Source: Actinomycetes bacterium (GTDB lineage: Bacteria; Actinomycetota; Acidimicrobiia; Acidimicrobiales; RAAP-2). From it: a stretch of DNA of 64,000 nt. The notes beneath the pieces were generated by a model. That model had not been told where the DNA came from. It was given only the letters and a program-made list of their open reading frames with translations, and ran no database searches. This document shows, piece by piece, positions 1 to 64,000 of this stretch. Made by a program: the position numbers and the translations under genes. Position 1 is the stretch's first letter, and the number at the start of each line of letters is the position of its first letter. The DNA lies in NCBI GenBank assembly GCA_021846325.1, contig JAJZBX010000005.1, forward strand, positions 62,001 to 126,000, in the 5' to 3' direction.

Positions 1-787
1 CCTCCAGGCTCAGCTCCTCGGGCCGGCGCGTCGCGGCAACACCCGCGCGTTCGAAGACCCCGTCACTCGCCCAGTCGGCCAGCGAACGCCGCAGCATCTT
101 GCGACGCTGGCCGAAGGCCGTGCGCACGACCTCGAAGAGATCGGCCTCAGCGACCACCGACGGGTCGATGCGGACCCGCTCGCGTCGGGTGATCGCGACG
201 AGTGAGGACTCAACCTTGGGTCGCGGGACAAAGACGTTCGCGCCGACGCGACCCACGACGACCGCGTCAGCGAAGTACTGCACGCGAAGGGACACCGCGC
301 CGTAGGCGTCGTCGCCGGCCGAGGCGGCGAGACGGTCGCCGACTTCGCGCTGGACCATGACGAGCAGACGCGACACCAGCGGCTGGGACTCCAGGATCCG
401 CAGCACCAGCGACGTGGCCACGTTGTAGGGCAGGTTGGCCACCACCACGCACTCGCGACCCTCGGTCACCTCGGCCACGTCCATCGTCGAGGCGTCGAGG
501 AGACGAACGGTGGCGCCGCGGGGTTCGACCAACTCGCGCAACGGCTCGATCAAGTGACGGTCCACCTCGACCGCCACGACCTGCGCACCAGTCTCGACCA
601 GGGCGAGCGTCAACGAACCGAGACCGGCCCCGATCTCGAGGACGAGGTCGCCCTCTCCCACGGCGGCGAGCCTCGCGATGCGACGCACGGTGTTGGCGTC
701 GGCCACGAAGTTTTGGCCGAGGGCCCGCGAGGGGGTGAGACCGTTTGCCTCGAGCAGGGCGTGGATGGTCTTGCGCGAGTGGGTCAC
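1..787 (-). CDS. rsmA: 16S rRNA (adenine(1518)-N6/adenine(1519)-N6)-dimethyltransferase, 3' end cut by window edge
   Basis: GTG at 787; translation VTHSRKTIHALLEANGLTPSRALGQNFVADANTVRRIARLAAVGEGDLVLEIGAGLGSLT has the KsgA GQNF and EIGAGLGSLT motifs. Confidence 0.93.
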   Translation of the reverse strand, partial: MTHSRKTIHALLEANGLTPSRALGQNFVADANTVRRIARLAAVGEGDLVLEIGAGLGSLTLALVETGAQVVAVEVDRHLIEPLRELVEPRGATVRLLDASTMDVAEVTEGRECVVVANLPYNVATSLVLRILESQPLVSRLLVMVQREVGDRLAASAGDDAYGAVSLRVQYFADAVVVGRVGANVFVPRPKVESSLVAITRRERVRIDPSVVAEADLFEVVRTAFGQRRKMLRRSLADWASDGVFERAGVAATRRPEELSLE

Positions 788-2001
788 CAGGAGACTTTGA
801 CTTCGATGACCCCGCGCCAGAGTGGGGCCAACTCAGCGAACTGGGTCTGGGCCAAATCGACGATCCGCCCCGGCGAGTAGTCCTGGTAGTCGGTGACCAC
901 GCACTGCACGATCCGCCCGGTCGCCAGGTCCTGCACCGTGATGCGCGTGCCCTTGGGCAGATACGACGTGGCGCACTGGCCCGGAATGTACGCGTACCAC
1001 GTCGCCACGCCGATGCGATCGTGGGTCAGCGGGCGCAGCGTCGTCGGCGGCGCGGTGGCCGTTGGCGCAGCGACCGCGGTCGTCGTCGTGACCGTGGCGA
1101 CGCGGGTGGTGTCGACCACGACGAGCGTCCCGCGGCGCACGAGGGTACCCGGGGCCGGGTTCTGCGCCGTGACCCGATCCCACGTGCCGTTAGCGCTGCC
1201 CACCCCCTGGGGGTACAGTCGCAGTCCGAGGCTCGATACGTCGGCCAGCACCCGGGCCCGATTGAGCCCGATCAGCGTCGGCACCCGCACGGTGCTCGAC
1301 GGCGCCACCACGTGCGCGCCCGCGAGCACGACCGTGCCGTGCCACGCGACGCGCGCACCGGGTCGAGGATTCTGGGCGACGACGATCGTCCAGTTAAGGG
1401 GACCGTTCACCGTGAAGTAAAGACCGGCGCTCGCCATCGCGTTGAAGGCCGCCGTGCGAGACCGGTGCACCACGTCGGGCATGACCGTCATGCCCGACGG
1501 CGACGACAGGGCCACGTGGGCAGTCACGACCGCGACCGTGGTGCGGACCGGGACCCGCGAGCCCGGACGGGGTCGTTGGGCGACCACGATCGTCCAGTTG
1601 ACGGGTCCCCGCGTCGAAAAGTAGAGGCCGGCCTGGGCCATGGCGGCAAAGGTCTCGGCCCGGGTGCGGTACAGCACGTCGGGCACGACGGTCTCGCCCG
1701 AGGCGGGCGAGACCGTGGCGACCGACGTGGCCAGCACGACCGTCGAACCCCACGGCACCAGCGTCCCGGGGGGTGGGTGCTCGGCGATGACCTCATTCCA
1801 GTCACGTGGGCCGTTGGTGCGAAAGTACAGTCCGGCCTGGGCCATGGCGGCGAAGGTCGTGGCGCGGTCGAAGTGGATGACGTTGGGCATGCGAACGGGC
1901 GCGTGCAACGACCCCGCCCCGGCGAGCGGCGGCGCCAGCAGGACCGGTAGCGGGCCCAGCAGGCCGACCACGGTCATCCACAGCACCAGGTGCCGACGCA
2001 C
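784..2001 (-). CDS. Secreted protein with four PASTA-like repeats and a C-terminal double-psi beta-barrel (RlpA/3D-like) domain
   Basis: Signal peptide; four repeats of the form VPDVx..A...AGLYF...GP.NW..V..Q.P.PG..V; C-term GVATWYAYIPGQCATSYLPKGTRITV...VVTDY...RIVDLA; overlaps rsmA start. Confidence 0.75.
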   Translation of the reverse strand: MRRHLVLWMTVVGLLGPLPVLLAPPLAGAGSLHAPVRMPNVIHFDRATTFAAMAQAGLYFRTNGPRDWNEVIAEHPPPGTLVPWGSTVVLATSVATVSPASGETVVPDVLYRTRAETFAAMAQAGLYFSTRGPVNWTIVVAQRPRPGSRVPVRTTVAVVTAHVALSSPSGMTVMPDVVHRSRTAAFNAMASAGLYFTVNGPLNWTIVVAQNPRPGARVAWHGTVVLAGAHVVAPSSTVRVPTLIGLNRARVLADVSSLGLRLYPQGVGSANGTWDRVTAQNPAPGTLVRRGTLVVVDTTRVATVTTTTAVAAPTATAPPTTLRPLTHDRIGVATWYAYIPGQCATSYLPKGTRITVQDLATGRIVQCVVTDYQDYSPGRIVDLAQTQFAELAPLWRGVIEVKVSW

Positions 2002-2140
2002 CCGGCGTTTCGATGTCCTCAGTTGTTCACCCTCCGCCAGGACAGCGGGTCGTCGTCACGCCCACGCAAAAGGCTAGGCACGGCCCAGCGCAAAGGCAAG
2101 CGCGCCAACTGAGAAACACGTACTACCTGATTAATGGGCT

Positions 2141-2929
2141 TTAGTGAGCGTCGAGCCGAAAGAGGCGCGCGGTGTTGGCCGACGTCTGACGTCGGAACTC
2201 GTCGACCGGCTCGCCGCGCAGCCCGGCGACAAACTCGCCCACCACGGCAACCAGCGCCGGTTCGTTCGGCCGTCCCCGGTGGGGAACCGGAGCCAAAAAG
2301 GGACTGTCGGTCTCGACGTGGAGCCGCTCGAGGGGCACGAGGCGCACCGCTTCACGCACGAGCTGTGCATTTTTGAAGGTGACGACGCCGGCGATCGAGA
2401 TATCGCAACCCAGCGACAAGCAGGCGGCGACGTCATCGGGGGTTCCCGTGAAGCAGTGGATCACCGTTCGCGCGGGCACACCCTCACTGCCCAAGACGTC
2501 GAAGAGGTCGTCAAAGGCGTCGCGCGCGTGTACGACCAGGGCGAGGTCGAGCTCGTGGGCCCACGCGATCTGGGCCGCGAACGCTCGTCGCTGATCCGTC
2601 CTCGCGGCGTGCTCGTAGAAATAGTCGAGACCGGTCTCGCCGATCCCCACCAGGCGAGGGTGCCCCGAACGGGCGAGCGCCTCGATCGGGGCGAGGTCCT
2701 GGCCAGCGTCGTGGGGGTGCAGCCCGACCACGCCGAACACGCGGACCGCCCCGTCGAGTTCAGTCAGCGCCAGCGCTTGGGCGGAGTTTGTCGCGTCGGT
2801 GCCAATCACGACCACCCGGTCCACGCCGGCGGCGTTGGCCCGTTCGAGCACCGCCTCGAGGGCGCCCGGCTGGTCTGGCGCCCCAAACTGATCTTGCAGA
2901 TGGCAGTGGGCGTCCGTCCAGCCGCTCAT
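2141..2929 (-). CDS. tatD: TatD family metal-dependent hydrolase
   Basis: TDAHCHLQD, GLHPHDA, GIGETGLDYF, HCFTG, ETDSPFLAP motifs. Confidence 0.93.
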   Translation of the reverse strand: MSGWTDAHCHLQDQFGAPDQPGALEAVLERANAAGVDRVVVIGTDATNSAQALALTELDGAVRVFGVVGLHPHDAGQDLAPIEALARSGHPRLVGIGETGLDYFYEHAARTDQRRAFAAQIAWAHELDLALVVHARDAFDDLFDVLGSEGVPARTVIHCFTGTPDDVAACLSLGCDISIAGVVTFKNAQLVREAVRLVPLERLHVETDSPFLAPVPHRGRPNEPALVAVVGEFVAGLRGEPVDEFRRQTSANTARLFRLDAH

Positions 2930-4479
2930 CGGTCCCCAACGATCCGCGGAAACAGTGGCGTCGCCCGATCGACCCGAACACCGCCCGGGTAGAGTCCCCA
3001 GCGCAGGCTCTCGCTCGCCAGGGCGTCGGTCGGAGCACCCGTGAGCCCGAGCCGGCGCCAGAGTTCGCGCGCGACCCCGGGCATCGCCGGTGTCACCAGG
3101 ATCGCCACGACGCGGATCGCCTCGAGGGCGTCACCGAGTACCCGCTCGACCTCGGCGCCTGGATCCAACTTCCACGGCGCGGTGCGCTCGAGAAAGGCGT
3201 TCGTCGCCCCGATGAGCGACCACGTCGCCTCCAGCGCGGCGTGCGGCGCGAAACGCTCCCACGCCGCACTCGCCTGCTCAATGGCCAGTTCCGCATCGCC
3301 GCGTAACGGCGAGTCGGGCGTCGGAGCGGGTCCGACGCCGTCGCACTTGGACGCCACGACCGTCGCCACCCGGGCGACGAGATTGCCGAGGTTGTTAGCC
3401 AGGTCGGTGTTATAGCGCTGGGTAATGCCCTCGTAGGAGAACTCCCCGTCGTTGCCCAGGGCCGTTTCGCGCAGCAGGTAGTACCGAAGCGCATCGACGC
3501 CGAACTCTTCGGTCAGCACCACCGGGGCAATATCGGTCAGGCGGACCGCGCCTTCGGCGGCCATGGTCTTGGACAGCTTCTGGCCCCCCACGAGCAACCA
3601 CCCGTGCACCTGCACGTGCTGGGGCGGCTCGAGTCCCGCCGCCATGCACATGGCGGGCCACCAGACGCAGTGGAAGCGAATGATCTCCTTGCCGATCAGG
3701 TGGTGCGATGACGGCCACCAGTGCGCGACCTGATCGGACGCTCGTCCGTACCCGAGTGCGGTGAGGTAGTTGATCAGCGCGTCGTACCAGACGTAGAAGA
3801 CGTGACGTTCGTCCCAGGGCACCGGCACGCCCCAGGTGATCGACGTGCGCGTGATCGAGATGTCGCGCAGTCCGCCCTTGATGAAAGAGTAGGCCTCGTT
3901 GCGTTTCGTCTCCGGCGTGACGAAGCCCGGGTGGCGGTCGTAGTACTCGATCAGGCGATCCTCGAAGGCCGACAGGCGAAAGAACCAGTTCTCCTCCTCC
4001 ATCTCGGTCAGGGGACGTCCGTGAACGGGGCAGTTGCCATCGACGCTCGCCTCGATCGTGTAATAGTCTTCGCAGCTCACGCAGTAGAGACCCTGGTAGA
4101 CGTCCTTGTAGATGAACCCGCGATCGTAAATTGCGCCGAGAAAGCGCTGCACGCTCTCGTAGTGGCGCGCCTCGGTCGTTCGGATGAAGTCGTCGTACCC
4201 CACGTCGAGCGCATCCCAGGCGTCGCGAAAGCGTTGCGATGTCTGGTCGGTCCACGCCTGGGACGTCACGCCGTGGGCCGCCGCCGCCTCGGCGACCTTT
4301 TGACCGTGCTCGTCGGTACCGGTGAGAAACAGCGTCTCGTCACCGCGCAGCCGGTGCCATCGAGCCAGGGCGTCGGCGTTGATCGTGGTGTAGGCGTGCC
4401 CGACGTGGGGTGCGTCGTTGACGTAGTAGATCGGGGTGGTGATGTAGAAGCGACCCATCGGACCAGCGTAACGAGTCAA
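2926..4479 (-). CDS. metG: Methionyl-tRNA synthetase
   Basis: FYITTPIYYVNDAPHVGHAYTTI, GTDEHGQK, LSKTMAAEG (KMSKS-like region). Confidence 0.95.
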   Translation of the reverse strand: MTRYAGPMGRFYITTPIYYVNDAPHVGHAYTTINADALARWHRLRGDETLFLTGTDEHGQKVAEAAAAHGVTSQAWTDQTSQRFRDAWDALDVGYDDFIRTTEARHYESVQRFLGAIYDRGFIYKDVYQGLYCVSCEDYYTIEASVDGNCPVHGRPLTEMEEENWFFRLSAFEDRLIEYYDRHPGFVTPETKRNEAYSFIKGGLRDISITRTSITWGVPVPWDERHVFYVWYDALINYLTALGYGRASDQVAHWWPSSHHLIGKEIIRFHCVWWPAMCMAAGLEPPQHVQVHGWLLVGGQKLSKTMAAEGAVRLTDIAPVVLTEEFGVDALRYYLLRETALGNDGEFSYEGITQRYNTDLANNLGNLVARVATVVASKCDGVGPAPTPDSPLRGDAELAIEQASAAWERFAPHAALEATWSLIGATNAFLERTAPWKLDPGAEVERVLGDALEAIRVVAILVTPAMPGVARELWRRLGLTGAPTDALASESLRWGLYPGGVRVDRATPLFPRIVGDR

Positions 4480-5336
4480 CTACCTCGCTCGGAACGGATC
4501 GCCAGCGCCGCGTCGTAGACCGCTCGACGCCCCACGCCCAAGCGGTCGGCGACGACGTTCACCGCGTCGCGCACGCTTGCTCCGGCCGATAGTTCTTCGA
4601 CGAGCGACGCGCGCACGGCTTCGGCGTTCGCCGACGTCGCGACAGCACCCTCGAGCACGACGACCACCTCACCGCGAACTTCGCCGTCGGCCCAGTGCGA
4701 CGCGACGTCGCGCAACGTGCCGCGCACGACTTCTTCGTGCACCTTGGTCAGCTCGCGTCCTACGGCCACGCGACGGTCGGCGAAGCGTGACGCCAACTCG
4801 ACGAGCGTCGTCACCAGCCGCTGTGGTGACTCGTAGAACACGACCGTTCGCCCCTCGCGGGCCCACTCGTCGAAGCGGCGACGTCGCTCGCCCGCTCGAC
4901 GCGGGACGAAACCCTCCATCACGAATCGTTCGATCTCGAATCCACTGACCGACAGTGCCGCCACCACGGCGCTCGGTCCGGGCGTCGTGGAAACGATGAG
5001 TCCCGCCTCGGCCACCGCCGCGACCACCCGACGCCCGGGATCGCTGATGCCGGGCGTGCCCGCGTCACTGACCAGCGCCACCAGTTCGCCCGCGGCGACC
5101 CGATCGACCACCTCGACGCTGAGGGTCGCCTCGTTGTGCTCACGCAAGGACCGCAGCCGCCCGCGGGCCTTGAGGTCACACGCGCTGAACAGGATCCGCG
5201 AGCGCCTCGTGTCCTCGCAGTACACGACGTCGGCGCGATCCAGGACCTCGCGAGCGCGTGGGCTGAGATCGCCGAGATTCCCGATCGGCGTGGCTACCAC
5301 CACCAGTTGTCCGCCGCCGCCCGCCGGATCTCGCAT
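4476..5336 (-). CDS. rsmI: 16S rRNA (cytidine(1402)-2'-O)-methyltransferase
   Basis: LVVVATPIGNLGDLSPRAREVL, VYCEDTRRS, SDAGTPGISDPG motifs. Confidence 0.95.
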   Translation of the reverse strand: MRDPAGGGGQLVVVATPIGNLGDLSPRAREVLDRADVVYCEDTRRSRILFSACDLKARGRLRSLREHNEATLSVEVVDRVAAGELVALVSDAGTPGISDPGRRVVAAVAEAGLIVSTTPGPSAVVAALSVSGFEIERFVMEGFVPRRAGERRRRFDEWAREGRTVVFYESPQRLVTTLVELASRFADRRVAVGRELTKVHEEVVRGTLRDVASHWADGEVRGEVVVVLEGAVATSANAEAVRASLVEELSAGASVRDAVNVVADRLGVGRRAVYDAALAIRSERGS

Positions 5337-5387
5337 CTCTCACCCCCGTACCGGCGCAGGTTGTGCGCTGTACTAAGATTGTCACCT

Positions 5388-5471
5388 ATGTCCAAGCGAA
5401 CCGTGAAGCGCAAGCTGCGCGCCAAGAAGAAGGCCAACCACGGCAAGAAGCCGAACTGCGGTCGGGGCTAG
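5388..5471 (+). CDS. 27-aa basic protein MSKRTVKRKLRAKKKANHGKKPNCGRG; candidate actinobacterial ribosomal protein bL37
   Basis: ATG 5388, TAG 5469-5471; KANHGKKPN core resembles the KANHGKRPN motif recalled for bL37. Confidence 0.75.
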   Translation: MSKRTVKRKLRAKKKANHGKKPNCGRG

Positions 5472-6319
5472 GGATTCGCTCGCCAGGTGAGACCCCGACG
5501 CGTCAGGGTCGAGGCGAGTACTGACGGCACGTCGCTCACCAGACCGTCGACGCCCAGATCGAGCAGTCGTTCCATCTCGGACTGCTCGTTGATCGTCCAG
5601 GCGTGAACGGCAATCCCCCATCGATGAGCGGCTTCGACGAAGGGTTCGTCAATCACGCGTACGTCGCCGTACGTGGCGGGAACCTGCAGGGCGACCGCGG
5701 GTGGCAGCGTCGGTCTCGTCTCGTGGCGCGTGTAGTAGAAAGCGGCCGTCTCTCGAGTCGCCGCTGACGTGGCTACGTCGGGAGCCGCCAAGCGAAACGC
5801 CGCGATCGCCTCGTCGATGAAGGACGCCACGATGACCCTTGAGGTTGCCTCGAGTCGTCGAAGCTCCTCGGCCAGCCGCGACTCGTAGGGCTCAACGTCG
5901 GGCGCGGTGCGTTTGATGTCGAGGTTGAGTAAGACCCCGGGGAACGTGGCGACGACCTCCTCGAGGGTCGCGATCGCGAAGCGTCGATCGCTCGGCGCAC
6001 GACCGCGCCACGGATACTCCTCAGCCCCTCGTCCGGGCGATGCGGTCTCGCCCGGCACGAACCAGTACGCGTTGTCGAGCGCTCGCAGCTGGGCGAGGCT
6101 CATCTCGGCAATGGACCCGTGGCCGTTGCTCGTGCGGTCGACCGTGTGGTCGTGACAGACCACGAGCGCTCGGTCACTCGTTGCGTGCACGTCGAGCTCA
6201 ACGGCGCTCGCACCCGCTCCCAACGCCTGTGCGATTGCGTAGAGCGTCGATGACGGCCCCTCAAACGAGCCCCCCTGATGGGCGAAGGCGATGACGCGCT
6301 GGTCGAGCCACTGGGTCAC
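5468..6319 (-). CDS. Glycerophosphodiester phosphodiesterase
   Basis: GTG at 6319; AFAHQGGSFEGPSSTLYAIAQALGAGASAVELDVHATSDRALVVCHDHTVDRTSNG. Confidence 0.88.
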   Translation of the reverse strand: MTQWLDQRVIAFAHQGGSFEGPSSTLYAIAQALGAGASAVELDVHATSDRALVVCHDHTVDRTSNGHGSIAEMSLAQLRALDNAYWFVPGETASPGRGAEEYPWRGRAPSDRRFAIATLEEVVATFPGVLLNLDIKRTAPDVEPYESRLAEELRRLEATSRVIVASFIDEAIAAFRLAAPDVATSAATRETAAFYYTRHETRPTLPPAVALQVPATYGDVRVIDEPFVEAAHRWGIAVHAWTINEQSEMERLLDLGVDGLVSDVPSVLASTLTRRGLTWRANP

Positions 6320-6642
6320 GGCGAATTGGCTCGAAGCGCCGCCGTCCCCACCTCGACGCGGTGCTCCATGTAGAAGGCCAGTCCCGGAACGAAGCCGGCG
6401 AGCAGCATCAGAACGAGCAGTCCGAAGTGCAGACGAGCCTTCAGCGTGAACTGGAAGCACATAACAAGGTAGATCGGGTAGAGCACGACGCCGTGGCCGA
6501 TGCCCACGATCGTGACCACGATCTTGAGGTGGTCCCACAGGGCGAGGTCCACCGTGTGCAGAATCAAAAAGATCACCAGCAGGATCAAGGTGCTCCCGGT
6601 GACGAAGGACATCATGCGGTACCGCCGAAACGCCGCCTCCAC
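6316..6642 (-). CDS. DUF3817-like integral membrane protein
   Basis: Three hydrophobic segments; RYRMMSFVTGSTLI...GHGVVLYPIYLVMCFQF; overlaps neighbours by 4 nt or less. Confidence 0.7.
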   Translation of the reverse strand: MEAAFRRYRMMSFVTGSTLILLVIFLILHTVDLALWDHLKIVVTIVGIGHGVVLYPIYLVMCFQFTLKARLHFGLLVLMLLAGFVPGLAFYMEHRVEVGTAALRANSP

Positions 6643-7013
6643 TAATGTCCCCAGAGCTTCTTCTTGGATCGTTCGGCGAGCTCGGCGAGGTGATCGTTGT
6701 AGGCCGCGAGCGTCGGGTCTTCGTCGGCCTCACGCTCGCGTGCCGCGCGCGCCTCGCGACGCATGCGCTCTTCGTACTCGGCGCGCTCGCGTTCGTCGTC
6801 GTGGGTAACTCGATCAAGATTCAACAGTGCGTACCAACCCAACACACCAAGAACGCCGAAAACCGGCCACTCGATCGAATAGAGAAAACTGAGCGAGTTC
6901 CCCTGCACGGCGCGACCGACTTGCCACCACGCCGCGGAAGCCGACATCGCGAGCCAGGCGATAAGGGCCAAGTGCAACAAGAGGGCCCTAACGCTAAACC
7001 ACTTCGACTTCAC
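6642..7013 (-). CDS. Small two-TM membrane protein with charged C-terminal region
   Basis: Complete ORF overlapping the DUF3817-like gene start; TM at N-terminus. Confidence 0.65.
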   Translation of the reverse strand: MKSKWFSVRALLLHLALIAWLAMSASAAWWQVGRAVQGNSLSFLYSIEWPVFGVLGVLGWYALLNLDRVTHDDERERAEYEERMRREARAAREREADEDPTLAAYNDHLAELAERSKKKLWGH

Positions 7014-7555
7014 CGCGCCATCCTAACCAACCGTCACAACCAAGTGCACTGCGTTGCCTCGCACGGCACGCCTCACGACGAACTTCCACCCGATGGGCAC
7101 CGACCGCCAATAAGCGAACACGCACGACGATCCAATACTGAGGCAACGATCAACGTGTTTGATCACGACGGTGGCGACCAATGGATCGGCGGGGCGCGAG
7201 AAACACTCGACGCTTGCTGGTAGATCCCGAACCGACGTCGAAAACGACGCCAACAATCCAACGGCGGTGAGCCGTCGGCCGGACCTCGTGCCACCTGAAG
7301 TTCGAGGTCGCCACGGGCGAACTGGAGACGCTCACGTCAACGGCGAGAGAACCGAGCCGCGACGACCACGTTTCAAGGACAACCACGAGGCTTCATAGAC
7401 CAATCTAGCGAGCGCACCGGCAACGTCTTTTCGAAGCCATCGTTGGGCGTTCGGTGTCGTTGGCGAAGGTTGGCCCACCCAATTCAGTCCACCTCGTCGC
7501 CGTATAGGGAAGGTGCCTCGTGGCGGAGCCCCCGCGAACACCACCATAGGATGTC

Positions 7556-8395
7556 GTGGTGCCGTCCTCCGTTGCGCCCTTTTCCTGGCACGACGTCGGG
7601 CGATTCCAGCTCGATCCCTTTGGTATCGCGCTGCTGGTGGCAGCCGGGGTGCTCTACGCGTGGGGCGTCTCACGCACCACGGGCTGGCCGCGGTGGCGCA
7701 ATCTGTACTTCGCGTTGGGATTGGTCGTGACCTTCCTAGCCACTGAGTCGGTGATCGGCGTCTACGACCGAACCTATTTCAGCGATCACATGATCCAGCA
7801 CCTCCTGCTCATCATGGTGGCCGCCCCACTGTTCGCGTTGGCCACCCCGTTGGATTTGGCCTACGCCGCCGGAACGACCTGGCTGCGACGAGTGCTCGAC
7901 GGTCGGATCGTCACCTTTCTCACCCAACCTCTTTTGGCTTTCGCGATCTACTTCGTGTTCATCCCGATTGCCCACCTGACCAACCTCTACAACGAGATGC
8001 TCCTGCACGACTGGATTCACGACGCCGAGCACCTCGCGTTTCTCGTCGTGGGGTACCTCTTCTTTCGAGTCGCCTTCGGCCTCGAGCGGGGCCGTACCAT
8101 CCATCCCGGGCTACGCCTCGTCTACGTGATGGCCGCCGTGCCCGTAGACACCTTCACCGGGCTGGCGCTCGCGATGTCGTCGCACAATCCCTTCTCGGCT
8201 TACCAGCGCTTGGCGCCCGTCGGTTCCACGTCATCGTCGATCCTCGACAACGTCCATCTCGGAGGTGCTTACATGTGGATCGGGGGTGACGCGCTCATGC
8301 TCGCCGCCTGCATACCCATCGCCGTCGCCTGGGTTCGATGGGAGACCCTTCGCACAGCCGAACTCGACGCCCAACTCGATGCCGAAGGTCGCTGA
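7556..8395 (+). CDS. Cytochrome c oxidase assembly factor CtaG-like membrane protein
   Basis: FSDHMIQHLLLIMVAAPLFALATP, HDWIHDAEHLAFLVVGYLFF; multiple TMs. Confidence 0.88.
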   Translation: MVPSSVAPFSWHDVGRFQLDPFGIALLVAAGVLYAWGVSRTTGWPRWRNLYFALGLVVTFLATESVIGVYDRTYFSDHMIQHLLLIMVAAPLFALATPLDLAYAAGTTWLRRVLDGRIVTFLTQPLLAFAIYFVFIPIAHLTNLYNEMLLHDWIHDAEHLAFLVVGYLFFRVAFGLERGRTIHPGLRLVYVMAAVPVDTFTGLALAMSSHNPFSAYQRLAPVGSTSSSILDNVHLGGAYMWIGGDALMLAACIPIAVAWVRWETLRTAELDAQLDAEGR

Positions 8396-8548
8396 GCCGA
8401 GCAGTGCCCACTGGAACCTCCGCCGGGGCAACCGACCCGCGGCGCCTCGAAACTTCCGATAACCCTAATTGGCCCACGCTCAAGCACGAACTGGGCGCCC
8501 GCGTCGGCGCTGCACGAAGCAGGACTTCAGCTCGCGCGACGCACGGCA

Positions 8549-9163
8549 CTACTGCGGCGAGCGCTGCTCGTAGATCCTGATCGCCATCGCGAGACTGAGT
8601 GGACCTCGTTGCACCCAACCCGCATTGCGCATCGCGCTCGGATGTCGATCCGGCCAGCTGGCACTGGTTGCGCCGACGAAACCAAGGAGGGCGGGCAGGT
8701 CGACACCGGACACTGATCCCTCCTCGACTGCTCGCAACCACGCTTCGTCGACCCCCATCCTTTGAGCCACCACCTCTCGAGCGAGCCCACTGGCCATTCT
8801 GCGTTGGCGAAGGTCCTTGCCCAATCCTTGCCCACCGGTCGACGTGGTCTGGTCGTCGACGTGGCGTGGTTGCGTCGCACCGATAGAGCGTTCTTCGTCG
8901 ACGGCCTCAACAAACCGACGCGCTACGGGATTGCCCGCCCCGTCGACGGGGACTGGCCCATCGCCCGCCCACAGGTATTCACTGTCGTCGAGTCTGACGA
9001 GGATGAAGTCGTTCCCGCGCTCCTGCCACCAGGCGATCGCGTCGAACACCGACGCAAAGGACGGGCTCAACCGGTAGCCCCCACCGGGCGCGTCGCCTTC
9101 ACCGATCCCCGACCACCACGAGCGTTCGTTCGCTTCTCGACAAATAAAGACACGCTCACCCAT
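8549..9163 (-). CDS. Hypothetical protein with possible XRE-like helix-turn-helix region
   Basis: LGKDLRQRRMASGLAREVVAQRMGVDEAWLRAVEEGSVSGVDL resembles a HTH_3 fold; 204-aa uninterrupted ORF. Confidence 0.5.
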   Translation of the reverse strand: MGERVFICREANERSWWSGIGEGDAPGGGYRLSPSFASVFDAIAWWQERGNDFILVRLDDSEYLWAGDGPVPVDGAGNPVARRFVEAVDEERSIGATQPRHVDDQTTSTGGQGLGKDLRQRRMASGLAREVVAQRMGVDEAWLRAVEEGSVSGVDLPALLGFVGATSASWPDRHPSAMRNAGWVQRGPLSLAMAIRIYEQRSPQ

Positions 9164-9532
9164 CGAGACTCCGCTCTATCCGCCCGTCAAAACCGCTACC
9201 GACTACCACGCTACGTGCCAACTCGTTGGGCGACCGTACGCCATTGACATCGTGTGACAACGAGCCTTCGCTCACTGATGCCCCGAACAACGCCGCCGAG
9301 CCGGCGCCGAGCAGCCACGCACCCCCATGTAATTGAGTGGGATCCGAGGTGGTCACGACGTCACCACGTCACGGGCGCCGTGCGCCGAACAGCGCCCGCG
9401 CTGGGAGAACGGCTATCGACCGCCACCGTACCGATTCGTTGGTCGCCGACGTTCGCTGAACCAACGATGAGGGGTCGCGTCGTTGACGCGGTGGCACGAA
9501 GCCTGGTCCTTGAGCGGATGCACCCGGTCGCG

Positions 9533-9742
9533 TCACCCGCGAGAGCGAGACGGCGACCGGCGGAACGCCAACGGGCGATGCTGCGGCAGCCGACGTAGGA
9601 CCGACACGATTTCGCCTACCACCAGAAGTCCGAGCGTCACGTACGCGCCCATCGCGCCAGCGAACGTGGCGACCACCAGCGTCACCAGTACGAGCGCCAT
9701 AAGCACGAGCCAGAACTTGATCAACCCAACGATGAAGCGCAT
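9533..9742 (-). CDS. Small two-TM membrane protein
   Basis: MRFIVGLIKFWLVLMALVLVTLVVATFAGAMGAYVTLGLLVVGEIVSVL. Confidence 0.5.
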   Translation of the reverse strand: MRFIVGLIKFWLVLMALVLVTLVVATFAGAMGAYVTLGLLVVGEIVSVLRRLPQHRPLAFRRSPSRSRG

Positions 9743-10062
9743 CTCGCGACCTCCGAATCCACGTTATCGCCACCTCGCAGCGCCCTATGGCTGGGAGCAC
9801 ATCGGTTGCTCCTGATCACGTGGTCCGGGCAACGCCGGTAGCAGATGGTGGCGACACCGCGAACTGCTCGGGCTCGACACTGGCCGACTTGACCCGCAAC
9901 TCGCGTCTTGGGCTTGCAACGCCCCCGCGCCACAGGACGAACTGAACGCCACACTCGTACCTAAGTCCGTACACGAATATTCTACATAGTAACTGGAATT
10001 AGTAGTGATATCTCTCTAGAGTACGCGTGAGAGGCGTCTCTCGTCTCTAAGGGGGGTTACTT

Positions 10063-10575
10063 ATGAAAGGGTTCATGTCACGCGGTGCACTCATTCGATG
10101 GACGGCGATAGCCACGGTGTTGGTGTTGTCGACGGTCGTGCCCGGCACCTCGAACGCGGCGCAACTGGCACCGAGAGCGACCGCTTCCGCGGGCACGTGC
10201 GCGGGGACGGCGGCGGCGGCGCAGGGCACGAGTGGCGCCGTGGCCATGGTCGTCAAGGGCCAGGGGACGTCGAGCAGCGGTGCCACAACTGGTCCAACGT
10301 GCGTCACCAAACTGTCTGGCCACTGGGCGGCCAATTCACAGGTCTTCTCCACGGCCGGTACGGGTACTGCGGTGGTGAAGAACGGCACCTGGGGCGCCTC
10401 GCTGACCACCGACCAACTCACTGGGCATCTCTCGGGCACCGTGGCGACCGCCGGTGGCGGAACGAGCGGTGGCACGACCGGCGCCGGCAGTGCGTACTGG
10501 AGTTTCAGTATTGACTGCTGGTGGACGTATTCGCCGATGACGCTGCACTGCACGATTAAGATTTCCAACGACTAA
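10063..10575 (+). CDS. Secreted Ala/Gly/Thr-rich hypothetical protein
   Basis: Signal peptide (LIRWTAIATVLVLSTVVPGTSNAAQ), RBS aaggggggttacttATG. Confidence 0.65.
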   Translation: MKGFMSRGALIRWTAIATVLVLSTVVPGTSNAAQLAPRATASAGTCAGTAAAAQGTSGAVAMVVKGQGTSSSGATTGPTCVTKLSGHWAANSQVFSTAGTGTAVVKNGTWGASLTTDQLTGHLSGTVATAGGGTSGGTTGAGSAYWSFSIDCWWTYSPMTLHCTIKISND

Positions 10576-10610
10576 CCCGCGTTCAAACGCTTAGCTTGAT
10601 CGTCGGTTCA

Positions 10611-10647
10611 ACGTGGCGGCGGTTCGCGGGCCGAGCCGCCGCCACGT
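10611..10647. terminator. 12-bp perfect inverted repeat ACGTGGCGGCGG/CCGCCGCCACGT, possible terminator without U-tract
   Basis: Arms 10611-10622 and 10636-10647, 36 bp downstream of the CDS ending at 10575. Confidence 0.4.
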
Positions 10648-10772
10648 CGTTCGCGGGCCTTGCGAGCGGTCGATTGTTCGCATCCGCATCGTAAACGGCG
10701 ACGCCCGTGCGGTCGTGTCGCGTTAGCCTGCGGCGACGATCGTGCTGACGCCACCCAACGGTCTGGCGTGGG

Positions 10773-11810
10773 CTACAGCAGACCGACACCGATCGCCAGC
10801 GACTCGAGATCGCTCTCCGGACGCGCGCCGAGGTGTCTGATGATCTCCCCCGCACACAGGGAACCGAGCTCGGCGGCCTCCACCGGATCGGCACCGAGGG
10901 CTAGACCGTAGAGGAAGCCCGAGGCGAAGAGGTCCCCGGCGCCGTTCTGGTCGACCACCTCGTCGACCTCGCTCGCCGGTACCGATACCACGCCGCTCGA
11001 GGTCAGCACGTCGGCCCCCAGTGGACCGCGCGTCACGACCGCCAGCAATCCCAGCTCGTCGAGCGCTCGAAAGGCGAGCTCCAGGCGCGGCAACTCAAAG
11101 AGTGCGAGAATCTCGGACTCGTTGGCGAGCAGCACGTCGACGTCGCTCGTCACGAGATCGAGGAAGTCGCGCCGGTGTCGTTGCACACAAAACATGTCCG
11201 ACAACGACAGCGCCACCATCGAGTCGTGCTGGTGCGCGAAATTGACCACCTTTCTTATGGCGGACTTCGCCGGCGCAAGGTCGTACAGGTACCCTTCGAC
11301 GTAGGTGATCTCGGAACGTTCGATGAGCCGCTCACTGATGTCGTCGACGCGCAACTGATTGGACGCACCCAGGTACGTCGCCATGGTTCGCTGCGCGTCG
11401 GGCGTGATGAAGACGTGACATCGTCCCGTCGCCCCCTCGTCGGCCGCGGCGGTCGCGAGGTCGAGCTCGACCCCCATCGTGCGCAAATCGTGGGCAAAGC
11501 GTTCGCCGAACTCGTCGTCCGCCACTTTGCCGATGTAGCCGCACGTCCCCCCGAGGGCCGCGATCCCGGCAATCGAATTGGCCACCGAACCGCCCGACAT
11601 CTCGATAGTTGGCCCCATGGCCTGGTAGAACGTGTCGAGCTGGTCCTCATCGATCAGCGTCATCGAGGCCTTCACCAGGCCGAGTGTGCGGTACGCATCG
11701 GTGGTGTCTCGAGCGATGATGTCCAACAGGGCATTGCCGATACCGGTCACCGCCAGTCTCGTTGGACCGGGCTTCACGCGCAGCGAGACGGGCGTCGGCG
11801 GAGTTGTCAC
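10773..11810 (-). CDS. PfkB family carbohydrate kinase, adenosine kinase-like
   Basis: GIGNALLDIIA, GGSVANSIAGIAALGG, DQNGAGDLFASGFLYGL. Confidence 0.88.
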   Translation of the reverse strand: MTTPPTPVSLRVKPGPTRLAVTGIGNALLDIIARDTTDAYRTLGLVKASMTLIDEDQLDTFYQAMGPTIEMSGGSVANSIAGIAALGGTCGYIGKVADDEFGERFAHDLRTMGVELDLATAAADEGATGRCHVFITPDAQRTMATYLGASNQLRVDDISERLIERSEITYVEGYLYDLAPAKSAIRKVVNFAHQHDSMVALSLSDMFCVQRHRRDFLDLVTSDVDVLLANESEILALFELPRLELAFRALDELGLLAVVTRGPLGADVLTSSGVVSVPASEVDEVVDQNGAGDLFASGFLYGLALGADPVEAAELGSLCAGEIIRHLGARPESDLESLAIGVGLL

Positions 11811-11849
11811 TCAGCGAGCGTAGAGGATTTCGTCGTAAGATTTCCAACT

Positions 11850-14351
11850 ATGAAGCCCTCCAATCCCTATCGTTTGTCGCGCACCGTCGTACCCAGCCGC
11901 TACCGCCTCTATCTCACCCCGGACCTCGAGGCCGCCACCTTCACAGGCCGCGTGGAGATCGACGTCGACGTCACTGAACCGGTGAACGCGATCACGATGC
12001 ACGCGGCGGACCTCGAACTCGGTGCGGCGACGGTCACCAGTCACGGTACCGGCCATCGCTCGGGTGATCCCGTGACCGATTCGACGTACGAAACCGTGAC
12101 CTTTCCCCTACTCGAAACGATCCCGGTCGGTCCGGCGACCATCGAAATTGCCTACGCCGGCGTGCTCAGCGATCAGTTGGCGGGTTTCTACCGCTCGAGG
12201 TACACCGACGACGAGGGGGTCGCGCACACGATCGCGGTGACCCAGTTCGAGCACTCCGACGCCCGACGAGCGTTCCCGTGCTGGGACGAGCCGTCGTTCA
12301 AGGCGACGTTCGAGGTCAACCTCACGGTGCCGACCCACCTGTTGGCGATTTCGAACTCGCCCGAGGTGGCCAACACCGACCTCGGCAACGGCCAGCGCGC
12401 GATCAGCTTTGCCCCCACGATGGTGATGTCAACCTATCTCGTGGCCATCGTCATCGGCCCCTTCGGGGCCACCGAACCTATCGACGTGAACGGCACGCCC
12501 CTGCGCGTCGTGTATCCCCTCGGCCGAGGTCACCTCACCGACACCGCGCTGGAGGCCGGTGACTTCGCCCTGCGATTCTTCGAGGACTACTTCGCCATCC
12601 CCTACCCGGGTCAGAAGCTCGACATGGTAGCGATCCCCGACTTCGCCCAGGGGGCGATGGAGAACCTCGGGTGCATCACCTACCGAGAAACCGCCTTACT
12701 CGTGGACCCCGCTACCGCGGCCCACGCCGAGGTCTATCGCGTCGCCGAAGTCGTTCACCACGAGATTGCCCACATGTGGTTCGGCGATCTCGTCACCATG
12801 GAGTGGTGGGAGGGAATCTGGCTGAACGAAGCCTTCGCCACCTTCATGCAGTTGACGTGCTCGAATACCTTTCGGCCGCAGTGGCGAATCTGGGCCGAAG
12901 AGTCGGTGCTGCGCGATTTGGCCCAACAGGTCGACGGTCTGGCCACCACGCGACCGATCGAGTACGACGTCGTGTCCCCGGACGACACGCAGGGCATGTT
13001 TGACGTGCTCACTTACCACAAGGGCGCGGCGGTCTTGCGCATGCTCGAGCAGTATCTAGGCGACACGGTCTTTCGCGACGGCATCCGTCACTACCTGGGC
13101 CAACACGCGTACGCCAACGCCGAGACGCGTGACCTCTGGGACGCACTCGAGACGGTGTCGAACGAGCCGGTTCGCACCATGATGGACACCTGGATCCTGC
13201 AGGGCGGTCACCCTCTCGTCAGTTTCGAAAACGGCGAATTGCGCCAGCGACCGTTCGTCGCTGGCGATCCCGAGCATCCCGGCGCCATTGGCGACCGCTG
13301 GCTCGTACCGGTATTCACCCGGTCCTTAGGCGGCGGTGAACCGTCACGACACCTACTGGGCGACGCACCGTGCACGGTGAGCGACCGGTCGCCGGTCGTG
13401 GTGAACGCGGGCGGTTCGGGATTCTTTCGCACCTGGTACGGCACGGGCGAACTCGCTGCGCTAACGCCGCATATTGGCGAGCTCGACGAACTAGAGCGCT
13501 CGAACCTGCTCGCCGACGGCTGGGCCGCGCTCTTTGCCCAACGCGCGACCTGGCGAGACTTCTACTCGATCGCGAGCGGGCTCGGCGACCTCGACGAGCC
13601 CACCCCGTGGCAGATCGTCGCGACGGCTGCGTCGATGATGCATCGGGCCCTCGACGAGGACGCCCGTAAGGTGCTCGCCGTCGACATTCAGAAGTTGGCG
13701 AGTCCCCAATTCGCCCGACTCGGCTGGGACCAACGGACCACCGACGGGACACTGAGCGCCCAGCTGCGCGCCCACGTGATCGGTCTGCTCGCGACCGTCG
13801 GCGCGGACCAAGAGGTTCGCGCCGAGGCGCTGCGGCGCTTTGACGCCGACGCCCTCGATGGCGACCTCGCACTGGTGATCCTGCGTATCGTGGCGAGTCA
13901 CGATCGCCCGAGTGACTACCCGACCTTCCTCGAGCGTTACCGCACCGCACCCACGCCACAAGAGTCGTTGCGCTACCTCTACGCCATGGGTGCCTTCAAC
14001 GACCTCGACGTCGCACTCGACGTCGCCGCGCGTTGCCTGGGCGAGTTCCGCACCCAGGACGCTCCGGTCATCCTGCCCGTGCTGATGAGAAACGAGATCA
14101 CGGGCCCCGCGGTCTGGCGGTTCCTCAGTGAGCACTGGGACGAGGCCGTCACTCGGTTCTCACCCTCCCTGCACGCTCGGCTCGCCGCCGGCATTCCGAC
14201 GTTCATCAATGATCCGGCCCTGGCCGACGAGGTGGACGCCTTTCACCGAGCGCACCCGGTGGTTGGTGGCTACCCGGCGTCGGTCGAGCAGTATCTCGAG
14301 ATGATGCGCGTGGGCCAGCGCTTCGCCACCGCCGTGCGTTCGCAGTTCTGA
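11850..14351 (+). CDS. M1 family metallopeptidase (aminopeptidase N-like)
   Basis: GAMENLGC and HEIAHMWFGDLVTMEWWEGIWLNEAFATF zinc motif; start MKPSNPYRLSRTVVP chosen because upstream ORF overlaps the kinase gene. Confidence 0.93.
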   Translation: MKPSNPYRLSRTVVPSRYRLYLTPDLEAATFTGRVEIDVDVTEPVNAITMHAADLELGAATVTSHGTGHRSGDPVTDSTYETVTFPLLETIPVGPATIEIAYAGVLSDQLAGFYRSRYTDDEGVAHTIAVTQFEHSDARRAFPCWDEPSFKATFEVNLTVPTHLLAISNSPEVANTDLGNGQRAISFAPTMVMSTYLVAIVIGPFGATEPIDVNGTPLRVVYPLGRGHLTDTALEAGDFALRFFEDYFAIPYPGQKLDMVAIPDFAQGAMENLGCITYRETALLVDPATAAHAEVYRVAEVVHHEIAHMWFGDLVTMEWWEGIWLNEAFATFMQLTCSNTFRPQWRIWAEESVLRDLAQQVDGLATTRPIEYDVVSPDDTQGMFDVLTYHKGAAVLRMLEQYLGDTVFRDGIRHYLGQHAYANAETRDLWDALETVSNEPVRTMMDTWILQGGHPLVSFENGELRQRPFVAGDPEHPGAIGDRWLVPVFTRSLGGGEPSRHLLGDAPCTVSDRSPVVVNAGGSGFFRTWYGTGELAALTPHIGELDELERSNLLADGWAALFAQRATWRDFYSIASGLGDLDEPTPWQIVATAASMMHRALDEDARKVLAVDIQKLASPQFARLGWDQRTTDGTLSAQLRAHVIGLLATVGADQEVRAEALRRFDADALDGDLALVILRIVASHDRPSDYPTFLERYRTAPTPQESLRYLYAMGAFNDLDVALDVAARCLGEFRTQDAPVILPVLMRNEITGPAVWRFLSEHWDEAVTRFSPSLHARLAAGIPTFINDPALADEVDAFHRAHPVVGGYPASVEQYLEMMRVGQRFATAVRSQF

Positions 14352-14355
14352 GCCC

Positions 14356-14949
14356 ATGTCGCCGGGCGCCTTCGCGGGCATCATGGCGCTCATGTTCCTG
14401 TTGGAGCTGCCCGACAAGACGATGATCGCGACCGTCGTGATGTCGACGCGGGCGCGACCGTCGTCGATCGTCCTGGGGGCCTCCAGCGCTTTCGTCGTGC
14501 AGATGGGGATCGCGGTGGCCGCGGGCAGTCTTCTGACGTTGCTGCCCGTGCGACCCAAGGACGTGGTCGTCGCCGTGCTTTTTCTCGGCGGCGCCGCCTA
14601 CCTGCTGCTCGTTCCCGAGCGCGTCGAGGAGCGCGAGGGTGAGGTGGAGGCCGCGCGCGAGCGATCGGGGACGCGCTGGCGCGAAGTCTCGACCGCCTTC
14701 ACGGTGATCTTTCTCGGCGAATTCGGTGACCTCACGCAGATCCAGGCGGCCAACCTCAGTGCCAAGACCCACCAGCCGCTCGAGGTCTTTCTCGCCTCTT
14801 CCATCGCGCTCGTCGCCGTCTCCTTTCTCGGTGCCTACGGGGGACGCGCGCTGCAGCGCGTGGTCCCGTTGCGCTTTATCCGTCTGGGTGGCGGCGTCGT
14901 CTTCGCGGGACTCGGCCTCTACACACTCGTCCAGGCGGTGCGGGGTTGA
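14356..14949 (+). CDS. GDT1/TMEM165 (UPF0016) family cation transporter
   Basis: ELPDKTMIATVVMSTR and LGEFGDLTQIQAANLSAK (E-x-G-D-K/T repeats). Confidence 0.88.
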   Translation: MSPGAFAGIMALMFLLELPDKTMIATVVMSTRARPSSIVLGASSAFVVQMGIAVAAGSLLTLLPVRPKDVVVAVLFLGGAAYLLLVPERVEEREGEVEAARERSGTRWREVSTAFTVIFLGEFGDLTQIQAANLSAKTHQPLEVFLASSIALVAVSFLGAYGGRALQRVVPLRFIRLGGGVVFAGLGLYTLVQAVRG

Positions 14950-15587
14950 ACGTCGACGAACTGATGGCCCTGGCGCGAACCGTTTCGGGCTTCATGCCCG
15001 ACGATGAGGGCGCGGCCCTGACGCGCCACGGTCTTGACGTCGGTGCGCGACGTCCGGGCGGGACCTGGCTCGAGGTCGGCGCCTGGTGCGGTAAGTCGGC
15101 GGTGTACCTGGGCGCCGCCGCGGCGGCGACCTCGAGCGTGCTGTACTCGCTCGACCACCACCGCGGCAGTGAGGAGAACCAGGCCGGCTGGGAGTACTTT
15201 GACCCGACCCTCGTCGATCCCCACGACGGCCGACTCAACACGCTGCCGTGGTGGCAGCGCACGATCGCGGCAGCCGACCTCGAATCGACGGTGATCGGCG
15301 TCGTCGGTCCGTCGACGGTCGTCGCCGCCCACTTCAACCAGTCCCTCGACCTGCTCTTCATCGACGGCGGGCACGCCCGCGACGTCGCCTGGGCCGACTA
15401 TCGATCCTGGGCGCCGAAGGTGGTGACCGGCGGCAGTCTCTTGATTCACGACGTCTTCGACGACCCGGCCGACGGCGGTCGACCGCCCTACGAGATCTAC
15501 CAAGCGGCCCGAGCCAACGGCTTCGACGACGTCGACGCCGTTGGCTCGCTGCGCGTGCTTCGACGAGTGCCGACCCCGGGGCGCTAG
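14946..15587 (+). CDS. Class I SAM-dependent methyltransferase (TTG start)
   Basis: GGTWLEVGAWCGKSAVYLGAAA...LLFIDGGHARDVAWADYRSW. Confidence 0.8.
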   Translation: MNVDELMALARTVSGFMPDDEGAALTRHGLDVGARRPGGTWLEVGAWCGKSAVYLGAAAAATSSVLYSLDHHRGSEENQAGWEYFDPTLVDPHDGRLNTLPWWQRTIAAADLESTVIGVVGPSTVVAAHFNQSLDLLFIDGGHARDVAWADYRSWAPKVVTGGSLLIHDVFDDPADGGRPPYEIYQAARANGFDDVDAVGSLRVLRRVPTPGR

Positions 15588-15622
15588 GTTCGTTACGCAC
15601 CCAAGCGGCCGCGTCGGCGAGG

Positions 15623-16708
15623 TCAGCGGCCAACGGCCTCCACGCGGCAGCCCGGTTCGGGCAGGTCCGCCACCGGCGCGAGAAATCCGTGGCGGAACAG
15701 CCCCGCCGCCCCCGAGGAGGACGTGAGCGCGTCGGCGGCCAGCAGCACCGCCGCCGCGGTATAACTCGTCGCCTCGCGATCGGGAAAGGTCACCGGCCCC
15801 GGGTAGGCCAGTCCCGTCCAGTAGGCCCCGTCGTCGCGACGATGACGGTTGGTGAGATCGAAGAGGTCGAGGGCTTCACTCGTCAGTCCGATGGCGTCAA
15901 GGGCGAGCACGCACTCGGCGGTCTCGGCCGCGGTGACCCAGTCGTTGGTCGATACGCACCGCACGCCGTACCCCGCCATGACGTGGCGCTCCCATCCGTC
16001 GCGCAGGCGTCGCCGTGCCGCCTCGTCGGTGAGCGCCCCACTCAACACGGGGTAGTACCAGTCCATGGCGAACTCGTTCTTGGGTGCGAAGGCGCCGGGG
16101 TGGTGGGCCACGGCGTGACCGAGGTGCCCGGCCGCGACCACCCACGACGGACGATGCACGTCGAGTCGCTCGGCCAGCGCCACCGCGCAGCGCACGCTGT
16201 GGTAGATCGACGACGAGCCAGTCAACAGCGCGTACGACTCGGGGCGCCCGGCCCCGTCGAGCGACCAGCGCACGGTGCCGTCGTCGAGTTGCCACGCGAG
16301 TACGAAGTTGATCGCCCGGTCGACCACCGAGAACTGGTCAGCCACGAAGTCGACGTCGTCGGTCGCCAGCAGGTAGTGATAGAGGCCCGCGGCCACGTAG
16401 GCGCACACGTTGGTATCGAGGCGCGCGTCGATGACGGCGTCGTCGCGGTAGTAGTTGAACCAACTCCCGTCGCCCAGCTGATGCTCGGCGAGCCACCGGT
16501 AGGCCGCGCGCGCACCCTCGCGATACCCCGTGATGGTCAGGGCCATCGCCACCTCGACGTGGTTCCAGGGATCGCAGTGGCCACCGCGATACCACGCCAG
16601 CTGGCCACTGGGCCGCTGCAGGTCGGCGAGCGACGCGGCCGTGCGGGCCACCTGCTCCGCGCCGAGCACGTCGGGCACGCCACCGAGATCACGCGCGAGC
16701 AGGCTCAC
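15623..16708 (-). CDS. Prenyltransferase/terpene-cyclase-like (alpha/alpha toroid) protein
   Basis: GTG 16708; QRPSGQLAWYRGGHCDPWNHVEVAMALTITGYREGARAAYRWLAEHQLGDGSWF. Confidence 0.72.
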   Translation of the reverse strand: MSLLARDLGGVPDVLGAEQVARTAASLADLQRPSGQLAWYRGGHCDPWNHVEVAMALTITGYREGARAAYRWLAEHQLGDGSWFNYYRDDAVIDARLDTNVCAYVAAGLYHYLLATDDVDFVADQFSVVDRAINFVLAWQLDDGTVRWSLDGAGRPESYALLTGSSSIYHSVRCAVALAERLDVHRPSWVVAAGHLGHAVAHHPGAFAPKNEFAMDWYYPVLSGALTDEAARRRLRDGWERHVMAGYGVRCVSTNDWVTAAETAECVLALDAIGLTSEALDLFDLTNRHRRDDGAYWTGLAYPGPVTFPDREATSYTAAAVLLAADALTSSSGAAGLFRHGFLAPVADLPEPGCRVEAVGR

Positions 16709-17424
16709 GGGGCCGGCTTGGCCAAATAGAAGACGACCGACTTGCCCATGACCGGCGCGAGGAGCCGCTCGGCCCAGCGGGTGAGCGCCGGCCGCTTCAC
16801 GATGTCCCACACCAAAAAGCGGTGGTAGGCCCTCACGTACCGATTCTCGTCGTTGGTCGTCCCGACGAGACACTTCAGCCACCAGTACGGACTGTGCAGG
16901 GCGTGCGCGTAGCCGCGCCCGGTCGCAGCGAGACCAACCGAGCTCAGACGCGACTCGATCACCGAGCGGCGATAGATCCGTACGTGACCACCCGGCACGA
17001 GGTGGTACTCGTCGGACAGTGCCCAGTTGACCAGTTCGGGAAAGAAGCGCGGCACGGTGACCGCCATCGTGCCGCCCGGGCGCAGCACGCGCGTCAGCTC
17101 GGTCATCGCCGCGAGGTCATCGGGAATGTGTTCGAGCACCTCGGAGCAGATGACGCGATCAAACGTGGCGTCGGCGAACGGCAGGTGCAGCGCGTCACCC
17201 TGCACGACCCCTACGTGCACCTCGCTGGCCGAGAGCTCACCGGCTTCGACCATGGCGACGAATGTGGCGACGACGCCCTCGACCTCGTCGTGACCGGCGT
17301 CCAGGGCCACCACGTCGGCGCCGCGACGGGCCGCTTCGAAAGCGTGGCGGCCGAAGCCGCAGCCGAGATCGAGCAGTCGATCGCCCGGGCGAAGGCCCAA
17401 CCGGTCATAGTTGGCGGTCAGCAT
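16705..17424 (-). CDS. SAM-dependent methyltransferase
   Basis: RLLDLGCGFGRHAFEAARRGADVVALD, CSEVLEHIPDD. Confidence 0.88.
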   Translation of the reverse strand: MLTANYDRLGLRPGDRLLDLGCGFGRHAFEAARRGADVVALDAGHDEVEGVVATFVAMVEAGELSASEVHVGVVQGDALHLPFADATFDRVICSEVLEHIPDDLAAMTELTRVLRPGGTMAVTVPRFFPELVNWALSDEYHLVPGGHVRIYRRSVIESRLSSVGLAATGRGYAHALHSPYWWLKCLVGTTNDENRYVRAYHRFLVWDIVKRPALTRWAERLLAPVMGKSVVFYLAKPAP

Positions 17425-18794
17425 CAGTCGAACGGCATCGAGTCGGGCAGCGGCCGGTGCTCGAGAATGGCGTCGTAGCAGGCCGCGGTGCCGCGCGCGG
17501 TCACCTGCCAGGTGAAGCGCTCGATGACCCGCTGGCGTCCCCGGGCACCCAGCCGGGCCCGTAGCTCGGGGTCGTCCAGCAGTTGGCGGATGGCCTCGAG
17601 CAGCGCCTCGGGATCGTTGGGCTTGACGAGCAGGCCCGTCTCCCCGCTAACGCCCACGACTTCGGGCAGCGCGCCACCCGTCGTGGCGACCACGGCCACC
17701 CCGCAGCTCATCGCCTCGATCGCCGGCAGCGAGAAGCCCTCGTAGAGACTCGGCACAATCGCGACCTGCGCCTCGCCGTAAAGCCGGGCCAGCTCCTCGT
17801 CGCTCACGCCGGTGACGGTGGTAACGCAGTCAGCCAGCCCCAGGCGATCGATCGATCGCGCGACCGGTCCCCCCGGTCGCGGCCGTCCGATCACGACGAG
17901 CTCGATGTCGCGCTCGACGCGCAGCTTGGCGACCGCCTCGAGCAACGGCACCAGACCCTTCATGGGGACATCACTGCTCGAGGTGACCATGAGCCGCCCC
18001 GCACGAGCGACCGCGCCGTCGTAGGGTCGAAAGACCGTATGATCCACGCCCACGGGCACGACGGTGAGCCGATCGAGCGGCACGTGCATCTGGGCGTTGA
18101 TGTCGAGCTTGGAGTTGTGCGAGACGGTGAGCACGGCCGGCAGTCGCCGCGCGACGCGCACCTGCATGCGCAAAAAGCCGAACCAGCGTCGCGTCGTGAG
18201 TCGCTGGGCGAAGGACTCGGCGTGGTCGAGGGCGATCGACCGGTCGACGGTGATCGGGTGATGCAGCGTCTCCAGGATCGGCCATCCGTCGCGGTGCAGG
18301 CCGAGAATGCCACTGCCCAAGCACTGGTCGTCGTGCACCAGGTCGAAATCGCCGCGTCGGTGGTTGATGATCCGCCGGATTCGGCGCGAGAAGGCGAGCG
18401 GCTCGCCGAAGCCGGCGCTCAGCATGACGGCGAACTCGGTGACGTCGGCCCAGGACGTGAACTCCCATCGGGCGGGAATGCGAAAGGGATCGGGATCCCG
18501 ATAGAGGTCGAGACCGCGCACCGGCGTGAAGCCCACGCCCTCGTCCAACTCGGGCCACGGTGGCCCAGCGAAGACCTCAACGCTATGGCCGAGCGCCACG
18601 AGCTCTCGGGTCAGGTGGCGGGTGTAGACGCCCTGGCCGCCGCAGCGTGGGTTACCCCGATAGACGAGAAAGGCGATGCGGTGCTTGCCGGGCTCGGCCG
18701 GTCGCGGTGGCGTCGCGGGCGGCAGGGTGATCGAACGAGATCGGGCGTGCGAGGCCCTCGTCTCGGCAATGGTCTGACGCAACGATCGAGGCAC
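17424..18794 (-). CDS. Glycosyltransferase family 4
   Basis: GGQGVYTRHLTRELVALGHSVEVFAG; VPSLYEGFSLPAIEAMSCGVAVVATTGGALPEVVG. Confidence 0.92.
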   Translation of the reverse strand: MPRSLRQTIAETRASHARSRSITLPPATPPRPAEPGKHRIAFLVYRGNPRCGGQGVYTRHLTRELVALGHSVEVFAGPPWPELDEGVGFTPVRGLDLYRDPDPFRIPARWEFTSWADVTEFAVMLSAGFGEPLAFSRRIRRIINHRRGDFDLVHDDQCLGSGILGLHRDGWPILETLHHPITVDRSIALDHAESFAQRLTTRRWFGFLRMQVRVARRLPAVLTVSHNSKLDINAQMHVPLDRLTVVPVGVDHTVFRPYDGAVARAGRLMVTSSSDVPMKGLVPLLEAVAKLRVERDIELVVIGRPRPGGPVARSIDRLGLADCVTTVTGVSDEELARLYGEAQVAIVPSLYEGFSLPAIEAMSCGVAVVATTGGALPEVVGVSGETGLLVKPNDPEALLEAIRQLLDDPELRARLGARGRQRVIERFTWQVTARGTAACYDAILEHRPLPDSMPFD

Positions 18795-18895
18795 GGGCCC
18801 ACCTTCGCTCTATCGAAGGCTTCATTCTCCCCGAAGACGGCGACCAGCACAAATGGGCACCGATGACCCGTGGTGGACGTGACTACGCTTCGGGT

Positions 18896-20116
18896 ATGGA
18901 TCTGAGCTACCCCGCCGACGTTGAATCGTTTCGCGCCACCATTCGCGACTGGCTCGTGGCCGCCCTGCCGTCGGGTTGGTTCGAGCCGGGATTCACCCAG
19001 ACCGACGACGAACGCGCCGCCTTTAACGAGACGTGGACCGAGAAGCTCTTCGAGGGCGGCTGGATCTGCGCTGGCTGGCCGACGGAGTACGGCGGCAAGG
19101 GACTGACGCTGCTCGAGCAGGTGGTCTTGAACGAAGAGTTCGCCAGGGCCGGGGCGCCGATGCGCGCCGACTTCTTTGGCGACACGCTCGTGGGGCCGAC
19201 GATCCTCCAGTGGGGCACCGATGAACAAAAGCGCGAGTTCATCCCGCGCATCCTGCGCGGTTCGATCGTGTGGTGCCAGGGCTTCTCCGAGCCCAACTCG
19301 GGATCCGACCTCGCGAGCTTGCAGACCAACGCCGTGCTCGACGGCGACGAGTGGGTAATCAACGGACAAAAGGTCTGGACGACGCAGGCCCAGCACGCCG
19401 ACTACGCCTTCCTGCTCGCGCGGACCGATCCCGGTGCACCCCAGCACGCCGGGATCAGCTACCTGCTCGTGCCCATGCACCAGCCGGGCGTCGACGTTCG
19501 CCCGATCACCCAGATCGACGGCACGGCCGAATTCAACGAGGTCTTCTTCAGCGATGTACGTTGCCCGAGGGACAACGTTATCGGCGGCGTGAACAACGGC
19601 TGGAAGGTCGCCATGACGACGCTCGGCTTCGAGCGCGGCTCGTCGTCGACGACCGGCTACCGACGATTCATGAAGGAGTGGGAGGTCATCGTCGACGAGG
19701 CTCGTCGGCGCGGTCGCACCCCCCATCGACTCACCCGAGACCGTCTGGTTCGCTCGTGGTCCAAGATCAAGATCATGGAGATCAACGGATACCGCACGCT
19801 CTCGGACGAGCTGCACGGCACCCACAGCGCCGCACTGCTCGGGTCGTGCAACAAGATGTTCTGGTCCGAAGCGCACCGAGACACCATGGAACTCGCGGTG
19901 GACGTGCTCGGGATGGCGGGTCAAGTGCTCACCGGCAATCAGGCCACCACCACCGCGAGCGGACCACGCCGTGGTCGAGCCGACTACCCGGTGTCGGATC
20001 TCCAAGCGTCATTCTTCTTCTCGCGCTCCGAGACCATCTGGGGTGGCACCGCCGAGATTCAGCGCAACATCATTGGTGAACGAGCCCTCGGACTGCCCAA
20101 GGAGCCCCGGCCCTAA
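18896..20116 (+). CDS. Acyl-CoA dehydrogenase
   Basis: WCQGFSEPNSGSDLASLQTNAVLDGDEWVINGQKVWTT; ETIWGGTAEIQRNIIGERALGLPK. Confidence 0.92.
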   Translation: MDLSYPADVESFRATIRDWLVAALPSGWFEPGFTQTDDERAAFNETWTEKLFEGGWICAGWPTEYGGKGLTLLEQVVLNEEFARAGAPMRADFFGDTLVGPTILQWGTDEQKREFIPRILRGSIVWCQGFSEPNSGSDLASLQTNAVLDGDEWVINGQKVWTTQAQHADYAFLLARTDPGAPQHAGISYLLVPMHQPGVDVRPITQIDGTAEFNEVFFSDVRCPRDNVIGGVNNGWKVAMTTLGFERGSSSTTGYRRFMKEWEVIVDEARRRGRTPHRLTRDRLVRSWSKIKIMEINGYRTLSDELHGTHSAALLGSCNKMFWSEAHRDTMELAVDVLGMAGQVLTGNQATTTASGPRRGRADYPVSDLQASFFFSRSETIWGGTAEIQRNIIGERALGLPKEPRP

Positions 20117-21360
20117 CCGATCGCCTCGACGGCGCGACGGCTCGCGACGCTCGCTCGCACCGTGGCCAACAGACCGACCGCCGTGGCGAGGGTCAGCGCC
20201 GCGCCGACGAACAGTCCCATTCGTGGGTCGCTACGGGCAATGATGAAGCCAATCAACGGTGCCCCAATCGGCGTCGTGCCGAAGAACGCGACCCCGTACA
20301 GACTCATCACCCGACCCCGCATTGCCTGCGCCGAGTTCAACTGGAGCGTCGAGTTGGCCGTGGACATGAAGGCGATGGAGAAGGCGCCCGTGGGCACGAG
20401 CGCGAGCTCGGCCAGCGTCAAGGTCGGGGCGAACGCGGTCAGGGTCATGAAGAGCCCGAACCCGCAGGCGAGGCCGGCGAGCAGTTGCGGCGTCGGATTT
20501 GAGCGATGCGCGATGACCAGGCCCCCGATCACGGCACCGAGACCCATCGCGCCGAGCAGGATCCCGTAGTCGGCGGCGTTGTGCGCGTGGAAGGTCACGT
20601 GGGCGAAGATCGGCAGCGTCACCGTGAAGTTGAAGGCGAAGGTGCCGACTATCGCGACCGCCACGATGACGTTGCGCAACAGTGGCGTCTCGGCCACGTA
20701 GCGCAGACCCAGTCGCAGCTGTCCGCGCTCGCGTTCCACGGTCGCCAGGGGACGGAACTCGCTGCGATCCATCATCGCCAGGGCCACGATCACCGCCAGG
20801 TACGTCGCGGCGTTGGCGTAGAAACAGGCCGCCGTGCCCGCCAGCGCGATCGACGCCGCCGCGATCGACGGTCCGATGAGCCGGCCCGCGTTCATGAGAA
20901 CGCTGTTCAGGCTCACCGCGTTGGCGATGAGGTCGCGCCCCACCATCTCTTGGACGAAGGCCTGGCGCGCCGGCACGTCAAAGAGGTTGACGACGCCGAG
21001 CAGCGCGGCCATGACGTAGATCGCGCCGACTGTCACGTGGTTGGTGCTGACGAGCAGTCCGAGCGCGGTCGCCAGGACGCCGGCACCGATTTGAGTGCCG
21101 TAGAGTATCCGCCGCTTCTCGAGTCGATCGGCGACCAGGCCGCCGTAGGAGCCGAACACCAGTATTGGCGCGTACTGCAGCGCGACGGCGATCCCGAGAT
21201 CCACCGACGAGCCGGTGAGCTGTAGCAAGAGCCACCCCTGGGCGACCGACTGCATCCACGTGCCCGAGACCGAGATCAGCTGACCAATGAAGTAGAGACG
21301 GAAGTTGCGCACGCGCAGCGCCGCGAAGGTCCGACTCGAGATCGCCGTGACGGCGCTCAC
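20113..21360 (-). CDS. MFS transporter
   Basis: RNFRLYFIGQLISVSGTWMQSVAQGWLLLQLTGSS; 12 TM-like segments. Confidence 0.92.
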   Translation of the reverse strand: MSAVTAISSRTFAALRVRNFRLYFIGQLISVSGTWMQSVAQGWLLLQLTGSSVDLGIAVALQYAPILVFGSYGGLVADRLEKRRILYGTQIGAGVLATALGLLVSTNHVTVGAIYVMAALLGVVNLFDVPARQAFVQEMVGRDLIANAVSLNSVLMNAGRLIGPSIAAASIALAGTAACFYANAATYLAVIVALAMMDRSEFRPLATVERERGQLRLGLRYVAETPLLRNVIVAVAIVGTFAFNFTVTLPIFAHVTFHAHNAADYGILLGAMGLGAVIGGLVIAHRSNPTPQLLAGLACGFGLFMTLTAFAPTLTLAELALVPTGAFSIAFMSTANSTLQLNSAQAMRGRVMSLYGVAFFGTTPIGAPLIGFIIARSDPRMGLFVGAALTLATAVGLLATVRASVASRRAVEAIG

Positions 21361-21782
21361 GACTCCTCCAGCAGCCGCTCTAACAGCGCCACGAGATCGT
21401 CGACGCGCCAGCGTTCGGACTCGGGCAGCGCCCGCAGCGACTGATCGAGAAACTCGTTCTTGCGCTGACGAATGGCCGCGAGCTCGCGCCGACCCTTGGC
21501 GGTCAACTCGACGCGCGTACAGCGCCGGTCGTCGGCATCGGCGACGCGCGAGAGCAGTCCCGTGCGCTCCATTTCACGTACCAGGTGCGTCACGGTCGGC
21601 GGTTGGACCTGTTCGGCGACGGCGAGCTCACCGAGCGAGGGGTGGTGCAGGCCCTGCACCGTCGCGAGCAGGGACGCCTGGGCCGGTGAGACGCCACCGA
21701 GCGCCGACTGGCGTAGTCGCCGATTCAGTCGGGTAATCGCGTACCGAAGTCGCGCCGCGGTGTCGTTGGTCGTCGTATCCAT
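21357..21782 (-). CDS. MarR family transcriptional regulator
   Basis: LGELAVAEQVQPPTVTHLVREMERTGLLSRVADADDRRCTRVELTAKGR. Confidence 0.92.
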   Translation of the reverse strand: MDTTTNDTAARLRYAITRLNRRLRQSALGGVSPAQASLLATVQGLHHPSLGELAVAEQVQPPTVTHLVREMERTGLLSRVADADDRRCTRVELTAKGRRELAAIRQRKNEFLDQSLRALPESERWRVDDLVALLERLLEES

Positions 21783-21842
21783 TAGTTCATGTAACTAAAT
21801 AAATACTACCCGCCCGACGCGGCGTTGTGACCGTGACCACCG

Positions 21843-22094
21843 TTACTGCAGCGCGCCGTGCTCGGTCTCGTATTCCTTCAACGTGGCGATGTGTTCGGCA
21901 ATGTCGCTCTCGGCGTTCGCGGGCGCCCGATCGACTTGGGTGAGGTAGATGACGAGTCCGAGTTCACGCAGCACGCCGTCGGCGGCGCGGCGCGCCTGGA
22001 TCTCGTCGACCTTCGCTTGCCCCTTCTGCGCCGCGTCCTTAGCGACCGACGCCGCCGCCGCGGCCTGCTCCTTGACCTTATCCATTAGTCCCAT
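21843..22094 (-). CDS. Small Ala/Lys-rich protein, PspA/SHOCT-like helical tail
   Basis: MGLMDKVKEQAAAAASVAKDAAQKGQAKVDEIQARRAADGVLRELGLVIYLT. Confidence 0.7.
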   Translation of the reverse strand: MGLMDKVKEQAAAAASVAKDAAQKGQAKVDEIQARRAADGVLRELGLVIYLTQVDRAPANAESDIAEHIATLKEYETEHGALQ

Positions 22095-22307
22095 AGCCAC
22101 CTCCACCTGCCTTGAGTTGAGCGTAGTCTTCCGCGAAGAGCGAAACCAGGTCTGGGACTCGGCGATCGCGCCTCGGCAACCCTGGGCCGTTTCGCGGACC
22201 GTTATGCGCCTCGGGCGAGTCGGTGAACCTTGTGGGTCGATGACCTCGGCACCGGGGCCACCCGTGGTTTGCAACCTGCCCGCGGGGCTGTCGCGAGGCG
22301 AGGTCCG

Positions 22308-22640
22308 TTACAGGGCGCGGTAGCGCGGTACGTAGCCACCCGTGCCGAGTGACATCGAGGCTTCAGGGTCGATCGCGTCGTCGACGCCACCGACCACCTC
22401 AGTCACCCAGTCCAATCGGTCCGTCAGGATCCGCGTCACGCCGCCCTGCAGAGTGTCTGAGGAGATGGCGCAACTCGAGCAGGCCCCCTGGAGCTGGACC
22501 TCGACAACGCCCGATTCGACATCGGCTCGCACGAGTACCAGGTCACCACCGTCGGCCTGCACCGCGGGACGCATCAAGTCGATGAGCGAGTTCAGTGCCC
22601 GCAGTCGACTTTGGCGGACCTGATCAGTGAGCGCTTCCAC
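22308..22640 (-). CDS. NifU C-terminal domain (Nfu-type Fe-S scaffold) protein
   Basis: GTG 22640; LMRPAVQADGGDLVLVRADVESGVVEVQLQGACSSCAISSDTLQGGVTRIL (CxxC). Confidence 0.88.
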   Translation of the reverse strand: MEALTDQVRQSRLRALNSLIDLMRPAVQADGGDLVLVRADVESGVVEVQLQGACSSCAISSDTLQGGVTRILTDRLDWVTEVVGGVDDAIDPEASMSLGTGGYVPRYRAL

Positions 22641-22701
22641 CACCCCAGTCTGCCGGGAGATGCGGCCACCGTGACCGCGGACGCCTCGATACGCTGAAGT
22701 G

Positions 22702-23967
22702 ATGCCCGCCCACAACTGGAACCTTGACGACATCGACCTCTCCGACATGAACTTCTGGCGTCGCCCGTGGGATGAGCGTGACGCCGCCTTCGCCGCGCTG
22801 CGAGTTGAGCGGCCCATCGCCCACTTCGATCAGCCCGTGGTCGAGGGCACGGCGTTCGAGTTCCCCGCCGGCACCGGGTACTACGCCCTCACCCGGTACC
22901 ACGACGTGGTGACCGCGTCGCGCCACCCCGAGGTGTTCCTGTCGGGCCCCGGTGCCGTCTCCCAGTTCGATTTGCCACCCGAGATGGTCGAGTACTTCTC
23001 GGGCATGATCTCCACCGACAATCCCCAGCACGCCCGCCTGCGCCGCATCGTCGCCAACGCCTTCAATCCGCGAACGGTGCGTGCTATCGAGGACTCGATC
23101 GATCGCGTGGCCGAGCGGATCGTGCGTGATGCGGTGGCGCGCGGTACCGGCGACTTTGTCGTCGACATCGCCGCACCATTCCCGCTCGAGATCATCGGAA
23201 CGATGATGGGAATCCCACCGAGCGAGTACCCAACGGTGCTGCACGCGTCCAACGTCATCCTCTCGTCGGGCGACCCCGAATTCGTGCCCGCCGGGACCGA
23301 CCCGGTCGTCGCGTTCCTCGAGGCGGGGGCGGCCCTCACGGCGATTATGGAGGACCTTGGTCGCTACCGTCGCGAACACCCCGTCGACGACATCACCAGT
23401 GCGCTGGTGAACGCGCAGATCGAGACGGAGCGACTGAGTCAGCAAGAGCTCGCGTCGTTCTTCGTGCTACTGGTCACCGCCGGGAACGAGACGACGCGCA
23501 CCGCCATCGCGCACGCGCTGCACGCACTCACGAGGTTCCCCGATGAGAAGGCCCGTCTCGTCGCCGACTTCGAGACGCTCGCGACCACCGCGACCGACGA
23601 GATCGTTCGCTGGGCCTCGCCGGTCATCTGGATGCGCCGCACCCTGTCGCGCGACTACACCTTGTCGGGCTTCGACCTCCATGAGGGTGACAAGGTTCTC
23701 TTGTTCTACAACTCGGCCAACCGAGACGAAGCGGCGTTCACTCGCCCCGAGGTCTTCGACGTCGGGCGATCACCCAACGACCACCTCGGCTTTGGCGCTC
23801 CCGGGCCCCACTTCTGTCTCGGGGCTCACCTCGCCCGCCGCGAAATCACCGTCATGTGGCGCACGCTGCTCACCCAGCACCCGACCATTCACGCGACCGC
23901 CGAGCCTACGGCGCTCGCTTCCAGTTTCGTCAACGGCATCACGCACCTGGAGTATTCGTGGGGCTAG
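22702..23967 (+). CDS. Cytochrome P450
   Basis: AGNETTRTA I-helix, ExxR region, LGFGAPGPHFCLGAHLARREI heme loop. Confidence 0.95.
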   Translation: MPAHNWNLDDIDLSDMNFWRRPWDERDAAFAALRVERPIAHFDQPVVEGTAFEFPAGTGYYALTRYHDVVTASRHPEVFLSGPGAVSQFDLPPEMVEYFSGMISTDNPQHARLRRIVANAFNPRTVRAIEDSIDRVAERIVRDAVARGTGDFVVDIAAPFPLEIIGTMMGIPPSEYPTVLHASNVILSSGDPEFVPAGTDPVVAFLEAGAALTAIMEDLGRYRREHPVDDITSALVNAQIETERLSQQELASFFVLLVTAGNETTRTAIAHALHALTRFPDEKARLVADFETLATTATDEIVRWASPVIWMRRTLSRDYTLSGFDLHEGDKVLLFYNSANRDEAAFTRPEVFDVGRSPNDHLGFGAPGPHFCLGAHLARREITVMWRTLLTQHPTIHATAEPTALASSFVNGITHLEYSWG

Positions 23968-24314
23968 TCCGCGCGGGCGGCCACCGCCTCGTCGAAGGCC
24001 CGTAGGGCCCGAGGGCCCCAGACCGTTCCCGGACCGCCGTTCATCATGATCGCGACGCCCATGGCCTCAGCGACCTGCTGGCGAGTGACGCCCGCGCGAG
24101 CCGCGCCCCGGGCGTGCGAGACGACGCAGCCGTCACACTCGCGCGTCACCGCGATGCTCAGTGCCACGAGCTCCTTGAGCCCGACGCCGAGCTCGCCGTC
24201 GGCCATCGCGGCTTTTGACAACGCCGAGTAACCCTTGAGAACGTCGGGGATCATCGCCCGCAGGTCGAGCGCCGGCTGGCGAAGCTCGGCGCGCACTTCA
24301 TCATTGTGTTGCAT
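23964..24314 (-). CDS. Carboxymuconolactone decarboxylase/AhpD-like family protein
   Basis: LKELVALSIAVTRECDGCVVSHARGAARAGVTRQQVAEAMGVAIMMNGG (CxxC-H). Confidence 0.9.
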   Translation of the reverse strand: MQHNDEVRAELRQPALDLRAMIPDVLKGYSALSKAAMADGELGVGLKELVALSIAVTRECDGCVVSHARGAARAGVTRQQVAEAMGVAIMMNGGPGTVWGPRALRAFDEAVAARAD

Positions 24315-24360
24315 GGCACCCTCCTACGTCGAGCGTAGCGACTCTGCCTACACTGGCGCG

Positions 24361-24861
24361 GTGACTATCGACGACCTCCTCGACCACAACCGTGACTACG
24401 TGGCACGCCACGGCCACCGCGTACTGCCCACCGAGCCCCAGCGTCGACTCGCCGTCTTGACTTGCATGGACTCTCGCCTGGACTTGTTTGGGGCGCTGGG
24501 GCTCGATCTCGGCGAGGCCCACCTGATTCGCAACGCCGGCGGGCTGGCGACCGACGACGCGATTCGCTCGTTGTTGTTGAGCCAGCGTCTCTTGGGCACC
24601 CGAACCATCATGGTGATCCACCACAGCCGATGCGGCCTCGAAAGTTTCGTCGAGGACGAGCTCGTCGCCACGATCACCGCGCAGACGGGCGTGCGACCAC
24701 CCTTTCGACTCGGGGCGTACCGCGACGTGGACGCCGACGTGCTCGCCACCATCGCGGCCCTACGCGACAGCCCGTTCATCGACGACACCGATGTGCGCGG
24801 CTTCGTGTTCGACGTCGACGACGGCGCGATTCGCGAGGTTACGCCTCGAGCGTCTTTTTGA
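24361..24861 (+). CDS. Beta-class carbonic anhydrase
   Basis: GTG 24361; LTCMDSRLD, HLIRNAGG, IHHSRCGL zinc-site motifs. Confidence 0.9.
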   Translation: MTIDDLLDHNRDYVARHGHRVLPTEPQRRLAVLTCMDSRLDLFGALGLDLGEAHLIRNAGGLATDDAIRSLLLSQRLLGTRTIMVIHHSRCGLESFVEDELVATITAQTGVRPPFRLGAYRDVDADVLATIAALRDSPFIDDTDVRGFVFDVDDGAIREVTPRASF

Positions 24862-25291
24862 AGCCTTGGCTCGTTTGAGCAAAGCCGTTGGCGCGATAGA
24901 ACCGGTGAGCGTCGAGGCGTTGGTTACGGCTCGTGAGTTGCATCCGGTAGCAGCCCGCGGCCCGCGCCAGCGTTTCGGCGGCGACCAGCATCGCGGCACC
25001 GACGCCGCGACTGCGTCGATCGTCTCGGACGTAGACGCTCTCGAGCTCACAGCAACGGCCCCCCGCGTGCTGAAAGTGCGGGAGCACCAGGACCTGGCAG
25101 ACTCCCACGACCTCGGCGCCGTCTACGGCCACCAACACGTCGCCCCCGCCGACGCGCGTGGCGACGACGCCGGTCCAGTACGCCTCGAGGTCGTCGGGTC
25201 GTTCACCATCGGGCGAGAGCGAGCCGGCCACGACCAGGGCGACGGCGTCAGCGACCTCGTCACGCCCAATCGGGCGAACGTCGAGGTTCAC
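24839..25291 (-). CDS. GNAT family N-acetyltransferase
   Basis: CELESVYVRDDRRSRGVGAAMLVAAETLARAAGC. Confidence 0.88.
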   Translation of the reverse strand: MNLDVRPIGRDEVADAVALVVAGSLSPDGERPDDLEAYWTGVVATRVGGGDVLVAVDGAEVVGVCQVLVLPHFQHAGGRCCELESVYVRDDRRSRGVGAAMLVAAETLARAAGCYRMQLTSRNQRLDAHRFYRANGFAQTSQGFKKTLEA

Positions 25292-26685
25292 GCTCGAGGA
25301 TCGATCGGTGTCACGACACCGATCGATCGCTCCACGGCTTCCGCGGCGTCGAGACAGAGGTCGTCACGGTACATCATGCTGATGACCTGCGCGCCGGTGG
25401 GCAGGCCGTCGGCGACGCCGGTGGGCACGCACACGGCGGGCAGGCCCATCAGATTCGCCGGCAACACGAATCTAAAGAGCTCGGCGACGGCCATGGCCGA
25501 GTCGACGTCCGCGATGTCAAAGCCGTGTTCGAACGGGGGCTGGGTCCACGTCGGACCCACGATCAGTGGGTAGGACTCCATGAACTCGCGCCACGCCCGC
25601 TCAACGGCGAAGCGCGACTGGTGCATCGCGAACAGCGACTCGGCACCGCTCGGGAAGTCAACGTTGGTGAGCTCGAGGAAGCGTCGGCCGCCGTCACCCA
25701 TGATCGGTTCGATCAGTGGCATGGCCACGCGCAAGCTGGTCCACATCAGCTCAGACCACGCCAGGTACGCCTCGACCAGTTTGGGCGGCTGCACCTCGTC
25801 GACGTGGTAACCCGCCGCCTCGAGGGCCCGGCCCGCGGCGCGCACGCCTTCGGCGACGCCAGCGTCGGTCGATCCGCCCGCCGGCTCCGGTACGAGCGCG
25901 ACGCGTCGAGCGACCGGACGACCCCCGAGCGCCACGTCGACGGCCTGGGGGTCGCGGGGGTGCGAGCCCATGACCACCGACAGCCCGAGGCGAAGGTCGG
26001 CGACGCGGCGCGCGAGCACCCCCTCGGCCAACATGATCTGGCTGTTGAGCGGTCGCTCGATTGGGTCCGTCGCGTTGGCCATCGGAACGCGACCCCTCGA
26101 CGGCTTGATCGACGCGACGCCGCAGGCGTACGCCGGGTTGCGCAAGGAGCCCCCGATGTCGTTGCCCAGCCCGATCGGACTCATGCCCGCGGCGATGGAC
26201 GCCGCCTCGCCGCCCGAGGATCCACCGGTCGTGCGACCGCGGCGCCAGGGATTGTGGGCGACCCCGTAGAGCGACGACTCCGTATTGATCCGCAGGCCCA
26301 GGTCGGGCATGTTGGTGCGAGCTAAAACGACCCCACCAGCGGCCCGCATGCGCTCGACCACGGGGGCGTCACTGGGGGCAATCCGGTCGGCCAAGAAGAC
26401 CGAACCCTCGGTCGTGGCGTAGCCCGCGACGTCGATGTTCGTCTTGACACTGAACGGGACGCCGTGCAGGGGTCCGAGTGGACGGCCCTCTCGCTGGGCG
26501 CCGTCGGCGGCGTCAGCGGCGGCGAGCACCTCGTCGGGGCGCACCTCAACGACTGAATTCACCAACTCGTTCACCGCGCCGATGCGCGCCAGGTGAGACT
26601 CGACTACCTCGCGTGAGCTCACCTCACCCGATCGGATCATTCGCGCCAGCGACTCCGCTGACTCTCGCCACAACGCTCGTTCCAC
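25288..26685 (-). CDS. Amidase (amidase signature family)
   Basis: GTG 26685; GPLHGVPFSVKTNIDVAG, GGSSGGEAASIAAGMSPIGLGNDIGGSLRNPA. Confidence 0.92.
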   Translation of the reverse strand: MERALWRESAESLARMIRSGEVSSREVVESHLARIGAVNELVNSVVEVRPDEVLAAADAADGAQREGRPLGPLHGVPFSVKTNIDVAGYATTEGSVFLADRIAPSDAPVVERMRAAGGVVLARTNMPDLGLRINTESSLYGVAHNPWRRGRTTGGSSGGEAASIAAGMSPIGLGNDIGGSLRNPAYACGVASIKPSRGRVPMANATDPIERPLNSQIMLAEGVLARRVADLRLGLSVVMGSHPRDPQAVDVALGGRPVARRVALVPEPAGGSTDAGVAEGVRAAGRALEAAGYHVDEVQPPKLVEAYLAWSELMWTSLRVAMPLIEPIMGDGGRRFLELTNVDFPSGAESLFAMHQSRFAVERAWREFMESYPLIVGPTWTQPPFEHGFDIADVDSAMAVAELFRFVLPANLMGLPAVCVPTGVADGLPTGAQVISMMYRDDLCLDAAEAVERSIGVVTPIDPRA

Positions 26686-26732
26686 GACTACCCCCTCGCC
26701 ACCCGAGGGTAGCGCCGTCGGGTGCTCGGCGT

Positions 26733-27620
26733 CTACCGGGCGCCTTCGGTGTGACGTTGCGTGCGCGTCACGACGAGGCGCGCGAAGACGAGCAAGGCGA
26801 GCACCATCACGATGAGTATGACGCTCGCGTCGTAGGAGACCACGTGAGCGGCCGCGGTCGGCTGATTCCAGTCGGTCCATATGTAGTACGTCAGGTACGA
26901 GATCGGGTGATGCAACAGCGTCCACGTGGGCAGGTTGTTGGTGACCCCGGCCGTGTAGAGCAGTGGCGCCGTTTCGCCACCGGCGATCGACAACGCGATC
27001 AGGAGCCCCGTGACGATGCCGGGTAGCGCCGACTTTACGACCACCCGTCGCAGCGCGTAGCCACCGGACATGCCCAGTGCCTCGGCACCCTCGCGATAGT
27101 TCGTAGGTACCTGGCGAAGCGCCGATTCCGTGGCCTTGGCGATGTAGGGAACGACCATCATCGAGACGATCATGAGCGCGGGCAGCAGCGAGAATCCCCA
27201 GCCGAGGCCCACGCACAACGCGATGTAGCCGACGTAGCCGAGCACGATCGACGGAAAGCCGGCCAGGACGTCGATGGCGACCCGCATGACACCGCCGCCG
27301 GCCCTGCCGCTGCGGCGAACCGCGAACTCCGACAGGTAGACCCCGGTCAAGATTCCCACCGTTCCGGCCATGACGAGCACGCCGAGCATGATCACGCCCG
27401 TGCCGACGATGGCGTTCGCGAGTCCGCCACCGGTGCCCTGGGACATCGTCGTCAAGACGTTCCAGCGCCAGGTTGGCACCGCCCGCGCCACCACGCTCCC
27501 GATCAACCAGACCGCCGGACCGACGACGAAGATGAGCGAGCCCATCGTGAAGGCCCGAAAGACCAACGACTTGCCTCGCCGCCACCTGGTGCGCGGATAG
27601 GCCGCGACGTCGATTGCCAC
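26733..27620 (-). CDS. pstA: Phosphate ABC transporter permease PstA
   Basis: MTVF-type permease; [30 protein letters not shown] loop; adjacent pstC/pstS. Confidence 0.92.
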   Translation of the reverse strand: MAIDVAAYPRTRWRRGKSLVFRAFTMGSLIFVVGPAVWLIGSVVARAVPTWRWNVLTTMSQGTGGGLANAIVGTGVIMLGVLVMAGTVGILTGVYLSEFAVRRSGRAGGGVMRVAIDVLAGFPSIVLGYVGYIALCVGLGWGFSLLPALMIVSMMVVPYIAKATESALRQVPTNYREGAEALGMSGGYALRRVVVKSALPGIVTGLLIALSIAGGETAPLLYTAGVTNNLPTWTLLHHPISYLTYYIWTDWNQPTAAAHVVSYDASVILIVMVLALLVFARLVVTRTQRHTEGAR

Positions 27621-27622
27621 GG

Positions 27623-28618
27623 CTAGGCCCGCCCCACCGGCGCCGACATGCGCGACGACCGGCTGACGATGCGCCGCGCGAGAAGGTTCACGACAATCGA
27701 GATAAGCGCCAGTAGCAGGCCGGCCTCGGCGAGGGTCGCCACGGCGAAGCCAGTACCGTCGGTCGCCGCCGAGTCCAGCTGGCTAACAATCGTCGCGGCG
27801 ATCGTGGTCATGGTGCCGTAGACGTTCGGTGACACCACGCCGAGCACCGATCCGGACACCATGGCCACCGCGATGGTCTCGCCGAGCGCGCGACCCAGCC
27901 CGAGAACCGTCGCGCCGATAATGCCCGAGCGCACCCAGGGAATCGTCACGCGCCGCGCCACCTCCGCGTCGGTCATGCCGAGCGCTTCGGCACCCTCCTT
28001 GGGTAAAGGCGGCACCTGCAGGAAGAGGTCGCGGGTCGTGGACGCGATGATCGGAACAATCATCAGTCCGAGCACCAGGCCCGACGTCAACAGTCCCTCC
28101 CCGTAGCCGACCGAGCCCGAGAAGTACCGCAGCACCGGAACGTTGGGCACGTGGTTGGCCACAATCGGGTAGACGTCGTGCGCGAGGTAGGGTCCGAGCA
28201 CCAGCACGCCCCACAGTCCGATGATCACGCTCGGAATCCCGGCCAGGATTTCGACGAAGAAGCCGACGGGTCGCGCGATCCAGCGAGGCAGGCGCTCGGT
28301 GAGCGCAAAGGCCGTGCCGATGGAGATGGGCAGCGCGATCAGAATCGCGATGGCCGACGTCTGCAGCGTGCCCGCGATGAGCGGCCACGCGCCGTAGCGC
28401 GCACCGGCCGGAATCGTGACCCCGTGTACGTGTTGGACCCCACCGTAGGTGTTGCCCGGCAGCCACGCGCTGCTGGTCAGAAAGCCAAAGCCGTTCACCC
28501 GGATCGCTGGCCAGGCCTTCACCGCGAGCACGACGACCACAAAGAGCAGCGCCGCAATCGGCACGAACGCCGCCGCCCGACCACCTACTCGCCAAAACCC
28601 TTCTTCGTGACGACGCAC
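27623..28618 (-). CDS. pstC: Phosphate ABC transporter permease PstC
   Basis: [51 protein letters not shown] 28618 preferred over ATG 28693 because a terminator-like hairpin lies between. Confidence 0.9.
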
Positions 28619-28625
28619 AAAACGA

Positions 28626-28660
28626 CCCACCCGCCGGGAAGGTCGTTCCCGGCGGGTGGG
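28626..28660 (-). terminator. Rho-independent terminator/attenuator between pstS and pstC
   Basis: Perfect 15-bp stem CCCACCCGCCGGGAA-5nt-TTCCCGGCGGGTGGG followed on minus strand by TCGTTTTG. Confidence 0.8.
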
Positions 28661-28704
28661 TGCTGGCAGGCTGAGGTGTTCGACCGAGGCCATCGCGCTC
28701 GCGA

Positions 28705-29844
28705 CTACTTGATCGTCTTGATCTGCTTGAAGGACTGCAGTACGACCTTCATCGGCAGCGCCACGAAGCGAACCTGGCTGAGATACTTCGAGCTGTTGCC
28801 GAACTTCGGGTTGATCGCCCACTCCAGTACCGAGCGCACCGCCTGGGCGTCAGACGCGCTGCTCTGGTGCTTGTTGACGATGGCGTACTCGTAGTTGACG
28901 ATCGGGTAGCCACCCTTCACGCGACCATTGACCATCGAGATCGTCCCGTTGGCCGGCGTGATTTTGGTGTAGCCCTGCGCCTCGCGGCTGGCCGAACTCG
29001 GCGTCGGCAACACGTACTGACCGATGCCGTTCTTGATCTGGGCATAACCAAGGCCGTCACCGAGGGCCTGGGTGAGGTAACTGATGCCCACGTAGGCGAT
29101 GCAGCCCGGGGTCGCGGCGCAGCCCGAGACCATGCCGCCGTTACCGGCTTCGGCGAGCTGGTTCTTGATCGCCGGCCAGGTCACGGTGGTGCCGAAGTTG
29201 CCAGCTCCCCACTGCGCGCCGTCCTGGCGCGCGACGTACTGCGAGAAGATGAACGTGTCGCCACTGCCGTCGGAGCGGTGCAGCGCCACAATTGGCAGCG
29301 ACGGCAGTTTCACGCCCGGGTTGAGGGCCGCAATCGCCGAGTCGTTCCAGTTCGTGATCTTGCCCAGGTAGATCTGGGTGATCAGCGTGCCACTCAGTTT
29401 GAGGTGCGCGGTCAAGCCCGCAATGTCGTACACGATCGCCTGGTAGGAGATCGCGAGCGGGATGTTGAGCAGCGTGGGGTTCGCGGCCAGGGTGGTCGGT
29501 GACAGGTAGGCGTCCGACGAGCCGATGTTGACCGTGCCACTCGCCGCGTCAGCGATGCCGGTACCCGAACCCGTCCCCGCGGTGCTGATCGTTACGTTGT
29601 GGTAGGTCGCTTGGTAGTCCGGGGCCCAGATGTTCCACAGTGGGTAGAGCAGCGTGCTGCCGGTCTCTGAGAGGTTGGCGGCCGCCGGCTTCTCCACGAC
29701 GAGGGTCACCGCGCTCTTCGCCTTGGCCTTGGCCTTGGTCTTGGTCGACGCCGAAGCCCCTGACGCGAGGCTCGTCAGGCCCATCGCCCCAGCCAGGACA
29801 ACGCTGAGCGTCAGTCGAGCGCCCGTACGGGATTTCCAGTTCAC
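28705..29844 (-). CDS. pstS: Phosphate ABC transporter substrate-binding protein PstS
   Basis: GTG 29844; signal peptide; [51 protein letters not shown]. Confidence 0.95.
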
Positions 29845-29888
29845 AACATTCCTCCTATTAGACGACGCGCCAACGGTACGCAGCCCAA

Positions 29889-29916
29889 GTGAACCGCACG
29901 TGATGTGGCGGTAAGG
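29889..29916 (-). promoter_or_regulatory. PHO-box-like direct repeats upstream of pstS
   Basis: On minus strand CCTTAC-CGCCA-CATCAC-GTGCG-GTTCAC, three hexamers at exact 11-nt pitch. Confidence 0.6.
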
Positions 29917-30028
29917 GCAAAACGATTTCTCGGTTACGTTCGTGCCGTTCTCGCTGGCCGTGTTCTCATTGGCCGATTCGCCAGGGACTCGGACCTTCAC
30001 CGTAAAGTCGTGCCGGGAGGCGTAAGTC

Positions 30029-30584
30029 TTGATGAATGGTGGCGTGTGGCTCGTGGTCGGTGTGCAAGGGTCCGGGAAGACCACAATCGCCGACGGCCTG
30101 GCCAACCGCTTCGATCGCGGCCACCATATTCGGGGCGGGCAGTTTTACCGTTGGGCGATTCGAGGCTGGGTGCAGCACGATGACATCGACCAGCTGGAGG
30201 CGGCGCGGCACTTGCAACTGAGATACAAATTGTCGGCAATGGTGGCTGACCAATACTGCGCAGCCGGTTTCGTCACCGTGGTCCAGGACAATATCTACGG
30301 TGCAGACGTCGTGGGATGGCTCAACATGGTCACATCGCGACCTCGTCATCTCGTTGTGTTGCGACCATCAACTGACGTCGTCGCGCAACGCGACGCGCCG
30401 GCACGCACGCACGGGCAAGGTTGCGTACCGACCAGGTGCAGCATCGATCCGAGATCTCGATGAAAAGCTCGCCACCACACCGAGACTGGGTCTCTGGCTC
30501 GACAACGCCAGGCTGAGTGAGGACGAGACCGTCGACGAGATTCTTCGACGCGAGTTTGAAGCGAAGGTGCATCTCGCGTCGTGA
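30029..30584 (+). pseudogene. P-loop nucleotide kinase-like protein, frameshifted
   Basis: MMNGGVWLVVGVQGSGKTTIADGLANRF...VVLRPSTDVVAQRDAPART | GKVAYRPGAASIRDLDEKLATTPRLGLWLDNARLSEDETVDEIL in next frame; removing one GCAC restores the frame. Confidence 0.8.
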
Positions 30585-30974
30585 CGCACAGCCAGTAGGG
30601 CTTTCATCGACGTCCCTAGCGGCGATGAGCAGTCAGCAGTGGCGCGACTGGACCCGAGCACTTGGCGGTTGCTCACGTCGCCACTGGAGAGGTCCAATGA
30701 ATACGTTGCAACAGGGGCTGAGGCTTCGCGCAACATCTGGGCCTTTCCCCACGTGACCGACACGCCACTTCGAAGATAGTCTCGACGGCGGGAACCGCGG
30801 TTGGTGCACGAACCGCGACCTCGACGGTGACACGACGTGACCCTGCGCTTCGCTGCTGGGCAGTCTGGCCAGCGACGGATCTGTACCGCGAAGCACGCGG
30901 GAGGAGCCCTTCATCTCGCGCCCGACCATCACGACGCAGTGTGAGGACACTGGACCGCCACCGAGCACGCAGCG

Positions 30975-31265
30975 GAAGGGTTGCGTCGAACGACAGGTGG
31001 CATTCGTGCGCGAGCACGTCCTCACGGGGAGGACCTTTGTCTCGCTCGCCCAGATGCACGCGGCCTTCGTAGCGTGGATGTCGACGCGTCGCGCCCAGGC
31101 GCCGCAACGACGACGAGGTGATCTCAATTCGTGCGTTGGCCGATCGGGTGACCCATCGCCCCCTGCCGCTGACCGACTATTTCGTCACCGAGTGCCTTCG
31201 TCACCGAGTGCCACCTGCGAAACGTCGCTGAGGACCGTCCGGTGTCCTTTGAGTCCTTGCTCGAC
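30975..31265 (+). mobile_element. Degenerate IS21-family (IstA-like) transposase C-terminal remnant
   Basis: Frames give ERQVAFVREHVLTGRTFVSLAQMHAAFVAWMSTRRAQA, ALADRVTHRPLPLTDYFVTE and VTECHLRNVAEDRPVSFESLLDSV, resembling IstA C-terminal regions, split over frames. Confidence 0.6.
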
Positions 31266-31269
31266 TCGG

Positions 31270-31700
31270 TGGCAGGGTGCGACAGACAGCGATCGGCTAC
31301 GTCGCCCACGAGCACGAGCACGAGCGACTCGACTTCGACGAGACGGTGCTCGCGCACCTCGACCACGCTACGGTTCCCACCGACGTCAAGCGTCCCAGGG
31401 TGCGACGCCTTCAGCCTCAAAAGCCCGGCCGCTCACCGGCTGCCAGGCACCTTCTCGGGCGGTGAGCGGGCAATTGGTCCTCGCGAGTCTGGCCGCGTCC
31501 AACGCCAACTTGTTCGGGCTCGTTGAGGCCACCACCAATCGGGATCCTTCGAGTGTCAAGGCGCTCGGCGTGATGCGCTCCTGGAATGGGACGATCATCG
31601 CGGTGAGCCACGAGCGCGGCTTCGTCGAGTCCCTCGGGCCAACCAACGCACTCTTGGCCGAAAAGTCTTCGATCTGTGGCGCGATAACCACATTGGCTTA
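31270..31700 (+). pseudogene. Truncated, frameshifted ABC-F type ATPase
   Basis: RQTAIGYVAHEHEHERLDFDETVLAHL / GTFSGGERA / LVLASLAASNANLFGLVEATTNRDPSSVKALGVMRSWNGTIIAVSHERGFVESLGPTNALL in three frames. Confidence 0.72.
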
Positions 31701-31732
31701 CTCGTGCGTCGCTGAGGCGTGGCGACGGTCAG

Positions 31733-32176
31733 TTAGTCCGCCAAGGGTTCGCCCTCTGATGCGCCCGGAACAGAGGGCGTGTCACTGAGGTCGCCACTGG
31801 TCTCGCGCAGAGATTCGTGGTGCGCGATCTCGCCAAGCTCTCGCGCAATGAGTTCCGCCTCGTCGGCGAACTCGATGTGAACGAGGTGATCGTCGGCGTG
31901 CGGTGAGCTGCGTATCAACTCGTCGAGTTTCAACTGCAGGGCGATCTGGTGGCGATACTGGGTGTGCTGGATCACGAAAAGCATCACCAGCGTGATGGCG
32001 GCGACCAACGTGGCGAAGACGATCTGCCAACGACCAGGGAATCCGGCGACGGACAGCGTTACGAGGAACGTCAGCGTGACCAGTGCGACGAGCGCGGCCG
32101 CGCCAGAGCGCGACGTGATGTCACCGAGCCACTGGAGGACTCGGCTAATCCGGCGCTGTAGCGAGGAACGTTCCAT
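31733..32176 (-). CDS. Low-affinity iron permease-family small membrane protein
   Basis: Two TMs then FVIQHTQYRHQIALQLKLDELIRSSPHADDHLVHIE. Confidence 0.75.
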   Translation of the reverse strand: MERSSLQRRISRVLQWLGDITSRSGAAALVALVTLTFLVTLSVAGFPGRWQIVFATLVAAITLVMLFVIQHTQYRHQIALQLKLDELIRSSPHADDHLVHIEFADEAELIARELGEIAHHESLRETSGDLSDTPSVPGASEGEPLAD

Positions 32177-32528
32177 GCTCGCTTCTAGTTCGCGCGCGCA
32201 CGAGCAACGAGGGCCACCTCATCACGGCCAATTTCTATAGCGATGATGTCGCCAGCGACGCGTTGTCTGCATGCTCACCGCGAGCCCTCGTGGACCGCTC
32301 GTCGTCAGCGACGAAAAGTTCACAGCACGGCTGGTGAAACGCGGCGAGTGATCCGCGGCGTCCGAACTGCGGAGCTTCGGGCGCGACCGAGCATTGATCG
32401 CTCCTGACGGTGGATGGTGAGTGCATGGTGCTCCTAGGACGGTGTCGCCACCGCGAGTTCAGCGGCCGATGTCTGGAGCAGCTGAGCCAGTGTATCATGC
32501 GAAGTTAGTGACAAGAAATAAAGTTCAG

Positions 32529-32834
32529 ATGTTTTCCGCACCGGGGGCGTCGGCCGCGTGGAGTCTGCTCACCAAACACGGCCGCGTGCTGCTGAGCGTG
32601 GCCCAGGATCCTCAAATGCGGCTGCGCGACATCGCCACCACGGTGGGCCTGACCGAACGACGGGTTCACGCGATCCTGGGTGACCTGATTGATTCGGGCT
32701 ATCTGATCAAGGTGAAGGTTGGCCGACGCAATCGCTATGAGATCAACGCAGAACGGCCCGTGCCAGACTTCGCGTCCCGGGCCCAGCCCATTGGCGAGGT
32801 CGTCCAACTATTGGTGCCCGAGTCGACGTCGTGA
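32529..32834 (+). CDS. Winged-helix transcriptional regulator (MarR/ArsR-like)
   Basis: LLTKHGRVLLSVAQDPQMRLRDIATTVGLTERRVHAILGDLIDSGYLIKVKVGRRNRYEIN. Confidence 0.85.
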   Translation: MFSAPGASAAWSLLTKHGRVLLSVAQDPQMRLRDIATTVGLTERRVHAILGDLIDSGYLIKVKVGRRNRYEINAERPVPDFASRAQPIGEVVQLLVPESTS

Positions 32835-32847
32835 CGCGGCGAACGCG

Positions 32848-33576
32848 GTGACCACGAATCGATTGCTGGAGATATTCAACATGATCGCGCTGCGCGAGCG
32901 CGACGCTGACGTGCACGGACTTCTCTGTTCGGTGGCCTCGGACGTCACGCAACTCAGCGGGGCCGGCATCGCCCTCGCGTCGGACTATCCCCCCCTGACC
33001 AGCTACTGCACGAGCGGCGCCATTGGATCTGCACTGATGGACCTCGAGATAACCCTTGGCGAGGGTCCGTGCGTCGAGGCGCACCGATCCGGAATGACGG
33101 TGGAAGACCAGGACCTTCGCACCTCGACGAATTCGCGCTGGCAGTCCTACGGGCCCATGGCGGTCGACCTGGGTGCCCGAGCGGTCTTCGGGTTTCCCGT
33201 CCGCATGGGCGCCGTGCGCCTCGGGGCGCTCAGCCTCTATCGCGACAGCCCGGGGGAACTCGGTGACGACCAGCTAGCTGACGCTTTCTTGATGGCCGCC
33301 GTCATCGGGTGGGGCGTCTTGTCACTGCAAGCCGGCGCCGCCCGCGACTCACTTTCTTCAGAGATGCTGGAGGAGGCGATGTTCGACTTCTCCGTTCACC
33401 AGGCGGCGGGAATGGTCGCCGCACAGGGCGACATGTCGGTCAAGGACGCGATAGTCGCGTTGCGGATGCACGCCTTCGCCGAAGACCTCAGCCTTTCCGA
33501 CGTGGCGACGAGCGTGATCGCGCGTCGCTTACGATATCAACTCGTGGGGCGAATCTGGCTGAAGGGCGGCCAGTGA
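32848..33576 (+). CDS. GAF and ANTAR domain-containing protein
   Basis: GTG 32848; LGEGPCVEAHRSG GAF motif; C-term HQAAGMVAAQGDMSVKDAIVALRMHAFAEDLSLSDVATSVI ANTAR. Confidence 0.88.
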   Translation: MTTNRLLEIFNMIALRERDADVHGLLCSVASDVTQLSGAGIALASDYPPLTSYCTSGAIGSALMDLEITLGEGPCVEAHRSGMTVEDQDLRTSTNSRWQSYGPMAVDLGARAVFGFPVRMGAVRLGALSLYRDSPGELGDDQLADAFLMAAVIGWGVLSLQAGAARDSLSSEMLEEAMFDFSVHQAAGMVAAQGDMSVKDAIVALRMHAFAEDLSLSDVATSVIARRLRYQLVGRIWLKGGQ

Positions 33577-33665
33577 GCACCGCGTCACGTCGGGCGTCCC
33601 CGCGGCGCGCGGCGAATTTCGCGAAGGGGCCGCTGCAGCGCAGCGCACCAGAGAGAGACTGAACC

Positions 33666-34385
33666 ATGGCCCGAGAATCCATCCTGGTGGCGACCCTCGT
33701 CGAGTTGGCGGACAACCTCGTCGACAACTACGACGTCATCGACATATTGACCGTCATGAGCAACCGGTGCGTCGAGGCGATCGACGTCGACGCGGCGGGC
33801 GTCATGCTCGCCATGCCCGGCGGCGAGCTCCAATTCGTGGCGTCATCGAGCGAATCGATGCGCGTCCTTGAACTCTTTCAGATTCAGGCGAACGAAGGAC
33901 CCTGTGTTGACTGCTACGCCGCTGGCGCACCGGTGCTGGCCAAGGCGCTGGCCGAACTTGAAGAGCGCTGGCCACGCTTCGCTCCGCGCGCCCTGGCCCA
34001 GGGATTCCGCTCGGTGCACTGTCTGCCGATGCGGCTGCGTGGCCGAACGATCGGCGCGCTGAACCTCTTCAGCGAGGCTGAGGGCGCCTTGGACGCGAAC
34101 GACGTCGTGCTGGCCCAGGGTCTGGCCGACGTCGCCACGATCGCCATCTTGCAGCACCAGACGTCGCTCAACTCGAAACTGCTCAACGACCAGTTGAGCA
34201 ACGCACTCAACAGTCGGATCATCATCGAACAGGCCAAGGGCATGGTCTCCCAGGCGACCACCTGTGACATGGACCAGGCCTTCGCGCGACTGCGTCGCTA
34301 CGCTCGTGACCACAACGAGCGCCTAACTGACGTCGCGACGCGCATCGTCGACGGCACGTTGGTGATCGGCGTCCTCGGCTCGTAA
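33666..34385 (+). CDS. GAF and ANTAR domain-containing protein (second copy)
   Basis: NEGPCVDCYAAG GAF motif; RIIIEQAKGMVSQATTCDMDQAFARLRRYARDHNERLTDVATRIV canonical ANTAR. Confidence 0.92.
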   Translation: MARESILVATLVELADNLVDNYDVIDILTVMSNRCVEAIDVDAAGVMLAMPGGELQFVASSSESMRVLELFQIQANEGPCVDCYAAGAPVLAKALAELEERWPRFAPRALAQGFRSVHCLPMRLRGRTIGALNLFSEAEGALDANDVVLAQGLADVATIAILQHQTSLNSKLLNDQLSNALNSRIIIEQAKGMVSQATTCDMDQAFARLRRYARDHNERLTDVATRIVDGTLVIGVLGS

Positions 34386-34519
34386 TTCGAGTTTTACGCG
34401 CGATCGGGCAATTGTTGTGATTGGCGAGACCTCGGCCGTGCTAGGTTGAGCTTAAGGACGTCAGGACCTCGCCTCCTTCTTAGCCGGCACTACGCCGGGA
34501 TCACAGAAGAGAGAGCATC

Positions 34520-34783
34520 ATGGGACTTCCCGGAATGGTATTGAGTGCCATCGTCACCGGAATCGGCGCGATCATGTACTGGGCCATCACCTATCAGGGA
34601 CACGGTTTTCGCATGTCCACCGTCGGCATCATCCTCATGGTGCTGGGCGTCTTCGGCTTCGTCGCGTCGTCAGTCGTCTTTGGCGTCTCGCGCGGCACGG
34701 TTGGTTCGAGACGCCACTCGCTCGACCGCGAAGTGACCGACGCGCAAGGCAACACGAGTTCGATCCATGAACAGTCCAAGTAG
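34520..34783 (+). CDS. Small two-TM protein, DUF6458-like
   Basis: MGLPGMVLSAIVTGIGAIMYWAITYQGHGFRMSTVGIILMVLGVFGFVAS; RBS gagagagc. Confidence 0.8.
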   Translation: MGLPGMVLSAIVTGIGAIMYWAITYQGHGFRMSTVGIILMVLGVFGFVASSVVFGVSRGTVGSRRHSLDREVTDAQGNTSSIHEQSK

Positions 34784-34907
34784 CGCCATGGGTGTGCGGA
34801 TCGAGACCGTGGCCGAGCAGGTCCGCCGCGAGCTCGCGGCCGAAGTCGACGTGAAGGGCCACGCGGGCGACGACCGCACCACCTTCGCTCCGCGCGGCAC
34901 CTACTGA
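34767..34907 (+). CDS. 46-aa hypothetical protein
   Basis: MNSPSSAMGVRIETVAEQVRRELAAEVDVKGHAGDDRTTFAPRGTY; overlaps DUF6458-like gene, not in supplied ORF list. Confidence 0.5.
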   Translation: MNSPSSAMGVRIETVAEQVRRELAAEVDVKGHAGDDRTTFAPRGTY

Positions 34908-34909
34908 TC

Positions 34910-34978
34910 ATGCGGATCAAAGCCGGCACCGTCATCATCGTCCTGCTCGTTGTCATCATCTACCTGATGGTTCGCTGA
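34910..34978 (+). CDS. 22-aa single-TM micropeptide candidate
   Basis: MRIKAGTVIIVLLVVIIYLMVR; starts 2 nt after previous stop. Confidence 0.45.
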   Translation: MRIKAGTVIIVLLVVIIYLMVR

Positions 34979-35065
34979 GTTGCGACACCCCACCCGTTCG
35001 CCTGCGCTCGACACGAGCTCAATCGGATCAACACCTACCGCGCTGTTGAGCGCAACCATCGCTTC

Positions 35066-36244
35066 ATGAAGGGATTTACCATGTCAAAGAGTTTTCGCCC
35101 TGAACGATTCATCTTCAAGAACGTTCGCTCGCAGCGGGCGCGTCGGGGCTCGACGGTGCGAAATCGTCGACGCGCGAGTGGGGTCTTCTCACTCGGCGCC
35201 ACCGGCATCGTCTCAGCGATGCTGATGATCTTCGGCGTCAGCCAGGCGAACGCCGCAACGATCCCAGTGAACCTTGGCGCCGCCTCAACCTACGCCATCC
35301 TGGCGGGATCGACCATTACCAACACCGGTTCCTCGGTGGTCTCTGGTGATATCGGTCTGTCGCCGGGCACCTCGATCACCGGCTTCCCGCCGGGGGTGCA
35401 GAGCTCGGGCGTGACGAACGTCAACGATGCGGCGGCGCTCTCGGCGCAGAGTGCCCTGACCAGCGCGTACATCGACGCCCAAGGTCAAACGCCCGCGACG
35501 ACGACGGTCAGTGATCTTGGCGGATCGACGCTGGTCCCGGGAATCTACAAGGCCCCCTCGAGTCTGGCAATCACCGGCACGCTGACGCTCAACGGCGGCG
35601 GCGATCCGAACGCCGTGTTCATTTTCCAAGTTCCTTCCGCACTCACAACAGCTTCGGGCAGTTCGGTCGTCCTCGAAAATGGCGTCTCGGCGTGCAACGT
35701 ATTCTGGCAGGTCACCAGCTCGGCCACCCTGGGTACATCGAGTACGTTTGCGGGAACCATCGAGGCCCAGACCTCGATCACCCTCGACACGGGCGCCGCA
35801 GTGAGCGGACGAGTCCTGGCGAGCACGGGGGCGGTGACCCTCGACGCGAACAACGTCAGTGTTCCCGTCTGCGCGAACGTGACCACTACCACGACGGTGC
35901 CGGTCACCACGACGGTGCCGGTCACCACGACGGTGCCGGTCACCACGACGGTGCCGGTCACCACGACGGTGCCGGTCACCACGACGGTGCCGGTCACCAC
36001 GACGACCGTCCACGTGACGACCACGACCGTCCACACGACCACGACCACGGTTCCCGCCATCCCGGCGGGAGCGCCCGAGACCGGTTTCGGTGGCACCGCG
36101 AGCACGGGTCCGTCTTCGCGGGACCTCCTCGGCCTCGGCGCTGTTGCGTTGATGCTTGGCGCGACAGCGATGGCTCTTCGAAATCGTCGGCGACGCACGA
36201 TGCCCAACGATGGCCCGTCATCAGACGATCAGCGTGGGTCGTAG
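35066..36244 (+). CDS. Ice-binding family (DUF3494) surface protein with Thr-Val-Pro repeat stalk and APETG/TM/Arg sorting signal
   Basis: VNLGAASTYAILAGSTITNTGSSVVSGDIGLSPGTSITGFPPG...VFIFQVPSALTTASGSSVVLENGVSACNVFWQV; APETGFGG...LLGLGAVALMLGATAMALRNRRRR. Confidence 0.9.
   Translation: MKGFTMSKSFRPERFIFKNVRSQRARRGSTVRNRRRASGVFSLGATGIVSAMLMIFGVSQANAATIPVNLGAASTYAILAGSTITNTGSSVVSGDIGLSPGTSITGFPPGVQSSGVTNVNDAAALSAQSALTSAYIDAQGQTPATTTVSDLGGSTLVPGIYKAPSSLAITGTLTLNGGGDPNAVFIFQVPSALTTASGSSVVLENGVSACNVFWQVTSSATLGTSSTFAGTIEAQTSITLDTGAAVSGRVLASTGAVTLDANNVSVPVCANVTTTTTVPVTTTVPVTTTVPVTTTVPVTTTVPVTTTVPVTTTTVHVTTTTVHTTTTTVPAIPAGAPETGFGGTASTGPSSRDLLGLGAVALMLGATAMALRNRRRRTMPNDGPSSDDQRGS
35891..35998. repeat. 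Six perfect 18-bp tandem repeats ACGACGGTGCCGGTCACC encoding TTVPVT
   Basis: Direct reading: 6 x 18 = 108 bp. Confidence 0.97.
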
Positions 36245-36878
36245 AGGTTTGCGCCGACGCGAATTGATCTGGTGGATCACCGCGACAGCCGCTCTAGCTG
36301 TCGCGGTGATCGCGCTGGTGGGGCCGCAGACGGCCCCGCGCAATGAGACCGTCGTTGTATCCGGACTACGTCCGACGTCAGTCGTGGTGCCACGGGATCT
36401 TCCGTTGCACACGTCACGATCACGACCCGCGGTTCTTAGCATCGCCTCGATCGACGTGCGAACCCGACTCGGCGTGGTGGGTTTGCAAGCGGACCATCAG
36501 GTGATGGTGCCGCCATCAACGGCCTACGCGAGCTGGTTCAATCTCGGACCGACACCGGGTCAAGTGGGATCAGCGGTGATCTTGGGCCACGTGGACTCCT
36601 ACGTTGGCCCCGGCGTGTTTTTCGAGCTGCGATACCTGAAGGTGGGAGCACGAGTCAACGTGACACTGGCCAACGGTGTCGTCGCGCGCTTTGCCGTCAC
36701 GGGCGTCGTGGAGTACCCCAAGGGCAAATTCCCCGATTCAACGGTGTACGGATCGCGTGGATTCAGCACGCTCCAACTGGTGACGTGCGGTGGGGTCTTC
36801 AACCACCAGACGGGACACTACGAGTCGAACATCGTCGTCTTCACCCGGCTGGTCCAGGTTTCGCCACCAATTCGCTGA
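36210..36878 (+). CDS. Class F-like sortase
   Basis: N-term TM; SIASIDVRTRLGVVGL, GSAVILGHVDSYVGPGVFFELRYLKVG, STLQLVTCGGVFNHQTGHYESNIVVFTRL (His, Cys, Arg catalytic motif). Confidence 0.9.
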   Translation: MARHQTISVGRRGLRRRELIWWITATAALAVAVIALVGPQTAPRNETVVVSGLRPTSVVVPRDLPLHTSRSRPAVLSIASIDVRTRLGVVGLQADHQVMVPPSTAYASWFNLGPTPGQVGSAVILGHVDSYVGPGVFFELRYLKVGARVNVTLANGVVARFAVTGVVEYPKGKFPDSTVYGSRGFSTLQLVTCGGVFNHQTGHYESNIVVFTRLVQVSPPIR

Positions 36879-37277
36879 GTGGCCGGGCGCTCTCGTGCTT
36901 TATACACATGGCGCGAATGCGCCGACACCTTTTCAGGTGGCCGTGGCGCTTTGGCACCTAGACGGCGCAGCGCCGTCTCGGACGCCGAGGAAGGCAACCG
37001 GTCCCTCCATCCCGGCGGACATCGCGTCACGCGGCGTGAGATGTCCGCGTACACCCTGCTGTGTCGCTACATGTACGGGCTGATATATCGTTCGCCGTGA
37101 GCGATTGCACGCTCCTGCCGTGTGATGACGGGGAGAAGAATCCCACGCAAGGCGCGGCCCGGTTGCGTGCCGTCTCGGTAGGGGCGCCAACGAAGTTCTG
37201 GTCCGTGCGGTAAGAATGCGAACGCTCCGCAGATGTAGTTGATGAATCCATACGGGCACACGGAGCGAGGACGGACG

Positions 37278-38009
37278 ATGAAACAGCAGTTCGGATGGCG
37301 AACCTCTCTCGCAGCGGTTTTAGCAGCTGGGACACTGTTGACGGTATTCGTGAGACCGGGCCTGGCTGGTGCGATGACGGGTGCCACCTCGAGCGCTCGA
37401 GGCGCCGGCTGGACCGTGACCATCTCGGTTGCCACGACGACGGCGAAGGCAGGCGCAACCATTCCTGCGACCATCGCCCTGGACAACCGAACTGGTTACG
37501 CCGTGCGTTTCGGTGACTGTCGGGGCACCTATGACCTGATGAATCTGGGCAACGCGAAGATCCCCAACGCCATCGTCGTTACGACGCCGGCGTGCATTGG
37601 CAACTCGATCGCCCCGGGGATCCACGTCGTGCACATCATGGTCTGGACCACCTACGAAGGCTGCACCAGGTCGACGCCCGGCCCTGGTCTGCCTCGATGC
37701 GCCAAGAGCGGCGCGCCCGTGCCGCTACCTGCGGGGACCTACAAGACGAACGTGGTGCTCCCGAGCGTCAGGGGTCTCCCGACTCCCAAGGCCATCACCG
37801 TCCACCTCACGGCCCGAAGCTCGGCTCACCACCGCGGTCCCCGAGAGAGTGCCGAAGCCAGCCCTGCACCGGCGCTTCGAGGTGCTGGCCCGCACTCAGG
37901 CTTAGGTCGACTGGGACGACGAGAGGGTGCGGATGACCGAGCACAGACGTACGAAGGTCAACAGCTCTCACTTGACGCTCCAACTCGCGTGAACCCTTCA
38001 GCCGCTTGA
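37278..38009 (+). CDS. Secreted hypothetical protein
   Basis: MKQQFGWRTSLAAVLAAGTLLTVFVRPGLAGAMT signal; beta-rich ATIPATIALDNRTGYAVRFGDCRGTYDL; C-terminal third low-complexity and may be out of frame. Confidence 0.55.
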   Translation: MKQQFGWRTSLAAVLAAGTLLTVFVRPGLAGAMTGATSSARGAGWTVTISVATTTAKAGATIPATIALDNRTGYAVRFGDCRGTYDLMNLGNAKIPNAIVVTTPACIGNSIAPGIHVVHIMVWTTYEGCTRSTPGPGLPRCAKSGAPVPLPAGTYKTNVVLPSVRGLPTPKAITVHLTARSSAHHRGPRESAEASPAPALRGAGPHSGLGRLGRREGADDRAQTYEGQQLSLDAPTRVNPSAA

Positions 38010-38201
38010 GGCCCTTGCTGGACCTGGCGAGCCTCTGGGGCTGCCACGTGCGGACGTTTCACCACTTTGGCGTCGTGCCCGGTGAGGTTCTGCGCGATGG
38101 TGCCAAGACCGTGGTGAAGCCACGTGACAGGACATGGCGGTGCCACTGCACCTCGAGGCACTCGCCTTCGCGACGCACTACGGCTTCGCGATCTGGGTGG
38201 T

Positions 38202-38251
38202 TGCCGCGTACCGAGCGACCACACTGTTGTCTGGTCGCTCGGTACGCGGCA
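38202..38251. repeat. 20-bp perfect inverted repeat, 10-nt spacer
   Basis: TGCCGCGTACCGAGCGACCA (38202-38221) / TGGTCGCTCGGTACGCGGCA (38232-38251). Confidence 0.95.
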
Positions 38252-38307
38252 GCGTTGCCCGTGGCCCAGTAGGGCAAGTCGAACCGGTGAGCCCAACTAC
38301 GTCGCCG

Positions 38308-39144
38308 TCAGCCCATCAGACCGTTGACGTAGCGAGCGGTGTCGGACTCTCGAGGACGTTCGAAAACTTGGTCCGTTGGCCCGTATTCGACGAGCCGACC
38401 ATCGTGAAAGAACATGGTCACGTCCGAGACGCGGCGGGCCTGTCCAAGGTTGTGGGTAACCACAATGAGTGACAGCGCTGGCGTGAGCCGGCGCAGCAGT
38501 TCCTCCACCGACTCGGTGGAGAGCGGGTCGAGGGCCGAGGTCGGCTCGTCCAGCAGTAACACCTCGGGCCCCACCGCGAGGGCTCGCGCCAAGCAGAGCA
38601 GTTGCTGTTGGCCACCCGAGAGTCGGTAGGGCGAATCGCCGAGGCGATCTTTCACCGCATCCCAGAGGCCGACCTCGCGAAGGCGAATCTCAGCGACCAC
38701 GTCGAGCTGCTTGCCCTTGGCGATGCGGTGAGCCCGGACGCCGGAGACGACGTTGTCCTTGATGGACATCGGGAACGGGTTTGGCCGTTGAAACAGCATG
38801 CCCACCCGTCGGCGCAAGGTCAAAAGGTCCTCGCCCGGGTCCCAGATACTGCAGCCGTCGAGGCGAACGTCGCCCTCGTGACGAAAGCCGACGACCCGGT
38901 CATTCATGCGGTTGAGCGTGCGTAGGAACGTTGACTTGCCCGATCCCGTGGGTCCGATGAGCGCGGTGATCGTGCCTCGGGTGAAGTCCATGTTGACGCC
39001 GGACAGAATCGACTTGGACCCAAAGTGCAGATTGAGGCCCTCGGTCGCGATGACGTGAGCCGGACGATCCACATCAGGGTCAAGCTGGTGGAGCACGGAC
39101 TCGATACGGGCCGAATCGACGTTGGGCTTCAATACTTCATCCAC
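38308..39144 (-). CDS. pstB: Phosphate ABC transporter ATP-binding protein PstB
   Basis: GTG 39144; LIGPTGSGKSTFLRTLNRMNDRV, MLFQRPNPFPMSIKDNV, RLSGGQQQLLCLARALAVGPEVLLLDEPTSALDPLST. Confidence 0.95.
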   Translation of the reverse strand: MDEVLKPNVDSARIESVLHQLDPDVDRPAHVIATEGLNLHFGSKSILSGVNMDFTRGTITALIGPTGSGKSTFLRTLNRMNDRVVGFRHEGDVRLDGCSIWDPGEDLLTLRRRVGMLFQRPNPFPMSIKDNVVSGVRAHRIAKGKQLDVVAEIRLREVGLWDAVKDRLGDSPYRLSGGQQQLLCLARALAVGPEVLLLDEPTSALDPLSTESVEELLRRLTPALSLIVVTHNLGQARRVSDVTMFFHDGRLVEYGPTDQVFERPRESDTARYVNGLMG

Positions 39145-39186
39145 GGTCCACGTCCTCAATTGATCGCGCCACCCGATCGTAGGCAG

Positions 39187-39218
39187 CCAACATGAACGCA
39201 ACGTGAACGAGTCGTAAC
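39187..39218 (-). promoter_or_regulatory. PHO-box-like direct repeats upstream of pstB
   Basis: On minus strand GTTACGACTC-GTTCACGTTGC-GTTCATGTTGG: GTTCA units at 11-nt pitch. Confidence 0.7.
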
Positions 39219-39327
39219 GTCGAAACGATCTCTCAGCACCCACTGGTCCCCCGGACCCCATTGCGTCAACGGTCCGGTTGAGCCCATCGCGTAAAGTTGC
39301 GTTCGAACGGCGAGCAATCGAGGGCGC

Positions 39328-40356
39328 ATGCGGATTGGGGTTCTCACGGCCGGCGGCGACGCGCCGGGCCTGAACGCGGCGATCCGCGCCGTCGGGGTCA
39401 TGGCCCTGGCTGACGGGCACGAGGTCATTGGCGTGGCCAACGGCTGGTCGGGGCTCGCGAACTACGCCGGCCGTGACCTGATCGCGGCCGACTTTCGTGG
39501 TGTGGTGGGGCTGGGCGGCACCCTTTTGGGCACTGCCCGTTTCGACCTGGACCACCCAGCCGGCGGTCGAGACCAGGTGCTCGAGTCGATCAGCGAACAC
39601 CTCGACGCGCTCGTCGCCATCGGCGGTGACGGCACCCAGCGAATCTCGCACTGGCTGGCCGAACGCGGTGCACCAGTCGTTGGGGTGCCCAAGACCTTGG
39701 ACAACGATCTGCTCGGTACCGACTACTGCATCGGCTTTGACACCGCGATCAGCATTGTCGCGGAGTCGCTCGACCGCCTCTACACGACCGCCGACTCGCA
39801 CCACCGCGTGATGGTGGTCGAAACGATGGGCCGCACGACTGGATGGGTCGCCGCCCTCGGCGGACTGGCCGGTGGGGCCGACCTCATCGTGATTCCCGAG
39901 TTCCCCCTCACGATGGACGACATCGTCGCGCACCTCGTCAAGCGCCGCAACGCCGGCAATGCGTTTTCCATAGTCGTCGTGGCCGAGGGTGTCAACCTCG
40001 CGACGCTCGGGGGAACCGAGGTCACCGACCTCTCCGCCGATGGCGTGCGCGGGGTGCGCCTCGCCACGCGCGGCGTGGGTCAGTTCGTGGCCACCAAGAT
40101 CGACGAGCACGGTGGCTTCGAAGTTCGAACCACCGTTCTCGGCCATCTCCAGCGAGGCGGCAGTCCGACCGCCTACGACCGCATCTGGGCGACGCGGGTC
40201 GGCGCAGCCGCCTACCACGCCGTCATCGAGGGTGACTTTGGCACGATTCCGCTGGTGCGCGGCGCCACCATTGAGCTCCAGCCCCTGTCGGTGGTGGCCT
40301 ACGGCCAGCGCGGCGTGCCCCGCGAACTCTACGACCTGTGCGCGGCCTTCTTCTAG
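39328..40356 (+). CDS. 6-phosphofructokinase (ATP- or PPi-dependent, G104/K124 type)
   Basis: MRIGVLTAGGDAPGLNAAIR, GGDGTQ, GVPKTLDNDL, MGRTTGW. Confidence 0.92.
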   Translation: MRIGVLTAGGDAPGLNAAIRAVGVMALADGHEVIGVANGWSGLANYAGRDLIAADFRGVVGLGGTLLGTARFDLDHPAGGRDQVLESISEHLDALVAIGGDGTQRISHWLAERGAPVVGVPKTLDNDLLGTDYCIGFDTAISIVAESLDRLYTTADSHHRVMVVETMGRTTGWVAALGGLAGGADLIVIPEFPLTMDDIVAHLVKRRNAGNAFSIVVVAEGVNLATLGGTEVTDLSADGVRGVRLATRGVGQFVATKIDEHGGFEVRTTVLGHLQRGGSPTAYDRIWATRVGAAAYHAVIEGDFGTIPLVRGATIELQPLSVVAYGQRGVPRELYDLCAAFF

Positions 40357-40372
40357 CACCGGTTCGCCCGCG

Positions 40373-40952
40373 CTAGGGACCCAACTGACCGAGACGGTAG
40401 TGGGTGCTACAGAGCACCCGATAGTGAACGTCGCCCGACGCCACGTCACCGTAGTGGAACTGGTCCCGCGCGCGACCACCCCGTCAACGACCCGAGCGTT
40501 GCAGCGGCCGCAACGCGCACCAGCACGACGACGTGAGGGGAAGTTCGTGCGCCCAGTCCGCAATAGCGAAGAGCCGAGCTACGCCGGGAAAGATGTTGGG
40601 GAGAATGTCCGTCGACAACCCAAAGGCGTGCACGTCGACGCCGTGCTCGTCGGCCAGGGCGGTCAGCGTCGACCTGATCGGCACTGGCGAACTGCACCTC
40701 GTCAATCACGAGTTTCTGGACCTCGCGCTGGAGCAGACGGGCCACGTGCGGCGCCCGATCGGCGCCGGGGGCCACGGCTCCGGCTTCGGCCTCGATGCCG
40801 ATACGACTGTTGACCATTCCGCTCGCGCTGCGGTCCCCGAACGTTCACAGCGCCACGTCACTTCGGCCCTCGCGCAGTTGTCAGCAGAGTTGCAGGGCGA
40901 ACGTCGACTTGCCGGCGGCCATCGTGCCGTAGGTGACGGTGAGCTCAGCCAT
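40373..40952 (-). pseudogene. tdk: Thymidine kinase, decayed
   Basis: MAELTVTYGTMAAGKSTFALQLC* P-loop then stop; LVIDEVQFASADQVD, LTALADEHGVDVHAFGLSTDILPNIFPGVARLFAIADWAHEL, RCNARVVDGVVA in different frames. Confidence 0.85.
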
Positions 40953-41022
40953 CGTTACCCATGTCGGGGACCCCTGCCGCCACCGGTTCCTCGACGCGTG
41001 GGTCGCTCGCTAGATTGGCCCC

Positions 41023-41481
41023 ATGGACTACTCCGTACGCGCCATCGCCTACATTCGCAACGATCGCGAGGAGGCGCTCGACGACAACTGGGACGACGTC
41101 GAGAGCAAGGTCGAGCTGGCCGCCGACGTCCCCAGTGAGGCGCTGCGCGGACTCGCCGACTTCTCACACGTGGAGTTGATCTTCTTCGCCGACTGGGCCC
41201 AGGACGTGCCGCCCGCCCCGTGGCACCGCCGTCCGCGAGGCAACGCTGACTGGCCCGACGTCGGCGTGTTCGCCCAACGAAACAAGGACCGTCCGAACCG
41301 GCTGTTGCTGACGACGATCGCCGTGGCGAGCCTCGGCGAGCGGTCCTTCAGCGTGCGCGGCCTCGACGGGATCGACGGCACGCCGGTGCTCGACATCAAA
41401 CCCGTCTTTCGCTGGAGCGTGCCGCGCGGCGAACTGCGCGCGCCCACGTGGAGCGACGACCTCAGCGAGCACTACTTCTAG
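41023..41481 (+). CDS. TrmO/TsaA-like tRNA N6-threonylcarbamoyladenosine methyltransferase family
   Basis: RGLADFSHVELIFFADWAQ, WPDVGVFAQRNKDRPNRLLLTTIAVAS, GTPVLDIKPVF. Confidence 0.82.
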   Translation: MDYSVRAIAYIRNDREEALDDNWDDVESKVELAADVPSEALRGLADFSHVELIFFADWAQDVPPAPWHRRPRGNADWPDVGVFAQRNKDRPNRLLLTTIAVASLGERSFSVRGLDGIDGTPVLDIKPVFRWSVPRGELRAPTWSDDLSEHYF

Positions 41482-41640
41482 CGGGGCTCGCGAACCGGGC
41501 GGCGTGACACCAACGGCCGCGATCACGCCGGCGACCGTGGGCTGACCGCATTCGACAACTCGCCAACTCGCCGAGGATCTCGTAGGGCGCGCCTATGGCG
41601 GCCGGCGGCGACGCGGTCTGGCCCCGAAGGTCGCCGAACC

Positions 41641-42171
41641 CTACCGCGGTGGCGCGACCCCAAAGTTCTCGGGCATCTGAACCGCGACGACCTCGCCGGT
41701 CACCGTCGCCGACCCGTCCACCCACACCGTCGACGCGATGGTCACGCGCCGTCCCTTGATCTGGGTAAAGTCACCGCGAATCTCCAGCGACGGACCCAGC
41801 GGCGTGGGCTGCGCGAAACGAACCGATAGCGTGCCCGTCACGAATCGGAAGGCCGGTGAGGTGTCCATCGCGCGATCCTCGGCACGGTACATCGCCGCCG
41901 CGGCGGTACCGGTGCTGTGGCAGTCGATAAGCGACGCGATGAGACCGCCGTACACGTAGCCGGGAACGGCGGTGTGAAATGGCGCCGGCGTGAAGTGGGT
42001 CAGGCTCTGGTCGCCGTCCCACACCGTTTGAACGCGGTAGCCGTGCTCGTTGAGACGCCCGCAGCCGTAGCAATGGGCCACGTGTTCCGGGTAGTAGTCC
42101 TGAAAGGCTCGCACGCGTCCACCGATCGTTTGCCGAGGCGATCGTAGCGCCCGGTCATCGCCGGCCGACAT
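41641..42171 (-). CDS. PaaI-like hotdog-fold thioesterase
   Basis: CYGCGRLNEHGYRVQTVWDGDQ, HTAVPGYVYGGLIASLIDCHSTGTA. Confidence 0.82.
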   Translation of the reverse strand: MSAGDDRALRSPRQTIGGRVRAFQDYYPEHVAHCYGCGRLNEHGYRVQTVWDGDQSLTHFTPAPFHTAVPGYVYGGLIASLIDCHSTGTAAAAMYRAEDRAMDTSPAFRFVTGTLSVRFAQPTPLGPSLEIRGDFTQIKGRRVTIASTVWVDGSATVTGEVVAVQMPENFGVAPPR

Positions 42172-42201
42172 TGGACGACCTTGCCCGTGCGTAACGAGGC
42201 G

Positions 42202-43134
42202 TCAGCGACGCCGGGCTTCGAGAAAGGCGTCGATGCCCGCCCTGGTCGGCGCCGTCGCCGGGCCGCGCGCCGCGATGGCCATCGCCGCCGCGGCGTTGGC
42301 GCGTCTGGCGGCCTCGAGCGTCGGGGTGCCGCGCGCGAGCTCGGCGAGCAGGACACCGTTGTGAGCGTCGCCGGCGCCGTTCGTGTCGATGACCTCGGTG
42401 TCAAAGGACGCCACGCGCTCAACGCCACGCTCGACGACGAGGCAGCCCGAGGCGCCGTCGTGGACGATGACGCCCCGGTGCACTCGCGTGCGCAACTCGG
42501 CCGCCGCGCTCGGCGTCGAGTCGAGTCCGCTGAGTGCTCGGCACTCGCCCGCGCTGGCGAGCAGCCAGTCGGTGCGAGCCAATACCCGCGCGAGGGTGGC
42601 CGGTTCGCTGTCGAGCACGCGAGCCCCGGGGTCCAGGGCGACCACGGCGTCACCCGTGACCGAGTCCAGCCACGGTGCGATGACCGCCGCCAGTTCGGGG
42701 TGCGCGAGGTTGTACCCCGACAGGTAGACGTAGTCCCCCGGCCGCACCTCGAGGGCGTCGAGTGTGTCGCGCCGCAGTCCCAGCTCCGCTCCCGGTGCCG
42801 TGATGAAGGTCCGCTCACCCGCCTGGTCGATCACGACGACGCAGACCCCGAGGTCGTCATCGCCGTCGTCACCACCGGGCACCCCAATGCCTTCGGACTG
42901 CAGCGCGTCGCGCGCGAGGCTGGCGAACGGGCCCGCGCCGAGCCGACCACCGTAGATCGTCGCCATGCCTTGACGCGCGGCCGCGGCGAGCACGTTGAAG
43001 CCACCACCGGGCGTCACCAGGGATGCCTCGCTTCGCACGTCACCACCGCGCGAGGGCAGCGCGACGACGCGCAGCGTCAGGTCGATCAGTACGCTGTCGA
43101 GGACTACGAGCCGGGGCCGCACCGCGCTAGTCAT
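42202..43134 (-). CDS. PfkB family carbohydrate kinase (ribokinase-like)
   Basis: GGGFNVLAAAARQGM, DTNGAGDAHNGVLLAELARG. Confidence 0.88.
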   Translation of the reverse strand: MTSAVRPRLVVLDSVLIDLTLRVVALPSRGGDVRSEASLVTPGGGFNVLAAAARQGMATIYGGRLGAGPFASLARDALQSEGIGVPGGDDGDDDLGVCVVVIDQAGERTFITAPGAELGLRRDTLDALEVRPGDYVYLSGYNLAHPELAAVIAPWLDSVTGDAVVALDPGARVLDSEPATLARVLARTDWLLASAGECRALSGLDSTPSAAAELRTRVHRGVIVHDGASGCLVVERGVERVASFDTEVIDTNGAGDAHNGVLLAELARGTPTLEAARRANAAAAMAIAARGPATAPTRAGIDAFLEARRR

Positions 43135-44023
43135 GCTGAGCGAGAAAGTCGCCGACCACCTCGAGGTAACGCTCGGTTTCCTCAATGAAGGGCATGTGGC
43201 TCGAGTGTTGGAATATCTCCCAGCGCACGTCGTCGATCCGATCGAAGAACGGCTGGACGACGGCAGGGGTGGCCTCGTCGAAGTGGCCCGACGCGAGCAG
43301 CGTCGGCGCGTCAATGCGATCGAGGCGGTCGATGATCGACCACGTGCGCAGACTGCCGATGCAGAGGAACTCGTTGGGCCCGTTCATCGTCTGGTAGACC
43401 GTTGGGTCATCGGCGACCTGCGCCATCGAGGCGAGGACTTCGGGCGGGTTGGGGATGACGCGACAGACGTGGCGGTCGTAGAAGACCTGCGTCGCTTCGA
43501 CGTACGCCGGGTCGTCGGTCGTGTTGTCCGCTTCGTGTCGATCGAGGGTCTCGCGCACGCCGGCGGGCAGATCACGACGAAGTCGCTTTGCCTCAGCGAC
43601 CCACAGGTCCATCGACGCCGGCGAATTGCTGATCACCAGCGACGCGAGCCCCGCGGGCCGATTTACGGCGTGCTCGGCCGCGAGCATGCCTCCCCACGAT
43701 TGACCAAGGAGGTGATAGCGATCGACGCACAACGCGTCGAGCAGGTTCGCCAGTTCGTCGAGAAAGAGCTGAACCGTCCAAAAGTCCGCACCGCGACCAC
43801 GCAGGTGCGTCGAGCGTCCACAACCGACCTGGTCGTAGTGGATGACGGGCCGACCGGCCGCGGCGAGATTCGCCAGGTTGAGCAGGTAGTCGTGTGCGGC
43901 GCCCGGACCACCGTGCAAGACCACCAGGGGAATCGCGCCACCGTCGAGGTCACCGGTGACTCGGTACCAGGTCTCATGGGACCCGAAGGGAACGGTACCG
44001 GCGTGCGACGCGTCGAGGGCCAT
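43127..44023 (-). CDS. Proline iminopeptidase-family alpha/beta hydrolase
   Basis: VVLHGGPGAAHDYLLNLANL, LLGQSWGGMLAAEHAVNRP. Confidence 0.92.
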   Translation of the reverse strand: MALDASHAGTVPFGSHETWYRVTGDLDGGAIPLVVLHGGPGAAHDYLLNLANLAAAGRPVIHYDQVGCGRSTHLRGRGADFWTVQLFLDELANLLDALCVDRYHLLGQSWGGMLAAEHAVNRPAGLASLVISNSPASMDLWVAEAKRLRRDLPAGVRETLDRHEADNTTDDPAYVEATQVFYDRHVCRVIPNPPEVLASMAQVADDPTVYQTMNGPNEFLCIGSLRTWSIIDRLDRIDAPTLLASGHFDEATPAVVQPFFDRIDDVRWEIFQHSSHMPFIEETERYLEVVGDFLAQHD

Positions 44024-44186
44024 GGCGTGACCCTACCCGACTGTCCGCTGAGGGGGCGCCGCGAACGCACCGGCGATTTTTAGCCAGACATTACGTTTCG
44101 CGCCCTCGGGCGCGCAACGAGGTTGCTAGCGTTGCTGAGAACAGTTGCGACCATTCGGTCAACGATGCACGAGGCGCTGGTCCCCC

Positions 44187-44822
44187 ATGGCACGACGAAC
44201 TCCCCAACACGCGCGCCCCCGCGTTCGTCCCCGGTCGCGCACCGGCGGGGTCGAGGGCAACGCCCGATTCACCAGCTCCTTCGCCGCGGTCATCTTCATA
44301 CTGCTGTTCGTCGAGGGCGTGACGATCGTGAGCATCCGCTCGTTGCTCACCCCGCACGTCTTCATCGGTGTCTTGCTCATCCCCCCGGTGCTGATGAAAA
44401 TTGGCTCGACGACGTGGCGAATGCTCAAGTACTACACCGGTAGTCGCGAGTATCGGCTGAAGGGTCCGCCCGCGCCACTGCTGCGCCTGCTCGGTCCGGT
44501 GCTCGTCGTCTTGACGATCGTGATGCTGCTTTCGGGTGTGGGCCTCGTGGTCGGGGCACCCGTCTCGTCACGCCCGCTGCTCTTCACGATTCACCGCGCC
44601 TCGTTCGTCCTGTGGTTCGGCGCTATGGCGATCCACGTCCTCGGCCACGCCATCGACACGGCCCGCTTCGCCCCGCGCGACTGGATTGCCTACACGCGTC
44701 GCCAGGTCCGCGGCGCATCGGCTCGCCAGTGGTCACTGGGCGCGTCGCTCGTCCTGGGCGCCATCGCCGCGGCCATTATCACGCCCTACGCCGCCAACTG
44801 GCACGCCGCCTTCTTCGGCTGA
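44187..44822 (+). CDS. Cytochrome b561/DUF4405-like integral membrane protein
   Basis: Four or five TMs with conserved His residues (LLTPHVFIGVLLIPP, TIHRASFVLWFGAMAIHVLGH). Confidence 0.72.
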   Translation: MARRTPQHARPRVRPRSRTGGVEGNARFTSSFAAVIFILLFVEGVTIVSIRSLLTPHVFIGVLLIPPVLMKIGSTTWRMLKYYTGSREYRLKGPPAPLLRLLGPVLVVLTIVMLLSGVGLVVGAPVSSRPLLFTIHRASFVLWFGAMAIHVLGHAIDTARFAPRDWIAYTRRQVRGASARQWSLGASLVLGAIAAAIITPYAANWHAAFFG

Positions 44823-44824
44823 CG

Positions 44825-45604
44825 CTACGGCGCGACGAGGGGTACCGACGCGCCCGGCTCAATGGCGACGACCCGCGTTTGGCCACCTCGATCACTGAGG
44901 TGGCGCACCACCTCGTCGGGCGTACCCGCGAGCAGCGGGAACGTGCCGTAGTGGATCGGCGTGAAGCGGGCCACCCCGAGCAGGCCGAGGGCGTAGGCGG
45001 CCTCGCGCGGACCCATGTTGTAGTGGCCGTCGATCGGCATCAGCGCGATCTCGGGCGCGTAGAGCTCGCGGATGATCGCCATGTCGCCGAACACGTTCGT
45101 GTCGCCTGAGACGTAGACCGGTCCGCCGCCGCCAACCGGCAGGTGCGCCACGAACCCCACCGGATTGCCTCCGTAGATAGAGGGCAGGCCGTCGCCCGCG
45201 GCGACGCCGCACGAGTGGTCGGCCCCCACCATGGTGAGCGCCACGTCACCGACGTGCACCGTGCCGCCCTTGTTCATCTCGAGGAGATTCGTCACGCCCT
45301 GGGTCGCAAAATAGGCCGCCATCTCAGGAACGCAGACGATGGTCGCCCCGGTCTCGAGCACCACCGGCACCGCGGACCCCATGTGATCGAAGTGACCGTG
45401 GGTCACCGCGATGACGTCGATCGGACCGAGAGCCTCGAGCGTGACTGGACTCTTCGGATTCTCGAGCCACGGATCGAAGAGCACTCGGGTGCCCGTCGCG
45501 GTGGTCATGAGCACGCTCGCGTGGCCGAGCCACGTGAGCGAACCGGGAACCGCGTACTCACCGACGGCGACTGCCGCGTCACTCAATGTCGTTGTCATGT
45601 TCAC
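44825..45604 (-). CDS. UPF0173-like metallo-beta-lactamase-fold metal-dependent hydrolase
   Basis: LTWLGHASVLMTTATGTRVLFDPWLENPKSP, THGHFDHMGSA, MPIDGHYNMGPREAAYAL. Confidence 0.9.
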   Translation of the reverse strand: MNMTTTLSDAAVAVGEYAVPGSLTWLGHASVLMTTATGTRVLFDPWLENPKSPVTLEALGPIDVIAVTHGHFDHMGSAVPVVLETGATIVCVPEMAAYFATQGVTNLLEMNKGGTVHVGDVALTMVGADHSCGVAAGDGLPSIYGGNPVGFVAHLPVGGGGPVYVSGDTNVFGDMAIIRELYAPEIALMPIDGHYNMGPREAAYALGLLGVARFTPIHYGTFPLLAGTPDEVVRHLSDRGGQTRVVAIEPGASVPLVAP

Positions 45605-45690
45605 CCCTAATCGTCTCGAAATTCACGACAAGGCCCACCGTAGCGGACGTCTCGCGCGCGAGCCTACAGTTGGCGTTCGAGGAGGCTTTC

Positions 45691-46029
45691 ATGCTTGTCA
45701 CGACCACGAATGATGTGGCCGACCACCGGATCGTCAAGGTGCTCGGCGAAGTCAACGGGCTCACCGTGCACACCCGAAACGTTGGCGCACAGCTCGGCGC
45801 GACGTTCAAGGCGCTCGGCGGTGGCGAGTTGCGCGGACTGACCAAACAGCTCCAGCAGTCGCGCGCCGAAGCCCTCGAACGGATGTCCGACAATGCCCGG
45901 GACATGGGCGCCAACGCCGTCATCGCGATGCGTTACGACTCCAACGAGCTGGCCAACACGTTCCAGGAGATTCTCGCCTACGGCACGGCGGTGGTGATCG
46001 AGCCACTAGCCGCGGGCGCTACCGGATGA
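45691..46029 (+). CDS. YbjQ/UPF0145 heavy-metal-binding domain protein
   Basis: VTTTNDVADHRIVKVLGEVNGLTVHTRNVGAQLGATFKALGGGELRGLTKQLQQSRAEALERMSDNARDMGANAVIAMRYDSNEL. Confidence 0.9.
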   Translation: MLVTTTNDVADHRIVKVLGEVNGLTVHTRNVGAQLGATFKALGGGELRGLTKQLQQSRAEALERMSDNARDMGANAVIAMRYDSNELANTFQEILAYGTAVVIEPLAAGATG

Positions 46030-47327
46030 TTCCGATACTCACGACCGAGGCGATGCGACGCGCCGACGCGCGCGCGGTGGCTCGGCGCGGGGTGGACGCG
46101 CTGGTGCGCGACGCCGGGACCGCCATCGCACTCGTCGCGATCTCCCAGTTGCGTGCCACCTACGGTGCGCGCGTCGCCGTCCTGGTCGGCCCCGGCCTCA
46201 ATGGTGCCGACGGCCGCGTCGCCGCTGAACAGCTGGCCCGGCGCGGCGCCCGCGTCGACACCGTGGAAGTCGCCCACCAACCAGCCTCCTTACGTGGTTA
46301 CGACCTGGTCATCGACGCCGCCTTTGGACTCGGCTGCTCGCGCGCCTACCGGGCACCGCACGTCGCCCCGACCACCACGGTCGTCGCGGCGGACCTCCCG
46401 TCCGGGGTGAACGCCGACACCGGCGAGGTCCTCGGCCAACCGCTCAAGGCCCACGTCACCGTTGCCCTGGGGGCGCTCAAACCGGCTCACCTGACGGGCC
46501 ACGCCGCGGCGTACGTCGGAGAACTGCGCGTCGCGAACCTCGGCATCGCCTGCGACGGCGACGACGGGCTCGTCGAATTCGCCGACCTCGCGGGCTTCGT
46601 GCGCTGGAGCCGCGACGACCACAAGTGGGACCACGCCATCGACGTCATCGCGGGGTCGGCGCTCATGCCCGGCGCGGCGGACCTCGTGACGCGCGGCGCC
46701 CTGGCGGGCGGAGCTTCGATGATCCGACTGACCAGCCGCGACGACGTGGCGTCGCTGGTGGCGATCGCCAGTGAAGTCGTTCGCACCAGTGGGCCACCGG
46801 ACCGGCGAAGTCGGGCGATCGTCGCTGGTCCGGGCCTCGGCAGCGACGCGGCCGCTTGGCTCGCGACCAAACTGGGCGACGTGAGCGTTCCCGTCGTGCT
46901 CGACGCCGACGGGCTCGACGAGCGCGTCCTCAGCGTGCGCCGCGACGAACCCTGGGTCCTCACCCCGCACGACGGCGAGTACGAGCGGATCGTGGGCTCG
47001 AGCCCGCCGGCCGACCGGTTCGAGGCCGCTCGGGCACTCGCTCGTTCTTCCGGCTGCGTCACGCTGCTCAAGGGGCCCACGACCGTGGTCGCCCACCCCG
47101 ACGGGCGACTGCGCGTCATTCAGTCCGGGACCAGCGCGCTCGCGACCGCGGGGACCGGTGACGTTCTCGCTGGACTCATCGGCGCGAGCATCGCTCGCGG
47201 CCACGATCCGCTCGACGCCGCGGCGCTCGGCGCCTTCATCCACGGCGCCGCGGGCGCCCGGCTGACCCGTTACGCCCGGTCTTCGGATCTGCCCGACGCC
47301 ATCGCTCGCGTACTCGCGGACCTTTGA
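46026..47327 (+). CDS. Bifunctional ADP-dependent NAD(P)H-hydrate dehydratase/epimerase
   Basis: N-term YjeF-like VLVGPGLNGADGRVAAEQLA; C-term TPHDGEYERIVG, TLLKGPTTVV, TAGTGDVLAGLIGA. Confidence 0.9.
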   Translation: MIPILTTEAMRRADARAVARRGVDALVRDAGTAIALVAISQLRATYGARVAVLVGPGLNGADGRVAAEQLARRGARVDTVEVAHQPASLRGYDLVIDAAFGLGCSRAYRAPHVAPTTTVVAADLPSGVNADTGEVLGQPLKAHVTVALGALKPAHLTGHAAAYVGELRVANLGIACDGDDGLVEFADLAGFVRWSRDDHKWDHAIDVIAGSALMPGAADLVTRGALAGGASMIRLTSRDDVASLVAIASEVVRTSGPPDRRSRAIVAGPGLGSDAAAWLATKLGDVSVPVVLDADGLDERVLSVRRDEPWVLTPHDGEYERIVGSSPPADRFEAARALARSSGCVTLLKGPTTVVAHPDGRLRVIQSGTSALATAGTGDVLAGLIGASIARGHDPLDAAALGAFIHGAAGARLTRYARSSDLPDAIARVLADL

Positions 47328-47329
47328 CG

Positions 47330-48565
47330 CTAGCCGGCGGCCCCGATGTGGAAGTCGCGGCTGTGCTTGCGGATCTCGCGACGCGCGATCGTCATCTTGT
47401 GTACCTCGTCGGGTCCGTCGGCGATGCGCAGTGTTCGAACGCCCGCGTACATGTGCGCGAGCGGTGTGAACTGGGTGACCCCGGCCGCGCCGTGGACTTG
47501 AATAGCGCGGTCGATCACCTTCAGGGCCACGTTGGGTACCGCCACCTTGATGCCGGAGATCTCCGCCGCGGCGCCCTTGTTGCCGACCGTGTCCATGAGA
47601 TGGGCCGTGTGCAGGACGTACTCGCGCGCCATGTCGATCTCGATACGCGACTCGGCGATCCAGTCCTGGATCAGACCCTTGTGAGCGAGGCTCGATCCGA
47701 ACGTGTGACGCTCCAGCGACCTCGACACCATCAATGCCAGGGCCCGCTCGGCCACACCAATCGTGCGCATGCAGTGGTGGATCCGCCCCGGTCCGAGACG
47801 GGCCTGGGCGATCGCGAAGCCGCCACCCTCCTCACCGAGCAGGTTGTCAACCGGAACGCGAACGTCACGGTAGATGACTTCGGGGTGCCCACCGCGCTCG
47901 TCGTACCCAAAGACGTGAGGCTCCAGCCCAATCTCGACACCGGGGGACTCACGCGGCACGACGATCATTGACTGCTGACGGTGTCGAGGGCCGGTCGGGT
48001 CGGTCTTGCCCATCACGATGAGGACTTGGCACCGGGGCGACCGAGCGCCGCTGGAAAACCACTTGCGGCCATTCAAGACGTACTCGTCACCGTCGCGTTC
48101 GATCGACAGTCCAATGTTGGTGGCGTCGGACGACGCGACGTCGGGTTCGGTCATCGAGAAGGCGCTGCGAATCTCACCCGCGAGCAGCGGTGCCAGCCAG
48201 GTGGCCTTGACCCCTTCCGAGCCGTAAAGGTTGAGGATCTCCATGTTGCCGGTGTCGGGCGCGTTGCAGTTCATCGCTTCGGAGGCGAAATCGTAGCGTC
48301 CGAGTTGCTCCGAAATCGGCGCGTAGTCGAGATTCGACAGGGGCGTGCCCGGGCTGTCGGCGTTCAAGTGCGGCAGGAACAGGTTCCACAGGCCCCGCTC
48401 GAGGGCCTGTGCCTTCAGTCGGTCCAAGATGGGCGGGTAGCCGTCAATGCCGAGCTCGGCGAGTTGGGCGTAGTACGTCGCTTCACTCGGTTCGATCACG
48501 TGCTCGATGAACTGCCCTACCGACTCCTGCACCTCGAGTCCACGATCAGAGAACGCGTACGGCAC
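47330..48565 (-). CDS. Acyl-CoA dehydrogenase
   Basis: FSMTEPDVASSDATNIGLSIERDGDEYVLNGRKWFSSGA; IQVHGAAGVTQFTPLAHMYAGVRTLRIADGPDEVH. Confidence 0.93.
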   Translation of the reverse strand: MPYAFSDRGLEVQESVGQFIEHVIEPSEATYYAQLAELGIDGYPPILDRLKAQALERGLWNLFLPHLNADSPGTPLSNLDYAPISEQLGRYDFASEAMNCNAPDTGNMEILNLYGSEGVKATWLAPLLAGEIRSAFSMTEPDVASSDATNIGLSIERDGDEYVLNGRKWFSSGARSPRCQVLIVMGKTDPTGPRHRQQSMIVVPRESPGVEIGLEPHVFGYDERGGHPEVIYRDVRVPVDNLLGEEGGGFAIAQARLGPGRIHHCMRTIGVAERALALMVSRSLERHTFGSSLAHKGLIQDWIAESRIEIDMAREYVLHTAHLMDTVGNKGAAAEISGIKVAVPNVALKVIDRAIQVHGAAGVTQFTPLAHMYAGVRTLRIADGPDEVHKMTIARREIRKHSRDFHIGAAG

Positions 48566-48809
48566 TGGCCACCCCTCGTTGAAAAATCTCTCTCGCCCCC
48601 AGGCTAGTCAAGGCCCCACGAGCACACCGTCGGACCCGTCGCCCCGTCGGCGATCGGCCACGAGTGCGGCGCGAGTAGTGGGCCGGGCCGCGACGACGTC
48701 GGCCCGAAAGCCAGGCCACTCGCGTCGAAGGGGACTCGTGCGCACGATGGCGAGTAACCCGTCGTCGACGCTGAGCCCTCGCTCGTAGCGTCGCTGATAC
48801 GCTGCGGCC

Positions 48810-49955
48810 GTGCGCTTCTCTGACGAGCACGAGGCCTTTCGCGCCACAGTGCGCTCGCTCGTCGATCGAGAGATCAACCCCCACGTCGACGAGTGGGAGC
48901 GCGTCGGCGGCTTTCCCGCCCACGAGCTCTTTCCCCGACTCGCGCACTTCGGGCTCCTCGGACTCGAGTACGACCCGGCCTACGGTGGCGAAGCCGCGGA
49001 CCACTTCTTTACCTTGATCGCCTGCGAGGAGTACGGGCGAATCGGTGCCGCCGGCGTGGCGATGGCCATCGGGGTCCAAACGAGCATGGCCACGCCAGCC
49101 CTCGCGCGCTACGGATCCGAGGACTTGAAGCAGCGCTTTCTCGCCCCCGCGATCGCCGGTACGGCGGTGGCGGCCATCGCGGTGACCGAGCCCAACGCGG
49201 GATCCGACGTGGCGGCGATTACCACGCGCGCCGTGCGCGACGGCGACGAGTGGGTCATCAACGGTCAAAAGCTCTACATCACCAACGGCGTGCAGGCCGA
49301 CTGGATCTGCCTGCTCGCGCGCACCTCGGACGAGGGTGGGTATCGGGGCCTGTCACAGATCATCGTGCCGACCACCTCCCCCGGTTTTAGTGTTTCGCGC
49401 AAACTCGACAAGCTCGGTAACCGATCGTCGGACACCGCCGAGCTCGTCCTGGACGACGTGCGCGTGCCGGTGGACTACACGATCGGTACGTCCGGACGCG
49501 GCTTCGAACAACAGATGCGCCAATTCGTCATTGAGCGAATGACCGCCGCCTACACCATCGCGGGGCAGTGTCGCTACGCGCTGCAGCGCACGCGCGACTA
49601 CCTCGTCGAGCGCTCGGCGTTCGGCCAGCCCCTCGCGGCCAAGCAGTACGTGGCCTTTCGCCTCGCCGAGCTGTCCGCCCGCGTGGATCTCCTGGTGAGT
49701 CACAATCGCCAGTGCGCCGTTGACCTCATGGCCGGTGAGGACGTCACCCGCATGGCGACCGTGGCCAAACTCACCGCCGGACGCCTCGCGCGCGACGTGG
49801 CCGATCTGTGCCTGCAGTTTCACGGCGGCGTGGGGTACATGGAGGAGGTCTGGACCGCGAGGTTCTTTCGCGACATGCGCCTCTCGTCGATCGGCGGCGG
49901 CGCCGATGAGGTCATGCTGCTGGTGCTCGCCAGACTGGACGGCTTTCCCGTCTGA
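48810..49955 (+). CDS. Acyl-CoA dehydrogenase
   Basis: AVTEPNAGSDVAAITTRAVRDGDEWVINGQKLYITNG; QFHGGVGYMEEVWTARFFRDMRLSSIGGGADEVM. Confidence 0.93.
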   Translation: MRFSDEHEAFRATVRSLVDREINPHVDEWERVGGFPAHELFPRLAHFGLLGLEYDPAYGGEAADHFFTLIACEEYGRIGAAGVAMAIGVQTSMATPALARYGSEDLKQRFLAPAIAGTAVAAIAVTEPNAGSDVAAITTRAVRDGDEWVINGQKLYITNGVQADWICLLARTSDEGGYRGLSQIIVPTTSPGFSVSRKLDKLGNRSSDTAELVLDDVRVPVDYTIGTSGRGFEQQMRQFVIERMTAAYTIAGQCRYALQRTRDYLVERSAFGQPLAAKQYVAFRLAELSARVDLLVSHNRQCAVDLMAGEDVTRMATVAKLTAGRLARDVADLCLQFHGGVGYMEEVWTARFFRDMRLSSIGGGADEVMLLVLARLDGFPV

Positions 49956-49990
49956 GCCGATGGGCGCCACGCAAACGAAGGGAGCACTCA

Positions 49991-51637
49991 ATGAAACCCG
50001 ATCTCGCTGGACTCGATCCACTTGACGTCAACCTGGCGACTCGGACGTGCGTCGGTGACGCCCTCGCGCGTAGCGCGGCGATCTTCGCGGACCGACCGGC
50101 CGTCATCGACCACGGCGAGGTCGTCACCTACGGCGCGCTCGACGCCGCGGCCGACGCGTTCGCCACCTCGTTGCTCGAGCACGGTGCCCAACGTCAAAGC
50201 GCAGTGACACTCCTGATGGGTAATTCGTGGCGCTTCATCGCGACGTACTTCGCCTGCGCGAGGGCCGGACTCGTGGCGATGCCGCTCAACGTGACGCTCA
50301 CCACGTCGGACCTCGCGTGGATCGTGAACGACGCGCGGTCCACGACGCTCGTCGTCGACGACGCCTGGCTGGGGCTGCTCGAGCGACTGCTCCCCGAGCT
50401 CCCCAACGTCACCAACGTCGTGATCGTCGGGGTGGGCGAGGTGGCCAACACGACGGCGGACGTCACGAGGTGGGATGCCCTCGCGGCGAAGGCAGCGCCA
50501 GCACCTCGAGTGCTCGTCGAGGACCGCGACACGGTTCAGTGCCTGTACACCTCGGGCACCACGTCACGCCCCAAGGGTGTGCTGGTCAGTCACGTCAGCG
50601 TGCTCGTCGCCGGCCTGACGAACGCGCTCATGATGGAGTATCGCTGGGGTGCGACGCCGTCGGTCTTGCTCAACGTGCTGCCACTGTTTCACACGACGGC
50701 GCTCAACACACTCTGCCTGCCGGTGCTCTTCACCGGTGGAACGGTCGTGTTGCCCGGACCCTTCGACCCGCGGACCGTCCTTGGGGAGATCGAATCACGA
50801 CGCGTGACCCACGTGATGCTGTTGCCCATGATGTGGGCGGCGATCGTGCGAGAGTTGGACGCGACGGCCCACGACGTGGACTCGGTGCGACGCGCCATCT
50901 ACGCCATGGCCCCAATGCCCCGTGACCTCCTGGATCGCGTCGCTCGCGCCTTCAACCGCGCCGACGTGATTCTCGGCTCGGGCCAGACTGAGGTGGTGCC
51001 CGCGACGGTGCTGCAGTGGCCCGAGCACCGGACGTCAGCGCCCGAGTCGTGGGGACCGTCGGTGCCGACCGTGATGACTCGGTGCCTCGACCCAGAGGGC
51101 AACGTCGTGCCCGCGAACGAGACCGGTGAGATCGCCTACCGCGGCCCCCACGTCGCCAGTGGCTACTGGAACAATCGCGACGCCAATACGGCGGCCTTCG
51201 CCCACGGCTGGTTCCACAGCGGCGACGTGGGCCACGTCGACGAACGCGGTGTCGTCTGGTTCACCGACCGGCTAAAGGACATCATCAAGAGTGGTGGCGA
51301 GAACGTGTCCTCGGTCGACGTGGAACGCGTCGTGTCCTCGGTACCCGGCGTCGCCGAGAGCGTAATCGTCGGGGTGCCCGATCCCTACTGGGGCGAGGCC
51401 GTCTGTGCGGTCATCGTGCCCGACGGCACCGTCGAGCGAGCCGCGCTGCCCGGGGCCGTCATCGAGTACGCCAAGGCACACCTCGCCGGGTTCCAGGTCC
51501 CCAAGCGAGTCGTGGTGACGAGCGAGTTGCCCAAAACGGCCACGGGCAAAACCCGAAAGCACGAGGTCCGCGCCTGGCTCAGCCGCGTCACTGGCGATGG
51601 TGAGCGAAACGACGTGAGCGGCGAAGCACACCAGTAG
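49991..51637 (+). CDS. AMP-binding acyl-CoA synthetase
   Basis: YTSGTTSRPKGVLVSH, WFHSGDVGHVDERGVVWFTDRLKDIIKSGGENVSSVDVE, PKTATGKTRKHEVR. Confidence 0.94.
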   Translation: MKPDLAGLDPLDVNLATRTCVGDALARSAAIFADRPAVIDHGEVVTYGALDAAADAFATSLLEHGAQRQSAVTLLMGNSWRFIATYFACARAGLVAMPLNVTLTTSDLAWIVNDARSTTLVVDDAWLGLLERLLPELPNVTNVVIVGVGEVANTTADVTRWDALAAKAAPAPRVLVEDRDTVQCLYTSGTTSRPKGVLVSHVSVLVAGLTNALMMEYRWGATPSVLLNVLPLFHTTALNTLCLPVLFTGGTVVLPGPFDPRTVLGEIESRRVTHVMLLPMMWAAIVRELDATAHDVDSVRRAIYAMAPMPRDLLDRVARAFNRADVILGSGQTEVVPATVLQWPEHRTSAPESWGPSVPTVMTRCLDPEGNVVPANETGEIAYRGPHVASGYWNNRDANTAAFAHGWFHSGDVGHVDERGVVWFTDRLKDIIKSGGENVSSVDVERVVSSVPGVAESVIVGVPDPYWGEAVCAVIVPDGTVERAALPGAVIEYAKAHLAGFQVPKRVVVTSELPKTATGKTRKHEVRAWLSRVTGDGERNDVSGEAHQ

Positions 51638-51661
51638 ATTGCGCACAGGACAGGAGGTCTC

Positions 51662-52510
51662 GTGAAGCCGAGAACGCTCACCGTCGCGGCCGTGCAGCTC
51701 AACTCGGGGATCGATCGCGACGCGAACCTGACGCAGTCGATCGCCCTCGTCGAGCGGGCCGCCGACCTCGGTGCGACCTACGTCCAGCTGCCCGAGTACT
51801 TCAACTACCTCGGACCGGCGCGGGGCTACCTTGACGCCGCCGAGCCGATTCCCGGACCCACCACCGCGCGCATGGGTTCACTCGCCAAACGACGGCGAAT
51901 CAACCTACACCTGGGCAGCATGCTCGAGCTCGGCAGTGGCGACCACCCCTACAACACCAGCGTGCTGATCGGGCCGACGGGTTCGATCGTCGCGACGTAC
52001 CGCAAGACGCACCTCTTTGACGTCGACGTTCCTGGAGCCGTCACGCATCGCGAATCCGACGCCCTCGCGCGCGGCAACGAACTCGTCGTCGCGCGGCTCA
52101 AGCGCTTCAGCATCGGCCTGTCGGTCTGCTTCGACGTTCGATTCCCCGAGCTCTACCGAGCGCTGGCCGCGGCGGGTGCCGACGTGCTCGCCGTTCCGGC
52201 CGCCTTCAACGCCTCAACGGGTCGTAGCCACTGGCACGTGCTGATTCGATCGCGGGCCATCGAGAATCACGCCTTCGTCGTCGCGGCGGCCCAGGCCGGC
52301 ACGACCGACGAGGGCATCGCGACCTACGGCCACGCCATCGTCGTCGACCCGTGGGGCACCATCGTGGCCGAATCGGTGGGCGACGACGCCCAGGTCGTCA
52401 CCGCCACGCTCGACCTCGACGAGGTGAACCGGCGTCGAGCGCAAATCGCCGTGATGCGCTTTCGTCGCCCGACCCTGTACCGTCGGCCGGTTCGCGTGAT
52501 CGGCGCTTGA
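51662..52510 (+). CDS. Carbon-nitrogen hydrolase (nitrilase superfamily)
   Basis: VQLPEYFNYLG, YRKTHLFDVDVPG, LSVCFDVRFPELYRALAAAGADVLAVPAAF (Glu-Lys-Cys triad). Confidence 0.93.
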   Translation: MKPRTLTVAAVQLNSGIDRDANLTQSIALVERAADLGATYVQLPEYFNYLGPARGYLDAAEPIPGPTTARMGSLAKRRRINLHLGSMLELGSGDHPYNTSVLIGPTGSIVATYRKTHLFDVDVPGAVTHRESDALARGNELVVARLKRFSIGLSVCFDVRFPELYRALAAAGADVLAVPAAFNASTGRSHWHVLIRSRAIENHAFVVAAAQAGTTDEGIATYGHAIVVDPWGTIVAESVGDDAQVVTATLDLDEVNRRRAQIAVMRFRRPTLYRRPVRVIGA

Positions 52511-52638
52511 ACTTACCTCGAAGTAACGGTCTTGAGTCACCCAAAGGGGCGCCGGTGCGCGGCCTAGCATGGTTCACGGCGTCGTAGACCGTTGCGACAC
52601 CGGTCGTATCCGCACCGCGAGAAAGTCGTGAACCCCCC

Positions 52639-54030
52639 ATGAACATGCCGAGCGCTTCCTACTCCATAACCATGCGCGTCATCCTCGACGCTGCGTCAAC
52701 CATCCCCGCGATAGCCACCGCCGTCGCCAACGCCGGCGGACTGGTGACCGCCCTCGACGTGGTCGAACCGATCGATGGACACATGGTGGTCGACGTCACG
52801 TGCAACGCCAGTAACGAAGATCACGCCACCGTGCTCGGTGACACCGTCGGGGCGGTCGCCGGGGCCGCGGTGCACGCCATCAGCGACCGGACATTCTTAC
52901 TGCACCTCGGCGGCACCATTGAGGTCAAGCCCAAGATCGCGCTGAAGACGCGTGACGACCTCTCGATGGCCTACACCCCGGGCGTGGCGCGCATCTCCAA
53001 CGCCATCGCCAAGGACGTCAGCCTGGCGCGCAAGCTCACCATCAAGCGCAACACGGTCGCCGTGGTGACTGACGGTTCGGCGGTGCTCGGTCTCGGCAAC
53101 ATCGGTCCCGAGGCGGCCCTGCCCGTGATGGAGGGCAAGGCGCTGCTCTTCAAGCGCTTCGCCGACATCGACGCGTGGCCGGTCTGCCTGGCCACCCAGG
53201 ACGTCGACGAGATCGTTCGGATCGTCCAGTGCATTGCCCCGGTCTATGGCGGCATCAATCTCGAGGACATCGCGGCGCCACGCTGTTTCGAGATCGAACG
53301 CCGCCTGCGCGAGCTGCTCGACATCCCGGTCTTCCACGACGACCAGCACGGCACGGCGGTGGTGGTCTACGCGGCGCTGCGCAACGCGCTGCGCGTCGTG
53401 GGCAAGGAGATGAAGGACGTGCGCGTGACCATGCTCGGCGTGGGCGCCGCCGGCGTCGCGATCTCCAAACTGCTGCTGGCCGAAGGGGTCGGCGACATCA
53501 TTGGCGTGAACCGCCACGGGATCCTGGACCCCGATGACGCCTCGCTCGACGAGGAGCGTCGCTGGCTCGCCTCGAACACGAACCGCGACGCGCGACGCGG
53601 CGATCTCACCGACGCCCTGCGCGACGCCGACGTCTTCGTCGGCGTCTCTGGTCCGAACCTGGTTACCGAAGCCCAGCTCACCGTGATGGCGAAGGACTCG
53701 ATCGTTTTCGCGCTCGCCAACCCCGACCCCGAGATCGACCCGCAGGTGGCTCGCCGCCACGCCGCGATCGTCGCGACGGGACGTAGCGACGAACCTAACC
53801 AGATCAACAACGTTCTCGCCTTCCCCGGCATCTTTCGCGGCCTGCTCGACGCGGGCGCGACCCACATCACCGAGGAGATCGAGATCGCCGCGGGCCGAGC
53901 GATCGCCGACGCCGTCAGCTCAGACGACCTCTCGGCCAACTACATCGTGCCGACGGTCTTTAACGCCAGCGTCGTCAAATCAGTCGCCGAAGCCGTTGGC
54001 AAGGTCGCGCGCGCTCAACTCGGCGAATGA
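52639..54030 (+). CDS. NAD(P)-dependent malic enzyme with N-terminal ACT-like domain
   Basis: [73 protein letters not shown]. Confidence 0.94.
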
Positions 54031-54590
54031 GCGCACGATACCGAATGACCTCAGTTCTTGGGCGATGGACCCTCGCCATCATCACACTCGCGTCGCTCGG
54101 CCTCGCCACGCCATCGGCGGCGTCGCCACGGACCCTGATCCTCAACGCCGATGGACTCGTGGGCGCACCATTCGGCGCCGCGCAACGCAGCGTCGTTGCG
54201 GTCATCGATCGAACGCTGGGGGCCCCGACGAAGGACCCGACACCGACGCCGTTTCTCGCGCCGTGCGGCGTCGACGCCGCAGCCTCGTGGGGCGAGCTGG
54301 CCACCTTCTTCGACCACGGTCGCTTCGCGGGCTACTCCCTCGGCCACCGACCGATGGTCGGCCTCCGCGTCGCAGGTGGCGTGCAACCCGGTGAGCGACT
54401 GTCGCTGGCCCACCACCAGTTCGGTTCCCGGCTGCGCACCTCATCAAATCAGGGTGGCGCGTGGTTTGTGCGAACTCCAACTGGCCGATTTTTTGGATTT
54501 TTGTGGCCCAGTGGCCCGCCACCGGGCCCACGCACTCGGATCTGGACGATCGAAGCCGGCCGCGTGGGATGCCCCGCCCTGGCCCCGTGA
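54027..54590 (+). CDS. Secreted hypothetical protein
   Basis: Signal peptide RWTLAIITLASLGLATPSAASP; ATGA overlap with malic enzyme gene. Confidence 0.65.
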   Translation: MSARYRMTSVLGRWTLAIITLASLGLATPSAASPRTLILNADGLVGAPFGAAQRSVVAVIDRTLGAPTKDPTPTPFLAPCGVDAAASWGELATFFDHGRFAGYSLGHRPMVGLRVAGGVQPGERLSLAHHQFGSRLRTSSNQGGAWFVRTPTGRFFGFLWPSGPPPGPRTRIWTIEAGRVGCPALAP

Positions 54591-54594
54591 GGTG

Positions 54595-54621
54595 TTAGCA
54601 CTCTCGATGTTGGAGTGCTAA
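54595..54621. promoter_or_regulatory. CIRCE operator (HrcA binding site)
   Basis: TTAGCACTC-TCGATGTTG-GAGTGCTAA: exact match to TTAGCACTC-N9-GAGTGCTAA. Confidence 0.96.
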
Positions 54622-54683
54622 AATGGGGTCGTCGAAGTGATTCGACGGTTCAAGAGCAGCCCAACGAGACAGGAGGTTCAACC

Positions 54684-55118
54684 ATGGCTCTTGTTCGCAC
54701 TGACACCTTCCGGGACATCGACCGGTTTCTCCAGCAGTTCTGGGCGAGCCCGGACGTTGCGAGGACCCACTCGGTCCCGATGGATGCCTACCGGAACGGC
54801 GACTCGTTCCTCATCATCGTCGACCTACCCGGCGTTGACGCCAAGGCCATCTCGCTCACCGTGGAGAACAACGTGCTCACGGTGAAGGCGGAGCGCACGG
54901 CGCCCACCTCAGCCGAGGGGGTCGACCGCCTGATGGCCGAGCGCCCCTACGGCACCTTCACCCGTCAGATCTTCCTCGGGACCAGTCTGGACTCAGAGAA
55001 GATCGACGCCGACTACGAGTCCGGCGTACTCACGATCGCCATTCCGATCGCCGAGCACGCCAAGCCCCGTCGAGTCGAGGTTTCCTCCAAGGGTGAGCGC
55101 AAGGTCATCCCCGCGTAG
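54684..55118 (+). CDS. Hsp20/alpha-crystallin family small heat shock protein
   Basis: MDAYRNGDSFLIIVDLPGVDAKAISLTVENNVLTVKAERT; YESGVLTIAIPIAEHAKPRRVEV. Confidence 0.95.
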   Translation: MALVRTDTFRDIDRFLQQFWASPDVARTHSVPMDAYRNGDSFLIIVDLPGVDAKAISLTVENNVLTVKAERTAPTSAEGVDRLMAERPYGTFTRQIFLGTSLDSEKIDADYESGVLTIAIPIAEHAKPRRVEVSSKGERKVIPA

Positions 55119-55131
55119 TTCAAGCGTCCGT

Positions 55132-55168
55132 CACAAAACCCGGCACCCGCGTGGTGCCGGGTTTTGTG
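55132..55168. terminator. Strong intrinsic terminator after hsp20
   Basis: Perfect 16-bp stem CACAAAACCCGGCACC-CGCGT-GGTGCCGGGTTTTGTG followed by TTTC. Confidence 0.93.
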
Positions 55169-55279
55169 TTTCTGCAAATCAGTCAGGCTCGGACAGTTTC
55201 GCAAGACGTGCTCGAAGTCCCTGGACCAGTCGATTGGGCCGTGGTACGCGGGCGAGGTCGAACGGCGCACGGTCGGCGC

Positions 55280-55669
55280 CTACATCTGTGCCCGCCCGGC
55301 TTCCTGGATCCGTACGAGCGCCACGAGCAGACAGACCGGCACCGGGGCAACGAACGGGCCAATGGTCAAGATCCCGACCAGTGTGAACGCTCCGAGCGCA
55401 CCGACGACCAGCCACGTAAAGACGCCGACGCCACGTCGAGCACGACCGGCCCGAGCAAGGATCGACCCGCTAGCGAGCAGGGAGCCGACGAGTGGCAGGG
55501 CGACGATGACGATGACCCGGCCACCGTTGACCTGGACCAAGGTTGCCGAAACGGTGCCGCCGTAGACGGGAATCGTGAGTGCGGCCACGAGCAGTCCCGC
55601 GCCGCTGATGATCGACGCCACCAACCACCAGCGGGTCCAGATGTCCAACCGAGTCCAACCGGCGCGCAT
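55280..55669 (-). CDS. Small four-TM hypothetical membrane protein
   Basis: MRAGWTRLDIWTRWWLVASIISGAGLLVAALTIPVYGG... uninterrupted. Confidence 0.6.
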   Translation of the reverse strand: MRAGWTRLDIWTRWWLVASIISGAGLLVAALTIPVYGGTVSATLVQVNGGRVIVIVALPLVGSLLASGSILARAGRARRGVGVFTWLVVGALGAFTLVGILTIGPFVAPVPVCLLVALVRIQEAGRAQM

Positions 55670-56043
55670 ACGCTCACCCTAATCTATCGAGCGACCCTTC
55701 GTCCGAGCTAGGCGAGACGAGGCACGGCGCTCGCGACTAGCCCGATCCCGGCCGGGCGACCGGGCTGGCGGGTAACCCGGCGTTTCGAGGCGCGGGTGGC
55801 CGCGACGTGGCGAACCAAGAGCTTGAGCGCCTGATGACGGGTTTGAGGCCAACCGGTCCGCGGTGATCGGGCGGCCCAACAGCGATGGCGAGCCGGCGCA
55901 CCATTCGCCACCGCCGGGCACGGCCCGCGCCGCGAAGAACGGCGAGCCCGACATTCGCAAATTTCGTCGGTAACGAGACAAACTGGTCCGAGCGGTGGCC
56001 CGGCGACCGGAGTGTCACCGCGGTGGGGCGATAAGGTCGCCAC

Positions 56044-56445
56044 GTGGCCTCTGGGGATGAATCGATGGACCTCGCGCTCGCGGCGTCGACGCTGCGCGCG
56101 AACGGCTCTGACTTCCAGGCGTTGCTGGGAGCGCTCGTCGATGGACTCGCCGACGCCCTCGGCGAACGACTGCAAACGACGCTCGCCGGAGGGCGCTTTC
56201 GAAAGTCGAGTGAGTACCGCTCGGTACGCATCGTTGTGGGCGACGAACACTTTGAGGCCGCCGTCGAAGGTGCGAGCCTGCACTGTGGGGTCGCCCATCT
56301 CTCTGGCGGCATTCGGATTCGCAACGAGGCGCTCGACACGAACGAGTGGATCAACCGCCTCGTCGGGTCACTCGCGAACGAGGCCGCCCGTAGTGATTCG
56401 GCTCGCCAAGCCCTAGAACATCTTGTCATCGGAGGAAACCAGTGA
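56044..56445 (+). CDS. Unknown 133-aa protein, first gene of YbjQ-module operon
   Basis: GTG start, GTGA overlap with next gene; no recognised domain. Confidence 0.7.
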   Translation: MASGDESMDLALAASTLRANGSDFQALLGALVDGLADALGERLQTTLAGGRFRKSSEYRSVRIVVGDEHFEAAVEGASLHCGVAHLSGGIRIRNEALDTNEWINRLVGSLANEAARSDSARQALEHLVIGGNQ

Positions 56446-57239
56446 GCGATACCGTCAACGACCTACCCGAGGCCACGGGCCACCGACTAGCCGAGCTCGA
56501 GCACGGACTCTTCACGTCCGACCTCTCGGTGAACGAGTTCCTCCTCGTGAAGGAGGCCGGCTTCCATCCGGTCGGCTTCGTCATGGGCTCGTCCATCTAC
56601 CACACCGGGATCCAAACGCGTAAGTGGAGCCAGAGTCAGGAATTGACGAAGCTCACCGAAGCGATGTACAACGCGCGCGAACTCGCGATGACGCGTATGG
56701 AGGAGGAGGCGGCGGCACTCGGTGCCGACGGTGTCGTCGGCGTGCGACTCGACGTCAACTACTACGAGTGGGGCAAGGACGCCGCCGAGTTCATTGCCGT
56801 GGGCACCGCCGTGAAGGCCGAAGACGGCGTCTCGAGACGAAACAAGCTCGGCAAGCCGTTCACGTCTGACCTATCGGGCCAGGACTTTTGGACCCTCGCC
56901 CAGACGGGGTACGCCCCCCAAGGGCTCGTCATGGGCACGTGCGTCTACCACATCGCGCACCGCGGACTCGGCCAGGCGCTCAGCACGACGGGCCAGAACG
57001 TCGAACTGCCGAACTTCACCCAGGCGCTCTACGAAGCCCGCGAACTCGCGATGACCCGCATGCAGGACGAGTCCGCCCAACTCGGTGCCACCGGCATCGT
57101 CGGCGTGCGCCTGGAGGAGAAGTCTCACCAGTGGGGCTCGCACACCATCGAGTTCCTCGCCATCGGCACGGCCGTGACTAAGGGCACCGAATCGGTCACG
57201 CTGCCCACCCCGACCACCATCATCTCGCTCGACAACTGA
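56442..57239 (+). CDS. Tandem (two-module) YbjQ/heavy-metal-binding-like protein
   Basis: FHPVGFVMGSSIYHTG...ARELAMTRMEEEAAALGADGVVGVRLDVNYYEWG and YAPQGLVMGTCVYHIA...ARELAMTRMQDESAQLGATGIVGVRLEEKSHQWG. Confidence 0.82.
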   Translation: MSDTVNDLPEATGHRLAELEHGLFTSDLSVNEFLLVKEAGFHPVGFVMGSSIYHTGIQTRKWSQSQELTKLTEAMYNARELAMTRMEEEAAALGADGVVGVRLDVNYYEWGKDAAEFIAVGTAVKAEDGVSRRNKLGKPFTSDLSGQDFWTLAQTGYAPQGLVMGTCVYHIAHRGLGQALSTTGQNVELPNFTQALYEARELAMTRMQDESAQLGATGIVGVRLEEKSHQWGSHTIEFLAIGTAVTKGTESVTLPTPTTIISLDN

Positions 57240-58093
57240 TGGTCGCGAACCCCGTCGCCGCCGGCTTCTCGTCGGGCCTCAGCGTCGCCGACTTCGCGGC
57301 GTGCCTGTCGATGGGCCTCGAGCCAGTCGGACTCGTCCAGGGATTCTGCGCCATGCAGGCCGGCGGCTTCGCCATGGGCCTGACCCAGATGGGCCAGCCG
57401 ATGGGGGGACAAGGAGGCTACGTCGAGAACTACCAGTGCCCCCACGGCATGGTCGGCGGCGAGCACCGAATGTGGGGCCAGAACTACGAGCAGACCTGGG
57501 TTGAGCAGTCGTGGTCCGGTGGCTTCACCGCCGCGCTGGATCGCATGCGTGACGAGGCGACGCGCCTGGGTGCGCACGGCGTCGTCGGCGTCCTCGACAC
57601 CGAGACCGCACTCGTGGGCGCCGGTGTTGTCGAGTTCCACCTACGCGGCACCGCGGTGCGGGTAGTCGACGCGACGTCCACCAACGCGCCGTGGACGACG
57701 TACCTCGCCGGGCAGCGTCTGGTGAAACTGTTCGAATCGGGATTCGCTCCGGTCTCGGTCGTGGCGGTCACCGCATCGGTGCGCGTGTACGCCTACTGCA
57801 TCACCGAGTACCTCATGGGCGGCGGCGGCGTGAACGTCTGGTCGTCAAACTCCTCATCGGTCGAGATCAATCAGATCGTGCGCGCGCAGTCGCTATCGCG
57901 TGACCTCGCTCGATCGATGGCGCGCACCCAGCTGCACGGCGACGATCTGCACGCCGCGCAGCTCGACGTCGTGGACCGCGAGCACGAGCGCGGCGACCTC
58001 GAGATCGTGTCGACGCTGCGCGGGAACCGCGTGCGCCGATTTCGCAGCTTCGAGTCGCTCCCCATCCCTCAGCCGACGGTGCGGCTCACGTGA
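57239..58093 (+). CDS. Tandem YbjQ-like protein (second paralog)
   Basis: LEPVGLVQGFCAMQAG...ALDRMRDEATRLGAHGVVGVLDTETALV and FAPVSVVAVTASVRVYAYCITEYLMGG. Confidence 0.75.
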   Translation: MVANPVAAGFSSGLSVADFAACLSMGLEPVGLVQGFCAMQAGGFAMGLTQMGQPMGGQGGYVENYQCPHGMVGGEHRMWGQNYEQTWVEQSWSGGFTAALDRMRDEATRLGAHGVVGVLDTETALVGAGVVEFHLRGTAVRVVDATSTNAPWTTYLAGQRLVKLFESGFAPVSVVAVTASVRVYAYCITEYLMGGGGVNVWSSNSSSVEINQIVRAQSLSRDLARSMARTQLHGDDLHAAQLDVVDREHERGDLEIVSTLRGNRVRRFRSFESLPIPQPTVRLT

Positions 58094-58920
58094 GCGCCGC
58101 ACCACGCGACGATCTGGTGGCCCTGGTACGCGAGGCGGTCGCGTCACTCGAATCCAAGGCGACGTCGTCGACGTCGATGACGTCGGATCTCTCACTGGAC
58201 GAGGAGTTCAATCTTCACGCCATCGGTTGGGAAGCGGTCGAACTGGTGAGCGGCTATTCGGCGTTCTCGACACCGATGGGTGCGTGGAGCTGGGGACAGG
58301 GTGAGATCACTTCGGCGACCGAGGCGCACGCCAACGCGTTCGCGAGTGCGATACAGCGCCTGCACCACGAAGCGGCCGCGGCCGGTGGCCACGGTGTGGT
58401 GGGCGTCCACATCGAGCGATCGATCTTCTCCACCCACACCGCCGTCTCACTCATCGGCACCGCCGTGCGACCCATCGGGGCGAGTCGCGTCGGTGACGAC
58501 CACGTCTTCGTCTCCGACCTGTCCGCGCGCGACTTCGCCCGACTCGTACTGGCTGGCTGGGAGCCCCTGGGCCTCGCGACCGGCGCCAGCTTCGTCTACG
58601 CCCCCCGGCGCACCATCGGGGCGGCGCTCGCCCAACAGTCCCAGAACGTCGAGCTGACCAACTTCACCGAAGCCATCTACGCCGCGCGCGAACTCGCCAT
58701 GGAACGCATGCAGCGATCGGCCATCGACCTGCACGGGTCCGGCGTCGTCGAAGTCAAGGTCGTCGAGGGTCCGATGGCCTTCGCCGCCCACGCCGTTGGC
58801 TTTACCGCTTGGGGTACCGTCGTGCGTCTCGCCGCCGACCAACACCGCCCCATGAACCCCGCGCTCGTGGTCTCACTGGACGATCCAGTGGTGACGTTTG
58901 ACGCAGCCACGTTGGGCTGA
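58090..58920 (+). CDS. Tandem YbjQ-like protein (third paralog)
   Basis: WEAVELVSGYSAFST...AIQRLHHEAAAAGGHGVVGVHIERS and WEPLGLATGASFVYAPRR...ARELAMERMQRSAIDLHGSGVVEVKVVEG. Confidence 0.8.
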   Translation: MSAAPRDDLVALVREAVASLESKATSSTSMTSDLSLDEEFNLHAIGWEAVELVSGYSAFSTPMGAWSWGQGEITSATEAHANAFASAIQRLHHEAAAAGGHGVVGVHIERSIFSTHTAVSLIGTAVRPIGASRVGDDHVFVSDLSARDFARLVLAGWEPLGLATGASFVYAPRRTIGAALAQQSQNVELTNFTEAIYAARELAMERMQRSAIDLHGSGVVEVKVVEGPMAFAAHAVGFTAWGTVVRLAADQHRPMNPALVVSLDDPVVTFDAATLG

Positions 58921-59048
58921 CCTCGTCGACATATGGATTGGGCCCGTGCGGAGTCGCGTGACTTGACGGCCCACGGTCGCCAGGAAACGGGCGGGTTGAA
59001 CCTCGACACAGCGTCCTAGACGGCCGCTCGAACTGCGCTCTGTTGGGC

Positions 59049-59621
59049 TCAGTTCGTGAGGCGCGACGCCCAGTCGGCCGTTTCCAGGACAGCAGCTTGA
59101 CGCGGGAATACTTTGTCCATCAGCATCCGGTGCACGTCGTCGTCCATATCGGCGCAGGCGTCTCGCAACACGGTGAGGCGAAAGTCAAGGTCGGCCGCTT
59201 GTCGCACGGTGGAGAGCACCACGCCGCTGGTCGCGATACCACTCACGACCAGTGAGTCCACGGACTTCGCTCGCAAGACTACGTCGAGGTCGCTACCCGA
59301 AAACGCACTCACTCGTCGTTTCACCACGACGATGTCGCCCGGCTGCGGGGCCAGTCGCGCGTGAATGGCGGTGGATGCATCAGTCTCCCAGAGGTCCGTC
59401 GACGTGGTGAGGCGAGCGAATGACTGGTTTTTTGGACTGACTTCCGGGGCCCCTTCCCGGAAGGCCACGCGCACAAAGATGACGAGACGTTGCTGGGAAC
59501 GCGCCACCTCGATCGCGGACTCAGTCGCCTTGAGCAGTGCCTCGGCCCGCGACCCGATTCGTTCCAGGATGCCGTTTTGCATATCCATGACCAACAACGC
59601 TTCGCTCACACCGAACTCCAT
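59049..59621 (-). CDS. Isochorismatase family cysteine hydrolase
   Basis: EALLVMDMQNGILERIG, VVKRRVSAFSGSDLDVVLRAKSVDSLVVSGIATSGVVLSTVRQAADLDF. Confidence 0.9.
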   Translation of the reverse strand: MEFGVSEALLVMDMQNGILERIGSRAEALLKATESAIEVARSQQRLVIFVRVAFREGAPEVSPKNQSFARLTTSTDLWETDASTAIHARLAPQPGDIVVVKRRVSAFSGSDLDVVLRAKSVDSLVVSGIATSGVVLSTVRQAADLDFRLTVLRDACADMDDDVHRMLMDKVFPRQAAVLETADWASRLTN

Positions 59622-60235
59622 TCATGTCCATTGATCGCGATGTCGCACTTTGCCACGACGCCAGCCTTGTCGGCTAACGCATTCGAGTCACCGAACCGAA
59701 TCACAGGCTAACCAGATGCTCGCCACGATGTCGCGGCGGACCAGAAACTACGCTCGCGATCACGCCGTGTCGCCTGACCAAGTCCCGGTCTCCTCGAATC
59801 CGAACCTCGAGCCGCTCGCTCGGCGATCCGTCACCTTCGTCGATGAAGAACTGACGGTCGTCGGCGCTCGGAAAACAGAAAGCGGAGAATTTCGCCCAGC
59901 ACGTACGGTCGGTGACCGCGCGGCCGGTCCGCTCTCTGAGGTCCCGTGAGAGGCGTGCGGAGGTACTTGCGACCAAGGTGCGGAATCTCCGGGAGCGAAT
60001 CGAATAGTTGCTCGCCGCGATGGAGGTCGATTAAGTCCCCGCACCCGACATCGACGAGATTGCCGTGATTGCCCACTTCGAATCAGCACTCACCACGGTT
60101 TCGGTCACGGCGCGCAAGGTACTCCTCATCGGTGCTCGTCCACGAGTTCCGCGTCGAGAATTGTTTCCGAGTTGTACCGCCCTGACGCATGCCGAATGTG
60201 CGCGGGGCCGATGGCCCGCGCTCTGGTACGAGCGG

Positions 60236-60307
60236 TGCCCCCGGCAGGACTCGAACCTGCGCTCACGGTTTAGGAAACCGATGCTCTATCCCCTGAGCTA
60301 CGAGGGC
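60236..60307 (-). tRNA. tRNA-Arg (anticodon CCT)
   Basis: GCCCTCGTAGCTCAGGGGATAGAGCATCGGTTTCCTAAACCGTGAGCGCAGGTTCGAGTCCTGCCGGGGGC; cloverleaf arms and TTCGAGT loop present; CCA not encoded. Confidence 0.95.
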
Positions 60308-60455
60308 GGGACTTCCGCGCGAACCTCCGCGTGAAGCTCCGCGCGTAAATCGTTCCCAAGCCTACGCCGTGCGAATTCAACGGCTACTCCGGAAACGATC
60401 CACCCTATGATGGAGGCAAAGAGAGTCTTTGTCTTTTATTTGTCTATGGAGGACC

Positions 60456-60797
60456 ATGAGCAGAGCGTCGATGATTGCGCAGCTTGAGTCGTTGCGCGCA
60501 GAGAAGGAACTCGAAGTCGCAGAGACCATCGCGGAACTGCGTGGGATGGACGCCCGAATCGCTTCGTTGAAGGCCGGAGTCACGCTGAAGGGCGATCTTG
60601 CCTCGCTTACAAGGACTGACGCGATAGTCCAGGTGTTGCATTCGGCCGGTGCCATGCTCTCTCCGACCGAGATCGTGTCGCGCCTCAACTCCGCAGGTCG
60701 CCAAGACGATCGACGATCTGTGACGGCGACATTGAACTACTTGCTCCAACAGAAAGTCGTTCTCAGACCCTCCAAGGGGCTCTACTTGGCAGTGTGA
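60456..60797 (+). CDS. Small coiled-coil plus winged-helix-like protein
   Basis: AQLESLRAEKELEVAETIAELRGMDARIASLKAG then RTDAIVQVLHSAGAMLSPTEIVSRLNSAGRQDDRRSVTATLNYLLQQKVVLRPSKGLYLAV; RBS tggagg. Confidence 0.78.
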   Translation: MSRASMIAQLESLRAEKELEVAETIAELRGMDARIASLKAGVTLKGDLASLTRTDAIVQVLHSAGAMLSPTEIVSRLNSAGRQDDRRSVTATLNYLLQQKVVLRPSKGLYLAV

Positions 60798-60891
60798 ACG
60801 GTCGACCCACGTAGCTCCAGTTACAGACCCGCGTGAACTGGATGCCGACCCTGTAGTGACGGATTGTCGACCGCGAGGGTGGTGCAGCTAG

Positions 60892-63800
60892 CTACGCAGC
60901 CACGGTGTAGATCGAGCGTCCGTCGTCCCAGTAACTGTCGAAGACATGCTGGTAGACGACGTCACACTTCTGTGCGTAGATCGGCCGCGTGAAGGCGTCT
61001 GGCAGGCGGTCGAGGATCTCTTCGACGGTTACGCGTACCGACGCCCGAGTCGCCTGCTCCTTGCGCCAGTCCAAGACGATCTTGTCGCGCTTCAAGACTT
61101 CAAGGAGCTCCGCAGCTACACGCTTCACCTGCGCGGTCTCGTTGTCGGAGAGCTCCGGGGCCGGCCTTGTCAGAATATCGAAGATGGCCAGTTGCTCTTC
61201 GCTGAGTCCTTCCGCGAGCGAACGGGCCTCCTCTTGAGTGAGGGCGTTGCTGAAGTCGAGCAGCTGCTGGAAGAAGGTTTCGACGTTGATGCTCCCGGCG
61301 TTGTAGTCCTCTACCAGTTTCTCGAACCGCTCTACTAGGTCGACACGAGCAGGGTTGAGCCGAACGAGGGCTGCAACCTTTGCTGAGAGCAGCGAACGAA
61401 GTCGCTGGGCCGCTGTACGTGGGCGCCCTCGCTTGAAGGCCTCCTCGAGACCCTTCCAGTCCACTGCGCCCAGATCGAAGAGGGCCTCTACTTCGCTATC
61501 TGGGATCAAGTACTCGTTCGCCGCGACGGACTCGTCGAGGAGTTGCTCGATTCGTCCCATGACTCCCGAGATATTGGGTGGCTCGATATTCGCCGAGATT
61601 CCGTCAGCGAGGAACTTGGCCACGGCGCGTGCGCGACTGAACTCGTTGGCGCGGACGTCGGGCAGGATTGCCTTGTAGAGGCGATTGACCAGTGCAGCAC
61701 GCGAGGTAAAGGCGATTCGCTCGTCATCGTCCACCATCAGCATCTCGACGGCCTCTTTACCGGCGGCCACCAACGCGAAGCCGCTCAGGCGTCCCAGAGC
61801 GTCGAGGTCGACGTCACGCGCCAGACAGAAGGACCGGAGGTCATCGATGGCTTCTCGGGTCGCCTCCACCAGTTGCCCCTTCTCCTCGACGGGCAACTCA
61901 CCCGACGCGCCGCCCACCGCGTAGATAGCCAGAGCCGCCTGCAGGTTGCGAAAGACGTCGACGTAGGCGACGACGAGCCCGTTGTTCTTCTCTGGGAAGA
62001 CGCGGTTGGCCCGGGTGATGGTCTGCATCAGGGTGTGGTTCCGCAGTGGCTTGTCAAGATACACGGTCGAGAGCGAGGGGACGTCGAAACCTGTCGTCCA
62101 CATCGAACAGACGAAGGCCAGGCGAAATGGATCCGAGGCGTTCTTGAACTTGTCCTCGAGGTTCTCTTCGACCATTCGCCTGCGGTGCGTCGAAATGTCC
62201 AGGCCGCGCTCGGCCATTTCCGCGATCTCGTTCTGCGACTGAGAGATGACTACGGCCATGTCTGTCTCGCGCATGAAGGCGACCTCGCGCTGTACGAGGT
62301 CCACCTCCTCGTCGGTAAGCCCTCCTCCGTGGAGGGACTCTTCGTTCCTTTGAAGGCGCTCTCGCCAGAATCGCTGGACCTTCTCAAAGGTGCGCACTGT
62401 CGTCACCTTGTCGATGGAGACGACCATTGCCTTACCGGGAAAGCCGCGACCCAGAAAGTGATTCACAATGTCGCGGGCTACCGCCTCAAGCCGGTCGTCT
62501 CGGGTGATGAGCTCGTACTGCTGGCCGAGCGCCCGACCAAGTTGACGTTCCTGGTCCTCGTCGAGACCGGCCTCTTCAACAATGGCCATCAGATCGTCGC
62601 CGAAGGTCGGGTTCTCGATTTCGAGTTGCGGAATCCGGTTCTCGTAGTAGAGCGGGACCGTCGCGTGGTCGGAAGCCGAGGCGGCAAAATTGTAGACCGA
62701 GACGTAGTCGCCGAAAACCTCGCGGGTACGTTCTTCGCCAGCGATGAGCGGTGTCCCGGTGAAGCCCAAGAAGCCAGCGTTCGGAAGCGCGTTACGCATG
62801 TTGAGCGCCAGCGTGTCGTACTGAGTGCGGTGAGCCTCATCGGTGATGACGATGACGTCATCTCTCTCGGAGATGACCGGGTGCACCTCACCCTTCTCAG
62901 TGCGGAACTTCTGGATCAGGGTGAAGACGTAGCGGTGATCCTCGGCCAGGAGTTGTCTTAAGTGAGCAGAGCCGGTGGCGCGCATGTGCTTCTCGGTGAT
63001 GACTCCGGCGTAGGTGAACTCCTTATAGGCCTGCTCGTCTAGGTCGTCGCGGTCGGTGACGATGACGAAGGACCAGTTCCCGGGCATCTTGCGCAACACC
63101 TTCTGGGAGAAGAAGAGCATCGACATCGTCTTGCCCGAACCCTGGGTGTGCCAGAAGACTCCGAGCTTGCCACGCTCTTCCGGCGGCGCAAGGCGCAACT
63201 CACCTAGACGGGCCAGCGCGCTGTTGACTCCCAGGTACTGATGGTTACGGGCGAGAAGTTTGATGAACTTACTAGGGAGATCCTGGAACGCCACGAAGTT
63301 CTCGAGGATGTCCAGAAGGCGTTCCTTCGTGCACATTCCGCGAATGACCGTTTCCAACGAGACAACACCCTGTTCGCCCTCGGAGTTGATCTTCTTCCAT
63401 TCCGAGAAGAATTCCCAGTCCGATGTGATGGTGCCAACTTTGCTCTCGGCGCCATTCGACAGGAGGATGAACCCGTTGGCTGCAAACAAGTGCGGGACAG
63501 TGTCCCGATAGTCGCTGAGGTTCTCGTCGTAGGCGTTCTTCAGGTTCTTGTGTGATGCCTTGAGTTCGATGAAGACGAGCGGTATTCCATTGACGAACCC
63601 GACGAGGTCGGCCCGGCGGTGATAGAGATCGGAGTGGACCCAGAACTGGGAGACAACCAGGAAGTCGTTGTTCTCAGGGTTTGCCCAGTCGATGATCGAG
63701 AGACGCTCTGGCAGGGTCGATCCATCTGGCTGACGGACCGGTACCTCGACACGATCTCGCAGCAGCACGTGAATCTCTTGGTTGGCTCGTCCGTAGTGCA

Positions 63801-64000
63801 TCGCCGCGCGAGACCTCGTGACTTCGGTGACAGCCAACTCGACGGCCTCTGCTGGGACGCCTGGATTCAACCGCTCGATGGCAGCACGCAGTCGTTGGCT
63901 CAGAAAGACCTCGGCCCGATTGTCACGCCCGAGCGTTCCCGAGGGACCCATGGTCTCCTGCATTGCGTTCACGTGAGCCCAGCCGAGCTCTTCGAAGAGG
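60892..64000 (-). CDS. hsdR: Type I restriction-modification system endonuclease subunit HsdR, 5' end beyond window
   Basis: LVVSQFWVHSDLYHRRADLVGFVNGIPLVFIELKASHKN nuclease motif, FWHTQGSGKTMSMLFF, ITDEAHRTQYD, CSMWTTGFDVPSLSTVYLDKPLRNHTLMQTITRANRV; frame remains open (LFEELGWAHVNAMQETMG) to position 64000. Confidence 0.95.
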   Translation of the reverse strand, partial: LFEELGWAHVNAMQETMGPSGTLGRDNRAEVFLSQRLRAAIERLNPGVPAEAVELAVTEVTRSRAAMHYGRANQEIHVLLRDRVEVPVRQPDGSTLPERLSIIDWANPENNDFLVVSQFWVHSDLYHRRADLVGFVNGIPLVFIELKASHKNLKNAYDENLSDYRDTVPHLFAANGFILLSNGAESKVGTITSDWEFFSEWKKINSEGEQGVVSLETVIRGMCTKERLLDILENFVAFQDLPSKFIKLLARNHQYLGVNSALARLGELRLAPPEERGKLGVFWHTQGSGKTMSMLFFSQKVLRKMPGNWSFVIVTDRDDLDEQAYKEFTYAGVITEKHMRATGSAHLRQLLAEDHRYVFTLIQKFRTEKGEVHPVISERDDVIVITDEAHRTQYDTLALNMRNALPNAGFLGFTGTPLIAGEERTREVFGDYVSVYNFAASASDHATVPLYYENRIPQLEIENPTFGDDLMAIVEEAGLDEDQERQLGRALGQQYELITRDDRLEAVARDIVNHFLGRGFPGKAMVVSIDKVTTVRTFEKVQRFWRERLQRNEESLHGGGLTDEEVDLVQREVAFMRETDMAVVISQSQNEIAEMAERGLDISTHRRRMVEENLEDKFKNASDPFRLAFVCSMWTTGFDVPSLSTVYLDKPLRNHTLMQTITRANRVFPEKNNGLVVAYVDVFRNLQAALAIYAVGGASGELPVEEKGQLVEATREAIDDLRSFCLARDVDLDALGRLSGFALVAAGKEAVEMLMVDDDERIAFTSRAALVNRLYKAILPDVRANEFSRARAVAKFLADGISANIEPPNISGVMGRIEQLLDESVAANEYLIPDSEVEALFDLGAVDWKGLEEAFKRGRPRTAAQRLRSLLSAKVAALVRLNPARVDLVERFEKLVEDYNAGSINVETFFQQLLDFSNALTQEEARSLAEGLSEEQLAIFDILTRPAPELSDNETAQVKRVAAELLEVLKRDKIVLDWRKEQATRASVRVTVEEILDRLPDAFTRPIYAQKCDVVYQHVFDSYWDDGRSIYTVAA

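Follow-up and report, generated by a model that had tools for sequence, protein, structure and literature searches.

The window analysed here, a stretch of 64,000 nucleotides, belongs to a 2.28 Mb actinobacterial draft genome (97 contigs) whose closest relatives carry the label Acidimicrobiaceae and, judging by titles, were mostly obtained from acidic mines and peat. Between positions 56044 and 58920 it encodes a set of four overlapping genes on the + strand, which we call A, B, C and D. Three of them carry modules of the YbjQ family. The features are the following.

56044-56445, + strand: gene A, 133 aa, GTG start; an open reading frame whose GTG start is common to orthologues
56442-57239, + strand: gene B, 265 aa, GTG start; YbjQ doublet (Pfam 1.6e-25, two stretches)
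56505-56825, + strand: B module 1, residues 22-128, with the invariant His54
56853-57182, + strand: B module 2, residues 138-247, with the invariant Cys167, His170 and His234
57239-58093, + strand: gene C, 284 aa, ATG start; YbjQ doublet, with the motif CPH...H in an insert
57266-57667, + strand: C module 1, residues 10-143 (Pfam 9.1e-6; profile-profile 1.1e-17 to B module 1)
57437-57466, + strand: C motif Cys67-Pro68-His69...His76, invariant in 62/62 C proteins
57686-58048, + strand: C module 2, residues 150-270, divergent, predicted by hhalign and an AlphaFold2 model
58090-58920, + strand: gene D, 276 aa, GTG start; YbjQ doublet closest to B (Pfam 5.6e-13, two stretches)
58177-58476, + strand: D module 1, residues 30-129 (profile-profile 1.2e-17 to B module 1)
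58504-58833, + strand: D module 2, residues 139-248 (profile-profile 5.7e-34 to B module 2)

The junctions read GTGA between A and B, TGATG between B and C, and GTGA between C and D. An earlier note on this DNA had proposed a translationally coupled operon with these junctions, and the open reading frames bear out the arrangement. Co-translation is conserved as well. In a second collection of related loci, A and B overlap by 4 nt in 72/78 cases, B and C by 1 nt in 67/78 and C and D by 4 nt in 71/77. All four genes are under purifying selection: compared with a close relative, dN/dS is 0.15 for A, 0.026 for B, 0.14 for C and 0.17 for D. Hence, B is nearly frozen and the other three drift faster. 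Overlaps kept across loci, together with low dN/dS, indicate that the arrangement did not arise by chance.

YbjQ modules and candidate ligand residues

We compared the proteins with the Pfam family YbjQ_1/DUF74 (PF01906, cut-off 23 bits). B (90.2 bits), D (49.8 bits) and C (26.7 bits) all score above the cut-off, and the source genome has six separate matches above it, one of them a lone YbjQ gene. Pfam recovers two modules in B, two in D and only the first in C. The second module of C, which Pfam missed, is retrieved by profile-profile comparison (hhalign 5.5e-7 to B module 1 and 1.1e-7 to B module 2), and the AlphaFold2 model of C (mean pLDDT 86, pTM 0.84) displays two modules. Foldseek matched this model to the solved structures 1vr4 and 1y2i with a probability of 1.00, at an E-value of only about 2.5e-3. 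The fold is thus assigned by structure prediction for C, and by sequence for B and D. Together, B, C and D contain six YbjQ modules, the second of C being a prediction from profile and structural model. This agrees with the six modules of YbjQ/DUF74 fold that had been proposed from the sequence. A tree of 66 modules needs only two changes to set first modules apart from second ones, although few columns were available and many forks are open. This separation suggests that the doublet goes back to one fusion event, which preceded the split of B, C and D.

The window also encodes a lone single-domain YbjQ gene (45631-46029, PF01906 4.4e-34), which is only distant kin of the doublets. It overlaps the start of a gene at 46026-47327 resembling an NAD(P)H-hydrate repair enzyme.

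Several histidines and cysteines are strongly conserved. In B, His54, Cys167, His170 and His234 are invariant in 17/17 proteins, from the family of the source genome to mycobacteria and Streptomyces. C has a set of its own, with Cys67, His69, His76 and Cys187 in 62/62 proteins and Cys37 in 60/62. D keeps only His234 among the candidate residues of B. Binding of a metal or small ligand at these sites of B and C is plausible from the conservation, if still a tentative proposal; "heavy-metal-binding" is the family label of YbjQ_1/DUF74. The earlier note had read a YH motif as a ligand site lost in some copies, which then became structural. The conservation pattern is consistent with a putative loss in C and D, as the histidine is invariant only in B. 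For C, which carries its own invariant Cys/His set, a change to a structural role is not evident.

Gene A, the spread of the set and the pair in Mycobacterium tuberculosis

Direct searches with gene A of the window gave no matches of its own. Against DUF5073 (PF16817, curated cut-off 27 bits) it scores 13.1 bits (E 0.1) and its best relative 21.4 bits (E 2.7e-4), both below the cut-off. Hence, we call A DUF5073-like rather than a member. A broad profile of 18 A proteins aligns with DUF5073 at 9e-7 in hhalign, and a narrow family profile (A2) at only 0.02. Considering this alignment, the Pfam match of one member and the synteny in mycobacteria, we regard A as a remote homologue of DUF5073, a relationship read from sequence profiles. 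For A, AlphaFold2 predicts two helices, five strands and two further helices (pLDDT 80); neither the PDB nor a viral structure library gave a confident match to this model. We detected no transmembrane segment in A, where hydropathy over 19 residues peaks at 0.9.

The co-occurrence of A and B is more informative. Among 397 genomes of Actinomycetota, the 18-protein profile matches in 8, all of which are among the 11 encoding B (Fisher exact test, p 1e-14, ignoring kinship). The remaining three belong to a mycobacterial genus, where B is directly followed by a DUF5073 protein (PF16817, 1.1e-66). In this genus B and DUF5073 occur in the same 37/119 genomes, always side by side. Overall, in the class and phylum samples of Actinomycetota, each of the 19 genomes encoding B also has an A-type gene. 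One genome (G163) retains A at a distance of 40 kb from B; the link between the two is thus more than adjacency. The gene described in the earlier note as an unknown leader is therefore better seen as the constant, DUF5073-like partner of B, found before or after it. Co-occurrence and adjacency indicate here functional linkage, not contact. In one mycobacterial genome (G807:C19:29831-30971) an in-frame TGA splits B, and the adjoining DUF5073 gene is intact.

We then analysed 150 genomes of the family. B is matched at an E-value of 0.001 in 113 of them, weak matches to ordinary YbjQ included, and strongly in about 80, by a count of listed places. Across the family B is 78-97% identical. Malic enzyme, in those of the genomes that have it, is 52-89% identical and always below B (e.g. 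64% when B is at 85%). Family genomes devoid of the set tend to be small, which suggests that it is accessory and not essential. The order A-B-C-D is retained in the 80 loci of the second collection wherever the contig is long enough, and it recurs, CPH motif included, in a different family of this order (L152). The proposed four-gene order is thus conserved beyond the family. Two genomes with the full set (G273 and G368) encode in addition a second, lone B-type doublet without adjoining A, C or D (L159, L160).

At greater distances the same parts are re-ordered. Some loci have A-X-B (L153, L154, L156, L162-L164) and others X-B-A (L155, L157 and two Streptomyces plasmids, L170 and L171), where X is a divergent YbjQ doublet. 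Mycobacteria have A and B alone. Such re-ordering argues for functional linkage more strongly than an inherited gene order would. The pair reaches beyond Actinomycetota on the basis of one cyanobacterial plasmid of Aulosira laxa (AP018309.1; L172, 7400-9000), where A is followed by a broken copy of B with two in-frame stops. Among the diverse loci, we found no conserved gene outside A-D adjoining the set. Neighbouring genes therefore give no indication of function.

The mycobacterial pair has a counterpart in M. tuberculosis. Rv1761c, whose structure is PDB 2k3m, is nearly identical to the DUF5073 protein of the pair (8.9e-67). For Rv1762c, two putative heavy-metal-binding (DUF74) domains have been described, and a premature stop was reported in low-prevalence isolates of M. 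tuberculosis (PMC9846648). In M. bovis, the RD152 region is listed with a DUF5073 gene adjoining one for a heavy-metal-binding domain (PMC11449866). The pair A-B corresponds to Rv1761c-Rv1762c, where Rv1762c was matched through published descriptions and the mycobacterial loci, not by alignment. It is important to highlight that Rv1762c has consistently been reported in preparations of encapsulin of about 25 nm from M. tuberculosis (PMC8635971).

The proposed assembly and its alternatives

We propose that A-D encode a soluble, cytosolic, hetero-oligomeric particle, in which B is the core, A the obligate partner and C and D are paralogous subunits acquired later, a reading to which we give a probability of about 0.5. 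Its parts differ in strength: a physical complex is likely, a large size is about even, and binding of a metal or ligand is plausible but below an even chance. The multi-subunit reading draws on the conserved junctions, the low dN/dS of B, the co-occurrence of A and B, the re-ordered parts, the history of the doublets, the pentameric relatives and the invariant His/Cys residues. Solved single-domain relatives of YbjQ are homopentamers, and one pentameric relative changes fold between subunits (PMC2954204, PMC4092069). Since the relatives are pentameric, a chain of two such modules would have to join two pentamers, either stacking them or bridging neighbouring ones to give a larger assembly, closed or extended. 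B would be the invariant core and A its obligate partner; C and D would have arisen by duplication of the doublet and been added as specialized subunits. Lineages with A and B only, with one additional doublet and with all four genes are all present. Translational coupling would keep the subunits balanced, and the particle would most likely bind or buffer a metal or small ligand at the His/Cys sites of B and C.

The presence of Rv1762c in encapsulin preparations can be read in several ways. Since B has no need of encapsulin, the simplest is a large particle made by the protein itself, which sediments alongside encapsulin. Rv1762c might also be a contaminant, a loose associate or encapsulin cargo. 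We consider it unlikely that B/Rv1762c is an encapsulin accessory, bound to the shell or loaded into it, with A, C and D serving this link. The consistent finding of Rv1762c in these preparations (PMC8635971) would fit such a role. So would the distribution of B in the family, where it is present in 26/31 genomes with an encapsulin match (PF04454) and 54/119 without (Fisher exact test, p 1e-4, ignoring kinship and genome size, either of which may account for the enrichment in these 150 genomes). However, PF04454 was not found in 54/80 family genomes bearing B, and the A-D operon has no conserved outside neighbour. The source genome (about 94% complete) has no match to PF04454, the only encapsulin profile searched. 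A particle of modest size is a more serious alternative, possible though clearly behind an even chance. The modules would then make small soluble rings, either stacked pentamers or a pseudo-hexamer of the six modules of B, C and D, acting as a metal or ligand sensor or as a chaperone. Solved YbjQ relatives are indeed simple pentamers (PMC2954204), and the operon encodes just enough modules, six, to close one ring of six. Yet mycobacteria have a single doublet and many lineages two, so that six modules are not required, and small rings are unexpected in an ultracentrifuged fraction of about 25 nm, provided that Rv1762c is not carried into it by something else. At the other extreme, B/Rv1762c might form a closed icosahedral cage, a hitherto unrecognised protein nanocompartment of non-viral fold, in which A, C and D serve as cargo adaptors or specialized wall subunits and His/Cys sites form the lining. 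Twelve pentamers would amount to 60 modules, i.e. 30 two-module chains, one per edge of the icosahedron. This version of the particle is improbable, on a par with the encapsulin accessory.

The soluble particle that we favour is at odds with the study of Rv1761c as a membrane protein (PMC2396618, PMC6151718), which conflicts with a soluble complex and counts against this reading. 2k3m is a detergent structure of Rv1761c that may differ from the native state; for A, the remote relative of Rv1761c, the prediction is a soluble alpha/beta protein.

A horizontally spread defence or other mobile-element system would account for the patchy presence of the set and for its copies on Streptomyces and Aulosira plasmids, and in the window a type I restriction gene lies about 2 kb downstream. 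But PADLOC gives no match to A-D at 0.01, no relatives of B occur in the viral contigs or phage genomes searched, the loci have no conserved defence neighbours, and B, far from diversifying, is extremely conserved. This makes such a system very unlikely. In PHROGs, two unnamed families match B, one of which also matches D. The restriction gene (R subunit, HsdR; 60892-63972, - strand) gives no sign of belonging to A-D. Thiamin phosphate synthase activity is known from the YjbQ family (UPF0047), which is unrelated to YbjQ (UPF0145). We rejected a published statement that YbjQ members have this activity (PMC7084401) as probably a mix-up of the two names. This statement is what would favour a thiamin biosynthesis operon with YbjQ as the synthase; no thiamin genes are found near A-D, and we give this explanation almost no weight.

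These results matter because YbjQ/DUF74 is a widespread and structurally solved family with no established function. Here it forms the strictly conserved core of a set of several genes and is accompanied by a constant partner. Its function has thus become open to testing, as the partner, the stoichiometry and the residues that may bind a ligand can now be named. The results also link, as one module, Rv1761c, with a solved structure and an unexplained role, and Rv1762c, unexplained in nanocompartment preparations, and open both questions to study in harmless actinobacteria. If it is true that the doublets build cages or large rings, they would constitute a new kind of bacterial protein particle.

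Comparison with known systems

The fold and the domain are known. We found no paper describing the fused doublets, the co-translated paralogues and the constant DUF5073-like partner together as a system, subscription papers being outside the search. The earlier note's view of an undescribed system thus holds for the whole set but not for its core pair, already present in M. tuberculosis with a few scattered published observations.

The closest known proteins are single-domain YbjQ/UPF0145/DUF74 proteins (1vr4, 1y2i, 2gtc), which have the fold and the core motif ARELAMxRM...LGAxGVVGV...GTAV in common with the modules of the window. These are homopentamers of about 105 aa with one domain (PMC2954204), whereas in the window the modules are fused pairwise, in co-translated paralogues accompanied by a partner. 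The YbjQ fold is reportedly also common to DUF1471/RcsF and to archaeal selenium-binding proteins, some of which are pentamers (PMC4092069). However, these are mostly periplasmic stress proteins, and we found no sequence relation to the modules of the window. Encapsulin nanocompartments resemble B as a possible large particle and occur in the same preparations as Rv1762c (PMC8635971), but the HK97 fold of encapsulin is unrelated to the YbjQ fold of B, and encapsulin is not required for B to be present. Finally, Rv1761c-Rv1762c has, like A-B, a two-module YbjQ protein adjoining a DUF5073 protein, and mycobacterial B is about 48% identical to B of the window. The two differ in that A of the window is only remotely similar to mycobacterial DUF5073, and in their composition: the mycobacterial locus has B before A and neither C nor D, while the window has A before B and six modules in three paralogues.
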